Notes under the pieces: generated by a model
Databases searched by the model: none
What the model was told of the DNA's origin: nothing
The model's input: only the letters and a program-made list of their open reading frames with translations
Shown: positions 1 through 64,000 of the stretch, in pieces
How positions within the stretch are numbered: position 1 is the first letter of the stretch
How the letters are laid out: every line of letters starts with the position of its first letter
Made by a program: the position numbers and the translations under genes
From: Hydractinia symbiolongicarpus
Lineage: Eukaryota; Cnidaria; Hydrozoa; Anthoathecata; Hydractiniidae
Direction of reading: 5' to 3'
Assembly (NCBI RefSeq): GCF_029227915.1
Contig: NC_079879.1
Coordinates: 24,258,501-24,322,500, forward strand
Length of the DNA: 64,000 bases

Positions 1-1272
1 TGGTTAACCCGGTCAGCTCGCCTCAGATAAACAGCCCCCTTAATGATACCCGTATTCCGTAGGTCGTGCTAAACCACATGCATAGAAAGGGCAAATGCTA
101 TATAATTTTGTAAACTATGTTTACCACGTGCGCGTATTAACCAATATACTTTGAGATTTCTTCAAGGATGCAGAAAACCTAAATGGCGAAACAACTTGTA
201 AGCAATATATCCAGACGTGCAACATGGTTATTCTGTACAACGCGGTAGACTCAGTAATGTTTATAACAGAAAAACTTTAAAACAAACTTCTGTGGGTTTT
301 TTTAATATCTGACCAAAAAACATTCCTTCTACTTTCAGAAAAACCAATCTAGTATCCAAAAGTCGCTAGATTTGAAGATATAGCCTTTCGTCAAAACGGT
401 AAATAAGACCATCTGTCCTACGGGTGGCGGGAATATAAGAGTTAAACCAAGTTGCGGGAGCCCATTTTTTTAAAAAGGACAGTACAACTAAAAGGGCTTA
501 ATGGTACAGAAGATTGCGTAATAGTATAGCCACAAAGCACTTGTGCCACGATTAAATTGTGAACTTTCACTGAAACCCCAAACAGGAAAATGTACGGAGC
601 GGTTTCCCTGCACCCTGCATTTAACGTCGTTCAACGCAGAATCACCCAACGAAATAAAAACTTGTATCCGCACTCGAAATAAACAGAATGTTTACACTCC
701 AATTATTGCGTTGAGATTTGACACATTGATATTTTCAGGGGCATCTTAAATTAGAAAAGCGCATGTAGAAAAAATGGTATCAAGATTCATACCTTTAGGG
801 AAAAAGGCACGAAAAAGATCAATATAGGATAAAGTTATCTTTTCAAAAAATGTTTTACTGAGAAAATACGGAACAGAAATATATTTTATAAAAAGAAGAA
901 AAAAAGAAACTTCATTCTCAATAACATACCGAAAAGTAAAAAATCATCCTCCAGAATTTGACCCAAATTATTTCAGTTTCTTAATAATTGTCACCGTAAA
1001 AACAGAAATAACTGTTCTGAAATTTTAAGCATCAAGAGAAGTCTATTTTATTCGCGATTTGTTTTATAAAACACAAGTAATAAAAATTAAATGTTGATTT
1101 CAAATTACAAACTTATTATATAATTTATAAATATTTACCATATTACAACAAGACCTGTTCCTAAACGAAGTCTTTAACAACAATGATAGCCAGCACCTTG
1201 ACATTTTCGTGTGTGTGTTTGAATGCAAACAAAATAGATCATAAATATATCTGTTCTCTTTAAAAAAAATGT
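1..1272. other. No gene seen; 3' flank of CLIC
   Basis: AT-rich sequence with only short open frames on both strands and no convincing splice-bounded exon. A tttatt at 1046-1051 reads AATAAA on the minus strand, about 220 bp past the CLIC stop, and could be that gene's poly(A) signal. Confidence 0.4.
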
Positions 1273-4059
1273 TTAATAAAAATGTTTTCTCCAACCCTCA
1301 ATAATAGCATCGTCAGGTGGACACGTGGTGCTGAATGCTGGATCCTCTAAAGCGTCATCCATGTATTTCTTTAGATCTGTAAGATAATCTGGGATTTCAA
1401 AGTTTTTGTACTTTTTTAAAGCAACTTTGACATGTTGCAATTTTGGAAGAATGTCACAATCCGGATGTTTCAACTCATCACCATCTAAAAACTTTCCAGG
1501 TGAGTTTACAGATCCAAGAAAGTTATTTATTTTCTTTAACTCGTCTACCAATGAATTCTGAAGCTTTTCGTCGAGGCTTGGGTCGCGATTTCGCAAGCAA
1601 CCAGAAAATCTAAAGAGAGATTTATATGCGTTATTCTTGTGAAAACAACAAAATTAAACTATATACATCGCAGACATGATTATGAAAACTGTCCATTATA
1701 TACAGAAGAATAAAAAAGAATTGCTTGTTGCAGTTTGACTGTCCTTTGCCGTCTCTTTTTTGTATGTTATTGTCATAAAAATCACAAAGGTATAATTTCG
1801 CGGGTTGGTAATGCGGACTTTTTTTTAAAAGGGATTAAACCTTATATTTTAATACATATCTTATTTATATTATATTTTTTGGTGAAATAAAGGTTAAAAG
1901 GAAAACGTTCAAGTGCAAGAAAATAAATACAGGGGATGTATTTTCGCGAAAGCTAAAAGTAGTCAGCAAAAAATGTTCACCAATAAATTTTGATAGTGTG
2001 TCAGCTTGTTCAATTTAGTAAAGGAAATATACCTTGGAAATAGATTTCCTCCAACTTTGTTTGCCATTTCGTTTTCGCTTTTTAAAACCGGTTCCGGCCA
2101 TTCTTTATCTATGTAGTATGCGATATCGTTAGGGTTGTACACAACATATTCCCCATGTTTTAAAACTGGAACCTTGATGGGAACACCTGCTTCTTGGCAA
2201 AACGTTTTAAATGCTTGTGGGATAGGGTGGAAATGAACAGGAATGTAACTACCAGCTATTTCCTTTAGTTTTAGAATCATCATAATACGATGACTGAATG
2301 GACAATCTCCAACGCCCTTTCCATCTTTGGCATTTGCCTACAAATAAAAAAACACTGCTTTGAAAACACTGATTGGTTGAAAAATTGTGAATGACATTTC
2401 AATTTCAAGTTTTGTCGAGAGCAGAATTATTGCTGGCCCAAAAAAAATTGTGCAAACATAAGGACATTAACATTGGTTATATCATTTGTGGACTCGAGAA
2501 AAGCCACCAACTAAAAGCATGCAAAAAAGTATACTTTCAAACAACATGTGTCTTAGCACTAACAGGTCTTTAGAGAAAGGAAACAAGTTATTGTATACAA
2601 CTTATTCTCCTCATAGAAACAGGGACAAGAGCAATGACATTCTCAGTTTGACAAGGCAAAGTTGAAAGCCTGTTTTTTAGGTGATTTATTGTATTTGCAG
2701 AGAGACTTGTTTTACGTATATACTATATTGCAACAAGAAAGCCATTACATATATCATCGATTCTAATAGTTTTGTTTTATATTGTCAAATCATTTTGTTA
2801 AGTATATAACTAGCATATTTAGAAAGAAAAGAAAAACTTATAGTTAAATATCTTTGTTTTTGTTCTTCATTACCTTTGTCATTTTATACAAAATTGTAAT
2901 TTTAAAATGTATGCATTATAAAACATTTTCGCGTTTTTTTGCCACTTTCCTGAAAGTAAGACTGACATGAAGATCCCTGTAAGTTCATCCCATGCAAAAT
3001 AGCCTAGGGAGCCGAATCAGGAATTAAATTGAATGTTTTTTCATGTATTTTTCTTTCAGTCTGCATCTATATTATTGGGTTTTGATATTTTTTTCTAATT
3101 AAACAATTTTTTAATGAGAAGATAGATAGATAGATGTGTATATTTTACATGGCTAGCCTCACAAATATCGAGGGATATACCCTGTCTATTATTTCCAGGA
3201 GGGGCCATGGCTTAGATGGAGAGTCCTAGAGTATTTAATGCTCATTTTGAGCTAAGAAAAAAGTTATGTTTGATACAAACAAATCTGTTTTATTTTCTAA
3301 TGAAAAGAAAAAAGTCATGTTTGATGTAAACAAATCTGTTTTATTTGTCAAAATTCTAAATATACAGTGAAAAAATTGCACAGAAACCAAAGATTATTTT
3401 AAGCGAAATAGATTTAATCACTCATTCATAATGCTTGAAAAACATATATACATAGCTATATACTCTATGATATCATTTTGTATAACTAAAAGATCAACAG
3501 ACTAATTAACTTTGAACTGTGATGATAATAACATAACACTAATTATTTTTTTTACAGGAAGCTAAATGAATGAAACCCATTAGGGTTATCCTAAAGGTTT
3601 GAATCAGGAAATTATGAAGCTAAGGTTGTGAAAAGAATGTAAAATCCATAAAAAGAAAAAAAGAAGAGCTAGCTACATGAAAAAAAAAACAAAGCTGAAG
3701 AAATAATCACAATGATTTACTTTGTGATTTTGTACATAAATGTCGATAGGATAATTATAATTAACTCATTTCACTTTTTAAAAGCACATTAAAAAAATAA
3801 TGTAAATCTAAAACGTTGTTTAAAACAGGTAAAAATATGGCTTACCCAGGCAGCTGTGTAAAATTATAAAAAGCCAGGATAAAATTCTTGCCTTAAACTT
3901 TAAATGTTTAAAGTCGTGTAAAAATACTTTAGCTCAATTTCAAAAAATGTAAACTATAGCTATAGCTAGCTAGCTAGCAGTTTAAATCTTATAATTAATA
4001 GTACACTATTAAAGACGTAAGAATACCTTTATGTACAACTCAACAGAATCTGTGGCCAT
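1273..4059 (-). CDS. CLIC: Chloride intracellular channel (CLIC) protein, 3 exons
   Basis: CLIC proteins have a GST-like fold and move between soluble and membrane-inserted forms; several have glutaredoxin-like activity. Exons on the minus strand are 4027-4059, 2033-2337 and 1273-1609. All junctions are GT/AG, the phases agree, and they give 224 aa, close to the usual 235-250 aa. The N-terminus MATDSVELYIK followed by GVGDCPFSHRIMM is the CLIC signature with the reactive Cys in CPFS. Exon 2 holds the thioredoxin-like half and ends VGGNLFPR. Exon 3 holds the all-helical half, with KFLDGDELKHPDCDILPKL and a C-terminal FSTTCPPDD, both hallmarks of the family. The 11-codon first exon lies 1.7 kb upstream and supplies the only good start. 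The gene is divergent from OSTM1. Confidence 0.93.
3195..3346. repeat. SINE-like fragment and 51-bp tandem duplication in the CLIC intron
   Basis: At 3236-3262 the string aatgctcattttgagct recurs at about 62166-62182, inside a tRNA-related SINE, so 3195-3262 looks like a relic of the same family. Next to it, a segment of about 40 bp (3257-3300) is repeated with few changes at 3308-3346, a period of 51 bp. Both copies contain acaaatctgttttat or a near match. Confidence 0.5.
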
Positions 4060-4330
4060 ATCCTTTAATGCGTAAAACAGCAAGTAAGTGACCAGCACGC
4101 TCTATGATATCGATTCGATCTGACGAGTAGAACAAGACAAGTGCCTTTCCCACTTTTTCACTACTTCTCCGGAAAACATAAACTAGAACTTAACATATCC
4201 ATAGCGTGAAATGGTGGAGATAATAAAGTTTTAAGGCTAACCTCTCCTTATAAGGAAATATTTTATAAAAATTAACTTCTCTCTTATAATACAACGACGA
4301 TGCAGAGATAAACATAATATTACGGTGAAG
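4060..4330. promoter_or_regulatory. Candidate bidirectional promoter, CLIC / OSTM1
   Basis: The CLIC start codon (4059, minus) and the first OSTM1 ATG (4331, plus) are 271 bp apart. If OSTM1 starts at the second ATG (4403), the gap is 343 bp. Both genes must take core promoter and 5' UTR from this gap unless one has a distant non-coding exon. No clear TATA box could be assigned to either direction. Confidence 0.45.
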
Positions 4331-7300
4331 ATGGCGGAACGAGAAGTGACATATGCCTGCAGGACAAACAGAAAATTTGCTTATGAAATAAAACGTAGTC
4401 GGATGACTTCGCACCCTTTTCTCATTTTTTACGTTGTAATGCATTTTTTAACAAACACTGCTCTTGCAAAAGAGAATAATAGCACCATAATGTCCAATAA
4501 GGTGCTTTCAACACCAGAAGGAAAATCATTTCATGTCCCTTCAAAAAACATTGTCACTACATATTCAAAGCAGGAATTTGACTCTGTACAAGTATTTTCA
4601 AGTGAAAATACTAACGTCATAACGTCATCAAAGAGTTTGGCTTATGATAAATCCTTACATACCTCTCTAATGTCAAAAAATACGAACACAAAATTTTCTA
4701 TGAAAATCCAGACAAGTTTAAATGCAAGTACTTTGATTGTAAAAAATAGCTCATCCACCTCTTTAACTTCTTCTCAAGTACATTCTACTACTGTTAAAAC
4801 AAGAAGTACTAACTTAACATCAAGATTGTTGAAATCAAGCAATGAAGTCTTAATTTCAACTCCATTATGTCCTTCCGTAATATACTCTGGAATATGTACA
4901 CCTGCATTGGTAATATCTACAGTATATTCAATACGCAATGTTACATCTACATCCTATATCACCAAAACTACCAAACTTGCAAGTCTTCCTGTGTTTAGTA
5001 CAAGCATTTTAGAATCATCAATTCAGTCTTCTTATGGCAGTTCTGCCCTGGAAAAAACTTCTATTCATGTAAAGAATTTGTCCACTGCAGCTACAGTGGT
5101 TTTTAGCAGTGCAATTATTATTGTTCCACCTATCCAACAATGTGATGTAGCTATAACAAGATTTTCTGGTGCAATAAGTAATTTAACTGACTGTTTATTG
5201 ATGCATTTGCATCCAATGAGGCCATGTTATAGCTGTTCTGTTTATTATGATGAGTTACAAAACTTGCATACATTGTTATTCACAAAATGCAAAGATGTAC
5301 TTGTAACTGATTTTAATGCTCAATATCAAGTTATACCAAAAATGTTTGAATCCCAGGTTCAAACTTGGAATGCTTTAGGCTGTAAAAGTAAGTATATATA
5401 ATTTAATGTCAGGCATAACGTATGCTTTATTTACTGCCTAAAGGAATACAGTGCAAAAATAAAAGCATGTGAATAAAAAAATTGCAGAACATGTCAGTGC
5501 AAATTTGGATAATTTATACAAATGTAGCAATGTTTCCAACTATTTTGTTTTCTTTTTTAGGAAGAATATTTACACTATGCATAGATTGTATATGTGACAA
5601 GAAAACTACTTAATGTATTAGTTTTCCCTGAGAAGAATTTTTACTATAATTTCTTGTTTCTTATAGAATGTTACTTACAAGATTCGTCAGATCATGATGG
5701 TGCTAGAATGAGTCCTCTTTTTATAGAATTTCTTCATCTTTATAATAAAACAATGGACTGCTTCGCTAATAACACCGTTATGAACACTGTTGTAAGTGAA
5801 TCTTCTGAGGACGCAGAAAAAGTTTTTAGAGGATTTTTTCTTGTAAATCAGGGCTCATCTTTACAATTAATTGTACAAATTTGCATGAAATTGTGTTTCT
5901 TAAAGAATGAGTAAACCACTACCAAATTAAGTAAAAATAATATTCAACTTTGGAGTCAGCCTGCTGTGTATTCTTGTACAGTCACCTATTAAAAATGCTA
6001 AAATCCTTTGAAATTTGAAAATCACAAAAAATGTATTTTTTTGCAGGCTTCCTGACAGGAATATTTAAATTTACATAAAATATACATACTATACATATTA
6101 TAAATTATTACTTTTGCTTTATATTTGTTGTCGATCTTAATTAGTATTTTGATTATTGTATAAATCAACATCAAATAAAAAGAACATAAAATAAAATAAA
6201 AGAAAAAAACCTCTGTCTTCCATGTATAATTTTCATAGTCCTGACAACAAATTAACTCATTAAATTTATTACTATCCTTTATTACAATCCTTTTTAATCT
6301 AAATTTTAACTCTAAAATGATGAGAAAAAGGCCTTTATTTATACCCTCAAATCCTTTAATTTTGAGGAGAAAATTGTGTGTTCATCTTGTACTATAGTAT
6401 TGAGTTTGGTCGTTTTTCGATTTTTTTCCCTAGTAAAAAAGGCTTTTCCATGATAATATATTAAAATATCAAATTTATCCTTAGTTTATTTTTAGCGTTT
6501 ATAGGAGGTAAATGGAGATTTCATGATTTATGTTTTATTTCAATGTTTATATTTTCATTTAAAATTTCATCACTAATTTCTGTATTTTTTCTTAGAATAA
6601 TGTGTTTCATAATGGTTCTAAAATTCAAGGAAAAAACACCACAAAGGTTTGCAGTAACTGTGCGAACCTGTATAAAGAAATGCAGGAGAACTATAAATAT
6701 TATGAGGATAGTGAGGAAGAAACTGGAACAAAATGGTGTGCTGATATAAATGTATCAGTAAGTTGCTTGAAATTGTTGTTATTACAGTAGTGAACCAGCT
6801 AATGCATTTTATGTCGCCAGAGGTGATTATCAATGCAGTTTCATATAAACTTCAAAAAAAATTCACCCATGTATTTTAATCTTCAACACTGACAGTGGAG
6901 TATAAGGTCACTTTTACCAACGTTAAAAGTCAAATTGATGTTGGTTTGAAGGGGCGCTATTGGAGTATTATCTTGACAATAAAAAAAATTGAATTAGAAA
7001 GATTCTGACGTGACAATCATAAGACTCTTCTCCATCCGTTATTTCCCTGGTTTATCTTTTGTATTGATACATCGATAAATTTTAATTTACTTTACATTTG
7101 TTAAAACCTTAAAATTTTAGATCATCCAATTTGTTTGTTAAACACAATCTTATCTATAGGTGAACAACACGCGCCATTTATGGAGTAACACGTACCAGTG
7201 TGGAACAAAGACAAAGGATTTAGAATCTATTATTGCGTTGACATGTTTCTTTTGCTTCTTGCCTATCGTCTTCTATGTCGGTGCCAAGCTGCATTCTGAC

Positions 7301-7748
7301 GTTAAGGAGAGGAAAAGTGGTAAGCAAAGTTAGATATTAAAGAGCGGTGAATAATATTTGTTCCATGTCCAGCCTCCTGTAAAGTAAAAGCAGGATTTAA
7401 AAGTTGACTTTCTTTTAGTTTCATTTTTCAAGTCATGTTTACAAATACAGTTGCCATGTAAGCAACTGCCAGCACTTCCACATTGGCATATTTTGTGTTT
7501 TAATAAGGATTAAAAGTACTTCTTAAAAAAATTTTTTTGGAGTAATCTTATTTTTGTCTCGCCACGCTAGAAGTCTTTTTTGTGCATAAAAAGGATGTAT
7601 CCCATTTGTTAATCTAACAGCAGTACTAGAAAAAGATAATACCCTAAATAAAAAAATACTTTCTAGGAAAAAATTGTTTCGTAGAATTGAATTGTATATA
7701 TGTATATAAATTTTTTCTTCAGCAAATCGATATATTGATTCTGATTAA
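4331..7748 (+). CDS. OSTM1: Osteopetrosis-associated transmembrane protein 1 homologue, 5 exons
   Basis: OSTM1 is the lysosomal beta subunit of the ClC-7 chloride/proton antiporter. Exons are 4331-5387, 5667-5791, 6596-6757, 7160-7319 and 7723-7748, all GT/AG with agreeing phases. They give 509 aa from the first ATG or 485 aa from the ATG at 4403. The second start directly begins a signal peptide (MTSHPFLIFYVVMHFLTNTA). Conserved features are RPCYSCSVYY, the GCKKCY pair made across junction 1, TMDCFANN, VCSNCANLYKEM, the NNTRHLWSNTYQC segment, and a single TM helix (CFFCFLPIVFYVGAKLHSD) followed by a short basic tail. The luminal part begins with about 230 Ser/Thr/Asn-rich residues that vertebrate OSTM1 (about 334 aa) lacks. 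The last exon encodes only ANRYIDSD; its acceptor has a good pyrimidine tract. Confidence 0.9.
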
Positions 7749-7881
7749 GAAATGAAATCCGCTTCTGCAGCTTCCTGTTGTTAACCTATTGGCGAAGTAG
7801 AGTTGGTTGTGTGCTGATCTGGAACAAAATCTTTTCGATGTTCACATATATGTCTTACATATCATTTTTATGAAATGTATC

Positions 7882-7887
7882 AATAAA
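7882..7887 (+). terminator. Probable poly(A) signal of OSTM1
   Basis: An AATAAA hexamer lies 134 bp past the proposed OSTM1 stop. This supports 7723 as the start of the terminal exon. Confidence 0.5.
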
Positions 7888-9859
7888 AGTGCCTAATTTG
7901 AAAGCTCTTGTTTCTGGTGTTCTCCATTAGTGTCGGTGACAAGTCTTCAATCTCACAATCAACTTTTTATCCATCGAAGTCAAATTCAGTTACAATCTGC
8001 TGGAAGTTCTTTCCTGTTTCGTGAATTTTAAACGACGACTGCTTGTGGATTTTATATTCATGTAGTCTGATATCCAAATATAAAATATAATTTAAAAAGT
8101 CAATATAGATTTAAAAAGAAAATCCTTTTTATAGATTTTATATGAAATGCGTTTTTCGTTATTATTTCTTAGAAGGATACCTTATGTAATTTTTGTCTTT
8201 TGATACATAGATTTATTTAAGCGATATGTCTGAAAATACAAAACTATTTTCAGTTCATTACCAGAGATGGTGATAGTGAGGTCCAACTTTCCTAAGAGGC
8301 TACCGCCTGCCCGTGTAGCTATCGATCGTAGTTGTAGTGGCATATTCCCTATTTTTGTCCCGTACGCATAACACAGTTCACTTCTTAATCACAGCTGGGT
8401 AATGTAAATTATAATTTTTTTATTTTTTTAAAGTAAAAATATATACAGAATCTTTTTGGTACTTTGTGTTTTGTACTGTTCTACAACTGTTCAACGTAGA
8501 ATTATAGTTTATTTAATTCAATGATTGTTCTATTTTAATGTGATGTCTTGAGAAAGAGAATCTTCAGCTTATTCGCGAGTTGTATGTCTAGTTTTCTTCC
8601 GATTCTAAAGTTGACGGAACTATACTGGCAAGAAATTTTGGAAAGGACGGAAATTGAATAATTTCGCGGCAAATTAATTTTCTTCGGTGATTTAAAAAAT
8701 GTTCGAAATCTTTATGTAAAACAGGTGTTTACATTGAAAGAGTATTTGAAGACAAAGTTTTTAGAATTTCGCAGTTAATAAAATGCACTAATATTACGTG
8801 GTACGTGAAATGTAATTTCCGAATTAAATCATTTAGTAGTCACAGAGGGCACTTTTAATAGCCCAAGGGTATTTCCACGAGTACAGTGAGAGTGGGAAAA
8901 GTCAACAGTGTAAGTATCTTAAAGTGCCTTAGAAAGGTTATCATGATAAAAGTTGCAGAGAAAGGTCATATTATACGGACCAGATCAGAAAATTTAAGTA
9001 TACCCAAATCAGAGAAAAAGGATGTAGCAGGAGCTCTGTAATGTGCAATTAAAATTAGTCTGACAGTAGGACGATTAGTGGATCAAAATGTCGAAGTTTA
9101 GCAATGACCCTCGTGAGTTTGACAGCAGTAAAATTAATTTGAGACTTTCTTTCCATCGCACATTACACGTTGCACCGTTTGACATTTGTCCAACAGATGA
9201 CCCAACCTCGTTGCCTTGATGATGAACTCCGTAAAAACGGCTCAGGGACTACAAGACCCTGGGGACGAGGTCGCAGATGACCACTTTTATTTTATATGAC
9301 ATTTTTCTTCTTTTGCTTTCATTTTTTGCTTTTATTTAGTTTTTTACATACGAATCCCGTGGTTTTAGGTTGTTTGTTTGACATGGTCAACCTAAGGTGA
9401 AATCTGTGACGCGTTGAAGGCTAGAATTGGAGTTGCTATACAGCTACCTCATTCTAAATTTTTAACTACAGTCCTTATATTAAATAAATGCACCAGTAGT
9501 ATCTATTTGCTGGATAAAAGGCATAAAATGAGTGCAAAAATTCAGCAAAAGCCCTGCGCAACCCAACAAAAAGCGTAGCTGTAGCGTTTTCTCCTTTCTT
9601 CTCTTACGAGTTGCAATTTTTGACCCTGAGGACAAGGTTGTTCGAAAAATCGAAAGTGAATGTCCACCTTGCTCCTAAATGCTAGCCTCGCCAATCCAGG
9701 TCGATTTAAGTGATTTTCAATTACGTCGTCGTGCAAATCAAGTGGCTGAAAACAAATTGTAAACAAGCTACACGTATTCGCGCTACTGTTTCTTCAAACA
9801 GAAATGTAAACGGTGGTACATATTGTACAAAACATGCAAACCCTCCATATCATCACAGT
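7888..9859. other. Intergenic, no gene seen
   Basis: No exon-like frame with splice sites was found. Part of it (about 9190-9285) is a low-copy repeat fragment containing accctggggacgaggt, related in its ends to the CCTCGTCCCC repeat family seen at 40244, 45486 and 46894. Confidence 0.4.
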
Positions 9860-12800
9860 ATGCCTCGACCAGGATTACAGTTAGCGTTGTTATTACTTGC
9901 AGTCCCGGCGCAGTACATAATCTCAAAATGGATGACGCCCCAGGCTGCCGACAGAGAATACCTGACAAGAAGGTAAAAATACTTTCATTATTTTATGTTT
10001 GCTTTGTGCTGTTGTCTATTTAAGATATAACAACACTTTGATTTGTTTAGTCATCCAACTACACGCCCCTCATTAAAATCATGCAAGCAGCCAATCCTGC
10101 ACATTCACATTTATCCTCTATACTTTCAAGTGTATTCCGCCTCTAGGCCAGGAAAATAACGTCGCAGTTTCTTGTCCATCCAACGTATTCAAAAACACAT
10201 GCAGAAAACCTTCAATCTGCTTTCTGTCAATTATCTGGTTAGCTATAGCTTGCTGATCAAATCTGCATGCAACACTAAGTTTCAGTAAGGCGGACGTCAC
10301 AAATATTTGGTGTTAGAGTCACCCGACCGACCCTAATTTTTGATCAAAATTTTTAATTTACTGAGTTGGAAAAACTAAAATGACACAGCCATTACCCAGC
10401 CCAGTATTGTTGTGTTTCACTTCTAAAATGCGAAAAGGGTTCTGAGAACTAACTGCGCACGGAAACTCTATTTAAACAGGGTGCCAAAGTTAAAAAATCA
10501 TTAAATATCAGCAATTTAATGACGCGCATTAATGGCTGGATGGTTGGATACAATTTTTTGAATTTTTGAGTTATCATCCGCCGACCGACCAACTCTATTT
10601 TTGGTGCTCAAATGACTCTAACACCAAATATTTGTGACGTTCGCCTATGTGACATATGGATACAAGATAATACGTGCTTAACTTCGTCCACAGGACCTAT
10701 ATATCCATAGGTTCATACTGACATAAAAATTTGGCGTTGAGTCAACTGACTTTACCTTTTTTTATCAAAATTTTAGAAGTAGATTCGAAAAGGTATTGGA
10801 ATTAAAGGATTCTAAAACTAGTTTGAGGTGAACCCCATTTAAAATAATAGCACAAGCGACAAAAGAAGTTACTTTACAGCCTTTTACAGAAAATGTGACT
10901 AAAATATAAGAGTTCACATTTAAATCTCATTGGCCACTTCTAACAGCTTTTCTAACAACAATCCACAGATGCATGTTCTTAAATTGCATCATAAAATACA
11001 TAAATCGTTATTTAACTAAATAACCATACATATACATATCTAATGAACAGTTAAATCTGTAGTGCCACGGAATTAGTGTATGTTGTGAGTTTTTTTATGA
11101 AGTCAAGTTTAAGGATATTTAAGGACTTTTAATGATAATTCTCTACTATTTTTGAGAACTTCACAGCGTTTTCATGAAAGAATTAAGAAAATTTTCAGGA
11201 AATTTTTATAAACTTGCAAAAGAACCTGAAATATTTGATGGTTTTAAAGGTGTGTCACGAGTAAAAAAAATAAAATGCTGTGCAAATGTATCATTTCTAT
11301 GCATTTTGCAACAGGTTTCAAAATTAATGTGAGTAGTCAAAAAATCAACTTTTAGCAGAATTTAAAAAGTTTTGAAAAGACTTTAAGGAGGCGTGAACTC
11401 TGTTGTAGCCAAATACAACATACAGATTATTTATTTGGTAAGATCTTATTGTCATATTATCTTCTTTTCCCACAATGTTTTAAAGGTGGTCTTTTAGGTT
11501 TAGAGAAATTATCACAGGTCCACTGTCCATATATGTTTCATATTTCCATTTTTTTCATTATTTGTGCAAATAAGGATCTGACCCACAATGGTCTGACTTT
11601 TCCGAAATATACTTGAACTGGACAAAATCTTAGTAGATTTTGTTGGGAAAAGTTTTATTCTATTTCAGAAATAATTATTTATATACCATGTTTTCAATTT
11701 CTGAAAAGCTTTTTCAGTGGCCCCCAGTAGAAAGAATTGTAATTGCTGTCTAAAAGCAAAGCGATTTTTCTCAGCATTCCACTAAAATTATTTATTACTA
11801 TTAATGTTATTATTTCCTATGTGTCTCTGTATTTAATGTATATCATTCCATTATTTTTAGCTTTTTTGCTGATGGAGTAAACATGTTTTGGAAAATTTGT
11901 AATCTTACTGAATGGAAAATTTATGTGAGTGGATTGAAAGAGCGAATTTTATATGCCACTGATCAAGGGGAATGTCCAGCTAAGGAAGTTATGCATTTTG
12001 CTGAACCAAATGGATATTTTTCTGGCTCACCTGAACCAAGAAAACATCGTGACAAAGTGAAATATAGAATTGGGCAAGTTATAAAACACAAAAGATTTGG
12101 ATATAGAGGTGTCATAGTTGGATGGGATTATAGAACGAAGGTACTTATTCCTTTCATACTAATTAAGTTTCTTATTTCTTGTATATTATGTTATTTTTCA
12201 TATTTTTAAATATCTGCAAATTTTGTAAAAATTTATAGAACTAGTTGTTCTTGAAATTAAAAATTTTTATCGTTTGATTATTTATCATAATATATATGAC
12301 TTCTTTTGATGTTGCGATATTCTTTTTCGATTCTTTTCTTTAATGAACTAAAGCTTCATTTAGGCTCCTGATCAATGGATACAAGTGAATCATTTCGATC
12401 CGGTAAGTTTTTTTCGGGTTTTTTTTAATACCTAAAAACTTTATGATGTTCTATTATTTATGTTTTTACAAGACATGGCGTTATCAACCAAATTATTCCA
12501 TTCTTGTGGACACACGTGACCGAACAGATGTTCAAACGACATACGTTGTCGAAGAAAACATGGAAGTCATCTCAGATACTAAGGTACGAATTTTACCTGC
12601 CATCATTCAGAGTCGCTACTAAAAAAACCAAATTTAGCGCAGGATAGCAATATTTTTTGAGAACAAGACGTTTTCCTTTCCAATAACCCACCACGTGGTT
12701 ATAAGAAACATATTATAGATACTACTACTGGGAATGCTAAATTTGGTGAAGTTGAAAAGTAAATATATAAAGCATTGACAGGGCTGTTGTTGAAGAGCGT

Positions 12801-13038
12801 TTAAGAAAAAGCTTTAAGTTCATATAGATGAATCCCTTTGAAGTAACCTCTCAATCACAAAGTATAACTCGCTCGCGACGAATGACTCGCCATGGTGGTG
12901 TGTTTGTCGATCATTTTACTTTACTATTAAAATTCTCTTCAGATTGAACATCCAGACATAGACGAATATTTCCAGTCGTACGGTGGTTCGCAGTACGTGC
13001 CAAGACCCTGGTTAAAAGAACTTTATCCTTTGGACTGA
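9860..13038 (+). CDS. YccV/HspQ-domain protein with hydrophobic N-terminus, 5 exons
   Basis: Exons 9860-9972, 11861-12140, 12364-12402, 12473-12583 and 12943-13038 join in phase with GT/AG borders and encode 212 aa. Residues 6-23 (LQLALLLLAVPAQYIISK) are a signal anchor or signal peptide. Residues about 105-185 are a YccV-like (hemimethylated-DNA-binding/HspQ) domain: KYRIGQVIKHKRFGYRGVIVGW, then DQWI, NYSILVDTRDR and TYVVEENMEVI. In known proteins this fold occurs in bacterial HspQ/YccV, in FBXO21 and in POLDIP2; here it has no F-box. The tail ends YVPRPWLKELYPLD. The hydrophobic N-terminus suggests a membrane-tethered or secretory-pathway location, so DNA binding should not be assumed. Its cellular role is not known to me. 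Confidence 0.85.
10288..10646. mobile_element. MITE-like element with about 33-bp terminal inverted repeats
   Basis: The left end begins aggcggacgtcacaaatatt and the right end is its near-perfect inverse (one mismatch in about 33 bp). The element is 359 bp, lies in intron 1 of the YccV gene, and has no coding capacity. A diverged relative of the left end (aaaatttggcgttgagtcaa) occurs about 80 bp further right. A clean target duplication could not be fixed; ta is possible. Confidence 0.65.
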
Positions 13039-13954
13039 TTTCAGTTGTTATTTGTATATTTGTTAAATTGAGTTACTTTTTTTAGATATAGAAAAACTAT
13101 ACGTCTTTTTATGCTCCCTGTACACAGTGTGTAAGTAAAGCGTAACCTAGACAGGAAAAAACGTTTTTATGTAGGACCGGATTACTGAAAGTTTATACAG
13201 AAATAAGCATATGATTTAGTAAAAAGCAGTTCTCTGCAGTGTTATAAAGCTCAAAAAACTGGCAAAATATAAAAAGTTTTTAAACTTATAAAAGATAAAT
13301 TTTTCGCATGCATTTATGTCCTTTTTTACGATAAGCATCCCTATCTTTAATTTCTTGCACGCTAAAACGAGATAAGTTCCAGAACTCCTCACTCTCCCAA
13401 AGGTCTGGGACACGATAAAGGTAGTGACGTAAAAGAAGTGACTGAAGAAATTCTCTCGCAAAAGTTGTTTCTCAAAATTAAAAAAATAAATAATTACTTC
13501 TCGCAAAGTTTACACCTTTTTTTCGGGGGTTTTTCTTTGGAACTTTCTGCCTTAAAGTTTGTGAGCCTGATTTACAGAAAAATGGTGTTTTCGAGTGTAT
13601 GTTCTATAGACAGAATACCCCAAAACAACAACTTTACAAATAAAACTAATAAATCTGTTCAAATAAATATCTGTTTAAAAATGCTAGCCAATGTTCATAT
13701 CGCATATCGTTTAAAAACGACATCTGCAAAACGTCTGCATAAACTCAGGAATTTTTTCCTGATTGTGAAGCCTAAGATTTTCAAACATTCTTATATTTCC
13801 AGCTTTTTAAGGCGTGCAATAATTCCTGCGAGAGTCTATTGTAAAGTTACTATTGCGAAAAACACGAGTTTAATTACCTTTTTTTTACAATTTACAAGTA
13901 TTTATAATACATATATACAACTTTTACATACATTAATACAATTTATAAAACCAG
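13039..13954. other. Gap between two convergent genes
   Basis: The YccV gene (+) and the PDE10-like gene (-) end tail to tail here. The stretch is AT-rich. An open frame of 180 codons runs through it on the plus strand, but it has a non-ATG start and no recognisable domain. Confidence 0.45.
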
Positions 13955-16900
13955 TTACTTTTTTGAGCGCTGCTGACTAGTATCTCCAGAGCAATTGTAG
14001 CGAACGAACGAGATGCTATTTTCCTGCAGTGTGTTGCCAGGAGTTACCAAACTTTCTAAGTCTTCTGTGTTTTTTTCTGTTTTGACTTTCTCTTCCCAAC
14101 GATTGCTACTACACCTGAAAAGCAGAATTGAATTTAGTTTCATTTAAATGCAACCCATTTTAAATATCACCTGAATCACATGCAACGAGGAAAGCATCGC
14201 ACGTCTGATAACTATTAAGACACGGGAAATACATGTTTGTCCAATTGTTTGCTCGGCTTCTCATGAAGTATTTTCGCAATAAATAGCCGAAAAAATCAGC
14301 ACAAAAATATGGAAAAATTAACAGCGGGTTGTTTTTTGGTTTTTGCTAACACGTGAATTACTGCCGAGGATTTAGAGAATTTGACGTCAATTTTTAACAT
14401 TTAAAATTTCAGGTACGTACTGAATTTGTTCCTCAATCTCAACCATGGCTGGTATTACTGGAACTAGAACTTGAACACATGGTTTCACAATTCCGTTTAG
14501 GAAGCCAATCTATGTACAAAATTGTAAAATAAAAACTACAGATTTGACTTTCGTCATTAGCTACTCAGGGCGATTGGGATTTTTCGCCGGCGGTTTTAAA
14601 TATTTAATTATAGTGGTGTTGGTCGAGGTAAAACAAGAGTTCAAAAGGAAAAGTCAGACGAACTCAACAATGCGAAATGTTTGTTACATTTAAAAGAAAA
14701 ATCGATATATAATCGATATATTATTGATATATCATCGATATGTATTAGAGAGTAAGAGGATAGTTTGTGTTGGGAGTCTGTGTAGTAAAATGCGCTGGAG
14801 ATGTGGTTGATTCTAGCACACTGCAACTTTTATTTTATAGACCATTTTATAGAAACTGCAATGTAATTTTTTTTACTTGATTTAATGCGATTTCATCTTT
14901 ATTCATGAACATAGCGAGAGGAGTCATTCCCAACGAAACTTCTTCGTCAGCCTAAAAACATTCACTTCGTTAGTCTTAAAAATCACTCTTAGTTATAATT
15001 GACACAATATGAGATGTTCACCTGATCATAAAATTCTTTAAATACTTTGGTTGATGAAAACTTGTGAATTTCCCAGGGTTTACACGATGCGCACAGGTCA
15101 CTCACAGTCATCATAATACATGTAGCAAGTGATCTAAAATAATAAATATTCGAGCAACTACACCCAAAAAAAACCTTTTTGTTTCGGACTGTTTGGTGCG
15201 TAATCGAGAGTTGTACTTATTTAAAGGTTCCTTAAATTACCTCATTGACTTAGTATTTATGTTTTATAGACAACTATAGCTTATAGCTAATTTAGCAAAA
15301 AATCAATCAGTTACAGTTTATGATTTAATTTTTTTGTTAGTCAAAACAAAATGTGGCTTACAAGTGAAGCATGCATACCTGTGTTCTACGCTCTCCCAAA
15401 CAAAAGATTTTGAATCGACAATTTCTTTCAAGTCATCTCTATATTTGAAGCTTTTAAGCAAATCGGTAGCAATTATAGCGCTCTTCATCACTGCAAAGAA
15501 CTTTTAAGAGAGAAAAAACAGAAAATAATAACAAATATGCTAAAAGAACCATTTGTTTTTCTTTCAGTCGTTTAAAGGAACCTTCTCCCCCAAATGAACT
15601 CAATGTTGTAATAACTATTTTGTTCTAAACTTTTTAATGATTGCACACTGGATAACAGGATAAAATAATTAAAATTATGGGATACGCCAAACTAGACAAA
15701 CGTCCGGATCGTTTTCTTACCTCTTTTTCTTGTTCTTCATCTAAACCCAAAAGAAATTGGCATTCTTTTCTCTGAAATGCGAAAAAAGGATTCCTTAAAT
15801 TCATTACTCAAACCATTTCAAGTACAAGAGATTTCACATACATCTTTATCAGGATAACATGGATAAAATAGTGGAATTATAAAAGAGATGAGGAAATTGA
15901 CTTTTCGAGGACAAGAAAGTAAATTACAGCAAAGTCTTGATATTACAGAACTGGAAGGGACAGAAGAAAGTTTAATGAAGCGGAAGCTCGTTACACAGGT
16001 GCTTTTACAGGAGTTTCTTATGGAAAAAGATTGTTTCGTCAAGTCGTGTTATCAGGGTGGGCGTTATATTGACAGCTCACTGTATAACTCAATAACATAC
16101 AAATAAAATGGAGCAATAAAATTCTATATAAAAAGTTGTGATTTTAAAAAGATAAAAATACACAAATAAATAAAACTTTTTAGCTACCTGAAATATATAC
16201 TTGCACATGTAAAAGTGGTGATTCTCCATTAAAGATTCGCCATAGAGACGAGATATCGGATGATCAGTATTCTGCATGAAAGCATTGTTACGTGCGCGAT
16301 GGTCGAGATCATGACAAATACACGCGAAAATCAATGCAACTTTCTAAAAACAATTTTTCAACCATAATACACTGCTTTTCAGAAGGATCTATAAATTTCT
16401 ATGTGCGCTAGCCTCTGTATCTGCAAAGCTGTAAAACCTTTTTAGTTGTAGAGTAAAAGACACCAGTTTCGATCTGGCAATGCATAGATGGTGTTTGCCT
16501 GTAGTCTACCAAGTCAACAAGCGATATTAAAAAATGAAACCAGCGAAAAGAACTACCAATATATTTTAGATATGGCAATAGAGAGTACAGGTATATTAGA
16601 ACAGTACATACAACCATATTGAAGAAGAATATACTGCCAAGGAGTGAGCGGGATTCGATCCGCGGTCCCTAGAACTGGGAGCCGCAGAAAAACCCACTAG
16701 ACTAAGTGTGGCAATGTGTTAGTGATAAACTCAGATAGTTTATCCGGATGGTGTGTATACATATAGGTGAACACATAGGTATTTCATTCTCTATTGAGAA
16801 TGAAATACGGATGTGCTATGATAAACATTCACCTATATGTAAGTACATAAAATGTTATTGACAGTTGAAAATGAAGCACTTCTATGTTTCAAAAAAATAA

Positions 16901-19900
16901 TTTAGTAAAACAGCTTACTTCAATCACAGGGAATTTGTCAAACACTTTCTCCAACAACAAATACATAAAATGAGCAACAGAAAAAGCATGATCCCATGTG
17001 TGATACGGTAAGTCACGATAGTGCCGTTTAACAGTCGCAGTAAAGCGAATCAACGCTTTCTTGCAATATCTACAAAGAATAGAATAATAGCTGATATATT
17101 TTTGCGAAAAAATATAAATAAAATGGTTATAATGGAGTGCAGAAGTGTGAGAAAAAGAAATGACGGTATGTACCATACCTTACTTCACATTTGTCCATTA
17201 CATCTTTTGCTATGTTTAAAAACCACAGTCCAAATTGACTAGAATTCTTGTAATAATCGAATGAGAATCTAATAACGTGTATGGCGGAATTAAACGATGT
17301 AGAAAATCGATTTACTTACTGGGTGCGAGTGAAAGTATACACTTTTTTTATAAAGAATAAATTTTTGGAATTCACCCCAAACATAGTTTAAGGTGAAATT
17401 AGGGCGAAACGCCTCAAAAATTGATTAGCCGTTGTTTACTTGGGCAAGATCATATATTTTTATTTCCAAAGAATTTTAAAATGAGTCAAAAATAATTAAA
17501 GTCAGAACATTTGAAAAATATGCATTTAAGATTCAATGTTTTACTGCAAGTTAAGGTTGCAAGAATTTTATCTTCGACAAACTATACTTAGTAGGATTTA
17601 AAATTTAAATCAAACAATTTCCATGATGCGAATTTAATTCGCATCATGGAAATTGCTTGTTGTTTGACCCATTATTTGCCAAGCAGTTTGTTAAAATTTG
17701 ACTATTTATGTGCCCAATGTAAATTATTTAGGAATTGCTTAAAATTTTTGGAGTTTGGGGGGCGATTTTTAAATTTGGCTTTGTTTATCAAAAAAGTGTA
17801 TTTGGTTAAAACATTTTGAAATATTTTAAACTTATTATGTTCATGCCTGGTGTTTTGCATGTAGAGATTATTAACGAATATGTTGTAAGTTTGTACAAAA
17901 AAAGAGTCTGTAACAAAAATGTCTTACTTGTAAAAGTCATCAGGAACGCTAACGGTGGCAGATGGAGCTGTAATTTTACGCAAATCTTTTTTTCTTGACT
18001 TTGTATGATATTCTAACAATTCTTTTAATATCAAGATTTCGTTTGACATTCTTTTCTTTTCTTTCTTGACCTATGTTGATAACATCAATACAAAACTGTA
18101 AAATCCACTCAATACATTGATCATTAAAAGGTGAGTCAAAGACCAGAAGACTCAAAAATTTGTTTTCTTGAGCTATTTCCCGCTGTTTCTTGAACCTGTT
18201 ATTACTCCTGATTAAAACCCATCACTAAATCAAGTCGCAGGTAAAAAAAGATTATCTCGAAACAAATTTTCCCTTTGGCTGGTTATACCCCAAAACTTTT
18301 CTCAGAAAAAGGAAATGTAAAAGGATAACATAGGCACGTTTTTCCTTCATTTATAAATTACAAGAATAAAAGTCATAGCTACAGCTGTTGAAGACAATTT
18401 AGCAAAAAACTACACAAATGTACATCGAGTCATTGGGAGCCTAGTGTAGTTCTAACATAATCTTTCACCTGAATAATATGCGTGGTCAAGTTGTAGAAAT
18501 TGGTACACAGCTGCATTACTTCCTCATCTGAAAAAAAAATTTATATTCATAAAAACTAACTCTAGGCGCAGCTCGTGTTTGACGAGTACTTGCAAAATGA
18601 TGGCATCGTTATTGTAAAATATGGATACCCACTCTAGTGCATTTCAAATAATGTTATTAGCCCACTTGAGATAATCAAATGACAGGCAGCGAGATTACGT
18701 AACATACACAATCGAGTTTAAAAGCAATGGTATAGAGATTTCTATGGGATAAGTTAGTTACCATCTGCATTGTTAAAGGGAGACTTTTTAAAAAATGGTG
18801 TTGTATGATGTGCACAACTACTGATAAGTTGAAAGATATTTATGCGCAGTTATTACGCCAGCTGGGGCTCGGCCTAAAGATTTGCAGGCATTTTAATCAT
18901 TTCTGAATTGTGATTAGAAATGTTCTTGCCTATGAATGTTGGTGAAAAATAACCGGACAATACCTTCTTTTGTGTACACACCATGACTTTTATTCAAGAA
19001 CTGCATCACACCAAAACACCTAATATAGAAGTAGAAACAATTAAGGAACAGGGAATGTATGGATAACTTAGTTTTCTTGGCAAAAAGGGCAAAGGACTGA
19101 TGTTTTTAACTAAATACATCGCTTATAGGAAGACTTCTATTTTTCTGAATCAGTTTAGTAAGAAAAGGAACCCTAATTTGCAAAAAATTAAAAATCATTC
19201 TGTTAAAATGTTTTATGATCACAAATCCCTGCCCACACTGACCCCTGTTCTTTAGATCAGGCAAAAGTGAAATGTTACTTATGAGTACTCAAACATATTT
19301 GGGCTTACCTCCCATCATCGAATAATGGTGAAGCCAAGATTGTTTTTGTCGTATATTTTGTGAGCACATCGGTATCTCTGCTAAAGTTCGGATCAGCATA
19401 CGCATCTTTCACACTAACTAACTGTGCAGTCCTTAGTACATGACCAGGTATTCCTTTATTTTTTGAGATTCTAAAAATGCACATAATGTAGAAGGTATAA
19501 TCTTACTTGATTCAAAACATTTTCAGTGACATAATTGGATGATCCAAGAACGTTGTATATTATGCTACCTGAATTGTATTACCTAAGTTGAATATCTTTG
19601 CCATTTTCGTCTTTTAGATCTGATAAAGTCGACAGAAATTCATTTGTTTCATGATCCAACTGAAAGACTGTATAATTACTTGACTGTGTTGATGTCTTGG
19701 CAAACTCCTGTAACACAAAAAAAACTAAAGTCGTAAAATCTGAGGATCGACAAACGAATCATCTAATTCCATAGTTCATGAAACAAAATTTTGCAAAGTG
19801 ACTAAAGGATAAAGTTAACAATAGATAAATAAAATAAAAACAACATACAATTATGGTCTCTTGAATGTCGGTGATAGATTTGTTTGGATTCAGCAAGGTT

Positions 19901-22900
19901 CTAAAACAAAGTTGACATGACATCAAAAATGAATACACACCGGTTGAAAGAAAGAAATGGTAGTTTTGCAAATCAAAAAAGTTATTACCAGTCTTGTATC
20001 GATTTTTTAGTTACATATTATCGCTACCTTGTACAAGTGTTGGTGAAGTCCATTATTTTCGCATAAGAGTTGAGACTCTGTGCAAGTTCCGCATAATGTA
20101 CTGAAATAGTTCCCCATGCAAGATAACTACGCGTGATCTAAATATAAAACAAGTAAAAAACTTTGACTCTGAGCGTGTGGCTTAGAAGTTGATGTGCTGG
20201 CATATCTGTCTTTACAGTTTAGAACACAAAGTCATAAACAATCCTGCAGTTGAAATGGAAGTTCTAAAAGCATTAATTGCGGAGCCTTAATCAAAAGCAG
20301 TATCAATAGGAATGGAGGAGGCTTTTGTGGCTTACTATGGCTTAAATACAATTAAAAATAGATATAATTAAAAATCACCTCCACATCCTCTTCTCCAAAC
20401 GGTAAAACGTTTGCATCTCTTACAAATTCTACAACTCCTGAGAAAAGTAATAGGTACATCAACACTATGGGTGATACTTGCACCATTTGTAGTAAATAGA
20501 ATCATACAGGCCATTAAAGAAATGTACAGAAAAATCACGCTCACCGAATAACCTTTTGTTATTTAGAATGATGGGATAACATATAACTGAGCCATCAGTA
20601 CCTGAAAAAATAACATAAAAATGAGAAATTTAGATCACGATTACATTCCCGTTAATTTTATTTTTAAAGTCTAACCTTTCCATGGAAAGATAGGAAGTTC
20701 CACTTTTCCTACCTTTTTTGTATTTTGTTAAGTCTCCTGTATTTTACAACAAAGCAAACTCACCGACCAAAATTTAGTGTTCAGTATATTAATTACTCAA
20801 AAGAAATATTTACCCTCGGTTCCAGTACCAGAAAGAAACCTGTCATCCTAAAACATAAAATTTAACATAATTTAATTTTGATTTCTCAAAACAACTTTGT
20901 TTGTTATAAGTAAATAGTATTTAATACGTACTCCGAGAATGTCTGTAACAAAGACCATTTCTTTCATACGAGCTACATATGTAGATATGGTAGCACCTGT
21001 CTCAATATCTTGCTTTGGACATGCACTCTCACTAGAAATGTAAAACTTTTAATATGTGGTGTCAAATTCCCTCTACGACTAACGACTAGTTTCTTAATAA
21101 AAAAACTTGAACGTGAACAAAGAAGAAACCTGTGTAAATTGTATACCTGCTCAAACCATCTGAGTAGCCTGTGAGATACTAAAATAATCGTTTACAAATA
21201 TTAGGGAAACGTTTATTGATTTTACAGACAAAAGTATTCTTTCCAAAAGAAATAATTATTTGAGTGTAACAGAAAGTTCTGACCTTTATATTGAAAATAT
21301 ACTATGCTGTTCAAACAATTAGGTGTAAAAAAACGAAGTTCTAACCTTCCCAGAATCATCTAGTAAATATAGGGAAAATCGGCTAGCATGAACAGCTGAA
21401 AAATAAAATCGTACCCGTATGTTTAACATTGAGTAAATTCTACATACAAAAAAGAAAATTAGTATGTTATTTATATACATGTATACCTTGACATATATTT
21501 TTACTTAATTCCAATAAAATTGAATTTTTAGTTTTCTCTTTATGAATTTCTTCAGTTAGACTATCCAGTAGTTTTCTTTTGTCTTTGTGAACACAGAACT
21601 ATAATACATGTAATAAAAAAGAAGGAATAACTTTATGTAGCAAAAAATATCAACATAGAAGCTTCGACACTTGGTGGAGAGGAGAGTACAGTTGATAAAA
21701 GGTATTGGCCTCCCCAATTCGAAAACTGTCGTACGGTTATGAATATTGTAAATGCTTACTTTCCATTTTGATAATGATGGTCTATTATGTTCTTCATCTA
21801 GAAGAAAAAACGTATTGAGATGCAGAATGTATGCTGATATTCTAAAGTGCGATCCAAAAGTAAGTACAATGTGGAATCTAAGAAGCCCCTTCCCTTAGAA
21901 AAGAAGATAAGAATTTTAAAATTAATAAATATAAGTAAATGTAAGTAAAGTATGAACAAGTCTTATCAAAACTAGAAGATGAAACAAAAACTGAAGAATT
22001 TGTTGTTGTATACTCTTGTGAAAACTTTAAACATACAGAACCTAAACTTTACTTATGTCGTTGTAATTATCAGAGAAGCAGTGTCTAAACAAGAAAAGAA
22101 AGAAAAAAAGAACAGAAAACGCCGTTGTAGAGCAAGTTGCCTGATTAATGAAAGATGGAATAAGAAGTACCGCAAATCTTGAAAATATACAAGACCAAAA
22201 AAGTAAAACCTGGAGCAGTAAGACCGAATAGAAGTCCCATGCTGGTTTTAACTGGGGTAGGGAAATGGTAGGATGGTTAAAAAACAACTAAACATTAAAC
22301 TCAAAGAGGGATTTTAGTGCAAATGTATAACGTTAATTCCTTTTAACTGCCCAATAGCAAGTACTATTCATTAAATAAGCAAAATTCTTTTATAGGGGAC
22401 TGCTTACAATCGGAGGAGCGGTTTTAGAATTTCCCCTTTACAGCAGAAGACAGTAATGCAAATAACCAACGACCAACTATCATATTATTTAAAATTATTT
22501 ATCTAAGTATTTGTTATCATTCAACGACCAACGACGACAATCAAGAAAAAGTATTTGTTATCATCCAATGGCCAACGACCAACGACCAACGATGACAATC
22601 AAGAAAAAGTAATTGTTATCATCCAATGGCCAACGACCAACGACCAACGATGACAATCAGGAAAAAGTATTTGTTATCATCCAACGGCCAACGACCAACG
22701 ACCAACGATGACAATCAGGAAAAAGTATTTGTTATCATCCAACGGCCAACGACCAACGACCAACGATGACAATTAGGAAAAAGTATTTGTTATGGTCCAA
22801 CGACCAACTACCAACGAAACGGTTACGAGCAACAAATGGTTACGAGCCAACGGCCAACGACCAACGATAATTATATAAATCTATAAATCCTAGTAGGTGG

Positions 22901-25900
22901 ATAAAACATTTTAAAATTTTAAAATTTCATATTTACTGCAAATTAAATACACAATAATAGCCTGGTGATAAATTGTTTAAAAGGATTCCCGCATAGAATT
23001 TATAGTTAATATTTTTTGTTCTTGTCAAATTCAAGATTAAAATATATCTGCAAGGACAGTCGAATTGATTTCAAATATCAGTTTGTACAGAACGAAAAAT
23101 TTCAATTCTTCTATCCGTCTGTTCTTGAGTGGAAATGTATCTAAACTCAAATGGAAATCTTTAAAGTTAAATAATAAGAACGAAGAAAAAGGCTTTTTTT
23201 AAAATTGCAACAAAATTTTTGAAAAACTTTTTATCTTGTAATTGAAATTAGGAATCCATTGAAAAAATCCGAAAATAAATTATGAAAATGCGAAAATTTC
23301 ATCCGACAAATACACAGAAGATAAGTCGCAAATGAATTTCGAAAATAAATCTTGATCCTTGTTAGCATATCTCCACATAAATTCCGCCATGTAAGATGAA
23401 AAGTGGGATTTTTTTACTCCAAATGATGGTAATGTTGATTTAACTTGCCTCCAGTGTCCTTCAATTTTATTTGTATGATCTCCGTTACAGTTAACAAATT
23501 CAACTGAGTGGTTAACTTTTAAATGTTCAAAATCTAATTCACTTAAAATATCATATGGTTTCCAAAAATCTGAAACTATAGTTGTACCAGGCAGGATCCA
23601 ATTTTTTATTATAGGTATCAGCGTCTCTCTGTCTCTCTTTTCTACCGCTACAAGAAAGTTCTTTCGCGATTCTTCTTCTATACCACCAAAAACCCACTGT
23701 CCATCTACACGATGGCCCCTGTGGTATTTACGCTTTCCAAACTTACTTTCGTCAATTTGAACTCGTACACCTTTACCGCCAATCTTTGATGAATTTTGGA
23801 AGAGTAATACTTCACACGTTTCTCGGCAAAACATATCCCAGTCAACAGCAGTAGAACTTGATATGCACATTTGTTTGGCTATTTGATTTTGATCGATACC
23901 AGTGGTCCACCAATACGTCATTTCAATCACCTCTTCTATCGTCAAATTAGACTTTTCAAACCAGCTACCTTTGCGAATTGACGTTTCAACAAAATGACCA
24001 TTCTTTTGGCAACGCCATCTAATTCCATCTGAACTTTTGCACTTAGACAAGATCATGTCATTGTTACATTTATCGCATTTTCTTTGTTTGATTAACAAAT
24101 TGTTATCAAAACACCACGATAAGGCATTCTCTTTGGTATTCGTGATGTTTGTGATTAAGTATTTGTGTGTTGTAAATGCTGTTTTATCGGATGAGCGGAT
24201 AAAACGATCATAACTGTTATGAGAAGGTCCAAATTGCGTAGACTTGTCATGACTAACACTATTGACACCACATTGTGTCCCCCGGCTTCTTAATCTTTTT
24301 AACGGTGGGTAATCCATGCTATGATTTAATCAGAAATTAATCAACTTCTTTGCAAGTTATTGAAATTATTGTATCAAAGAATATTTGTAGATTTGAAAAA
24401 CGAATAATGAATCGTTAAATTGTAATATAATTATAAAATAATAGAAAATGTACTTACTATGGTCCCTTACTGTAATTTCTCAGGCAGAGTATTTGTCATT
24501 CGCGATACACAGAAAAGCTTATGTCAGATAACGGGACGTTAATGAATTCCCTACATTGCATAATTTTAGCTACTCTTGCAGTGTTAAAAGATTCATCAAA
24601 AACACATGACTTGTCTTCAGAAACTTTTTTTACAATTACTCATATTAATCATACAGAAAATAAGAAAACGTGATTAAATTTAAGCAATACAAATAATAGT
24701 AAAAACATGCTGAACACAACTCAAATGTTACGCAACTTTCCGAACAGTGTTTATACTTTTTCATGTACAAGCAATTTTTTATAAGAAACTGTTGTTATTT
24801 TTCGAGCATTTTTTGCCTCGGCATATCTGTATACAATTTGTCAATCGAGTAAAATAAGTTTTATTAAAATTTACAATTTTAAACCCGATTAACTTTGTTA
24901 TAGCTAACCTATATATTTTGGTGTTGATAAATTTGTAAACTTTTTTATAAGTAAGAACGACTTATTCTATGGATATAGAAAAAGGATTATTTGAAAAATT
25001 TTTGCTAATGAATTTCAAGATTAATAGACTCGATAATCCGATCCGTAATACAAACAGGATGTTTGGCGAGCCTTTTTGTTTCATATTCACTTTCTTGTAA
25101 CCAATTTTTTATTTCGGATGGCAAGTCCCTAAATTCTTTTTTAACAAATACTTTTGATGATTTTGACGACCCAACTGCTCTTACACTAACCAAACGACCA
25201 ATGTCTTTGTTAACAAAGTTTTCTATAAACTTAACAAATTCTTGGGATAGTAAACCGCGAAATCTTTTTGATGTACTTTGTTTGAAAGATCTGTATGTGA
25301 CGAAGGCACCCGGTGTCATTAAAACAGCTTTTTTATATTCATCAGAAGTTGGGGCACGTTTAACTGATGGTGTTTTGCTGGTACTAACCAATTCTGTGAT
25401 ATACTAAAACGAAAAATATTGTCATAAATGAGATGAATAAATGTCTATGAAAAGATAATAAATGCAAATTTGCTGTAACTTAATTATAAAATATTTAAAA
25501 GACTAACTGTGTAAAATAATTCTTTCTGTTCATCAATTGATTCAACATACATTATGGCACGTTCCAATGTTTGCAAGGAAATAGCTTCTGGTAGACATGT
25601 AAATTCAACTTCATTAAAAAGGGCATTATAAAAGTATTCCACTGTGTGTAGAGCGACAGCAACTTTTGGAATTAACTCTGGTTTTTTAGACTTGCTGGTT
25701 GGTCTGCCGTGCAAAAGATCGTTGTTTAGATCGGTCAAAAACTGTGTCTCCATGTTGTCGTACAATCTATACAAATTGGTAAAAAAAAAAATAAAGAGGG
25801 GGAAATAGAATTGAAGAAAAGGAAGAAGAGATTATTTATCATGTCATGTATAAAGTTTAAAATTATTAAAAATCTTCTTACTTTAACGCATTTTCTTCAA

Positions 25901-27843
25901 AATAGAATATTGTATTATCTATGTGTACATAGTTGGCATAAATATCCTTAATATCGATTGTTGTTGAGGATTGTTGGGCGATTTGTTGTTCCTTGGGCAT
26001 CGGACGGTATGAACGAGGCGTTATAATTAAAAATCGGTCCAAAAATCCATTACCTTTATCCATTAAAGACAAAATAAAAGCCATGCTTTTTATTTGTGTA
26101 GCACCTTAAAAAATAAAGAATTTAATACGTGTGCATATTTTTAAAAACCTTTTTGTAATCACAAGAATTGATTTTGTTTAAACGTATATTCATCAGCCTT
26201 TATGGTGTATATTTTTGCTTCACTTTTTGGAAGGAGCTAAAAAGTTAGATTACGAACCAACTAACCGCATCTGCGTATACCGTAAATAACGGATTAAGGT
26301 TCCGGGGCGCTTACTTACAAATATTTCCCTAACCCCGGGACACTTATTCGACAGGGGGCGTATTGAGCACGGGGCGCTTAATCCGTCATTTACGGTATGC
26401 GTTGCATAAGGAGGAAAGAGAAAAGAATAAATAAAAAATAATTACCTAATATGCACAATGCGCAATTTTCAGGTATATATCTGTTATTTTCAGTACTGAA
26501 TTGAATAGACACATTTTCTCCACTAAAAATCTTCGATAGAATCTCCATATCCCCAGTGTAATTCTCATCGTTTTTTTTCAATATTTTGTACAAGTACTCC
26601 TGTATTTCGGCATTAACAATGTATGTACATTTTCTTGTACAGAGGCACTTTGTCAAGCCAGATGTGGTGGTGTTAGATATAATGTCTGTATCTTCTTGAA
26701 TAGCCTTTAATGGTTGATTAACTGCCATCTTAATAGCGGGCGACTTTCCTGTAGACGGCTGCCCAACAAACAAGAAAAATGTGTTAAGGTTAATGCTATA
26801 ACCATTTCTTATTTCGATCGAACCGTGATTTTTAGAGGTCAAGTAATTAGCTGTAGTTATTACGGAAGCAAGAACATATCCAATGTTTGTACCTGCAGCT
26901 GTTGCTTTATTGTTAAGGTATGTAAACAATTGTTCGGATAGAACGTTTTCATACTTGACGTCATGATTAATAAATCTTGAGTTTAATTCGGCCCAAACTT
27001 CTTCAGGTTGTGAATTAATAATTGATTTTGAAGAATACATTATAAAAGATATGGGCGATAGATACGCGAAGCCGTTTGTTACAAGAATGACTTTTTTAAT
27101 AAACGGTCGTTATTTTTAACGTCGGATACGATGTCGTGACATTGCGCGAAGCAACGAATTAAAAGACGCGTAGGCGCTAACGTGATAGTGTTGAAGACGT
27201 TGCATATAGCGTTATTTTGGTTAATGATTTTACAAAAGTTGGTCGTTGGTTGTATTAAATTTAATTTACTATTTGAAGGGGATATTCTAAAGTTTAGCCC
27301 AATCGGAACTTTACAGCAAAACATCGTTGTATTAACAAGGCTCCTAAAAGAGTTAATAACCTGAATTAGCATTTTCCTTTCCAGTTATTTTACATTTTCT
27401 GATTAGCCACCTTTCAATTTGTTCTTGGCTGACATTTTTCATAACAAATTCTTCCACAAGGTAGGGATTCTCTAACAGATATCCTTGTAGGTCATTTTCT
27501 GAAAAAACATAACACAGTTAACCTCGAGTAAACACTTTTTTAGTGTCAAAGAGTTTGAAAAACAAGAAAAAAATAACAGGGGCTATAATAATGATAAACA
27601 TATAAGAGCAAAAAAATACGTTTTATGAAAATAAACCAGTACACATATACCTTCTAGAGAATCTGCAGAAGTACATCTTGGATTCAATTCACCTACATCA
27701 ATCTGCTTTATGCTCAGCCTTCCATTCGATAATGAAAACCTTTTCAAGTTCTGAACACCCACGTTTATCTTTGTTTTCGAGACGTAGGCAAGAGGCAAAG
27801 AAGGCAAACGACGTCCAGCAACTTGACATGAAGGGCAAGACAT
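13955..27843 (-). CDS. PDE10A-like: PDE10-like dual-GAF cyclic nucleotide phosphodiesterase, 26 exons
   Basis: Hydrolyses cAMP/cGMP. Exons in order: 27651-27843, 27361-27498, 21760-21797, 21487-21598, 21346-21395, 21147-21178, 20932-21031, 20814-20847, 20545-20601, 20379-20437, 20028-20137, 19849-19900, 19583-19707, 19309-19470, 18964-19019, 18469-18527, 17928-18070, 17179-17268, 16919-17069, 16188-16343, 15721-15771, 15379-15490, 15022-15133, 14877-14952, 14421-14509, 13955-14114. Total 2,517 nt (about 838 aa). In-frame stops precede the ATG. The N-terminal helix (ENPYLVEEFVMKNVS...IERWLIRK) and GAF-A (FVTDILGDDRF) are PDE10-like; GAF-B has KGIPGHV and DAYADPNF. The catalytic domain keeps YHTWDHAF, CHDLDHRA, the late Asp (TVSDLCA) and the invariant Gln (NQIGF). 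Junctions 21/22 and 23/24 each break frame by one base at the obvious acceptor; in-frame alternatives lie 8-10 nt downstream. Intron 2 hosts the Merlin-like element. Confidence 0.88.
16640..16716 (-). repeat. tRNA-derived SINE head or tRNA pseudogene
   Basis: On the minus strand the sequence has a Pol III A-box-like tagtctagtgg and a B-box-like ggatcgaatcc at tRNA spacing, closed by a tgcca/tggca pairing. The anticodon loop lacks the normal U33, so it is not a working tRNA. It lies in a PDE10 intron. Confidence 0.6.
16759..16840. repeat. Fold-back repeat
   Basis: The outer arms acatataggtgaa and ttcacctatatgt enclose an inner perfect 12-bp stem (tatttcattctc / gagaatgaaata, loop tatt). It could be a small MITE or an extruding hairpin within a PDE10 intron. 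Confidence 0.6.
17615..17655. repeat. Perfect 19-bp palindrome with 3-bp loop
   Basis: The arms 17615-17633 and 17637-17655 (caatttccatgatgcgaat and its inverse) are perfectly complementary around tta. It is in the intron between the exons at 17928 and 17179. It could be a recent inverted duplication, a MITE core or a hairpin RNA. Confidence 0.75.
22407..22414. repeat. Left target-site duplication of the Merlin-like element
   Basis: The 8-bp caatcgga is repeated exactly, in the same orientation, at 27300-27307. Eight base pairs is within the range known for Merlin elements (8-9 bp). Confidence 0.8.
22507..22870. repeat. 58-bp minisatellite in the left subterminal region
   Basis: Units begin with gt(a)tttgttatcat at 22507, 22551, 22609, 22667, 22725 and 22783. 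The first unit is 44 bp and the rest are 58 bp; the last decays after 22800. Each unit contains two or three copies of ccaacgac, the same motif found in the inner part of both terminal inverted repeats. Confidence 0.9.
23280..24317 (-). CDS. Merlin / IS1595 (ISXO2)-type DDE transposase
   Basis: A single-exon gene of 345 aa, intact from an ATG. An N-terminal zinc ribbon lies at residues 81-103 (CDKC ... WRC). An HTH-like segment (residues about 126-160) precedes the catalytic ISXO2 domain. The likely DDE triad is Asp189 in QIDESKFGKRKYHRG, Asp250 in IVSDFWKPYD and Glu286 in NKIEGHWRQVK. VFGGIEEESRKNF and VNHSVEFVN are further family signatures. It cuts and pastes the surrounding element by acting on its inverted repeats. 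The gene follows the P-loop gene on the same strand after 690 bp. No frameshift or stop is seen. Confidence 0.92.
   Translation of the reverse strand: MDYPPLKRLRSRGTQCGVNSVSHDKSTQFGPSHNSYDRFIRSSDKTAFTTHKYLITNITNTKENALSWCFDNNLLIKQRKCDKCNNDMILSKCKSSDGIRWRCQKNGHFVETSIRKGSWFEKSNLTIEEVIEMTYWWTTGIDQNQIAKQMCISSSTAVDWDMFCRETCEVLLFQNSSKIGGKGVRVQIDESKFGKRKYHRGHRVDGQWVFGGIEEESRKNFLVAVEKRDRETLIPIIKNWILPGTTIVSDFWKPYDILSELDFEHLKVNHSVEFVNCNGDHTNKIEGHWRQVKSTLPSFGVKKSHFSSYMAEFMWRYANKDQDLFSKFICDLSSVYLSDEIFAFS
24318..25004. other. Spacer between the two transposon genes
   Basis: AT-rich, with no open frame worth calling. It should contain the 3' end of the P-loop gene and the promoter of the transposase. Confidence 0.4.
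25005..27040 (-). CDS. Spliced P-loop NTPase gene of the Merlin-like element, 4 exons
   Basis: Exons 26446-27040, 25882-26104, 25508-25766 and 25005-25403 join in phase (GT/AG) to 491 aa. Residues 93-100 are a Walker A motif (GQPSTGKS) after a hydrophobic strand. YIVNAEIQEYL (140-150) is a possible Walker B/sensor strand with an acidic residue. GNGFLDRFLIITPR (about 216-229) looks like the Arg-containing segment seen after the core in DUF3987-type NTPases, which are linked to primase/helicase proteins of bacterial mobile elements. The C-terminal 130 residues are basic and may be a DNA-binding winged helix. Family assignment is from motif order only. All four exons are intact, which argues for selection or recent insertion. 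Intron 1 contains a small MITE. Confidence 0.75.
26277..26398. mobile_element. 122-bp MITE nested in intron 1 of the P-loop gene
   Basis: The ends ataccgtaaataacggatta and its inverse (one mismatch) flank 122 bp with ggggcgc repeats inside. A gcgt direct repeat sits at 26273-26276 and 26399-26402, a likely 4-bp target duplication. It has no coding capacity. Confidence 0.75.
27300..27307. repeat. Right target-site duplication of the Merlin-like element
   Basis: An exact copy of caatcgga, matching 22407-22414. The PDE10 intron sequence resumes here and reaches the exon 2 donor at 27360. Confidence 0.8.
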
Positions 27844-30195
27844 ATCACATCACTATGTCAAATGCCTCATAAAATCATACATATTAACTAAATATCCAAA
27901 ATAAAAAAGACATCAATAGTTTTATATATATATTGTTTTTTTAATTGTATTGCCCCAAAATTAAACAAAAACTGTTTTTAATCTTCAGAAAAAAATTTAT
28001 TTTAAATTATAGATTTCAAAACAGACCAACAACAATAGCAAAAAAAACAAAAACAAAAACCGTAAAAGAGGGATAATTTCCAACAAATTTCCAATGTTTA
28101 CATTTATTGCTGCCATATTTGTTGTTGTTTTTAAAAATTACCGTTTAATATCATTTGTTAGCAAAAAGGATTTAATCTATGTAGCGTTATATATTTTTAT
28201 ATCCCACTTGCTTTAACGCGTACACTTTCTTAAAAAAATTATTGGGCTGACATTATGTACATCAAAATCTTCTTGACAAGTAACTGTAAATATTATGGCG
28301 GGGGAGATTTTTATTTGTATTTGCCAGCCTTTTTGTGATCCTTCTTTTTTTTGACAGTGAAACCTGTCAGGACAATGGCTGGAAATTATATAAATTATTT
28401 TCTCTAGCTACTTTTTACTGAATTACCTATCCCTCCAAAAACAACAGGAACAACCTACTGTCTACACAAATTGCTCATTCCAGCTATCAGTTAGCATTCA
28501 GCAATATCCAAGTTAAATGCAGAGCAGACATAAAGCTTCTTTAAAGCATAACTACTTTTCTGTTTGACAATGTATTTCTTATTTTTTGTGATCCATTCTG
28601 TGATTGTCTATTCAGGCATATAGCAGAGTAGCGTTGTTGACAAACATTCAAAGCAATTCTGCTATAACCACCTGCAAAATAAAATATTGCTGTGATGGCA
28701 TGATTGCTACAACGTTATGCCTGCTGCAATGCTGCAGTACTGCTGTTTGATTATTATATATGCATTAAATAAACAAAGTGACTATTCATACATGGACCAT
28801 ACTATAATATTCTTTCTATTGTCTGACTCTCACAAACAACAAATATTTTTTCTATTTGCACGTGAAGTCTTTTGTTTTCTTTTAAAACCAAAATTTTCAC
28901 ATGTAAAAAGAAAAGAGTATCATATGGGTAGAAAATCCGTGGGAATGTGGTTAATTAAAATAAAATTTTAGTTTTTGCGCTGCAGAAATAGGAAAAAAGA
29001 CAGAGGATTCGCAGTAAACCCAATTCACAGAAATATGAGGTGAAATAAAACTGACATTTAAAACATTTTAATTCGTCATATAAAAAAGTGAAATTAAGAT
29101 CCGTTCGTTTTTCATAAAATTTAAAGCAAGAACAAAAATTAAACTTCTGTCACTCTGCATTACATTTTCTGTAAGCACTTCTGCAACAAGTTCAAGGTTC
29201 TTTAAACTTGTGCACAAAGTAAATCTATGCGTTTCCCTTCAAAACAACCTCGTTTCCAGGACTTTTAGCCTTTTTTTGAATACTTCAGCCACTTTGTAAC
29301 AACGGCCCAGGGACCAAGAGACCCTTGGGATAAGGGTACCCTCAAAAATATTTTTTTTGTTTATAGGTTTGTTTTTTCTTCTTTTCTTGTATTTGTAATA
29401 TAACTGTATCATTGAAATTGTTTAAAATGACATTCTAGCAACCTTATTTTCAGGCCTCTTACCTAAAGGGTAAACATGTGGTTGTTCCGGGACTGACTTA
29501 TGGAAAATTAAGTTTTTAATCCTAAAGAACTTAAGAGGTCTCGATGATTTACCTTAAAGAAGAAAATTTAATCAGAAGAAACTTTTGACAGTTAAAGTCT
29601 AAAGGATTCTTTAGCACTATGCGTAGGCGTTATTATTATATGTTTTCATGTTAGCTAATATATTTCTCAATGCTCAAGCTATTTACAATAGTTTTATGGC
29701 TGTGTTTCTTTCTTTCTGAAGTGCCAAAATGCTTCTTTCTGGATTGTATGCATTTCTTTTGTATAAGCTTGGGCAAGTCACATAGCATATGACCAATACG
29801 ACACCTGTTTGAAATTTTCTCACTACTCCTCTACGATGATAGCTTTGGTACTTGAATTATAACCAAGGATGAAATATTGATTTCTCTTAACCAGTCAGGG
29901 TTTTACATTTGCATAGTTTTCCACACCATCCAAATTTAAACTAAAGACTTGTTGATACAGAATATAGTAAAAATTGAAAACAACTCCTCTTTTTGCAACA
30001 TTAGAAATGCGAGAGTATAACTGTGCATCATTTTTATATCATTTACAGCTTTTAAGTGGCATAAAACATTTCATTGGATCCATAACCAGTTTTTATATGG
30101 AAAATAAACCACCCAGCAGCGAACTGAACACATTACGAAATAGAATATGTGCATTTATCCTGCAAAAAAACCTTCAGTTGTATCATTTTTTTAGA
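27844..30195. other. Gap between divergent PDE10-like and CEP57 genes
   Basis: It holds the promoters of both genes. No coding exon was found. An AG just before the CEP57 ATG (ttttttag, 30187-30194) suggests that CEP57 has a non-coding 5' exon somewhere here. At 29300-29345 there is a cccagggaccaagagaccc segment resembling other short repeats in the window. Confidence 0.45.
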
Positions 30196-33100
30196 ATGGA
30201 AACTAAAGATAGCATGAGAAAATTTAGCAGCATGCTAAACAGCCCATATCACAACTCTAACAAGGTCTCTGTTGACTACCAGAGGGAGAGATCTGTAGAA
30301 TCTCCATATACATCTCTGGAATCGGGACAGAGTTCATATGCAAGTATTAGTCAACATGGTAGTTATGAATTTCTAAAAGCAAGAGCAGAGAAAAATAGTG
30401 TGATGCATGACAGTAAATCAAGAGGTAAAGTATTTTAAGACATTTTCAAACAATTTAATAATAAAATTAATCTGTTTATCTTTACCCATAAGTAATTATT
30501 TATTTTGTGTAACCAAAGTTATGGAAAAGAATTTGGGTTCTGTCATCAAAAAAAATTACTTATATATATAGTTAACTTAAATTAAAAAGTTATAAGTTAC
30601 AATCGTCATGAGAAAAATCCATTGCACCCTCTCAAATTATCAAATTTATGAAAAAAGGTAATTGAATCTATGCAGGAATTTTTCGCAGAAAATTTTTTGG
30701 GAACATGGATAAAACTAATCTTTATTACAAGTATAACTATGGAATGCTAGAAATAATAAGAATTAATTCAACGAATAGCACAAGTATTTTTTCCACAACA
30801 CACTTTTTTATTTTCTGTCCCTTAGAAGTATGTAAATATCAACACAGACACGCAGAATAATGTTATACTTTTGCAGTGTTTGAAAGCAATATAGTTTGCA
30901 GCCTCGAAAGACTTAAGAGTAAATATGAAAATCGGTCAAAAGATTGTTGTTTTTTTTATTCGCTGACTACTCTCCAATACCTTTCCCAAATAAAAACCGA
31001 ACTAAGAGAAACAGTGTAAACTCTGTATTTCGTTACAATGATGATAAATGTTTGATTTATCCTTCTTTTAACAGCTGTGATGGAAGCTTTGAAAGGACTT
31101 CAATCTAAAATACATCGTTTGGAATCTGACAGAACCAAAGCAGAGAATAATTTGAAATCATTAGCAACAGAAACGAAAGATTACAAAACACTGCTGGAAC
31201 GACAACATGTGGCTGATCACGCTAGTTCTCTGGATGATTCACACACAAAAGGTTTGTTTATAGGAGATCTATGATCAAAGAGATTATAAAACATTAATTA
31301 TGTATTAATATGTTAACATGTTTCAGGTGTTCAATTAGGCCAAAAGTCTGCAAATCACAGAAACATTGGCTTACACCTGCTTCAAACAAGGTGTTGTCTT
31401 GTACCTTGCAGAGGGATTTTTTTTTCTGTTCGTTTGAAATTTTTTATATTGTTGTTGTTTTTTTGTGTGCTCTTTTTCATTTTTTTATTATCCTTGGTAG
31501 CTATATTTGGTTAGTTAAATAACACTTAGAAAGCTTCATGTGAAACAAAAATGCACCTAATAATATTTTCACTCCGCTTGTGAGAAAAATTGGTATTTAA
31601 TTCTTTTACCTTAACTACCAATGAAATCTCATTTTAATTCTGTTGTTCACGACGTTTAATCGGTCCGATGGAAGAATATGCTTTTATTTATTTGTTGTTC
31701 ATTGTATTCCTGTAAATATGGCTTTTGAGATTATCGTCTATTTTGTTTGTAGAACTTGAAGAACAACTTAATCATGCGCAAAGTAAATGTCATCTGTTGG
31801 AAAAACAATTAGACGTTATGCGTGATATGATGTACAATCAACGTCCCATTGTGCCCAGAATAACAAGTTCGTCTTTATCTCCTGTCACCACTTCGTCTCC
31901 AGGATACAGCGTAGCCACCAGCGGTGAAGTTTCCAACTCTCCTGCGCAGACGTACAAGTCTGTCCCTAGACCTATTGAGTCTCATGCCATGACAAAACTT
32001 AATGATCTGGAAAGGGAGCACTTAAAGTTGACAGCATCACAAAACGTTACAGAGGTTTGGTTATTTATTTATTTATTTTTTTTGCCTGTCGCCTTTTTAC
32101 AATAATATAGCTATATTTTCTTTTAAAAGAGAATCCTATATTCTAAAAATTGCAAAGTTATGTTATTCAAAAAGTTCGTGCGTTATGGACGAAATTGATA
32201 TTTTACACTATGACCTTGCTAGTTCACTTGTTATCTCCTCATTTTAGAGCAAAATCAAAGAATTGGAGGAGAAAATCAGAGAAGAGCGCCATCACCGAAA
32301 ACTTTTACAAGACAAGGCTGCAGAGGTAACGCGTGCATTATTAGGGCGTTTTTCTCATACATTACGTTCGAATATGCCGTTTTAAAAAATATAATTTTAC
32401 CAAATTTTACCAATTTTTTTTGACATGTCAGGGATAGTTTGAATGTTCTGGTTTAAGTGATCAGTCAGAACTATTTTGATTTTAAAATATCTCTTTAATA
32501 ATAGCCGTATTCGGTCTGTTCAAAATGCCTGCGCGCGAGGCCCGATTTTTACGGACCTCCTCTTTTCGGTTGGACGCTGCTTAATTTCGGAATAATTTCG
32601 GAATCACGCTAGAACCTGAGTAATTTTTTTAACTAACCCCTGGGTTAACGCCAGGCGGTTCACTGATTTCTTTTAAAACCAAAGTTGCGATAAAGTTTTT
32701 TGAAAAATGGTGTTACGCCTATACTCCTGTGCGACACAATGTATCTGTACAAAATGCTCAGACCAGTGTAAACAACGGGCTGTTTCGTGTGTTTTTAAAA
32801 AATTATATCGAATATATAATTGTTTTTGCTGTGACGGGAAAACAACAGATTTTAATCTGTGTTTTTATTTCAGCTTAAAATGTTGAAAGTTATTTTTTGC
32901 AAAATTTATTACACCAGAAACACTATAAATTGTGTGCGCTTCACTTGATTTACTACATACTTGCCTGAATGTGTTGCACAGTTGACGGTTATTAATCACT
33001 AATTCGGGTGTTTAACGCCGGGTAACACAGTTACTTGTGGCTTAACCCGGCGTTTCAACAGAGTGTTTCCTGTGTTTTGTAAACCAAAGCTGCAATATAT

Positions 33101-35872
33101 TCAGTTTTTTTGAAATGGGTATTAAGCCTAAACGCATGTGCGACACGGTTTACCTGTACTAAGCGCTTAGCTCGGTGTCACGATTAATTGTTTAACTTTC
33201 ACAGACAATTAAATTGTCTGACAATTGCAAAATAAAATAATATTGACCGATTGTTTTTGCTATGACGGTGTAACAACGGTTTGTTTTTGTTGCAGGGAAG
33301 TTATTTTTTGAAAAATATGTTACAGTCGCAACACTACAATGGTGTATGCGGTTCACTTAATTTAGGACATACTGTATACCTGTACTAAAGCGCTCTATCT
33401 CATCGTGTGGCACAGTTTACGACTCTTATTAAGCGCTTCACAGAATGTTCAATGCCGGGTCACACCTTCACTTGTGGCTTACCCCGGCGTTTCGACGCTG
33501 GGTTTCTCGGCTAGTTAGCGTAGGATGAATTTCAGATCTGCTCTCAAAGACTTTCTTAGAATATGTTTTATTTTTAGTCCACTCGAGCTTGAATATGTTC
33601 ACGCAAGGAGGCTCGTTTTTTTATTGTATTTTTTTTTATTCCAGTTGCAGAGTGCTGTAGCGATAAGTAAGGCTCTACAATTCGTTGGAAATACTGCTCG
33701 AACAGAACCGCTCCCGAGAACGAAAAAAAGGAAAAAGGTTGGTAATCTGCGGTTTATTTGTAACAAAAAATATAATGTTGAAATTTAACCGACTTCACAT
33801 AACCCTTCACTTTTTATAAATTTTGACAATTCCTAATTCTGGTGTTCAATATTTTCTTATTCACTTGAGGCCTTTTACCTAATTATCATATGCGATAGAT
33901 GTAAATTGTTGTATCTTTTTTCTCCCTATTGTTTTACATGCATCACGTCAAATTTGTAACTTATTTTTCTTTACTGAAATTTTTAATTAGGGTTAAAAAT
34001 TATAACAGTGATTTTATTTGAACACCCGCGTCGTCACTGCGTCACACCGTATTCTTTTATTTTTTTTATTTTTTAGAATAAATATTTAACAGGAGTATGC
34101 ATTTGAAATGAGAGTTACTCAATAAAACGTACTTTAAACTCATAATGTTTAGGTTGTCCGCTCATCGAGCTGTACACTTCCACAAACTAAACAGCCCGCT
34201 GTGAGAAACACACCACATTATCATCTTGATTTAGCTAACATTCCTTTTGTTGTTGGACAGGTACACTTTTCTTTTTTGATTATTCGATTTTGCTTTAAAC
34301 GTGTGGAAAGAGAATATAATTTTAGCGGGTAGAGTATTGGATAAAAAAATGAGAAACAAGACCTAATATAAACTGTTGTGAGATTTAGCGAAGAAATAAA
34401 AATCATCAGTACTGGAATTTTTTTCAAATAAGAAGCGACTTTCCTTAAATCCTCAAATCAAGTTTACTGAAATCCAAAATTGCTATAGGGTAGACAAAAG
34501 TTTCTGAATTTTCTTTGTACAATTATCATTTTTTGAATGATTCTTTTCATCAATTTCAATCTTTATTTAAAGAAACAGCAAAATGAGTTCACAAAATGTA
34601 TCAAAAGAAAAATCTCTTTCCAATTGTATGTTTCCTATATAGAAAAACCATTTTCCCTTCACATTTTAGTCTACAAAAAGATCTCATTCGCTTGGAGCTA
34701 ATATCCAAAATGTACTCTCCATAATGAAGTCTCACAATAAACTTTGTAACAATGCTCTCGACTTACCTCTTCCTACCCAACACCGAAAGCACGTCAAGAA
34801 CACTAAAGTAACACCATCCGATGAAGACATTAACGAGTTATTAGTCACGCTACAAGATGAATTCGCCCAACTGGGATTGTAAGTCTTTTTTTACATCGAT
34901 TTAACAGACTCCGCTTTTTGGGAAATCAATGTTGTCAATCCTTCATCAGACTTACATGTGAATAACATCTCCTGTAGCTCGAACCCTGAATATTAGAAAC
35001 CGTTTAAACCTATTTTAACTGAGATTTTTTAGTATCAAATATTTTTGGGTTAGAGGGTGGAATTAACCTAGGAGGGTTTAACAATCTCAAATAACTCTTT
35101 ATTGGGTTAAGCTACGTTGATTAAGCTTAGCAGCAATATAATATAACAAAAAAAAGATTTACAAGGATAAAAATTTTGCGACGACATTGTTTTTTTGAGA
35201 ACACGTGTTTTCGCCATTTCACCATTTCAATGTTATTACCCTCTTATCTTGTTACGTTTTCTGTCAATACAGAAGTTGAGGAAAAGCAATGCTCAAAATA
35301 CTTATTACGTTAAACAAAACGGTTTCTATGGCAACTCCTAAAATAAGATCCAAATAATAAAATATTAGAAGTCACCAAATTTTAGCGCTGTTGAAGCAGT
35401 ACTTTAGGAGTTATAATAGAAATAATGTCTGTTGGTTGTAGAAGACCCGAACTTTTTACTTTAACAGTTTATTTAAAAAACGGCAACCGTAACTTTGTTT
35501 TGCTATTGTGCATTTAGTGAACACAGAGAACTGACGTCACAGATTCAGCAGACAGAGGAGACAGATATATCTAACGATTTGGAACGTGAAGTAGAGCGAA
35601 TCGTGCAGAAAATGGAAACGAAAGGAAAACAGATACATGTAATTAGAGATCATTTAAAAAAATTGAAGGAGTTATCAAAAAGTAAAAAGAAGACTACATC
35701 AAAAGATCAGTACGCTCTCTATCGTTCTCCAGATGCAGGAGGTGTTGGAACAACTAATCAAACAAAAGGTGGAGAACAGACAGTTAGTAAAAAAAACGTC
35801 AATTTAGACATGTTGAAAAAAGTGCGGAAACTGCAGACTACTTTGCGAAAAGATGATTTGAATTGGGAATAA
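30196..35872 (+). CDS. CEP57: Centrosomal protein CEP57, 8 exons
   Basis: CEP57 is a coiled-coil pericentriolar protein that binds microtubules and acts in centriole cohesion and PCM organisation. Exons are 30196-30424, 31075-31251, 31753-32054, 32248-32325, 33645-33737, 34153-34260, 34670-34878 and 35518-35872, all GT/AG with agreeing phases. They give 516 aa (human about 500). The N-terminal coiled coil is clear: ALKGLQSKIHRLESDR and CHLLEKQLDVMRDMM, then KELEEKIREERHHRKLLQDK. The C-terminal microtubule-binding half starts with HYHLDLANIPFVVGQ and NIQNVLSIMKSHNKLCNN, then LLVTLQDEFAQLGFEHREL. It ends in a further coiled coil and RKDDLNWE. The first 75 residues are Ser-rich and poorly conserved. 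AATAAA overlaps the stop codon (35868). Confidence 0.93.
32600..33520. repeat. Diverged tandem duplication (about 400-430 bp) in a CEP57 intron
   Basis: Two copies are recognisable. accaaagttgcgat... followed by ctgtgcgacac near 32681-32740 recurs near 33083-33145. tttttgctgtgacgg near 32825 recurs near 33251. The motif ttaacccggcgtt also recurs. The copies are well diverged and non-coding. Confidence 0.6.
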
Positions 35873-36742
35873 AATGAGTTTCAAATAATAGTTTAATTCA
35901 CTTTTTAATATTATGTTTGCCAGAATGAATTTACATTTTACCGTTTACATTATGATTGTGGCAGTAATTTATCACATGATTCCACCTGGAGGTGTTTCAA
36001 GTCCCAAACCAATTTAACGCGTGCGTAATAAATTTAATTTCCATTGGACTTTTAATTTTTTAAGAAATTACACGAAGATTGATTATATTGTTGATAATTA
36101 ATACTGCGCGGAAATAATTTTATTACCTAATGAAGTCAGCTTCGCAGAGGTCATGAATTTTGTGAAATTGAGGTTTTATTGTTTTACAAAGTCGTTTTGG
36201 TACAAAAATACACCTGCCATTTTTGAAGTTTTTTTTATGAAATATATCTAACATAACACATCGTGAATTTAACGCATGCATGATAAAATGACATCGACCT
36301 TGGTTGTACACTATCAGCTAAGTCGGGAGTTTGAACTGGACGTTTTTCTTTTCTCTAAGGTTTGACAAAATCGTCGATAGCAGGCTATTACATATTTTTA
36401 AGTGTTAAAACACAAAAATTTCAAGCATTTTTACATCTTTTACTTGATAAAAATAAGATAACAGTAGTTAGGACCTTTTGACTAAACGCAGGTCCTCGTA
36501 TGCTATCGAAAAAAAACCTTTTTTATTTACTTTTTGCCTTGTAAGTTTTTTGCTGCTTTTCATTATCAGAGTTCATTTTTAAAAAAGTCTTCTTTTCGTC
36601 ATCGTCCAAAACAATCGGAAGTCTCAAAAGTTTGCCAATGTAACGTCTTCATCTAACGCTCTTTGACAATCTAAACTGACTTTTTGACGTAAAAATGTAG
36701 CTAGCCCTGTCGGCTGCAGCCTGCGGTGACGCTAATTAAATC
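35873..36742. other. Intergenic between CEP57 and the EF-hand gene
   Basis: No gene seen. It should contain the CEP57 3' UTR and the promoter of the downstream gene. Confidence 0.4.
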
Positions 36743-38780
36743 ATGAATGTAGAGTTGAATGAAAAGTTGAGCAATGTTACAATATCCTCTGATTCCGATG
36801 ATTATTTTGAACCGTCTAATTTCAAATTCAGCGGAGAAAAAACAGATAGAAAAGTGACAATCAGCGAACCAGTGTGTAAAACGAATCCTCACTACAAGGG
36901 AGGTCGAAGAAGTCGATATTCAACTTTCATCTCAGGCATTCATCAGTTTGACCCTTATCAAGAATTAACAGCAACACAAATTGCTGCATTTCGACAAGTA
37001 TTTGATCTAGTTGATAAAGATGGTGGAGGAAGTATCGACGCGGAGGAGTTGTATAACAGTATGAAAGATCTGGAGTCAAATCTTAATCTTGATGAAGTAA
37101 AGGAGATTTTGGAAGAGCTTGATCGTGATGGCAATGGAGAGATTGATTTTGAAGAGTTTCTCTACATGATGACGAGTATGAGTATACAAATAAAAGGTGC
37201 GTTTCTTCCATACCTTTAAAAATATTAACTTGACAGAAATTGGATCACTGTTTCCGGCTATTTTGATCAATCTCTCTAAATTTATATATTTTTTTGTGTG
37301 TTTTTTAAATATTAAACAATCATATATGTAAAGGAAATTAACAAATATTCATTTCTGTATAACAGTTTTAGGTAAAAATTTAACCTGAAAATATCCAGCG
37401 TTATTAATAATCTGATTTTCACAAAAAAAAAAAAAAAAAAATTGGCAAATTTAAAAAACTGATTGCAAACATCCTTTACCATTAAAAACAAAACAGTGAT
37501 TTTTCTAGGTGGGGTTTTTCAAAATAAACACTTACAATAGGGTTCTGATTGGTTAAAAGTTTACAGCGAAATATTTTGCCTCTAAAAAAAGTAGAAATAA
37601 CTTTCGGGCGTAACGAATTTTTTGAAGCAAAATCCAATTAATCGTATGGTCAAATACATTTCGCCAGCGAACTCTCCGTCCAATCCTCCTTTGTGCAGTG
37701 AAGAGGTGTAGATTTTACCTAAAGCAATTATGTTGCAGGGTTATATAGCGAAATTCAATTCCACAATCTCTTACTCCGTAAAGAATGCAGCATCTTTTTT
37801 ATTGTTTGTCTTTGCTATGTAAAGGTGAGAAACGAAATAGTTAAATATGTTTGATAAGTAAGAAAGTACATCAGGACACTTATAAATTACTCAAAATTTA
37901 CAGTTACATGTTGTATTTTTCAGAAGCGCAAGTCGAAGACACCGCTTGTACAAGGGCGGGCAAAAGACGACAAAGCGTCTTCTTTTCGGTAATCACAAAA
38001 TTTGCTATGAAACACTCGCTAAAAGAAATCGAAAGATATTACGCAAGTAAAGGCCGTTACACTCCGCATGTTGTTGGACACTATGCTGCAGGTGCAAGAG
38101 TGGATGGCTTGAGCGACAAGGAGTTGCAACAAACTTGGAAGAATCTGTCCCTTGCAAGCAAAGGTAAAAACTCTCCATATGCTCAACCGTTAAATTTTGC
38201 TTTGTCGTATAATGATGGACAGGGATTCAAAAAGAAAACAATTCGTTTGAAGAAAAAAAAGAAGGCTGATCGATCTGAACATGTTACGCCTTCGCCGACA
38301 CCTTTTCAATGTCGTTCTACTAGTTGCTCTCCAACGTCACTCACTTCATCCCGAAGAAGTTCAACCAAAAGATCTGGGTCCCGATCTGAAAGTAAAGTTG
38401 GCTGGACCCCGCGCCATCGATTGCCTATAACGAAAGTTGGTCTCCCTGTAGTTAAGTTTAACCAAAATAGAAGATTCACAATTTTTGATATGGACAAAAT
38501 TCGAGTTCGTATAAATATCGCGCGGAACTCGTATTATGATAAATTGAACATCGAGAATGAGGAGAAAGCTGTTAACTATTGGCAAACGTTAAAAATCGAT
38601 GAAATACCTTCAGAAAGATTACAGGAAAATTTTAAAAAGGTTTTTCGCGCGTACTCGCCAACTGCTGAATACGAAAACCACATCAAGCATGACTGTACAT
38701 ATGGAACACTTTCACCACGTAAGAATAAAAATCATACTAAACTTGATAGAGTCATGAAAGGAAAAAATTTAGACCTTTAA
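36743..38780 (+). CDS. Two-EF-hand protein with long basic C-terminal region, 2 exons
   Basis: Exons 36743-37196 and 37924-38780 join in phase 1 to 436 aa. Residues about 80-150 hold two canonical Ca-binding loops, DKDGGGSIDAEE and DRDGNGEIDFEE, in a calmodulin/centrin-like pair. Before them is an acidic, Ser-rich N-terminus (SSDSDDYFEP). After them comes a region with RRQSVFFSVITKFAMKHSLK and ERYYASKGRYTPHVVGH that I do not recognise, then a Lys run (KKTIRLKKKKKADR), a Ser/Arg-rich stretch, and a moderately structured tail. A calcium sensor that docks to another structure through its basic region is plausible, but that is inference. AATAAA at about 39295 may be its poly(A) signal. Confidence 0.85.
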
Positions 38781-40243
38781 ATCGTGCTATTTTTTCTGTA
38801 GTACCCCCGTTTCTGCTGTTTTTTTGTTTTCTTTCTTCTTGATTACTTCATTGATACTTGTAATTTGCAAATATAGATTCGCAGATTTCTTTTCTGAAGT
38901 AATCGAGCGAATACACCTTTCCCGAATTTCATAAATTATAATAATTATGACGTCATCCAAAATTTTATAATTGTTCTGTGCTCTTTGAATAAGGATATTC
39001 AGATAGAATATTAAAATATCATGACAAATTAGATTTAAAGAGAATAATTATTTTGAAAACGAGGCTATTCTTAGAAAGGTCGGCCATATGACATAAAGGG
39101 TTTGACCGTAACTTTCAGTCGAACAAAAGTATTTACGAAATTAGGTAATTTGTTCTGCCCTTTGCTAGGGAACTTAGGAATAAGAATCATTTTTAGTATC
39201 GACCTCTTTAATTTAGTTTGGCATAATTAGGAAATTCGGGAAAGGTCTATTGTGAATTTGAAGGTTTTTAATTTTTGCAACTTTAACAGATTGAAATAAA
39301 GTCGCTGCAGTTTCTATTGTCTGCAAACTCTCGTCTGGTTAACTGTTCGCCGCAGGAGAGCAAAGGAATAGAACTTTTAAAGCAATTTGTGACTCCACTA
39401 AAACTGTGAGTACAAAGTGATTCACACATATTCAGATATTATTTTTAATAAATTTCACAAAATAACGTTATTCCGTGAATCGATTTTGTTGGAAAGATTT
39501 AAAGTTGAAACTAAAAACGTATTTTTTTTTGGTCATTAAGACATAAAATTTAAACTGATGATTAAAGTTGAACAAACATTAACATTCGCGACTTAAAGTA
39601 TAATATTTTTACGTGTTTTTAAATTTTTTGACCAATTTTGCGACAAACTTTCGCGAATTTGGTCAAAATTAGCGAAATAATTCTGGAGTAAGTGTTGCGT
39701 TTAAAGGTACATGTCGACAAAATTTGACAATTGAATCAGGAATGGTCTTCAATTAAAAGTAAACAATGAGGCAGATTCTTTCAAGACCAGTTAAATACTT
39801 TCATAAACATTGAGTCTCAGACAATTCACGATATTTCACTTCTTTCCTTTATGGAGGGATGAAATTTCACAAATCTACTACCAGACATTTTCTCTCTCAA
39901 TTTTTAATCACAAATTCTTCTTTTAATCACTAAAAGTGGATGAATAAACAGCCTGGAAAAGACGCGTTTAGATGCAGCGATAAATTTACAGCCTGAAGGC
40001 AAAATGACCTGGAAACGGGGTAGTAATCTATGCACGCGGTGTGAAATACAGCTCTTATAATTCAGTACAAAGTTAATTAAAAGTTGCAGGAATATTTACA
40101 TACACCATCCGATCGCAAAACTTACTGCAAATATCAGTATTAAACCTTTCGTACAATATTTTCGACAAAATTGCTCAATTAAACAGATGTAAGGCCTAAG
40201 TCACCTTGCACTTTTAAGAGTAAATTTGCATACTTAAAGGGAA

Positions 40244-40375
40244 CATCCTTGTACCCAGTGTTTGTTGCCTAAGGGCCGCCAGCACTTACTTGACGGCTAA
40301 ACAAGTAATTTCGCCGTCCGCCTCGATGTCAAAAAGGCAAATAACCCTGAGACGAGGTTGTTAAAGGGAATTAAT
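40244..40375 (-). mobile_element. Copy 1 of a short palindromic-ended repeat family
   Basis: About 130 bp. Read on the minus strand it matches 46894-47015 closely: aacctcgtc...agggtt, ttgcctttttgacatcga, ggcgg.cggc, gtcaagtaag, then a ccctgggtacaagg-like end. The ends are partly inverse to each other, as in a MITE. Confidence 0.65.
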
Positions 40376-40910
40376 TTTTATTGATCATTTGAATTATTGC
40401 TATGTAAAAGCGAAAGAATGGTAGCTACCATTACATGAGAACTCTCACAGGTTTTGTATTAAAAACAGTATTATATTTACTGATGCAGTGTACCTATAGT
40501 AATATAAAACATGTTCCTGTTTTCAAACATAATTTTGTCCTATTACAATTAAGATAATAAAAAATTTGTTAAAAACTATTCCCATTCATTGTTGCGATCA
40601 AATAAATTTCTTAGTTGCCATGGTGATCTTAATTGCTGGGTATATTGTTTGAAAGAGGAAGTTTTTTACAAGCTGCGTTGTATCGTGTTTTAAAGAATGG
40701 TGGGTTCACACTGGTAAATCCTGACCAATCGTGAAGAATTGTAATTTGTTTATGTGGTAGGGTACTCTTCATAGACAATTTTTAAACAAGGTATGAAAAA
40801 ATATGTGCATGAATGTTGTGTTCGGAAACTTAAAATTTCGAAAGAGACTCATGACAAAAGCAAAATTTACAAAAAACTTCCTTTGTTAACGGTAGTATAA
40901 AACTTGAATT

Positions 40911-40958
40911 TGTTGTTGTTGTTGTTTGTTTTTGTTGTTGTGGTTGTGGTTGTTGTCG
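40911..40958. repeat. Simple (gtt)n repeat
   Basis: An imperfect run of gtt/ggt triplets lies about 140 bp upstream of the start of the next gene. Confidence 0.85.
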
Positions 40959-41098
40959 TCAGCATCTTCGCCGTGGTTTTCAAAAAAAAGCAGAATATCG
41001 TGACCACGGCCCTGACCTTTTTTACTTTGCTTTTATGTTGCGTTAATTTTCCGATGCGAATATTTTTTAGTTAATTACCTACTTTTGAAGCAACCGCT

Positions 41099-44000
41099 AT
41101 GTATGGATTACAGAAGACTGGTTTCTTTCTCATACTTCTCATAATCACACAAACAATCATAACATCCGCGAAACAATATCACTATCACCATGCTTATTAT
41201 GATCGTCATAGCAACAGAGATTATGGAATTTGTAGAAGAGACGGAGATTATACGTGTCCGGTAAAAAAAAGAGATTCGCCCAGAGAAAAACGTAAGGTTT
41301 AGTTTAATGTTTTTACGTTGGCTAGCCAAGATGCTGTTCCAAGAAGCTAGCATTTACGAAACTTTTATCATTTAGCCCGTCTTCAAGGATTGTTGACTCT
41401 GTTAGTTATAGTCAAAATAAGTCTTAATGAATCGTAATAAACTGTTTTCCTGAAAATAGAACATTGAAAATGACGAAAAGGCCATTTTTATGAATACCCG
41501 GAAACTGAGAAACGACGTGCGAGATTGGCTTTCAACAAAGCTTCCTATCAAAAAATAGCAATGGTATCTCACCTTTTACTTTAGGTCTCGTTTTAGCTGT
41601 TTTATTTGCGATCTCAGTTTTCGCAACGCTGGCTAATATTGGCTTTGATATATACTTAAAAGTAAAGAAGTGTTGCGGCTTGTACCCCGACGCTTGTAAG
41701 TACGAACGAAAATTCGTTGCGTTAAAGGAGGAACTGAAAAGACGGGCAAGCGAGATGAACGACCACTATACAATCTCTAAAAACATACTTGCTTACCTTA
41801 AAAGTACGAATAATTACAATGCAGAGATTTGGCAGAACGTAAAAAGAATTATGGTATTAACCAATGAAATCGTGGAAACGCTGGACACGTCAATCATTGT
41901 AAAATATAACAACAAATCCGCCAAACTCAGGGTATGTGTGGAAACTTTTTTACCTTATTAGTCTCAGCCTTATTTGTTGTTGTTAGCAGCATGACATTAT
42001 AAACAAGTTATGGCTAGGTCAACCTCAGATGACTCATTCTTGTCCCTAGGGTCTCTTTACCCCTGAGCTGTTATCACCTCAAATAATATTAAATTCAATA
42101 AGAAGGCAAAATGCCATTTTTGCATTGCATATTAATTTTAAACATTTTTATTCAGAAACTTTTCTCCACTTGGTAATGACATATATTTTAAAAGAGGCAG
42201 GCAGAAGATAAAAAAGGAAAACATTTGTTGTTAGGACGAAGCTATAACTTTTTTTAACAACTATCTTTTTGACCTTACTTGTGAAAAACGCTGCGTAAAA
42301 GTAGAATAAAATTTTCGGCGTATTTCTTCTTTGGGTTAAATCCACTCACACGGCGTAGGAGACTTAAAACGCAACACAAATCTCCGGGAATGAAAAAAAT
42401 CATTCTCGACTCTAGAGCTCTTCTGAAAGAGCTATTTGGGTCGATAATAACAATAAATGTCTATAGCGCGATTTTTCTGCTCCTACTAGCACCCTTACCA
42501 ATACGGTTTCTTGTTATCCTTAACTAACTTCCTCTCAGATGAGATGGTTGTTATCCCTAAAGAACTTTCGTTGTAGAGAAGTGAAAAATTTTATAATTCC
42601 TTAATTTCATCCTGTCATGTTTATATAGAGAGAAATAAGAAAGCACAACGAAACTGCTAAAAATATGGACATCCTTGCTGTCAGTACGGAGTTTCAAAGT
42701 GTTTTTGATAGCGTGGAGGGTACTTTGCTGACTATCGCTCCTATTGTTGGTCTCCTGGGGTCTGCCGCTATATCGAAAGGTTTCACGTGGTACAAAACAT
42801 ACAAGGTAATATATTCTCAGGTGTTTTTTTAAAAGATCCACGCATGGTCTATAATTAAACAAAAAATAATCCAGTGATACAAAATTATCGCACTCTACAG
42901 AAGAGAATTTTATTTGAAAGATTTCGCGATGAAATGAATTGTGGAATTAAATTATATAATGCGTATTTACCCTTTTCGTTTTATCCATTGAAATCTTTAA
43001 ATGTTTTTCAAATACCTACCCCCGATCAGATCGCGCTGCGTTTTCAGACTATTTGTCACTAAGGAACACTTTTATGCACTTTTATGTAACGTTCTCTTAC
43101 CAAATTACCATACCTGAGGGAAAGGTATATTAATTTGGAAAGAGAACTTTACGTATCAGTTTAAGGACCTTGATCTGCTTAAACAGCTCCGTGTCAAATA
43201 AAATGTCTGGTAGACTCGGATCAAGTTTCAATTTTCATTGCTAAAAATGCAAAACTTTATTTGGCAAAATATATAAAATTTTACATTTCGCGAATGTTTA
43301 TTTCCGCGAATATTTCTTAAAGAAATAAACAGGGAAAGTTGTTTCACAAATTGCGCGTTGGTTTTGGTGCCGCGTAAGTTTCTGTCTTTAAAGTGATATT
43401 CGAGTTTTATGAAAATACAATTTTAAGAAACATATGACTGAAACTATAGGTTTTTTAACAGCAGATATGTAAAATATTCATAAAATGGAAAATAATAACA
43501 TTTTTAATTGCTTTTGTATTTACTAATGAGAGAGAACTCTTTTTCTACTTTGTGAAAATATTTAGGCAGCAGAAGCACTAAAATCGACTGGTAATGTAGC
43601 AGCTCTTAAGAACGTCAAAGTTGCAAAAGTATTAGGTGTTAAAAATGTAAACACCTTCATCAAATCGACTGCAACAGCACAAACAAGAGCGTTAACGACA
43701 GCAACCAAGTTTAGCAAGTTTATGTCCTTCGCTACTGGTGCAATGTCAGTTCTATCGATAGGTACGAATGTTACACTCTTTTTATAAGCAATCAACGATA
43801 TACGTACACTTAGCGGGTTAGCTACAATGGAAAATTTCGTGTAAATCTAAGGTCTAATTACAGGATTCTGGTTGCCAATTTTATTCCAATTATCCGGGAT
43901 GAGCTTTGTCCCGGCTATCATTTAATCATTTCATTTGACCCTATCAAAGAGCAAAAAAGCAAATTTTTGTTTGGCTGCTTTAACGTGCAGTCATGATGCA

Positions 44001-45289
44001 AGATAAAATAGGAACTTTTAAAAGAATTTATCAGTATAGTTTCATTGTACAATTGTATTTAACTTTCTTTTAACTTTAAACCTTCTATAGGTTTTGAGAT
44101 TTATTCCGCCATTATGAAAGTAAAGGCTTGTAAGAAAGTTCGAGATAACGCCGTGAATTCCTACAATGCAATATTCCCTCAAAAAGCCAAATTTAAGAAA
44201 AGCGAAGACAATTTGGTAGCATTTCGATCAAATCTCACAAAAGTAAGGTGTTTGCTTTTCGTTGTTGTTGTTGTTGCTATTTTTGCTACCTCTATTTGTT
44301 CTTTCATTTAGAGCTATAACCACGTCAAAGGCCAAATCGCATCCGACGCATTTTTGGGTTACGTCAAACAAATCCATCAAATGGTCACATCTAGTGACAA
44401 AACGCCGCCATATTTAAAAAAGGCGGGAAGAGAGATTCAAAATTTTCAGGACCAGATAAAAGCTGCAAGCAAAATCAATACCATAAAACTGCAAAAACTT
44501 CTTTACAATGCTTTAACTAATGTGAGCTACACGTGGCAATGTTACGATAACAAAATCAAAACAGTCTCATACGCTTATAAAAAATGTTTAGTAGGCGAGG
44601 CCTCCATGGAGTTGATCTGGAAAAATGCGATCAAAAATTTCGAAACAAATAAGTATGAATGTACAACAGCCACTGGGCAGAGCTACACTACTTACAGAGC
44701 TACAAAGACATACGTGGAGACGCGGATGCAGAAAGAGGGTTATCAAAAGGATTGCATACTGAACAACCGAGACCTGTTCAGGCTAGCATGTACCTACTAT
44801 GTGCAGGGCTTTACTGATGTTCAAAATGGAGGCAAAACAGGGCTAACAGTAACACAAGTGGAGTATTTTAAAAGGATCTGTCCACCAGCAACTGTTACAC
44901 CAAAGGTTTCAAATCTGATTTGCACATTTAAATCCTTCCTATCATTGGAAGATACAAAGAAGCATTATAGCAAGTACAACCAAGGACAGGTCACTACAAC
45001 ATACAACAGCTGTCCTCCTCCTGTTTTAAACGAGAATATTAAACGTCTTATCTGTGCATACAAGAACAGAGATGGAAAACATTTAAACGCTGTTCTCACG
45101 AAGTATTCACAATATTCTCGAGAAGACGTAACATCCACATACAATTCGTGCACAACTCCTGTGGTCACACGTACCATGAGAAAGTTAATATGCAACGAAA
45201 AAAAATATGGAGGTCTTTTGAAGGATATCCTTGAGATGTATCCTAACCATCGCATTTCTGATCTGACAAATACTTTTAATGCGTGCTGA
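41099..45289 (+). CDS. Unrecognised membrane/secreted protein with C-terminal cysteine repeats, 6 exons
   Basis: Exons 41099-41291, 41585-41931, 42629-42805, 43566-43761, 44091-44242 and 44312-45289 join in phase to 680 aa. Residues 1-24 are a signal peptide (LQKTGFFLILLIITQTIITS). Residues about 66-90 form a hydrophobic helix (LVLAVLFAISVFATLANIGF). A central helical region holds two more apolar, Gly/Ala-rich stretches: LLTIAPIVGLLGSAAISKG (about 212-230) and FMSFATGAMSVLSIGFEIY (about 292-310). The last 170 residues contain four related modules of about 40 aa of the form L-x-C ... TYNSC-x-PPV, each with a Cys pair. I do not recognise the family. Long helices around apolar hairpins recall apolipoprotein-L/SMCO3-like or alpha-pore-forming layouts, but no homology is claimed. 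Confidence 0.8.
42010..42080. repeat. Short fragment of the CCTCGTCCCC-type repeats
   Basis: Contains tcaacctcagatga and cttgtccctagggtctcttt. This is similar to ends seen at 9190-9285 and 45486, within intron 2 of the unrecognised gene. Confidence 0.4.
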
Positions 45290-45485
45290 TTTGATAAACA
45301 TTGACTTCTTTCAAAACGACGTGTAAAATCTTGTACCGTCCGGATTTATTTACATTTAACGTAGTTATTCACTTAAGAGTGTATATATCATTTTAATATG
45401 ACCATGTGAAACCATTTTAGAAACATGAATACTTAAACCATTTGCGTACGTGTTTTTTAATGCTCGTCTAAAGTCACACAATTTA

Positions 45486-45585
45486 AAGGGGAACCTCGTC
45501 CCCAGGGGTTCTTGCCTTTTCGACATCGAGATCGTCGGCGAAAAAACTCTTGGTACAGGCTGGCGAGTTCTGTAATGCGATTGGT
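45486..45585 (+). mobile_element. Copy 2 of the short palindromic-ended repeat family (partial)
   Basis: Starts with aacctcgtccccagggg, then ttgccttttcgacatcgaga and gtcggcgaaaaaactcttgg. It follows the consensus of the copies at 40244 (reverse) and 46894 but lacks the far end. Confidence 0.6.
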
Positions 45586-46893
45586 TTACATCCGACATAG
45601 ATAATTCTTTTACACGTCATAATGTATGGAACAATTTGCTGCTATAACGATGACGAATTTTGTTACAAAAACATTGAAACACGAGCAGATTCCTGACTAT
45701 GACAAATGTTAAAACAAATTGAGCAAAAGAACGGTAAATGGAGCAGTAAATTTTTTTGTCGACATATTTAATGGAAAGAAAGGTTTAAAGCTTGGTAGAA
45801 AACATGATTTTTGGCAATTTAGTTAAGTGAGAAAAGACATGTAACTATCTACAATCGTTGTCAAAGTTGAGATAAATGCAAGAAAATGACCATAAGGGCA
45901 GAAAAGGCGATAAATGCAGAATCACGGTTCTTTTTATTTCTAATTGAACAAGTTTAAAATTTTGTTTGTCAATATATAGTTAGTAGACACATCACACTTG
46001 CAAAATTTAGCCACACAAGTCACATGTAAGTTAAAAACACTACAAAATGCATAATGAAAATTTCCAAAAAAGTTATTTTGTTAATAATTCTGAAAAAGTA
46101 CGAACTAAACAAAAAATGTATGTAGCTAGCTATACAATAGATGTAGAGCATTTTTTGATTTTGTATATGAAAGTTTGCATATAAAAATAGTTTCAGGACT
46201 CGATCAAGTTGCCTTCATTAGTCGCAGATAATGAGAACAACGAGACAAATACATTAATTATTCGTAGTAGCCAATATATTGGTTATGAAGAGAGATAAAA
46301 GGGGACTTCTCTCTCAAAAACAATTTCGTTTAGATTGGTTCTGGATTAAGGAATTTAGTATTTATTCTACCAATTTCGCACTATGAGACGTACTTTTTTC
46401 AACACATTTCTCTTTGTCGAGCAGCTCTTTTTAAAACTGGCTGGCGGAAAAAATCCGTTGTTTGACATCAGAAAAAAGAACATAAACAGGACCAGCGCGT
46501 TGCTGTAGTGACCAACAGCTCTCGTTTTAAGCAACGCTTACCACAAAGATAAGTCAAGATTTTAGATAAGTACTTTTATTTTTTGACATATCTACATTAA
46601 ACCTTGAATTGTAAACAAAAAAACTGTTCTGCTGATTCAGCATAAATCTACCATCTGCTAAAAAAAATGTTAAATTCATCATTTTAGTTTCTTTCAAACC
46701 TCAAACAAAGAAGCCTTACGCAAGCAATTGTCACTCGTTGCAAATCCTGAATTCACAAACACACACACGTTTCTTACCTCTGTGAGAAAACCTCGAATTC
46801 AAGTCGACCAATAAGCACAAACCAATCGCGACTATATCTACACCCTCTTAATTAAATAGTTCGGGGATTGTTTCTTTAAATGAGACCAACCTC

Positions 46894-47015
46894 TTAAAGT
46901 ACAACCTTGTCCCCAGGGTTTTTTGCCTTTTTGACATCGAGGCGGGCGGCAAAATAATTCGTCAAGTAAGCGCTAGCGGCTCTGGCATAGACAACAAACC
47001 CTAGTGACGAGGATG
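46894..47015 (+). mobile_element. Copy 3 of the short palindromic-ended repeat family
   Basis: Contains caaccttgtccccagggttt, ttgcctttttgacatcgagg, cgggcggcaaaataattcg, gtcaagtaagcgctagcgg, and ends ccctagtgacgaggatg. The first and last 15 bp are roughly inverse. Confidence 0.65.
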
Positions 47016-48324
47016 CTCAATGTATCGTAAAGTATCCCATTAATGATAATATTAGCAAAAACAACACAGTCAATATTCCGGCCGTAGAAAATTCGTTTGC
47101 GACTCAGCGTAATTTTTGCTATATCCTGGACGTAAACATATTTGTCTATTCCACAAATAGTTGGAAAGTGAGGCTCCTCTTATGACGCATTAACATCCCG
47201 AATAAAACACAAATAAACGGCCGCTAAGAGAAAGTGTTAAAATTACATAGTAAAAATTCTTTCCCTTTGATTTCGTTATTATAATTTATGTTGAAGCCAA
47301 AACTTCAGTTAGCCGCGAAGATTTGCGATGGTGGGGAAGGAAAGGATTTAAAAACTACTACGTAAATTTATCAGATGTCAACTCCTCCCTTATTAAACTT
47401 TTTATACATAATTGGAGTGTTTTACAATTGACCCTGGATAACCTTTATTTATAAACACGAAATAAATTTGTGATTCTAACGCTGGAGGATCTGGTAATAT
47501 TGTTTTTATTTCCCACTAATCATCTGTGAAAAACAGTCCTTCAGAACAACATGAAGCGACCTTGGTTTCTTTCGAGCGCGTAATATTTATAATAGAATTT
47601 CAGCAAAGCAAGGGAACTAAGAAACGTATATACTACATATCAGCACTGTTATTCTGCAAGAATAGACGAAAATGTAATATTGTCACACTGGAAAATATGA
47701 AATATTTGAAAACTAATAAAATTCATCCCTCGCGCATCAACTCTGTAATAATTCTTTTAACCCTGATACTAATATAAGGAAAAAAAAGCCCTGGGAATAA
47801 AGTTGCTGATATTAATTACTACACACCGTTTTGATTTTAACTCAGATTTTTTTTGTATGATAAGTAAACAAATGAAAATAAGTTTTTTATTAACATCAAG
47901 ATGATGTGTCGATCAACAGGGATGGGGTAACAATTTTCAATTCAGATTCTATTCTGATGGTTTGCAAATCATAACAAATGTGATGTAAAAAAAAGGTACC
48001 ATGATTTGTACCGCTTTTAGGTGCAGCATCCCCGCAACAATTTTTGCAGCATTGTGAGAAAGGTGATTTTACTAGAGATGTTTTGCCTTGTATTTCTTTT
48101 ATCAAAATCTCAGATAGTAATATAATCATTCAATACTTTATTCTCATTATATACAGACGGGGAGTCCGCTGTGGAGTTCACAAAATTTGCTTGTTGCAAA
48201 ATAGCGTTATTACATTAGTACGAAAAAAAAACTGTCGCGTTTAACTGAACGACTTTTTTTTATTTGTATGATACGAAAAATGAATATTACAGAAAAATAT
48301 ATCTAAATCAACATCACTTGAAAA

Positions 48325-51300
48325 TTAAACATCACAATCCATGGTGGTGTTATTAAAACACTCATCCGTATGTACTTTTAACTCCTCCTCCGGTACATAT
48401 TTTGCACATCGGCCGCACTTCACCTTCCCTTCATGCTCATCCTGACTTTCATCAAAGTTCCTACAACTGGTGGCGTACATCGTTTTCTTCGTTTTAGGCG
48501 CTCCTTTTTGTACATAACCCTTATAAATGTCATTATCGCTATCATCATCGGTAACCCAGCTCTCTTCCACTGCGCTCCTTTTCTCCATGAGAGTTTTATT
48601 CGAATTAACACTTCCTCTCCGATAATAACCCGCATATGTTTTTGGCTTTGATTTCCATCTTTTTACAGGTTCATCGTAATCGGTCATGTGAGATTCCGCA
48701 TTATCGGATTTTTCAGGTCGATTTAAAAACCGGGAAGGATTCCTGTTCCTTGTGGCATCGTTCTGACAGACGTTTCTTTTATCATCTTTTAGTGTCACTA
48801 TATATCCCGTTTTATCCGGTTTCGAATTCGGAGTCTCGTTTAAACCTTCACATGCTTTAGCCCATGCATGATTGTCGAAGTCTTGGCCTGCTGAAGTAAC
48901 ACATGACTATAGACAGTCTTTTGCTTCCCTAGAAGTTCCTGACTTTCTTGTTTTGCAATAAAATAAGCAAAATAAATAAAAATGGCAAAAAAATGTTGTT
49001 GGCAGTAGCAATTGTACCAGGCGTTGTACAATGTTAACACTGAGATATTGGCAAGACTTATGTACAACACAGTCTTAAAACAGAGTAAAAACTAATTGAT
49101 ATTTTCCTGAAATCTAACTTTTGTCTCTCGTCTATGACCCAAATTAAAAGGTTGTCAAAGGACGCCAAACGCTTGCGATAAGGGTGTTTATTCGAGAATG
49201 GGGTGCTTTTGCAATGCAGTTTGTATAAAGTTCGCTTGTGTGCCAGCAAAGGTGTTCTCTGAGTAAAGTTAAAAAAGTTTCAAACTCTGCAAGCTAATTA
49301 AAAGTATTTGCAAAAAAACAATCAAGATCAACTGACTCATCAAAATAGAATCGTTCTAAAAAGTAAGAAAAATCATTTCCTTATTTGTCCAGCATATAAG
49401 CAACAACGTGAGAAAAAAAATGGAATTACCTGAATAATCCAACAAACTATTTTGGCTGGCACTTGATCTAAATTTAAAATTAAAACATCTCATATCAAAC
49501 ATTTCGCCACACGATGCGACACAAGGCAATAAAAACAACTTTGTACTTAGCCCTCGAAGTAATATTAGGTACGACACAACGAAATTAAAACAACTCCATA
49601 CCTAGTCCTCGAAGTAATACTAGGACCTTGACATTGATATGCATGTTCATTTATTTCACTGGCAGGATACAGGATGTTACACATTGGACAAGGATGTCTG
49701 TCCTCTTCCTCCTTTTCTTCTTTTGTTTCAATCGTATCACCTGATTCTGGATCATCTATGTTGCTGAAACAATAAAAGGACTGTAACTAGGCAACAGGAT
49801 GAAAGTGCATCAGCAGTCATACATCAGCAGTCTATTTTCTTATAAAATTTACTGGGTGGAGATGAAAGTTTAAATTAAAATCCCACTGTGATTTTGACGT
49901 AGAGTGGTCACTAGTTTCACTCACGGTAACGGTAACACAGATACTTCGTGGGAATTGTCTAGATTCGCCACTAGGTGTTATGTATCCAGAGTGGGAAGAA
50001 GTTTTTGTCCAATGAAAAGCTCACGAGGTGCGAGAGTATACTTGTGTTTATTTGTATAAGTAAAACAAATGATGAAAAGGGATTACTGCAGATATTGACA
50101 TAACAGTAGTCAGACAGAGTGGCCATAGATTTAAAACTTCGGAAGTTTAGGTTTTAGGAGAAGTTTAAGTTTTAGGAGAAAACACTAAAGACGTATCAAT
50201 TAATTCCATATTTCACAAAATTTTGGTAAAATTTTAGGACATAAAGTTACTAATAAATTCAGCTCGCTAAATGTCAGAAAAGTTGTTCATTTCGAATTGA
50301 AGCATTTATGTAAATATATATCATCTGTTGCAAGATAAACACATGCCCAATTTTTGTCACATAAACGCAATAAGAAAAACTCGCTATTTAAAAACACCAT
50401 TAAACAATTTTAGAAGATTATAAAAGAAATCAATATTTATAGTTCAAAGTTGATGTTACTGAGAAGATTTAAGGTGTGGCCACCTTGAGAAGAGATACGT
50501 AGCGTTGGGTATAAGAAAAAAGTTTATATTACATAAGCATGAAAAAAAAGTCGATTATTTTGGTAAAGTAAACTGTTGCAGACTGTCCACTACAAAGTAT
50601 AAAACAGATTTGCAGAAAGCGTAAAACTTCTTACCTCACATGGAACAAAGCACGACAGTATAGATTAACTTACATAACTTCTTTAGAGGTTGCGTTTTCT
50701 TTAGATTCATGTTTAAACAAACCAGAAAGTATGTTTTTTGTTTTCGAAAATATTGTGCTCGGTTTACTTTCTTCTTGCTGGTCCACTCTGCGTTTTTTAG
50801 TCGGCTTGCTATGAATATCAATCTCGCTACAGTCACCTTCCACATTGCTTGAATGAGATTTTTTCTTGCTTGTGTTTAGTTTTAGTTTTGGATGCTGCGG
50901 TCTTGCATCAATTAAAATGATTTTTCCAGATTTTTTATGTTGTTGTTTGGTTTCAAATTCGTCATCAGACAAGCCCTCCAATGTTTGCTGCGCCTTCATT
51001 TTAGCACGTCTAGGAAAACGGCTGGAAAAAATGGAAGGAAACTTTGTCGTCTCGTGTGAGTTGTATGATTTTGATAATTGATCTGTACAGAATGACTGTT
51101 GTGCTAAATGCAATTTCAAATGACATAACTATTATAAAATAGAAGTTATGGTGAACGATTATTCACTCTAAATAACTTTTTAGGTACCAGCAATCACGTG
51201 GGTGGGACTCCAATTACAGTTTTATAACTATGGAGTTTAGAGACAAAATTCAATTTATATATACTGCGAGGAAATATAACTGAAATTCATAAATATAATT

Positions 51301-53129
51301 ATATGCAATCACTGGTTAAGTATGAATTTTATTTCTATCGATATTACTAAAGCCTAACTAGATTCATTTAGAATGTAAAAAAAAAAACGATTAATGAGTG
51401 GTCAAGTAAAAGTAGCTATACAGTGGAGATTGGATATATGAAATAATTTGTCGCAATAGAAAAAATGCGCCACAAAACCTACATAACATATAATCTATGA
51501 AGTAAAAAAATGATGAGAACTACCTATTCCGAATATTTATACAGAATATAGCCACTTCAGTGTAAACACTGTTATCAATGTGGGCCTGTTTATTAGTATT
51601 GCCTACGCAATTTCCCTCACATCACATGGATTGACCCGTAGCAGTGGTAAAGGCGCTTGCTAAATATCCCCGCGCTGTGGACCAAAACAACTGTCCTTGT
51701 GATTACGAAGCGAACTCCATAAACACAAGGCTATGCACCAAAAATCTCGGGGTTTGCAATTTTTTTCCAAGTTAATTTTTTATAAGTATTTGCAAGCTCG
51801 GATTTTCCTCCTTCTCAAAAAGAGGGTTATCACAAGTTAGACACAATCTATGAAAGTCCACTTTCTTTTCCTTGAACACAACTTTTATACAAATAAAGGC
51901 AACATACCAATTCCTGCAGTGTTTTTCAAATTGATTTTGCGTCTGAACCTCATTGTGTCATTACAAAACAAGTAGTCTACAGATGCGTTTATCGAAATGG
52001 TGTGGTCAACAGTAACCGGCTTTGACCATTTCTCTCTAGGTAAGGTTTTTTGCGCAATCTGCAGTTGGTTGATAAGAGAATTGAAGTTTTCTCGAATGCA
52101 TTCAACAGGTAACTTGCGTCTGGTAGATTTTGTATTCGAAGGAACTGTTGCAGCAATGTCCTAGTAAAAGGATATTTTATTTGTAGTATATTTGTAGAAA
52201 AATTTGCAAGTTGCAGCAGTATTTGTGCGCGAGCTAGTGAAGTAAAAACCAAGTTTTTTAAAAGTCAACTCTTTCTGTTTCTCACCAAATGAAACATATA
52301 CACATAAGGAAACATAGCAAAAACATACTGGTTGTATTATTCAGATAAATTGTAAAAATCCAAGGAAAAGGAAACTTCTGAAAACTTTATACATGCATAT
52401 AGACCCTTTCCCAGACAATTTTCAAGCCTACAAATTTGTAGATTTACAGATAAAAAATAATTAAAACTGGAAGAGTTGTCAAACATACCTTTTGTATCTC
52501 AAACAGCCAATGCTTGTTGCTAAAACAATCAATAAACAACATAAAAACTATCTGCTTTAAAAATACCACACGAATCAACATGTCCATCATTCAGAAAGAT
52601 TTTAATTTTTCAAAATGAAGAAAAACAATAAAGAGAACAATTTTTTATTATGAAAAACATTTTACACTATATATACTTATGATGTGCTATCATGATTTTC
52701 CAAATGGAGAAAAAAACTGCTTATTTCAATCGCAACTGCACACATGAAAAAATTATTTAACTCATCACAACCACGATGTGAGTTATTAGAAAGAAAACAC
52801 AAGTAAATTCCCTGCATTTTTTTACTAAAAACTAAACATCGGTTATAATAACAAATTTTTATGAATATATAATAAAATTGTCATTTTATAACAAATTACG
52901 CAATGCACTTACTGATCAAATGGTTTCTCTTCGCAATTGTTCTTAGCACTTTCATCATCACGAATATCCTATGGAATACATCAGACACATTTTTTTTAAA
53001 TTGTATCAAAATATTTTGACAATGGAATTGTCACCAAAGTCTTTTAAAATCCAAATATTGATCTAACATAGAAAGGCAAGTATTTTGTAACACACTTACC
53101 ACTGTAACCCACAAATTTAAGTCGGGGAA
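48325..53129 (-). CDS. Protein with two RAP80-like zinc fingers, 5' end not found, 8 exons seen
   Basis: Exons in order: 53100-53129, 52913-52968, 52489-52519, 51908-52160, 50674-51082, 49602-49763, 49430-49467 and 48325-48890. All borders are GT/AG and all seven junctions keep phase; they give 514 codons, ending DCDV-stop. Two C-x2-C...H-x3-C fingers stand out: HPCPMCNILYPASEINEHAY + QC, and CGRCAKYVPEEELKVHTDEC. The pair and its spacing within each finger resemble the tandem fingers of UIMC1/RAP80, the ubiquitin-binding subunit of the BRCA1-A complex. The middle part is Lys/Ser/Glu-rich with basic NLS-like clusters (PTKKRRVD). I see no clear UIM or AIR domain. Other UBZ-finger repair proteins remain possible. 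The first 30-bp exon is preceded by an acceptor, so a start exon is missing. Confidence 0.7.
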
Positions 53130-54042
53130 CTAAGGAATAAAAGTCCCTGTGTAATCCATTATTTTTTAACATTTTTCTTTAAGCTTTTTCATGCCATTTA
53201 TTTGATTGTTATTAACCAACAAATGAGAGGACAGTGGGGTTACAGTTTTTTAAACAGCTATGGTTTATTTTTTAATCTGATAAACCTAAAAGCTATGAAA
53301 CGTGGTTAAAAATAAAAATGTGTTTTATTTATATAATTCTTCAGTGACCAATATATAACAGCTCATGGTTCCAGTACAAAACGTAATTGTATTTGTGGTT
53401 GCGTTGGTTAAAGAAAACAGAATTTAGTATTTATCGAGAAACAAGACTCCTATTTGTAGCAGAAAGTAAGAGTAAGAAATATATAGCTTCTTGAAGTATA
53501 CATGACTACACATTTCATATCCATAACATTGAAGTTGTAAAATATTTTATAACGGCCACTAAATGGAAAATAAGGTGATAAATAATATTAAACTGCTGTA
53601 TAGGTCAAAAAGTTGTTAAAAAAGTATTTATATATTATCAACAATACTTAATCTTAATAATTTTGGAAAATTAATTATGATAAATTATGTGGCGCCAACG
53701 TAACATCATGTATAGAATGATTAAATGACAAAATCTTTAAACATGGATAACTTGTGAATGAAAAGATATTTTTCAAAAAACTTGTGAACACTGGTTGAAC
53801 ACGCTATTTTAGTTGTTATAAAAACACAGATGAGCCAGCAAATTGCTGGATGCGTTACAAAGGTCAAATTAGCAAGAAGTGGATTTAGGCCTTTAGATCA
53901 AAAACACTAGCCTCTTTCTTCTTATATAGTATTATTTCGGCTAAAAAATGTGATCAATTTCTAGCATTCATTAAAAATAACCAACTGGCGTTAGCTTTTA
54001 GTCAAATTACCAAAAAAACACAACATTTTTTAATTACTTTTC
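53130..54042. other. No feature seen; may hide a 5' exon of the zinc-finger gene
   Basis: AT-rich, with no exon that joins in phase to the one at 53100-53129. Confidence 0.35.
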
Positions 54043-54515
54043 ACCTGTCAAGTGTGAGATTTTTACTATTATTGTAATTCCTTGTTGAAAAAAATCACAT
54101 ACAACAAATATATAACACAAACACAATAACACAACAAAAAATAAGTTCCTGAGTATAAGTTTGGGGGAAAAGCATAACAAACAAAGAGAGTCAAAAGGTA
54201 TAATACAGCACAGTTAAGGCTGTGCCAATCTGGTAATCAACCCTACCAGCTTACTAACACTTCCTGTGAAAGTGAGAATTATAACAGGAACCTGTCATGT
54301 GTGAGATTTTTACTATTATTGTAATTCCTCGTTGAAAAAAATCAGACACAACAAATATATAACACAATAACACAACAAAAAAAGGGTTCCTGAGTATAAG
54401 TTTAAGGGAAAAGTATAACAAACAAGAGAGTCAAAAAGGTATAAGGCAGCACAGTCAAGGCTGTACCAATCTGGTAATCAGTCCTTTACCAGCTTAATAG
54501 CATTTGCTGTGAAGT
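54043..54515. repeat. Tandem duplication, period 247 bp
   Basis: 54043-54289 and 54290-about 54515 are near copies. Each has gtgtgagatttttactatta, then gttcctgagtataagttt and caatctggtaatca. The pair abuts the 3' end of the RTE-like LINE. Confidence 0.85.
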
Positions 54516-54532
54516 TTTGGATAGAGAAATGG

Positions 54533-56616
54533 AGGATCATCATCATCATCATCATTCTCGGCTTAACGTCCGTTTTCCATGCTAGCATGGGTTGGACGGG
54601 GTATATTAATGACCCTCTTCCAATCTGATCTAGACTGTGTTAGATCTAAACTCAACTTCCTCTCTATTAAGTCTGTCCTTATAACCTCCTGCCAAGTCTT
54701 TCTCGGTCTGCCTCTGGGCTTTGCCCCAGGAACTATCAAGTCTCTACACTTTCTTACCCAATTATCCTCCTCCATTCTTTCCAAGTGCCCCAGCCAATTC
54801 AATCTTCTTATCTGGATAACATCTTTAATTCTACAGAGACTTAGCCTGCTTCTTAGCTCATCTGAACTCTTTCTGTCTCTCAGACTGGCATTACACATCC
54901 ACCTAACCATTCTCATATCATTCCTTTCTAAACGGTCAAGATCTTCCTGCTTCACTGCCCATGTCTCACTACCGTACAACATAACACTTCTTACACAGGC
55001 CTCATACAACCTACCTTTTACCTCAATTGACAGAACTCTGCTAGTCAATAAAGGAAGTAACTCTCTAAACTTTTTCCAAGCAGAACCTATCCTGCAAGTA
55101 ACACTTCTTCCAACACCCCCTTCACTGCCCAACATATCACCTAAGTAACAGAAGTTCTTAACTATCTCTAACGAGCCACTGTTGTACATCATTAAAGCTG
55201 GAAATACTTCATTCTCTATAATCTCACCTTTGCAACGCTTGCATACAAACTGTATGCCAGCTCTTAACCTTCCACTAATACTACTGCACTTCTTATGTAC
55301 CCAATGCTTGCAAGTCTGACAAAAAATTGAGTTACTACCAACCCCTTTCCTGCAAACTCCACAAGGCCACTTTCCAACTACAAGGTCACACTTGGCTGCA
55401 ATGCTACTTATCATGACTTTAGACTTTGCTGTGTTTACCTTCAGCCCTTTCTCTTCTAGTCCTTTCTTCCACTTCTCAAACTTTTCAACTAATTCTTCCA
55501 TCGACTCTGCTATGAGTACCAAATCATCTGCATACAATAACTCCCATGGACAACCTGTTCTGAACTCCATCGACAGCGCTTCTAAGACTAGAATAAACAA
55601 CAAAGGACTAAGTACAGAACCCTGATGTACACCAACATTTACACTAAATTCATCACTAAGTGAATCGTTAATCCTGACACGACTTCTAGCATTGCTGTAC
55701 ATAGACTGAACCATCGTAACTAGCCACTCATCCACACCTAATTTTCTCATAGCCCACCAAATAACTTTACGTGGCACTCTATCAAAAGCTTTCTCTAAAT
55801 CTACAAAGGCAAAATAGAGATTCTTTCTCTTTCCTAAATACTTTTCCTGAAGCTGTCTGAGTAAAAATATTGCATCTGTAGTGCCACGCCCTGGAACAAA
55901 ACCAAATTGCATCTTATCTATATCAATTCTTTCTCTAAGTAACTTATCAATCACTCTTTCAATAACTTTCATTACTTGATCAACCAACTTCAAACCTCTA
56001 TAGTTACCCCTTTCTAATGCATCACCCTTGCCCTTGAAACAATTCACTATTACACTCGACTGCCACTCACTCGGAATAGCACCATCCTTTATAATCTGGT
56101 TAGCAAGACTTGTAATAAGCTCAACTCCAATCCAATATCCAGATGCTTTTACCATCTCTGCAACAATACCTGATACTCCTGCAGCCTTGCCAATCTTCAT
56201 TTTCCTAATAGCCTCCACTACCCATTCTGTCTTGATCTGCATGGCTGGCCCTTCTACGACATCATCATCAGACAAATTATCCTCGTCCCAATCAAACTCA
56301 GTGTTAAGCAACCTCTGATAATGATTCTTCCAAGCTACCCTTTTCTCCTCCTCTGTGCTAGCCAAAACACCTTCATCATTACGTATACACTTCTCACCTA
56401 CAATATCTTGATTAGTCTTCTTCATTTGCTTTGCTATCTTGAATACCTCATTGCGCTGGTCTTCCCTTCCTTATTTCTGCTCCCAAATCCATAGCCTCCA
56501 TGCACACCTCTATAACCTTCAGATGACTTCCCAACATGACCATTAAAGTCGCCGCCCACCATGACAAGTTCAGTGTCTCCAAACTTTGATGTGATACATA
56601 GGTGAATATTTATCAT
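54533..56616 (-). mobile_element. RTE-like LINE, 5'-truncated and internally deleted
   Basis: On the minus strand, an endonuclease fragment (56434-56616; VGGDFNGHVGKSSEGYRG, HGGYGFGSRNKEG) runs straight into the start of the reverse transcriptase part in another frame. The rest of the endonuclease and the linker are missing. The element ends in a short (atg)n tail (54533-54556), typical of RTE-type 3' ends. Confidence 0.85.
54563..56425 (-). pseudogene. Reverse transcriptase of the RTE-like LINE (open fragment)
   Basis: A 620-codon open frame. It shows the RT palm order: GKAAGVSGIVAEMVKASG, NYRGLKLVDQVMKV, MQFGFVPGRGTTDAIF, FAFVDLEKAFDRVPR, VHQGSVLSPLLFILVLE and the catalytic YADD in ELLYADDLVLIAES. 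A PHD/zinc-knuckle-like insert (CGVCRKGVGS...CQTCKHWVHKKC...CKRC) lies between RT and the C-terminal part (RRLNWLGHLERM, KPRGRPRKTW). The RT itself has no stop, but without an intact endonuclease the copy cannot retrotranspose alone. Confidence 0.88.
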
Positions 56617-56878
56617 AGCAACAGAGAATGAGAAATAAAGGATGTTGAGAAAAAACGATGACCACTTTTCTGGTAGCGATCAAAATGATATTGAAGAGTG
56701 GAAAATAATTATTGCTTAACTTTGTACTCGAGTTCCAGACACTATTATTAGAGACTGCCTACGGGCCTACGATCCATCCAAACCTAACAAACAGATAAAG
56801 AGTGCTAAATAGCTTCAATAAAGAGACATTTATTTTTTTATCTAAGAAACCGCATGATGACAAAATGAAGAAAGCAAT

Positions 56879-59800
56879 TTGTTAGATGTATTAATTATGA
56901 AGGTAAAAAATTATTTTCCAGAAAAATGTCTAATATGTAAAGAAGTGTATTGTTATACCATGGGTGTTACACCATTTATGGAATGCTATGCCTGTGGTCA
57001 AGAGGTCCACAAAAAATGTTATTTTGAGCTATTGGCATCAATGAATCTATTAAATGAGGGGTGTTTACCACAAGACCTACTTTTTAAAATTCCTGGTATA
57101 AATTACCTCTGTGCACTATGTGAAAAGGACATTATTACAGATGATATTTCTAATGATGATAATAATAATACTTCTCAACCCAAGGCTTTATTAAACAAAA
57201 TAATAGCCATGCTGGTTTTGATGTAATTGATCAGAATGATATAAATATCAGAACAATAGACTTAATTTAGTTAACCCCATTGTCAATGTGTATGATTCCA
57301 TCAATGATGACAAAGACAGTGATGATCCTCCTGCTGATAGAGATACATCACATCAACTGAAGGAAAAGGTGTGACACTTTTATTAAAAAGGAACATGTAA
57401 GTTTGGCTGAAAAGGTGCAGATTGTCCACTTGCCCACCTACCAGCCTGTCAAAAATATTTATTGCATGGAAACAAGGGTACGAAAGGTTGTAAGCTAGGT
57501 GCTAAATGTACAGATTTTCAACGTAGAGTGTGTTCTAATTCTATAACTAGAAGACAGTGTATCAATGGAAATGTTTGTTGGCACACGTAAAAGAGACCAT
57601 ACGTAAAACACCTGAAATGTTAGGAAATAGAACTAATGAGTCAAATATTTTACATAATAATACTTTTAATCACAAAAAGAAATAATTCCTATGATTTTTT
57701 AGAGGCTATTCACAACTTCAAAAGGGACATATATTAGAAACTCAACAATATTCACAGACCTCCCACAACTCCAGGCCACTTTTGTTCATGCCCCATTACA
57801 ACAGCCACAAATGCTCACCAATCCAGAACTATGGAGAGCCAATCCATCCCCCACTGCAACAGCCACAATAGTTCAGACATTCACAACAGGTACCAATGCA
57901 TCGACCAATGCCTCAAACTCAGAATATGAGACCAGGAGTACCTTTGAATCAGATGGTAATGAACAGTTGGAATCCAGCAAACCAACGAAGACTACTTTAA
58001 AATAATGCTCCATATTCAATACACAGGATCTAAAGCCACTTACTGTTGCATCTTCTGTTCCTTTAATACATGATGTACTGAAAGAGAAGAACCAACTCTT
58101 CATAGCACTTACCGAGGCCTTGTTATATGATCACTTAGATGCAGAATTGTCAATAGAAGGATATGAAGTCTTCAGATGAGATAGGAACCCGAAAAAGTCT
58201 AAAAGAAGTCAATCAAGTGGAGGAGTTGCAGTTTACATGCGAGAGGACATTGCTACCCGAATTAGAGTGACATATGAATACAGTAATGGCGTACACGAAC
58301 TTCTTGCTTTATTTTCCGAACACAGTAACTCGCTGATAGCAGTATTGTATCGACAACCTGATGATGCAATCAGGTTCGTAAGAGTTCAAACAATGATTAA
58401 AGATTTGAGCACGTAAAACTCTTAACAGCTTTAGTGGCAAATTCCCAGATGTGTTTCTTTGTGGTGACTTTAATTTTCCAAACATAAACTGGGAAACCCA
58501 TATGATTTCTTCCAATTCAAACTTGTGCAATGCATTCATAAGCCTATGCACAACTGTGGCAATGTGCTTGATCTGCTTATAACAAACAACAAGGAGCTTA
58601 TTCACAGTTATAAGTGCATACCTTCCTCACCATCTGTATCCCACCATAGTTTAATTGAAGTGACAACTCATTACGACCCAATTGTTCTGTTAAAAAAATA
58701 ATGAGGTAAAAACAGCACATATGTCCCGTTTGATTTACTTAATTACTTTGATGAGTCTATAGACAGGGGAAATATCAACAAACTTATTTCTGTTGCCTGG
58801 AACACAATGTTGAAAGATATGAACCCCGAACAACAAGTACAAAATATTATTAATAAAATTTTACTTTTATCTGAAGAGCTAGTTCCTAAAAGGAAAGTGT
58901 TTACAAGGAAACAAGATAAACACTCAGACCGTTGTGTACCAATAAGGCAGCGTCGTAAGCTTATAAAGCAACTGTCCAAAACTTTTAAATGCAACAAGTA
59001 AAAGAAACAAAAGAACAGTTAGTCAACATTAAACTTTCTCTGCAGAAAGCAATTTCTTTTATTAAAACAAACCCGAAATATTTTTATTCCTACGAAACAA
59101 GGTCCAGAGTAGGTCCATTATTTAACAAAAGTAAACAGAAGTTCACTAGTGATTGCAAAGAAATGGCTGATCTCCTGCAACAACAATTTGTGAGTGTATT
59201 TAGTAAGCAACATAATTCAACAGCTGATGCTAATGATTTAACTTGTACCATTCCTGTAATGACAGATGTTGCGCTTACCACTGATAATATAATTAAAGCA
59301 ATTAACACTCTATTTGCGAATTCAGCTTCCTGGCCCAGATGGTGTCCCTGTTATATTTCTTGAAATTGTAGGAATGCCATGGCAACTCTACTTCTTATGT
59401 TTAGGCCCAATTGTCTTAACACAGGTGTAACACCCCTGCTTTTAAGGACTGCAAACATAGCGCCTGTCTTCAAAGGTTATTCAGGGTGGCACTCATCCAT
59501 CTGTGTCAACTTTTTTTACGAACATTTTATTCATCTCAAAGGAAAGGCCAATATCTAGTTACAAAAGGAAGATTGAAGATGAGTTTGCATTAACTTTCAT
59601 AGTATCTACCTTCAAAGTTAAACGTTCAGTTTAAAGCGTTTCTATCATTCCTTCCGTGATGCAAGTTTCATTGGCCTATTAATGAAAATTTACATTTCAT
59701 TAGGTAATGTTTTTAGGCAAGCACTTAAAATTATGTAATCAGCATCCACTGAATACTTTAAGCTTTCTTAAAATTTACAATAAGGTGTATTGATTTCCTT

Positions 59801-60610
59801 TCGTGACAAAAACGGTATTTTTCAATTTGATCCTTAAGTTGACAAATGAAAATAATATGGAACCCAATGGGTGTAAGTTCGAGCACCTAAGATTGAGTCT
59901 TTGAAACCACTCAAAAAAGATTAACACAAAAATCACTGTGAAGGACTGTCAAATGATTGCAAATTTAACAAGTATATCTCAAACCAGTTGTCCTGTTTGC
60001 CTTGTATCAAAGGCAAACAGGATAACTGGATGGATATTACGAACATTTGAGGGCAGAGAAACTTGATGTTGACTCTTTGAAAATCATTTGTTATTTCCCA
60101 CATTGACTATTGTTCCCAGTTATGGTCTCCACTAATGAAAGGACAAATACAAGACATATAAATGGTGCAAAGAACGGGACGTACTAAAAAAATTTAAATC
60201 TGCACTCTCTGGAGAGAGGAAGAAAACGGAATGTTATAATTTACATCTGGCAAGTAATTGAAAACATAGTACTAACCTTGGTCAGGAAACTGTGAAAGGA
60301 GGCATCACATGGTACACTAAGGATCATTTGGGTAAAAAATGTGGCCATTTTATAAGCTTCGTTGTGCAGGCTTGGCTGTTCAAGGAGTACAATGGTTTAA
60401 TGGTCTACCAAAGGCAATATGCAACATAGACTGTTTCAAATTGAGGTTCTTTCTACTGTTCCTGATGAGACACTGATACCAAATTATATTCAGTTCGGAA
60501 AAGGCAAACACGAACAGCATCATTGACATGATGAGCATTGGACTCACCAAGTTGGACGCGTGAAGATCTACTTTAAAGTATCCAAAGTAAGTAACTATAC
60601 TAACTTGTGA
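56879..60610 (+). pseudogene. Decayed CR1-like LINE with PHD-like and CCCH zinc fingers
   Basis: A relic with many stops and frameshifts. In order: an N-terminal Cys/His finger region (56879-57226: CLICKEV, ECYACGQEVHKKC, LCALCEKD), CCCH-type fingers (about 57390-57590: TCKFG, CPLAHLPACQKYLLHG, CKLGAKC, CWHTH), an APE endonuclease piece (about 58040-58600: SSGGVAVYMRED, DVFLCGDFNFPNINW), an RT region in pieces (58800-59540), RT C-terminal remains near 60080 (SHIDYC), and a tail at 60380-60560 (TVPDETLIPNY) as in CR1-like pol ends. Confidence 0.75.
59984..60029. repeat. 20-bp inverted repeat inside the LINE relic
   Basis: ccagttgtcctgtttgcctt and its inverse (one mismatch) are separated by 6 bp. 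It looks like a templated inversion in the RT remains. Confidence 0.7.
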
Positions 60611-60858
60611 CTTTGCCTCATCCTCGTCAAACAGTGATTGTGATCCATATATTTGGTGGCTTGCCATGTTCAAATTATTCTTTGCAACTATAAAAACATA
60701 TAAAGTACAATTCAACATATTAAATCACAAGAGCTAAGTTTAAAATCAATAATCCATAAAAATAAAAATAACAAAATTAGACATCAATACATAAAACTAA
60801 ATATAAGTAATAGAAAACTAAATAAATAAATAAATAAATAGATAAATAGATGTACATA

Positions 60859-62128
60859 CAGTACTGTGAAAAGGTTTGTTAACATTGTGTTCGTGTAACG
60901 AGTGTGTTACACACGAACCACGATAAAATCGGGGTCTTTATGTATAACAAACATTCTATCGTGGCCACCACGCTAATATTATTATCGCCATGAAGGATCG
61001 TGTGTTGCACGATTATTTTCGCGAGCTCCACGATTTTTATTAGCCAGTATAATTTAATTTTTTTTTCTTTTCAAAAAAGTCTTTCAATAAAGTTAATTTG
61101 TTTTCTTCAGGTTTTATCAAGTTAAAAAAACATATTTGTAGTTTTTGCTTGGTGTATACTTTTTGTCATGGACGCGATCGTATTTTTACGAAATGTGATT
61201 TGTCTAGAAAAGTGAAACTTGTCTGCGCCGATAGAAATGCTTTTTTAGATTGAATTTTAAAAGTATATAAACAAATAGCAGTGATAGAAATGCTCTTTTA
61301 GATCGCATTTTAAAAGTTTAAAAATGAAAAGCGGCAATAGAAATGTATTTTTTAGATCGCATTTAAACGAATAGTGGCGATAAAAATGTTTTTTGAGATC
61401 GCATTTTTAAAGTATATAAACGAATAGCGGCGATAGAAATGCTCTTTTAGATCGCATTTTAAAAGTTTAAAAACGAAAAGCGGCAATAGAAATGTATTTT
61501 TTAGATCGCATTTAAACGAATAGTGGCGATAAAAATGTTTTTTGAGATCGGATTTTAAAAAGTTCATAAACGAAAAGCGGCGATAGAAATGTTTTTTAAG
61601 ATCGCATTTTAAAAGTTTAAAAACGAATAGCGGCAATAGAAATGTTTTTTAAGATCGCATTTTAAAAGTTCATAGACGAATAGTGGTGATAGAAATGCTC
61701 TTTTAGATCGCATTTTAAAAGTTTATAAGGGAAAAGCGACAATAGAAATTTTTCTTAGATCGCATTTTAAAAGTTTAAAAATGAAAAGCGGTGATAAAAA
61801 ATGTCTTTTTAGATCGCATTTTGATTCACAAATGATTAAAATCTATGCCAGCTTTATGACAACGAATTAAAACAACAAGTGTTAATTTATTTTTTTCCCG
61901 TTGGTTTTTGATTTAATTGATAAACGAATACGGTCTTTGTTGTTTTACAATAGAAGTTATCTATCGTGGACGCCACAATGTAATATTTAATTTTTATTCG
62001 TGTAGTCCAAGAAACATGATCGTGAGGTCCTCGATTGTTAAAAAAATACGCATCGTGGGCTATCGTGGTTCGTGCGTAACATGAAATAAACAAGAACCAC
62101 GATGCTAACAAACCTTTTCACAGTACTG
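60859..62128. mobile_element. 1,270-bp non-autonomous TIR element with TA target site
   Basis: The two ends read cagtactgtgaaaagg and onward into ttgtta in inverted orientation, and TA flanks both sides (60857-60858, 62129-62130). This is the pattern of Tc1/mariner-type or similar elements. Subterminal segments carry further inverted copies of cgtggttcgtg/cacgaaccacg and atcgtgg-type motifs. The middle is a minisatellite. No transposase frame is present. Confidence 0.8.
61220..61830. repeat. Minisatellite inside the TIR element
   Basis: About ten imperfect units of about 55-60 bp. Each has agatcgcattttaaaagttt, then an aaacgaa(t/a)agcggc segment and gatagaaatg. Units vary mainly in the length of T and A runs. 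Confidence 0.88.
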
Positions 62129-62149
62129 TATTTGATCATATTTATTATT

Positions 62150-62385
62150 TCCTATTGAGTATTCAATGCTCATTTTGAGCTTCACTCTGCACGCTACCAG
62201 ACAACTCCCTACAGCATCCAACAGCTGCAGCGCAGTGTCCCATCTTGAATTTCCCTCACATGGCTTAGGTTAACTCGGGGCTATGGTAACATTCACTCTC
62301 CAATATATTTAATCGCTGCCAAGGGGAATCGAACCCTGATCTCCCGCACAAAGTTCTAACAACTAACCTGGTGCCACTATAATAC
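62150..62385 (-). repeat. tRNA-derived SINE
   Basis: On the minus strand, a B-box-like gggttcgattcc (62315-62335 region) followed by ccttggcagcg resembles the head at 16640-16716, which also ends in ccttggcag. Its distal part (tcaatgctcattttgagc on the plus strand) is shared with 3236-3262. Another possible relative is at 51600-51670 (cacatggattgacccg...agtggtaa versus cacatggcttaggttaactc...tatggtaa). Confidence 0.6.
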
Positions 62386-64000
62386 AACAATAACAAAACA
62401 AAGTCTGTCTTCCATAAACTTACACGAACCGCATATTTATTTACATGTTTCAACCGCTTCAAAATGAAGCACAGAACTTTTTTCACATTACCTTAATCTA
62501 TTTGATAATTGCTTAACTCTACAGTACAACCCTTTTACCTCATCACTAAAAAGGCTGCTGGAATATGTGTGGCCCAATGTAAGGATTTTATTTACTTATT
62601 TTTTGTTTACGCTATTTGAGGAATTTAGCTCTGGCCACCAAAAAGCTGCGAAACTACAAACCTCTGGGGCTATTTTAAAATTTTTAAAATCGTAATTACA
62701 TCTTTTAAAAGAAAAAAATTCTACGATTTTTCCGGACTTGTTATTTAGACAGACCGATATTCAGCCCTCGAGATTAGTGTCGGCAATCAGGAACTACCGT
62801 CGAATTGCTGGCGCCGTTTCATTTTGCGACAGCAAAAAACTGCTGAGGCTATTGCGCATTCATTTAGCGGTAGAAAACAGAGGGACATTTTGAATCGTGA
62901 ACCCCAAACACGATGATCGAGCATCTACGTATAGCAACTCTCTCAATCTTAACTTCCTTTCCCACATGTCCGAAATAGTATGCATGACTTTACTGTCACT
63001 TTTATAAATTTATTGTTTATTCAGCAAATAGGAAATTTATACCAGCAAATAGGAAAAAATATGCTTCGTTTTCAAATCACAAAAAATCTTTATCCACGTG
63101 GCTTAAATATAACTTCAAAATTCATTCGAAAAGTTCAGCTACGTTTTAACAAAACTTATATAGAAAATTTTTTTTACCACACGTGGGTTTCGTTTTTAAA
63201 ATTGTTTGAATAACACTTGCAGCATAAAGAAAATCCATTAAATTCGGACCTGCTATGGTTTCCAATTGTTTTGTAAAATGAAAAAATTATCTACAATTAA
63301 ATCCACGATAAAATGTCTGTTCCGCCTGTAAGTGCAGTTTTGCAGACTTGGGTGTCAAACTAACGGCGGCGTCACCTCTGCATTAGTTAAGAACCACATG
63401 GCTGGATTTCTTGTGTAAGACCTGGTTACCAACGACGAAGGGGCTAGGCATAAGAGATTTATGTCTACGTAGTTCTTTTAACTAAGTCAGGAGTCGGTGA
63501 ATTAGCTAGGATGGTCAGGTTGGCTATGAATAGGCTTGCTCTTGGATTAAAAGGACCAGGACTATTCAATAATTCTGAGATTAAAGGCTTTCAACCAAGA
63601 CGGAAATCTATCGGACGTTTTGTCTGTAGAGTCTCCAAAAATTATGTCAAGGGCTGCCATTGCATGCTACAAAATGGATTTTATAAGTTAATTTTGAAAA
63701 CTAAATATTTTTTTTCAGGCGTGAGATTAATCACACTTAAAACGATTTAGGGGTGTGCCAAGGCGTGCACGTGCAATCGCACGCCTTTTCTAAAAGACTG
63801 CACTCTCTTGCGTCTTTTGTTATTGCCAAGGAATTGCCACTGCAAAAAACTATGTCGTGGGCAATTTATTGCCGACGGGTTTTTGGGCTAATTTCGAAGG
63901 CTGGAAATTAATCACAGTTTCTTGTCCTAGACCTATTCAAAAACACATATAGGAAAATATCATTATTCAAATTTCATTGTGACGCGTGTTGTTTAAAATC
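62386..64000. other. No gene seen at the right edge
   Basis: Short open frames only. The last 90 bp (about 63915-63965) share cagtttcttgtcc and tattcaaaaacacat with 10170-10210, a dispersed repeat. A 9-bp palindrome aaggcgtgc/gcacgcctt lies at 63760-63787. Confidence 0.4.

Follow-up and report, generated by a model that had tools for sequence, protein, structure and literature searches.

A Merlin transposon of Hydractinia symbiolongicarpus with a spliced DUF3987 ATPase gene beside its transposase gene

A Merlin (IS1595-type DDE) transposon of 4885 bp was located at positions 22415-27299 of the window (the whole 64,000-nucleotide stretch of Hydractinia symbiolongicarpus DNA that was analysed). 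The initial annotation had claimed an exact 8-bp direct repeat around imperfectly matching inverted ends, and both were confirmed. The target site duplication, CAATCGGA, is present as a left copy at 22407-22414 and a right copy at 27300-27307 (no strand assigned), and the terminal inverted repeats are GGAGCGGTTTTAGAATTTCCCC at the transposase-side end, which also carries a tandem array (22415-22436, plus strand), and GGCTAAACTTTAGAATATCCCC, read inward, at the ATPase-side end (27278-27299, minus strand). The outermost 22 bases of the two ends are identical at 15 positions, a match reached by 65 of 400,000 random 22-mer pairs drawn from the window. Termini of the form 5′-GG...CC-3′ are present here and at the ends of a diverged relative, family B; a terminal CC is expected for Merlin according to the available text of a survey of the superfamily (PMC8101967). 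No empty version of the window's own insertion site was found in this assembly, and the two half-matches to it overlap by exactly 8 bases. A Pfam search of eight ORFs of the window gave no phosphodiesterase match, which is no test of PDE10 as the host gene. Outside the element, a 635-aa open frame at 54563-56470 (minus strand), encodes a PHD finger in addition to a reverse transcriptase domain and has a LINE-type look.

Both genes of the element lie on the minus strand, the ATPase gene first and the transposase gene second, and no frame besides these two reaches 150 aa within the ends. The transposase (24317-23280) is an intact Merlin/IS1595-type DDE protein of 345 aa that matches PF12762 with an E value of 1.6e-18, as had been proposed from the sequence. 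Residues D189, D250 and E286, taken as the catalytic triad, were invariant in 12 of 12 aligned transposases, and the N-terminal Cys/His region is presumably zinc-ribbon-like. At least 766 relatives were found in a search of 5.8 billion proteins, and a search with the N-terminal half of the transposase gained little. Four loci on contig C1 (29764730, 29375198, 27403358 and 27530172) matched transposase residues ~33-112 only, at 33-36% identity and with no catalytic part found; these may form a gene family of their own that has the transposase N-terminal domain.

The ATPase gene, predicted in the initial annotation as a second four-exon gene within the same ends and on the same strand, is likewise intact, running from 27040 to 25005 in four exons (exon 1, 26446-27040; exon 2, 25882-26104; exon 3, 25508-25766; exon 4, 25005-25403; all minus strand) with three GT-AG introns and encoding 491 aa. 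Intron 1 contains a palindromic repeat at 26274-26401 (25-nt arms, 92% complementary; no strand assigned), pieces resembling which were found at several other places in the genome; it is probably a MITE that was nested in the element before the element spread. A public gene model, P0001 (LOC130626079 isoform X2), is 96% identical to the ATPase but is short of 17 residues where exons 1 and 2 join.

A Walker A motif, GQPSTGKS (residues 93-100; 26741-26764, minus strand), lies in exon 1, and the GxPxTGKS P-loop was invariant in an alignment of four ATPase sequences. The window ATPase matched PF13148 (DUF3987) with an E value of 5.9e-20, and this domain scored over its curated cut-off of 27 in all three full ATPase proteins (72.2, 55.9 and 67.9 bits). 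At E <= 0.1, DUF3987 was the only Pfam domain matched by these three proteins, with no primase domain, Helicase_C or DEAD match. Each of the four ATPase homologues scanned against PHROGs matched a DNA helicase family, and primase families were matched too. In the predicted structure of a homologue (P0004), residues 382-451, the counterpart of exon 4, have their helices and strands in winged-helix order (ten-residue pLDDT means of 59-90); the model, with its low-confidence ATPase core, gave weak matches to MCM chains (residues ~267-360) and to small winged-helix regulators (~378-469), which are suggestive only, and a lack of matches to other folds is uninformative. PDB sequence searches with ATPase alignments and an NCBIfam search gave nothing useful, and a PF13148 search of the animal's own genome gave no match, presumably because exons were matched singly.

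The two ends of the element share a short motif, CCAACGACCAAC, which at one mismatch or fewer occurs 17 times in the window against 0.11 times expected by chance, with all 17 copies inside the element. Sixteen copies (22466-22865, plus strand) are clustered by the transposase-side end, inside and flanking a tandem array of 5.1 units of 58 bp (22522-22817), which they overlap. The remaining copy is inverted (27238-27249, minus strand) and is by the ATPase-side end, and the offsets of the motif from the two ends are nearly equal (51 vs 50 bases).

The genome (480.9 Mb, 76 contigs) was searched with the DNA of the element, and the 40 of 92 candidates that were scored gave at least 65 matches and at least five full-length places (query 1-4885, 100% rounded), the window among them. 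All five full copies code for both proteins intact: the 345-aa transposases are identical, and the 491-aa ATPases differ from that of the window by 0, 1, 1, 3 and 3 amino acids. Of 11 copies in family A for which both ends were available, 9 showed perfect 8-bp duplications, at eight distinct sites, so that several full copies with both genes and their own duplications, the check proposed in the initial annotation, were indeed found. The two family A copies on C3 have shared flanks, which indicates duplication of host DNA. Segmental duplication as the sole source of the copies was rejected, as common flanks were found for only L004 and L005 among the five full copies. The copies without a duplication are C12:8576435-8580965 and a pair of partial matches, contig C57 (element positions 1-4320) and C5:30731436-30732000 (positions 4321-4885); the outer flanks of the pair share no 8 bases, and it appears to be a single copy divided during assembly.

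Empty sites were found for a copy on C13 (C13:7143207-7148091). Joining its flanks with one duplication gives 320 bases that were 100% identical at all 40 places scored (82 candidates), and this unchanged join at 40 or more places means that the copy lies inside a highly repeated sequence and that its ends are fixed to the base. The ends so placed are exactly those originally noted. By eye, the surrounding repeat is coding-like with a Cys/His-rich stretch, and it may be some other kind of mobile element, very young and present in many copies. As to copies with a transposase gene alone between the same ends, one was found, of 1807 bp (C6:19330091-19331897), which has kept its two ends and a duplication, GATGTATG, and has no ATPase gene; its transposase gene is broken, and it was therefore read as a deletion derivative.

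The association of the two genes was examined by protein searches of the genome, in which matches were merged by hand to 49 transposase loci and 44 ATPase loci, near-identical copies being counted separately and not representing independent events. An ATPase locus was present within 15 kb of 30 of the 49 transposase loci, compared with 0.13 expected at random placement, and in 28 of these 30 pairs the genes are on the same strand with the ATPase upstream. No nearby partner was seen for 19 transposase and 13 ATPase loci, and a family B end was found at two of the latter. Within the reach of these searches, the ATPase gene was thus not found widely outside such elements, since 31 of its 44 loci adjoin a transposase and just four relatives, compared with 766 for the transposase, were among the matches listed from the 5.8 billion proteins. 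That search needs shared 5-residue words and scores a limited number of candidates, and its matches did not include the protein of contig L073 (see below), so that the low count is no evidence against an ATPase gene in corals or starfish. An ATPase gene was also present within 15 kb of 22 of 27 PF12762 matches, and the five unpaired matches (C7:22387351, C6:19331121, C9:6627426, C7:20981834 and C5:14062144) are each partial or contain stops. A 418-aa frame with an ATPase match at C8:13580849 (L069 2873-4129, minus strand) was rejected as an exon 1 relic that has lost Walker A; it runs in frame into unrelated sequence which by eye is like the end of a PIF1-type helicase.

The pairing extends to diverged lineages. 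Two copies of family B (C6:22264593-22270458 and C15:9281925-9287784; ends GGCTAGACTTTAGAATACCACC and GGAGCGACTTTAGAATACCCCC), compared apart from the middle 0.66 kb of each, both have target site duplications, of 8 bp and 9 bp, and protein identity to the window is 65% over 285 positions for the transposase and 49% over 355 positions for the ATPase. The plan of their ends is alike, with an array of 5.3 units of 66 bp carrying ACCTACG motifs by the transposase-side end and a related motif opposite. Both genes are present in lineages C and D, between which one end was found (in D), and are paired in the C12 lineage, with an end found on one side only. At C12:15311619-15316249 the genes are divergent and the transposase-side end is of the GGCTA type. 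Across these comparisons, lineages at 40-61% ATPase identity retain both genes.

One further locus came to light when genome contigs were scanned with the transposase alignment: L073 (DDLT01000139.1, 4876 bp), a contig titled as part of a Lentisphaeria MAG, which contains both a transposase gene (3817-4836, plus strand; PF12762 8e-20) and an ATPase gene (from 2949, minus strand; PF13148 9.4e-21, 74.8 bits). Over the aligned parts, identity to the window is 53% for the transposase and 33% for the ATPase. The L073 ATPase reads QKEIFVE followed by a GTAAGC donor and resumes with FLGELI after a TTTTTAG acceptor; intron 3 of the window gene (25404-25507, minus strand, phase 0) splits QKELFYT/YITELV at the same position and in the same phase. 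We infer from this common intron that L073 is likely eukaryotic in origin. Its gene order is divergent, as at C12:15311619-15316249. An end-like sequence at 35 is followed by a 75-bp tandem array, and the opposite end is missing from the contig. Within the ATPase intron, at 1580, there is another end-like sequence, GGAGAAATTGCAGAATACCC (0.065 such matches expected by shuffling), which may be a nested end or a duplicated terminus. No ATPase was found on L076 (3 kb), the second PF12762 contig of the same MAG. Rfam on L073, scans of IMG/VR with the transposase and ATPase alignments, and a scan of GTDB contigs with the ATPase alignment gave nothing useful. Together, the diverged lineages and L073 led us to reject a host gene captured once as the source of the ATPase.

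In a midpoint-rooted tree of 30 related transposases, seven rows were taken as ATPase-bearing, and six of these fell together with Clytia in a single clade; P0020, among the six, was counted for its near identity to family B and a record length that fits C11. The L073 transposase grouped with Acropora (96/97) in the other deep clade, apart from the Hydractinia lineages. With the remaining rows counted as ATPase-less, the distribution of the ATPase on the tree takes three changes, at least two of them forced by supported branches. Transposase and ATPase identities across lineages were correlated (Pearson 0.93 over 15 non-independent pairs), and for five lineages r was 0.88, a value equalled or exceeded in 3 of 120 permutations when the observed order is counted. 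Relative to the window, lineages B, C, D and L073 had pN of 0.32-0.47 and pS of 0.77-0.81 in the ATPase, and pN of 0.24-0.34 and pS of 0.79-0.91 in the transposase; for a closer copy on C9, pN and pS were 0.05 and 0.14 (ATPase) and 0.04 and 0.06 (transposase). These values are read as purifying selection on both proteins; in the older comparisons the synonymous sites are saturated. The pairing of ATPase and transposase is old, as seen from the 22 of 27 PF12762 matches, the lineages at 40-61% ATPase identity and L073.

The element family has been mobile, with ends exact to the base, two intact genes, recent copies and long joint retention of the genes, and its insertion generates 8-bp (once 9-bp) duplications. 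We consider it probable, at roughly 70%, that it represents an autonomous cut-and-paste Merlin lineage with a long-term second working component, an AAA+-type DUF3987 ATPase that ends in a winged helix. By homology, the transposase would recognise the ~22-bp ends and catalyse excision and insertion. The ATPase might form a ring-shaped DNA motor held on DNA through its winged helix, for which the iterated ACC(A/T)ACG motif array at one end is perhaps a candidate loading site, and ATP-driven remodelling or unwinding of element DNA could then assist assembly of the transposase complex or completion of an intermediate. Such a role would be helicase-like and not that of a Tn7-type target selector. 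More tentatively, and at a little under even odds, one branch of the Merlin elements of animals, old but active to this day, may depend on a phage/plasmid-type helicase ATPase, a dependence that would predate the split between hydrozoan and coral/echinoderm-type Merlin elements and survive tandem and divergent reordering of the genes.

The main rival is a TnsC/IstB/MuB-like role, in which the ATPase would bind the target and either bring in or license the transposase, with consequences for target choice or immunity. AAA+-type ATPases found beside DDE transposases in Tn7, Mu and IS21 act in this way, binding the target and recruiting the transposase, and the asymmetric, many-motif end of the window element is similar in general plan to the ends of Tn7 and Mu. 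The affinity of the ATPase sequence to DUF3987 and to phage helicase/primase families points away from such a role, as does the absence of an obvious common sequence among the target duplications when compared by eye in a small sample, and we regard it as unlikely; the low-confidence P0004 model and its weak fold comparison do not discriminate between a TnsC-like and a helicase-like role. Rather less likely is a passenger or self-defence function outside transposition, for example countering host silencing or amplifying excised element DNA. One deletion derivative without the ATPase gene has intact ends and a duplication, and large insertion sequences of prokaryotes are known to carry passenger genes (PMC10045372, available text), but retention of the ATPase at 40-61% identity, its co-divergence with the transposase and its presence in L073 argue for a constant role tied to the transposase.

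The depth of the association would shrink if L073 came from a close cnidarian relative or a host segment, leaving the pairing restricted to hydrozoans. This contig is filed as bacterial, one of its ends is missing and a second end-like motif lies in its intron, but its transposase falls with Acropora, in the other deep clade from the Hydractinia lineages, and we hold this reading to be improbable. An ATPase gene brought by another mobile element that inserted into one Merlin copy and then multiplied with it could account for the near-identical family A copies alone, but is rejected as next to impossible by the 30 paired loci among 49, by family B with the same pairing and similar end motifs, and by the pairing in the C12, C and D lineages and, with a shared intron position, in L073.

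The several two-gene copies, the diverged lineages and L073 uphold the proposal in the initial annotation of a Merlin subtype with an accessory ATPase, undescribed in the literature searched. Among the papers listed from that open-access literature, no description was found of a Merlin element with an accessory gene or DUF3987, nor of a Merlin element in Hydractinia, and DUF3987 in a transposon was found in a bacterial case only. Neither Merlin nor DUF3987 is named in the main text of the paper on the Hydractinia genome (PMC11067881). In the available text of the survey of Merlin across eukaryotes (PMC8101967), the elements have 8-9-bp duplications, imperfect ends and tandem repeats; no accessory gene is seen there, the main text is without the terms ATPase, helicase, DUF, second ORF and accessory, and an antisense ORF in one family is judged to be due to chance. 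In the usual description of Merlin elements the transposase is the only gene, and a long-lived two-gene branch, if true, would be a new eukaryotic case of a DDE transposase combined with an ATP motor. DUF3987, a domain of unknown function, would gain a concrete, testable partner. Hydractinia is a hydrozoan cnidarian kept in laboratories, and intact, recently inserted two-gene copies are available in it. On this reading, a second gene that annotation overlooked may be present in further Merlin elements of cnidarians and echinoderms.

Among known systems, Tn7, Mu and IS21 resemble the window element in their general two-protein logic and, for Tn7 and Mu, in a multi-motif end, but no sequence similarity is shown, and the window element has two long frames only and 8-bp duplications, whereas those of Tn7 are 5 bp. 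Nothing was found in support of the comparison with Tn7 drawn in the initial annotation, the ATPase having its affinity with DUF3987 and phage helicase/primase families. DUF3987, described in the available text of one study as a predicted helicase of mobile elements (PMC5862659), is shared with the prokaryotic primase-helicases of mobile elements and phages, as are matches to PHROGs helicase/primase families; the window ATPase differs in that no primase domain was found, in having introns and in its partnership with a DDE transposase. The nearest precedents are KolobokH/Kolobok-1_CCri and AcademH, in which a eukaryotic DDE lineage is likewise joined by a DNA-motor accessory protein. As far as the available texts go, Kolobok lineages carry accessory proteins with a RecQ helicase among them (PMC9587614), AcademH is a DDE transposon lineage with a helicase (PMC10045372, PMC10799480), and DEAD and Helicase_C are among the domains that a survey of fungi links to AcademH, KolobokH and Helitron. 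The Kolobok helicase is thus of the RecQ type, while the window element has DUF3987 with no Helicase_C or DEAD match and belongs to another transposase superfamily. With the Merlin superfamily itself, the eukaryotic kin of IS1016/IS1595, the element shares the PF12762 DDE transposase, the GG...CC termini and the 8-9-bp duplications, and it differs by the addition of a spliced DUF3987 ATPase gene, present in five of five full copies.
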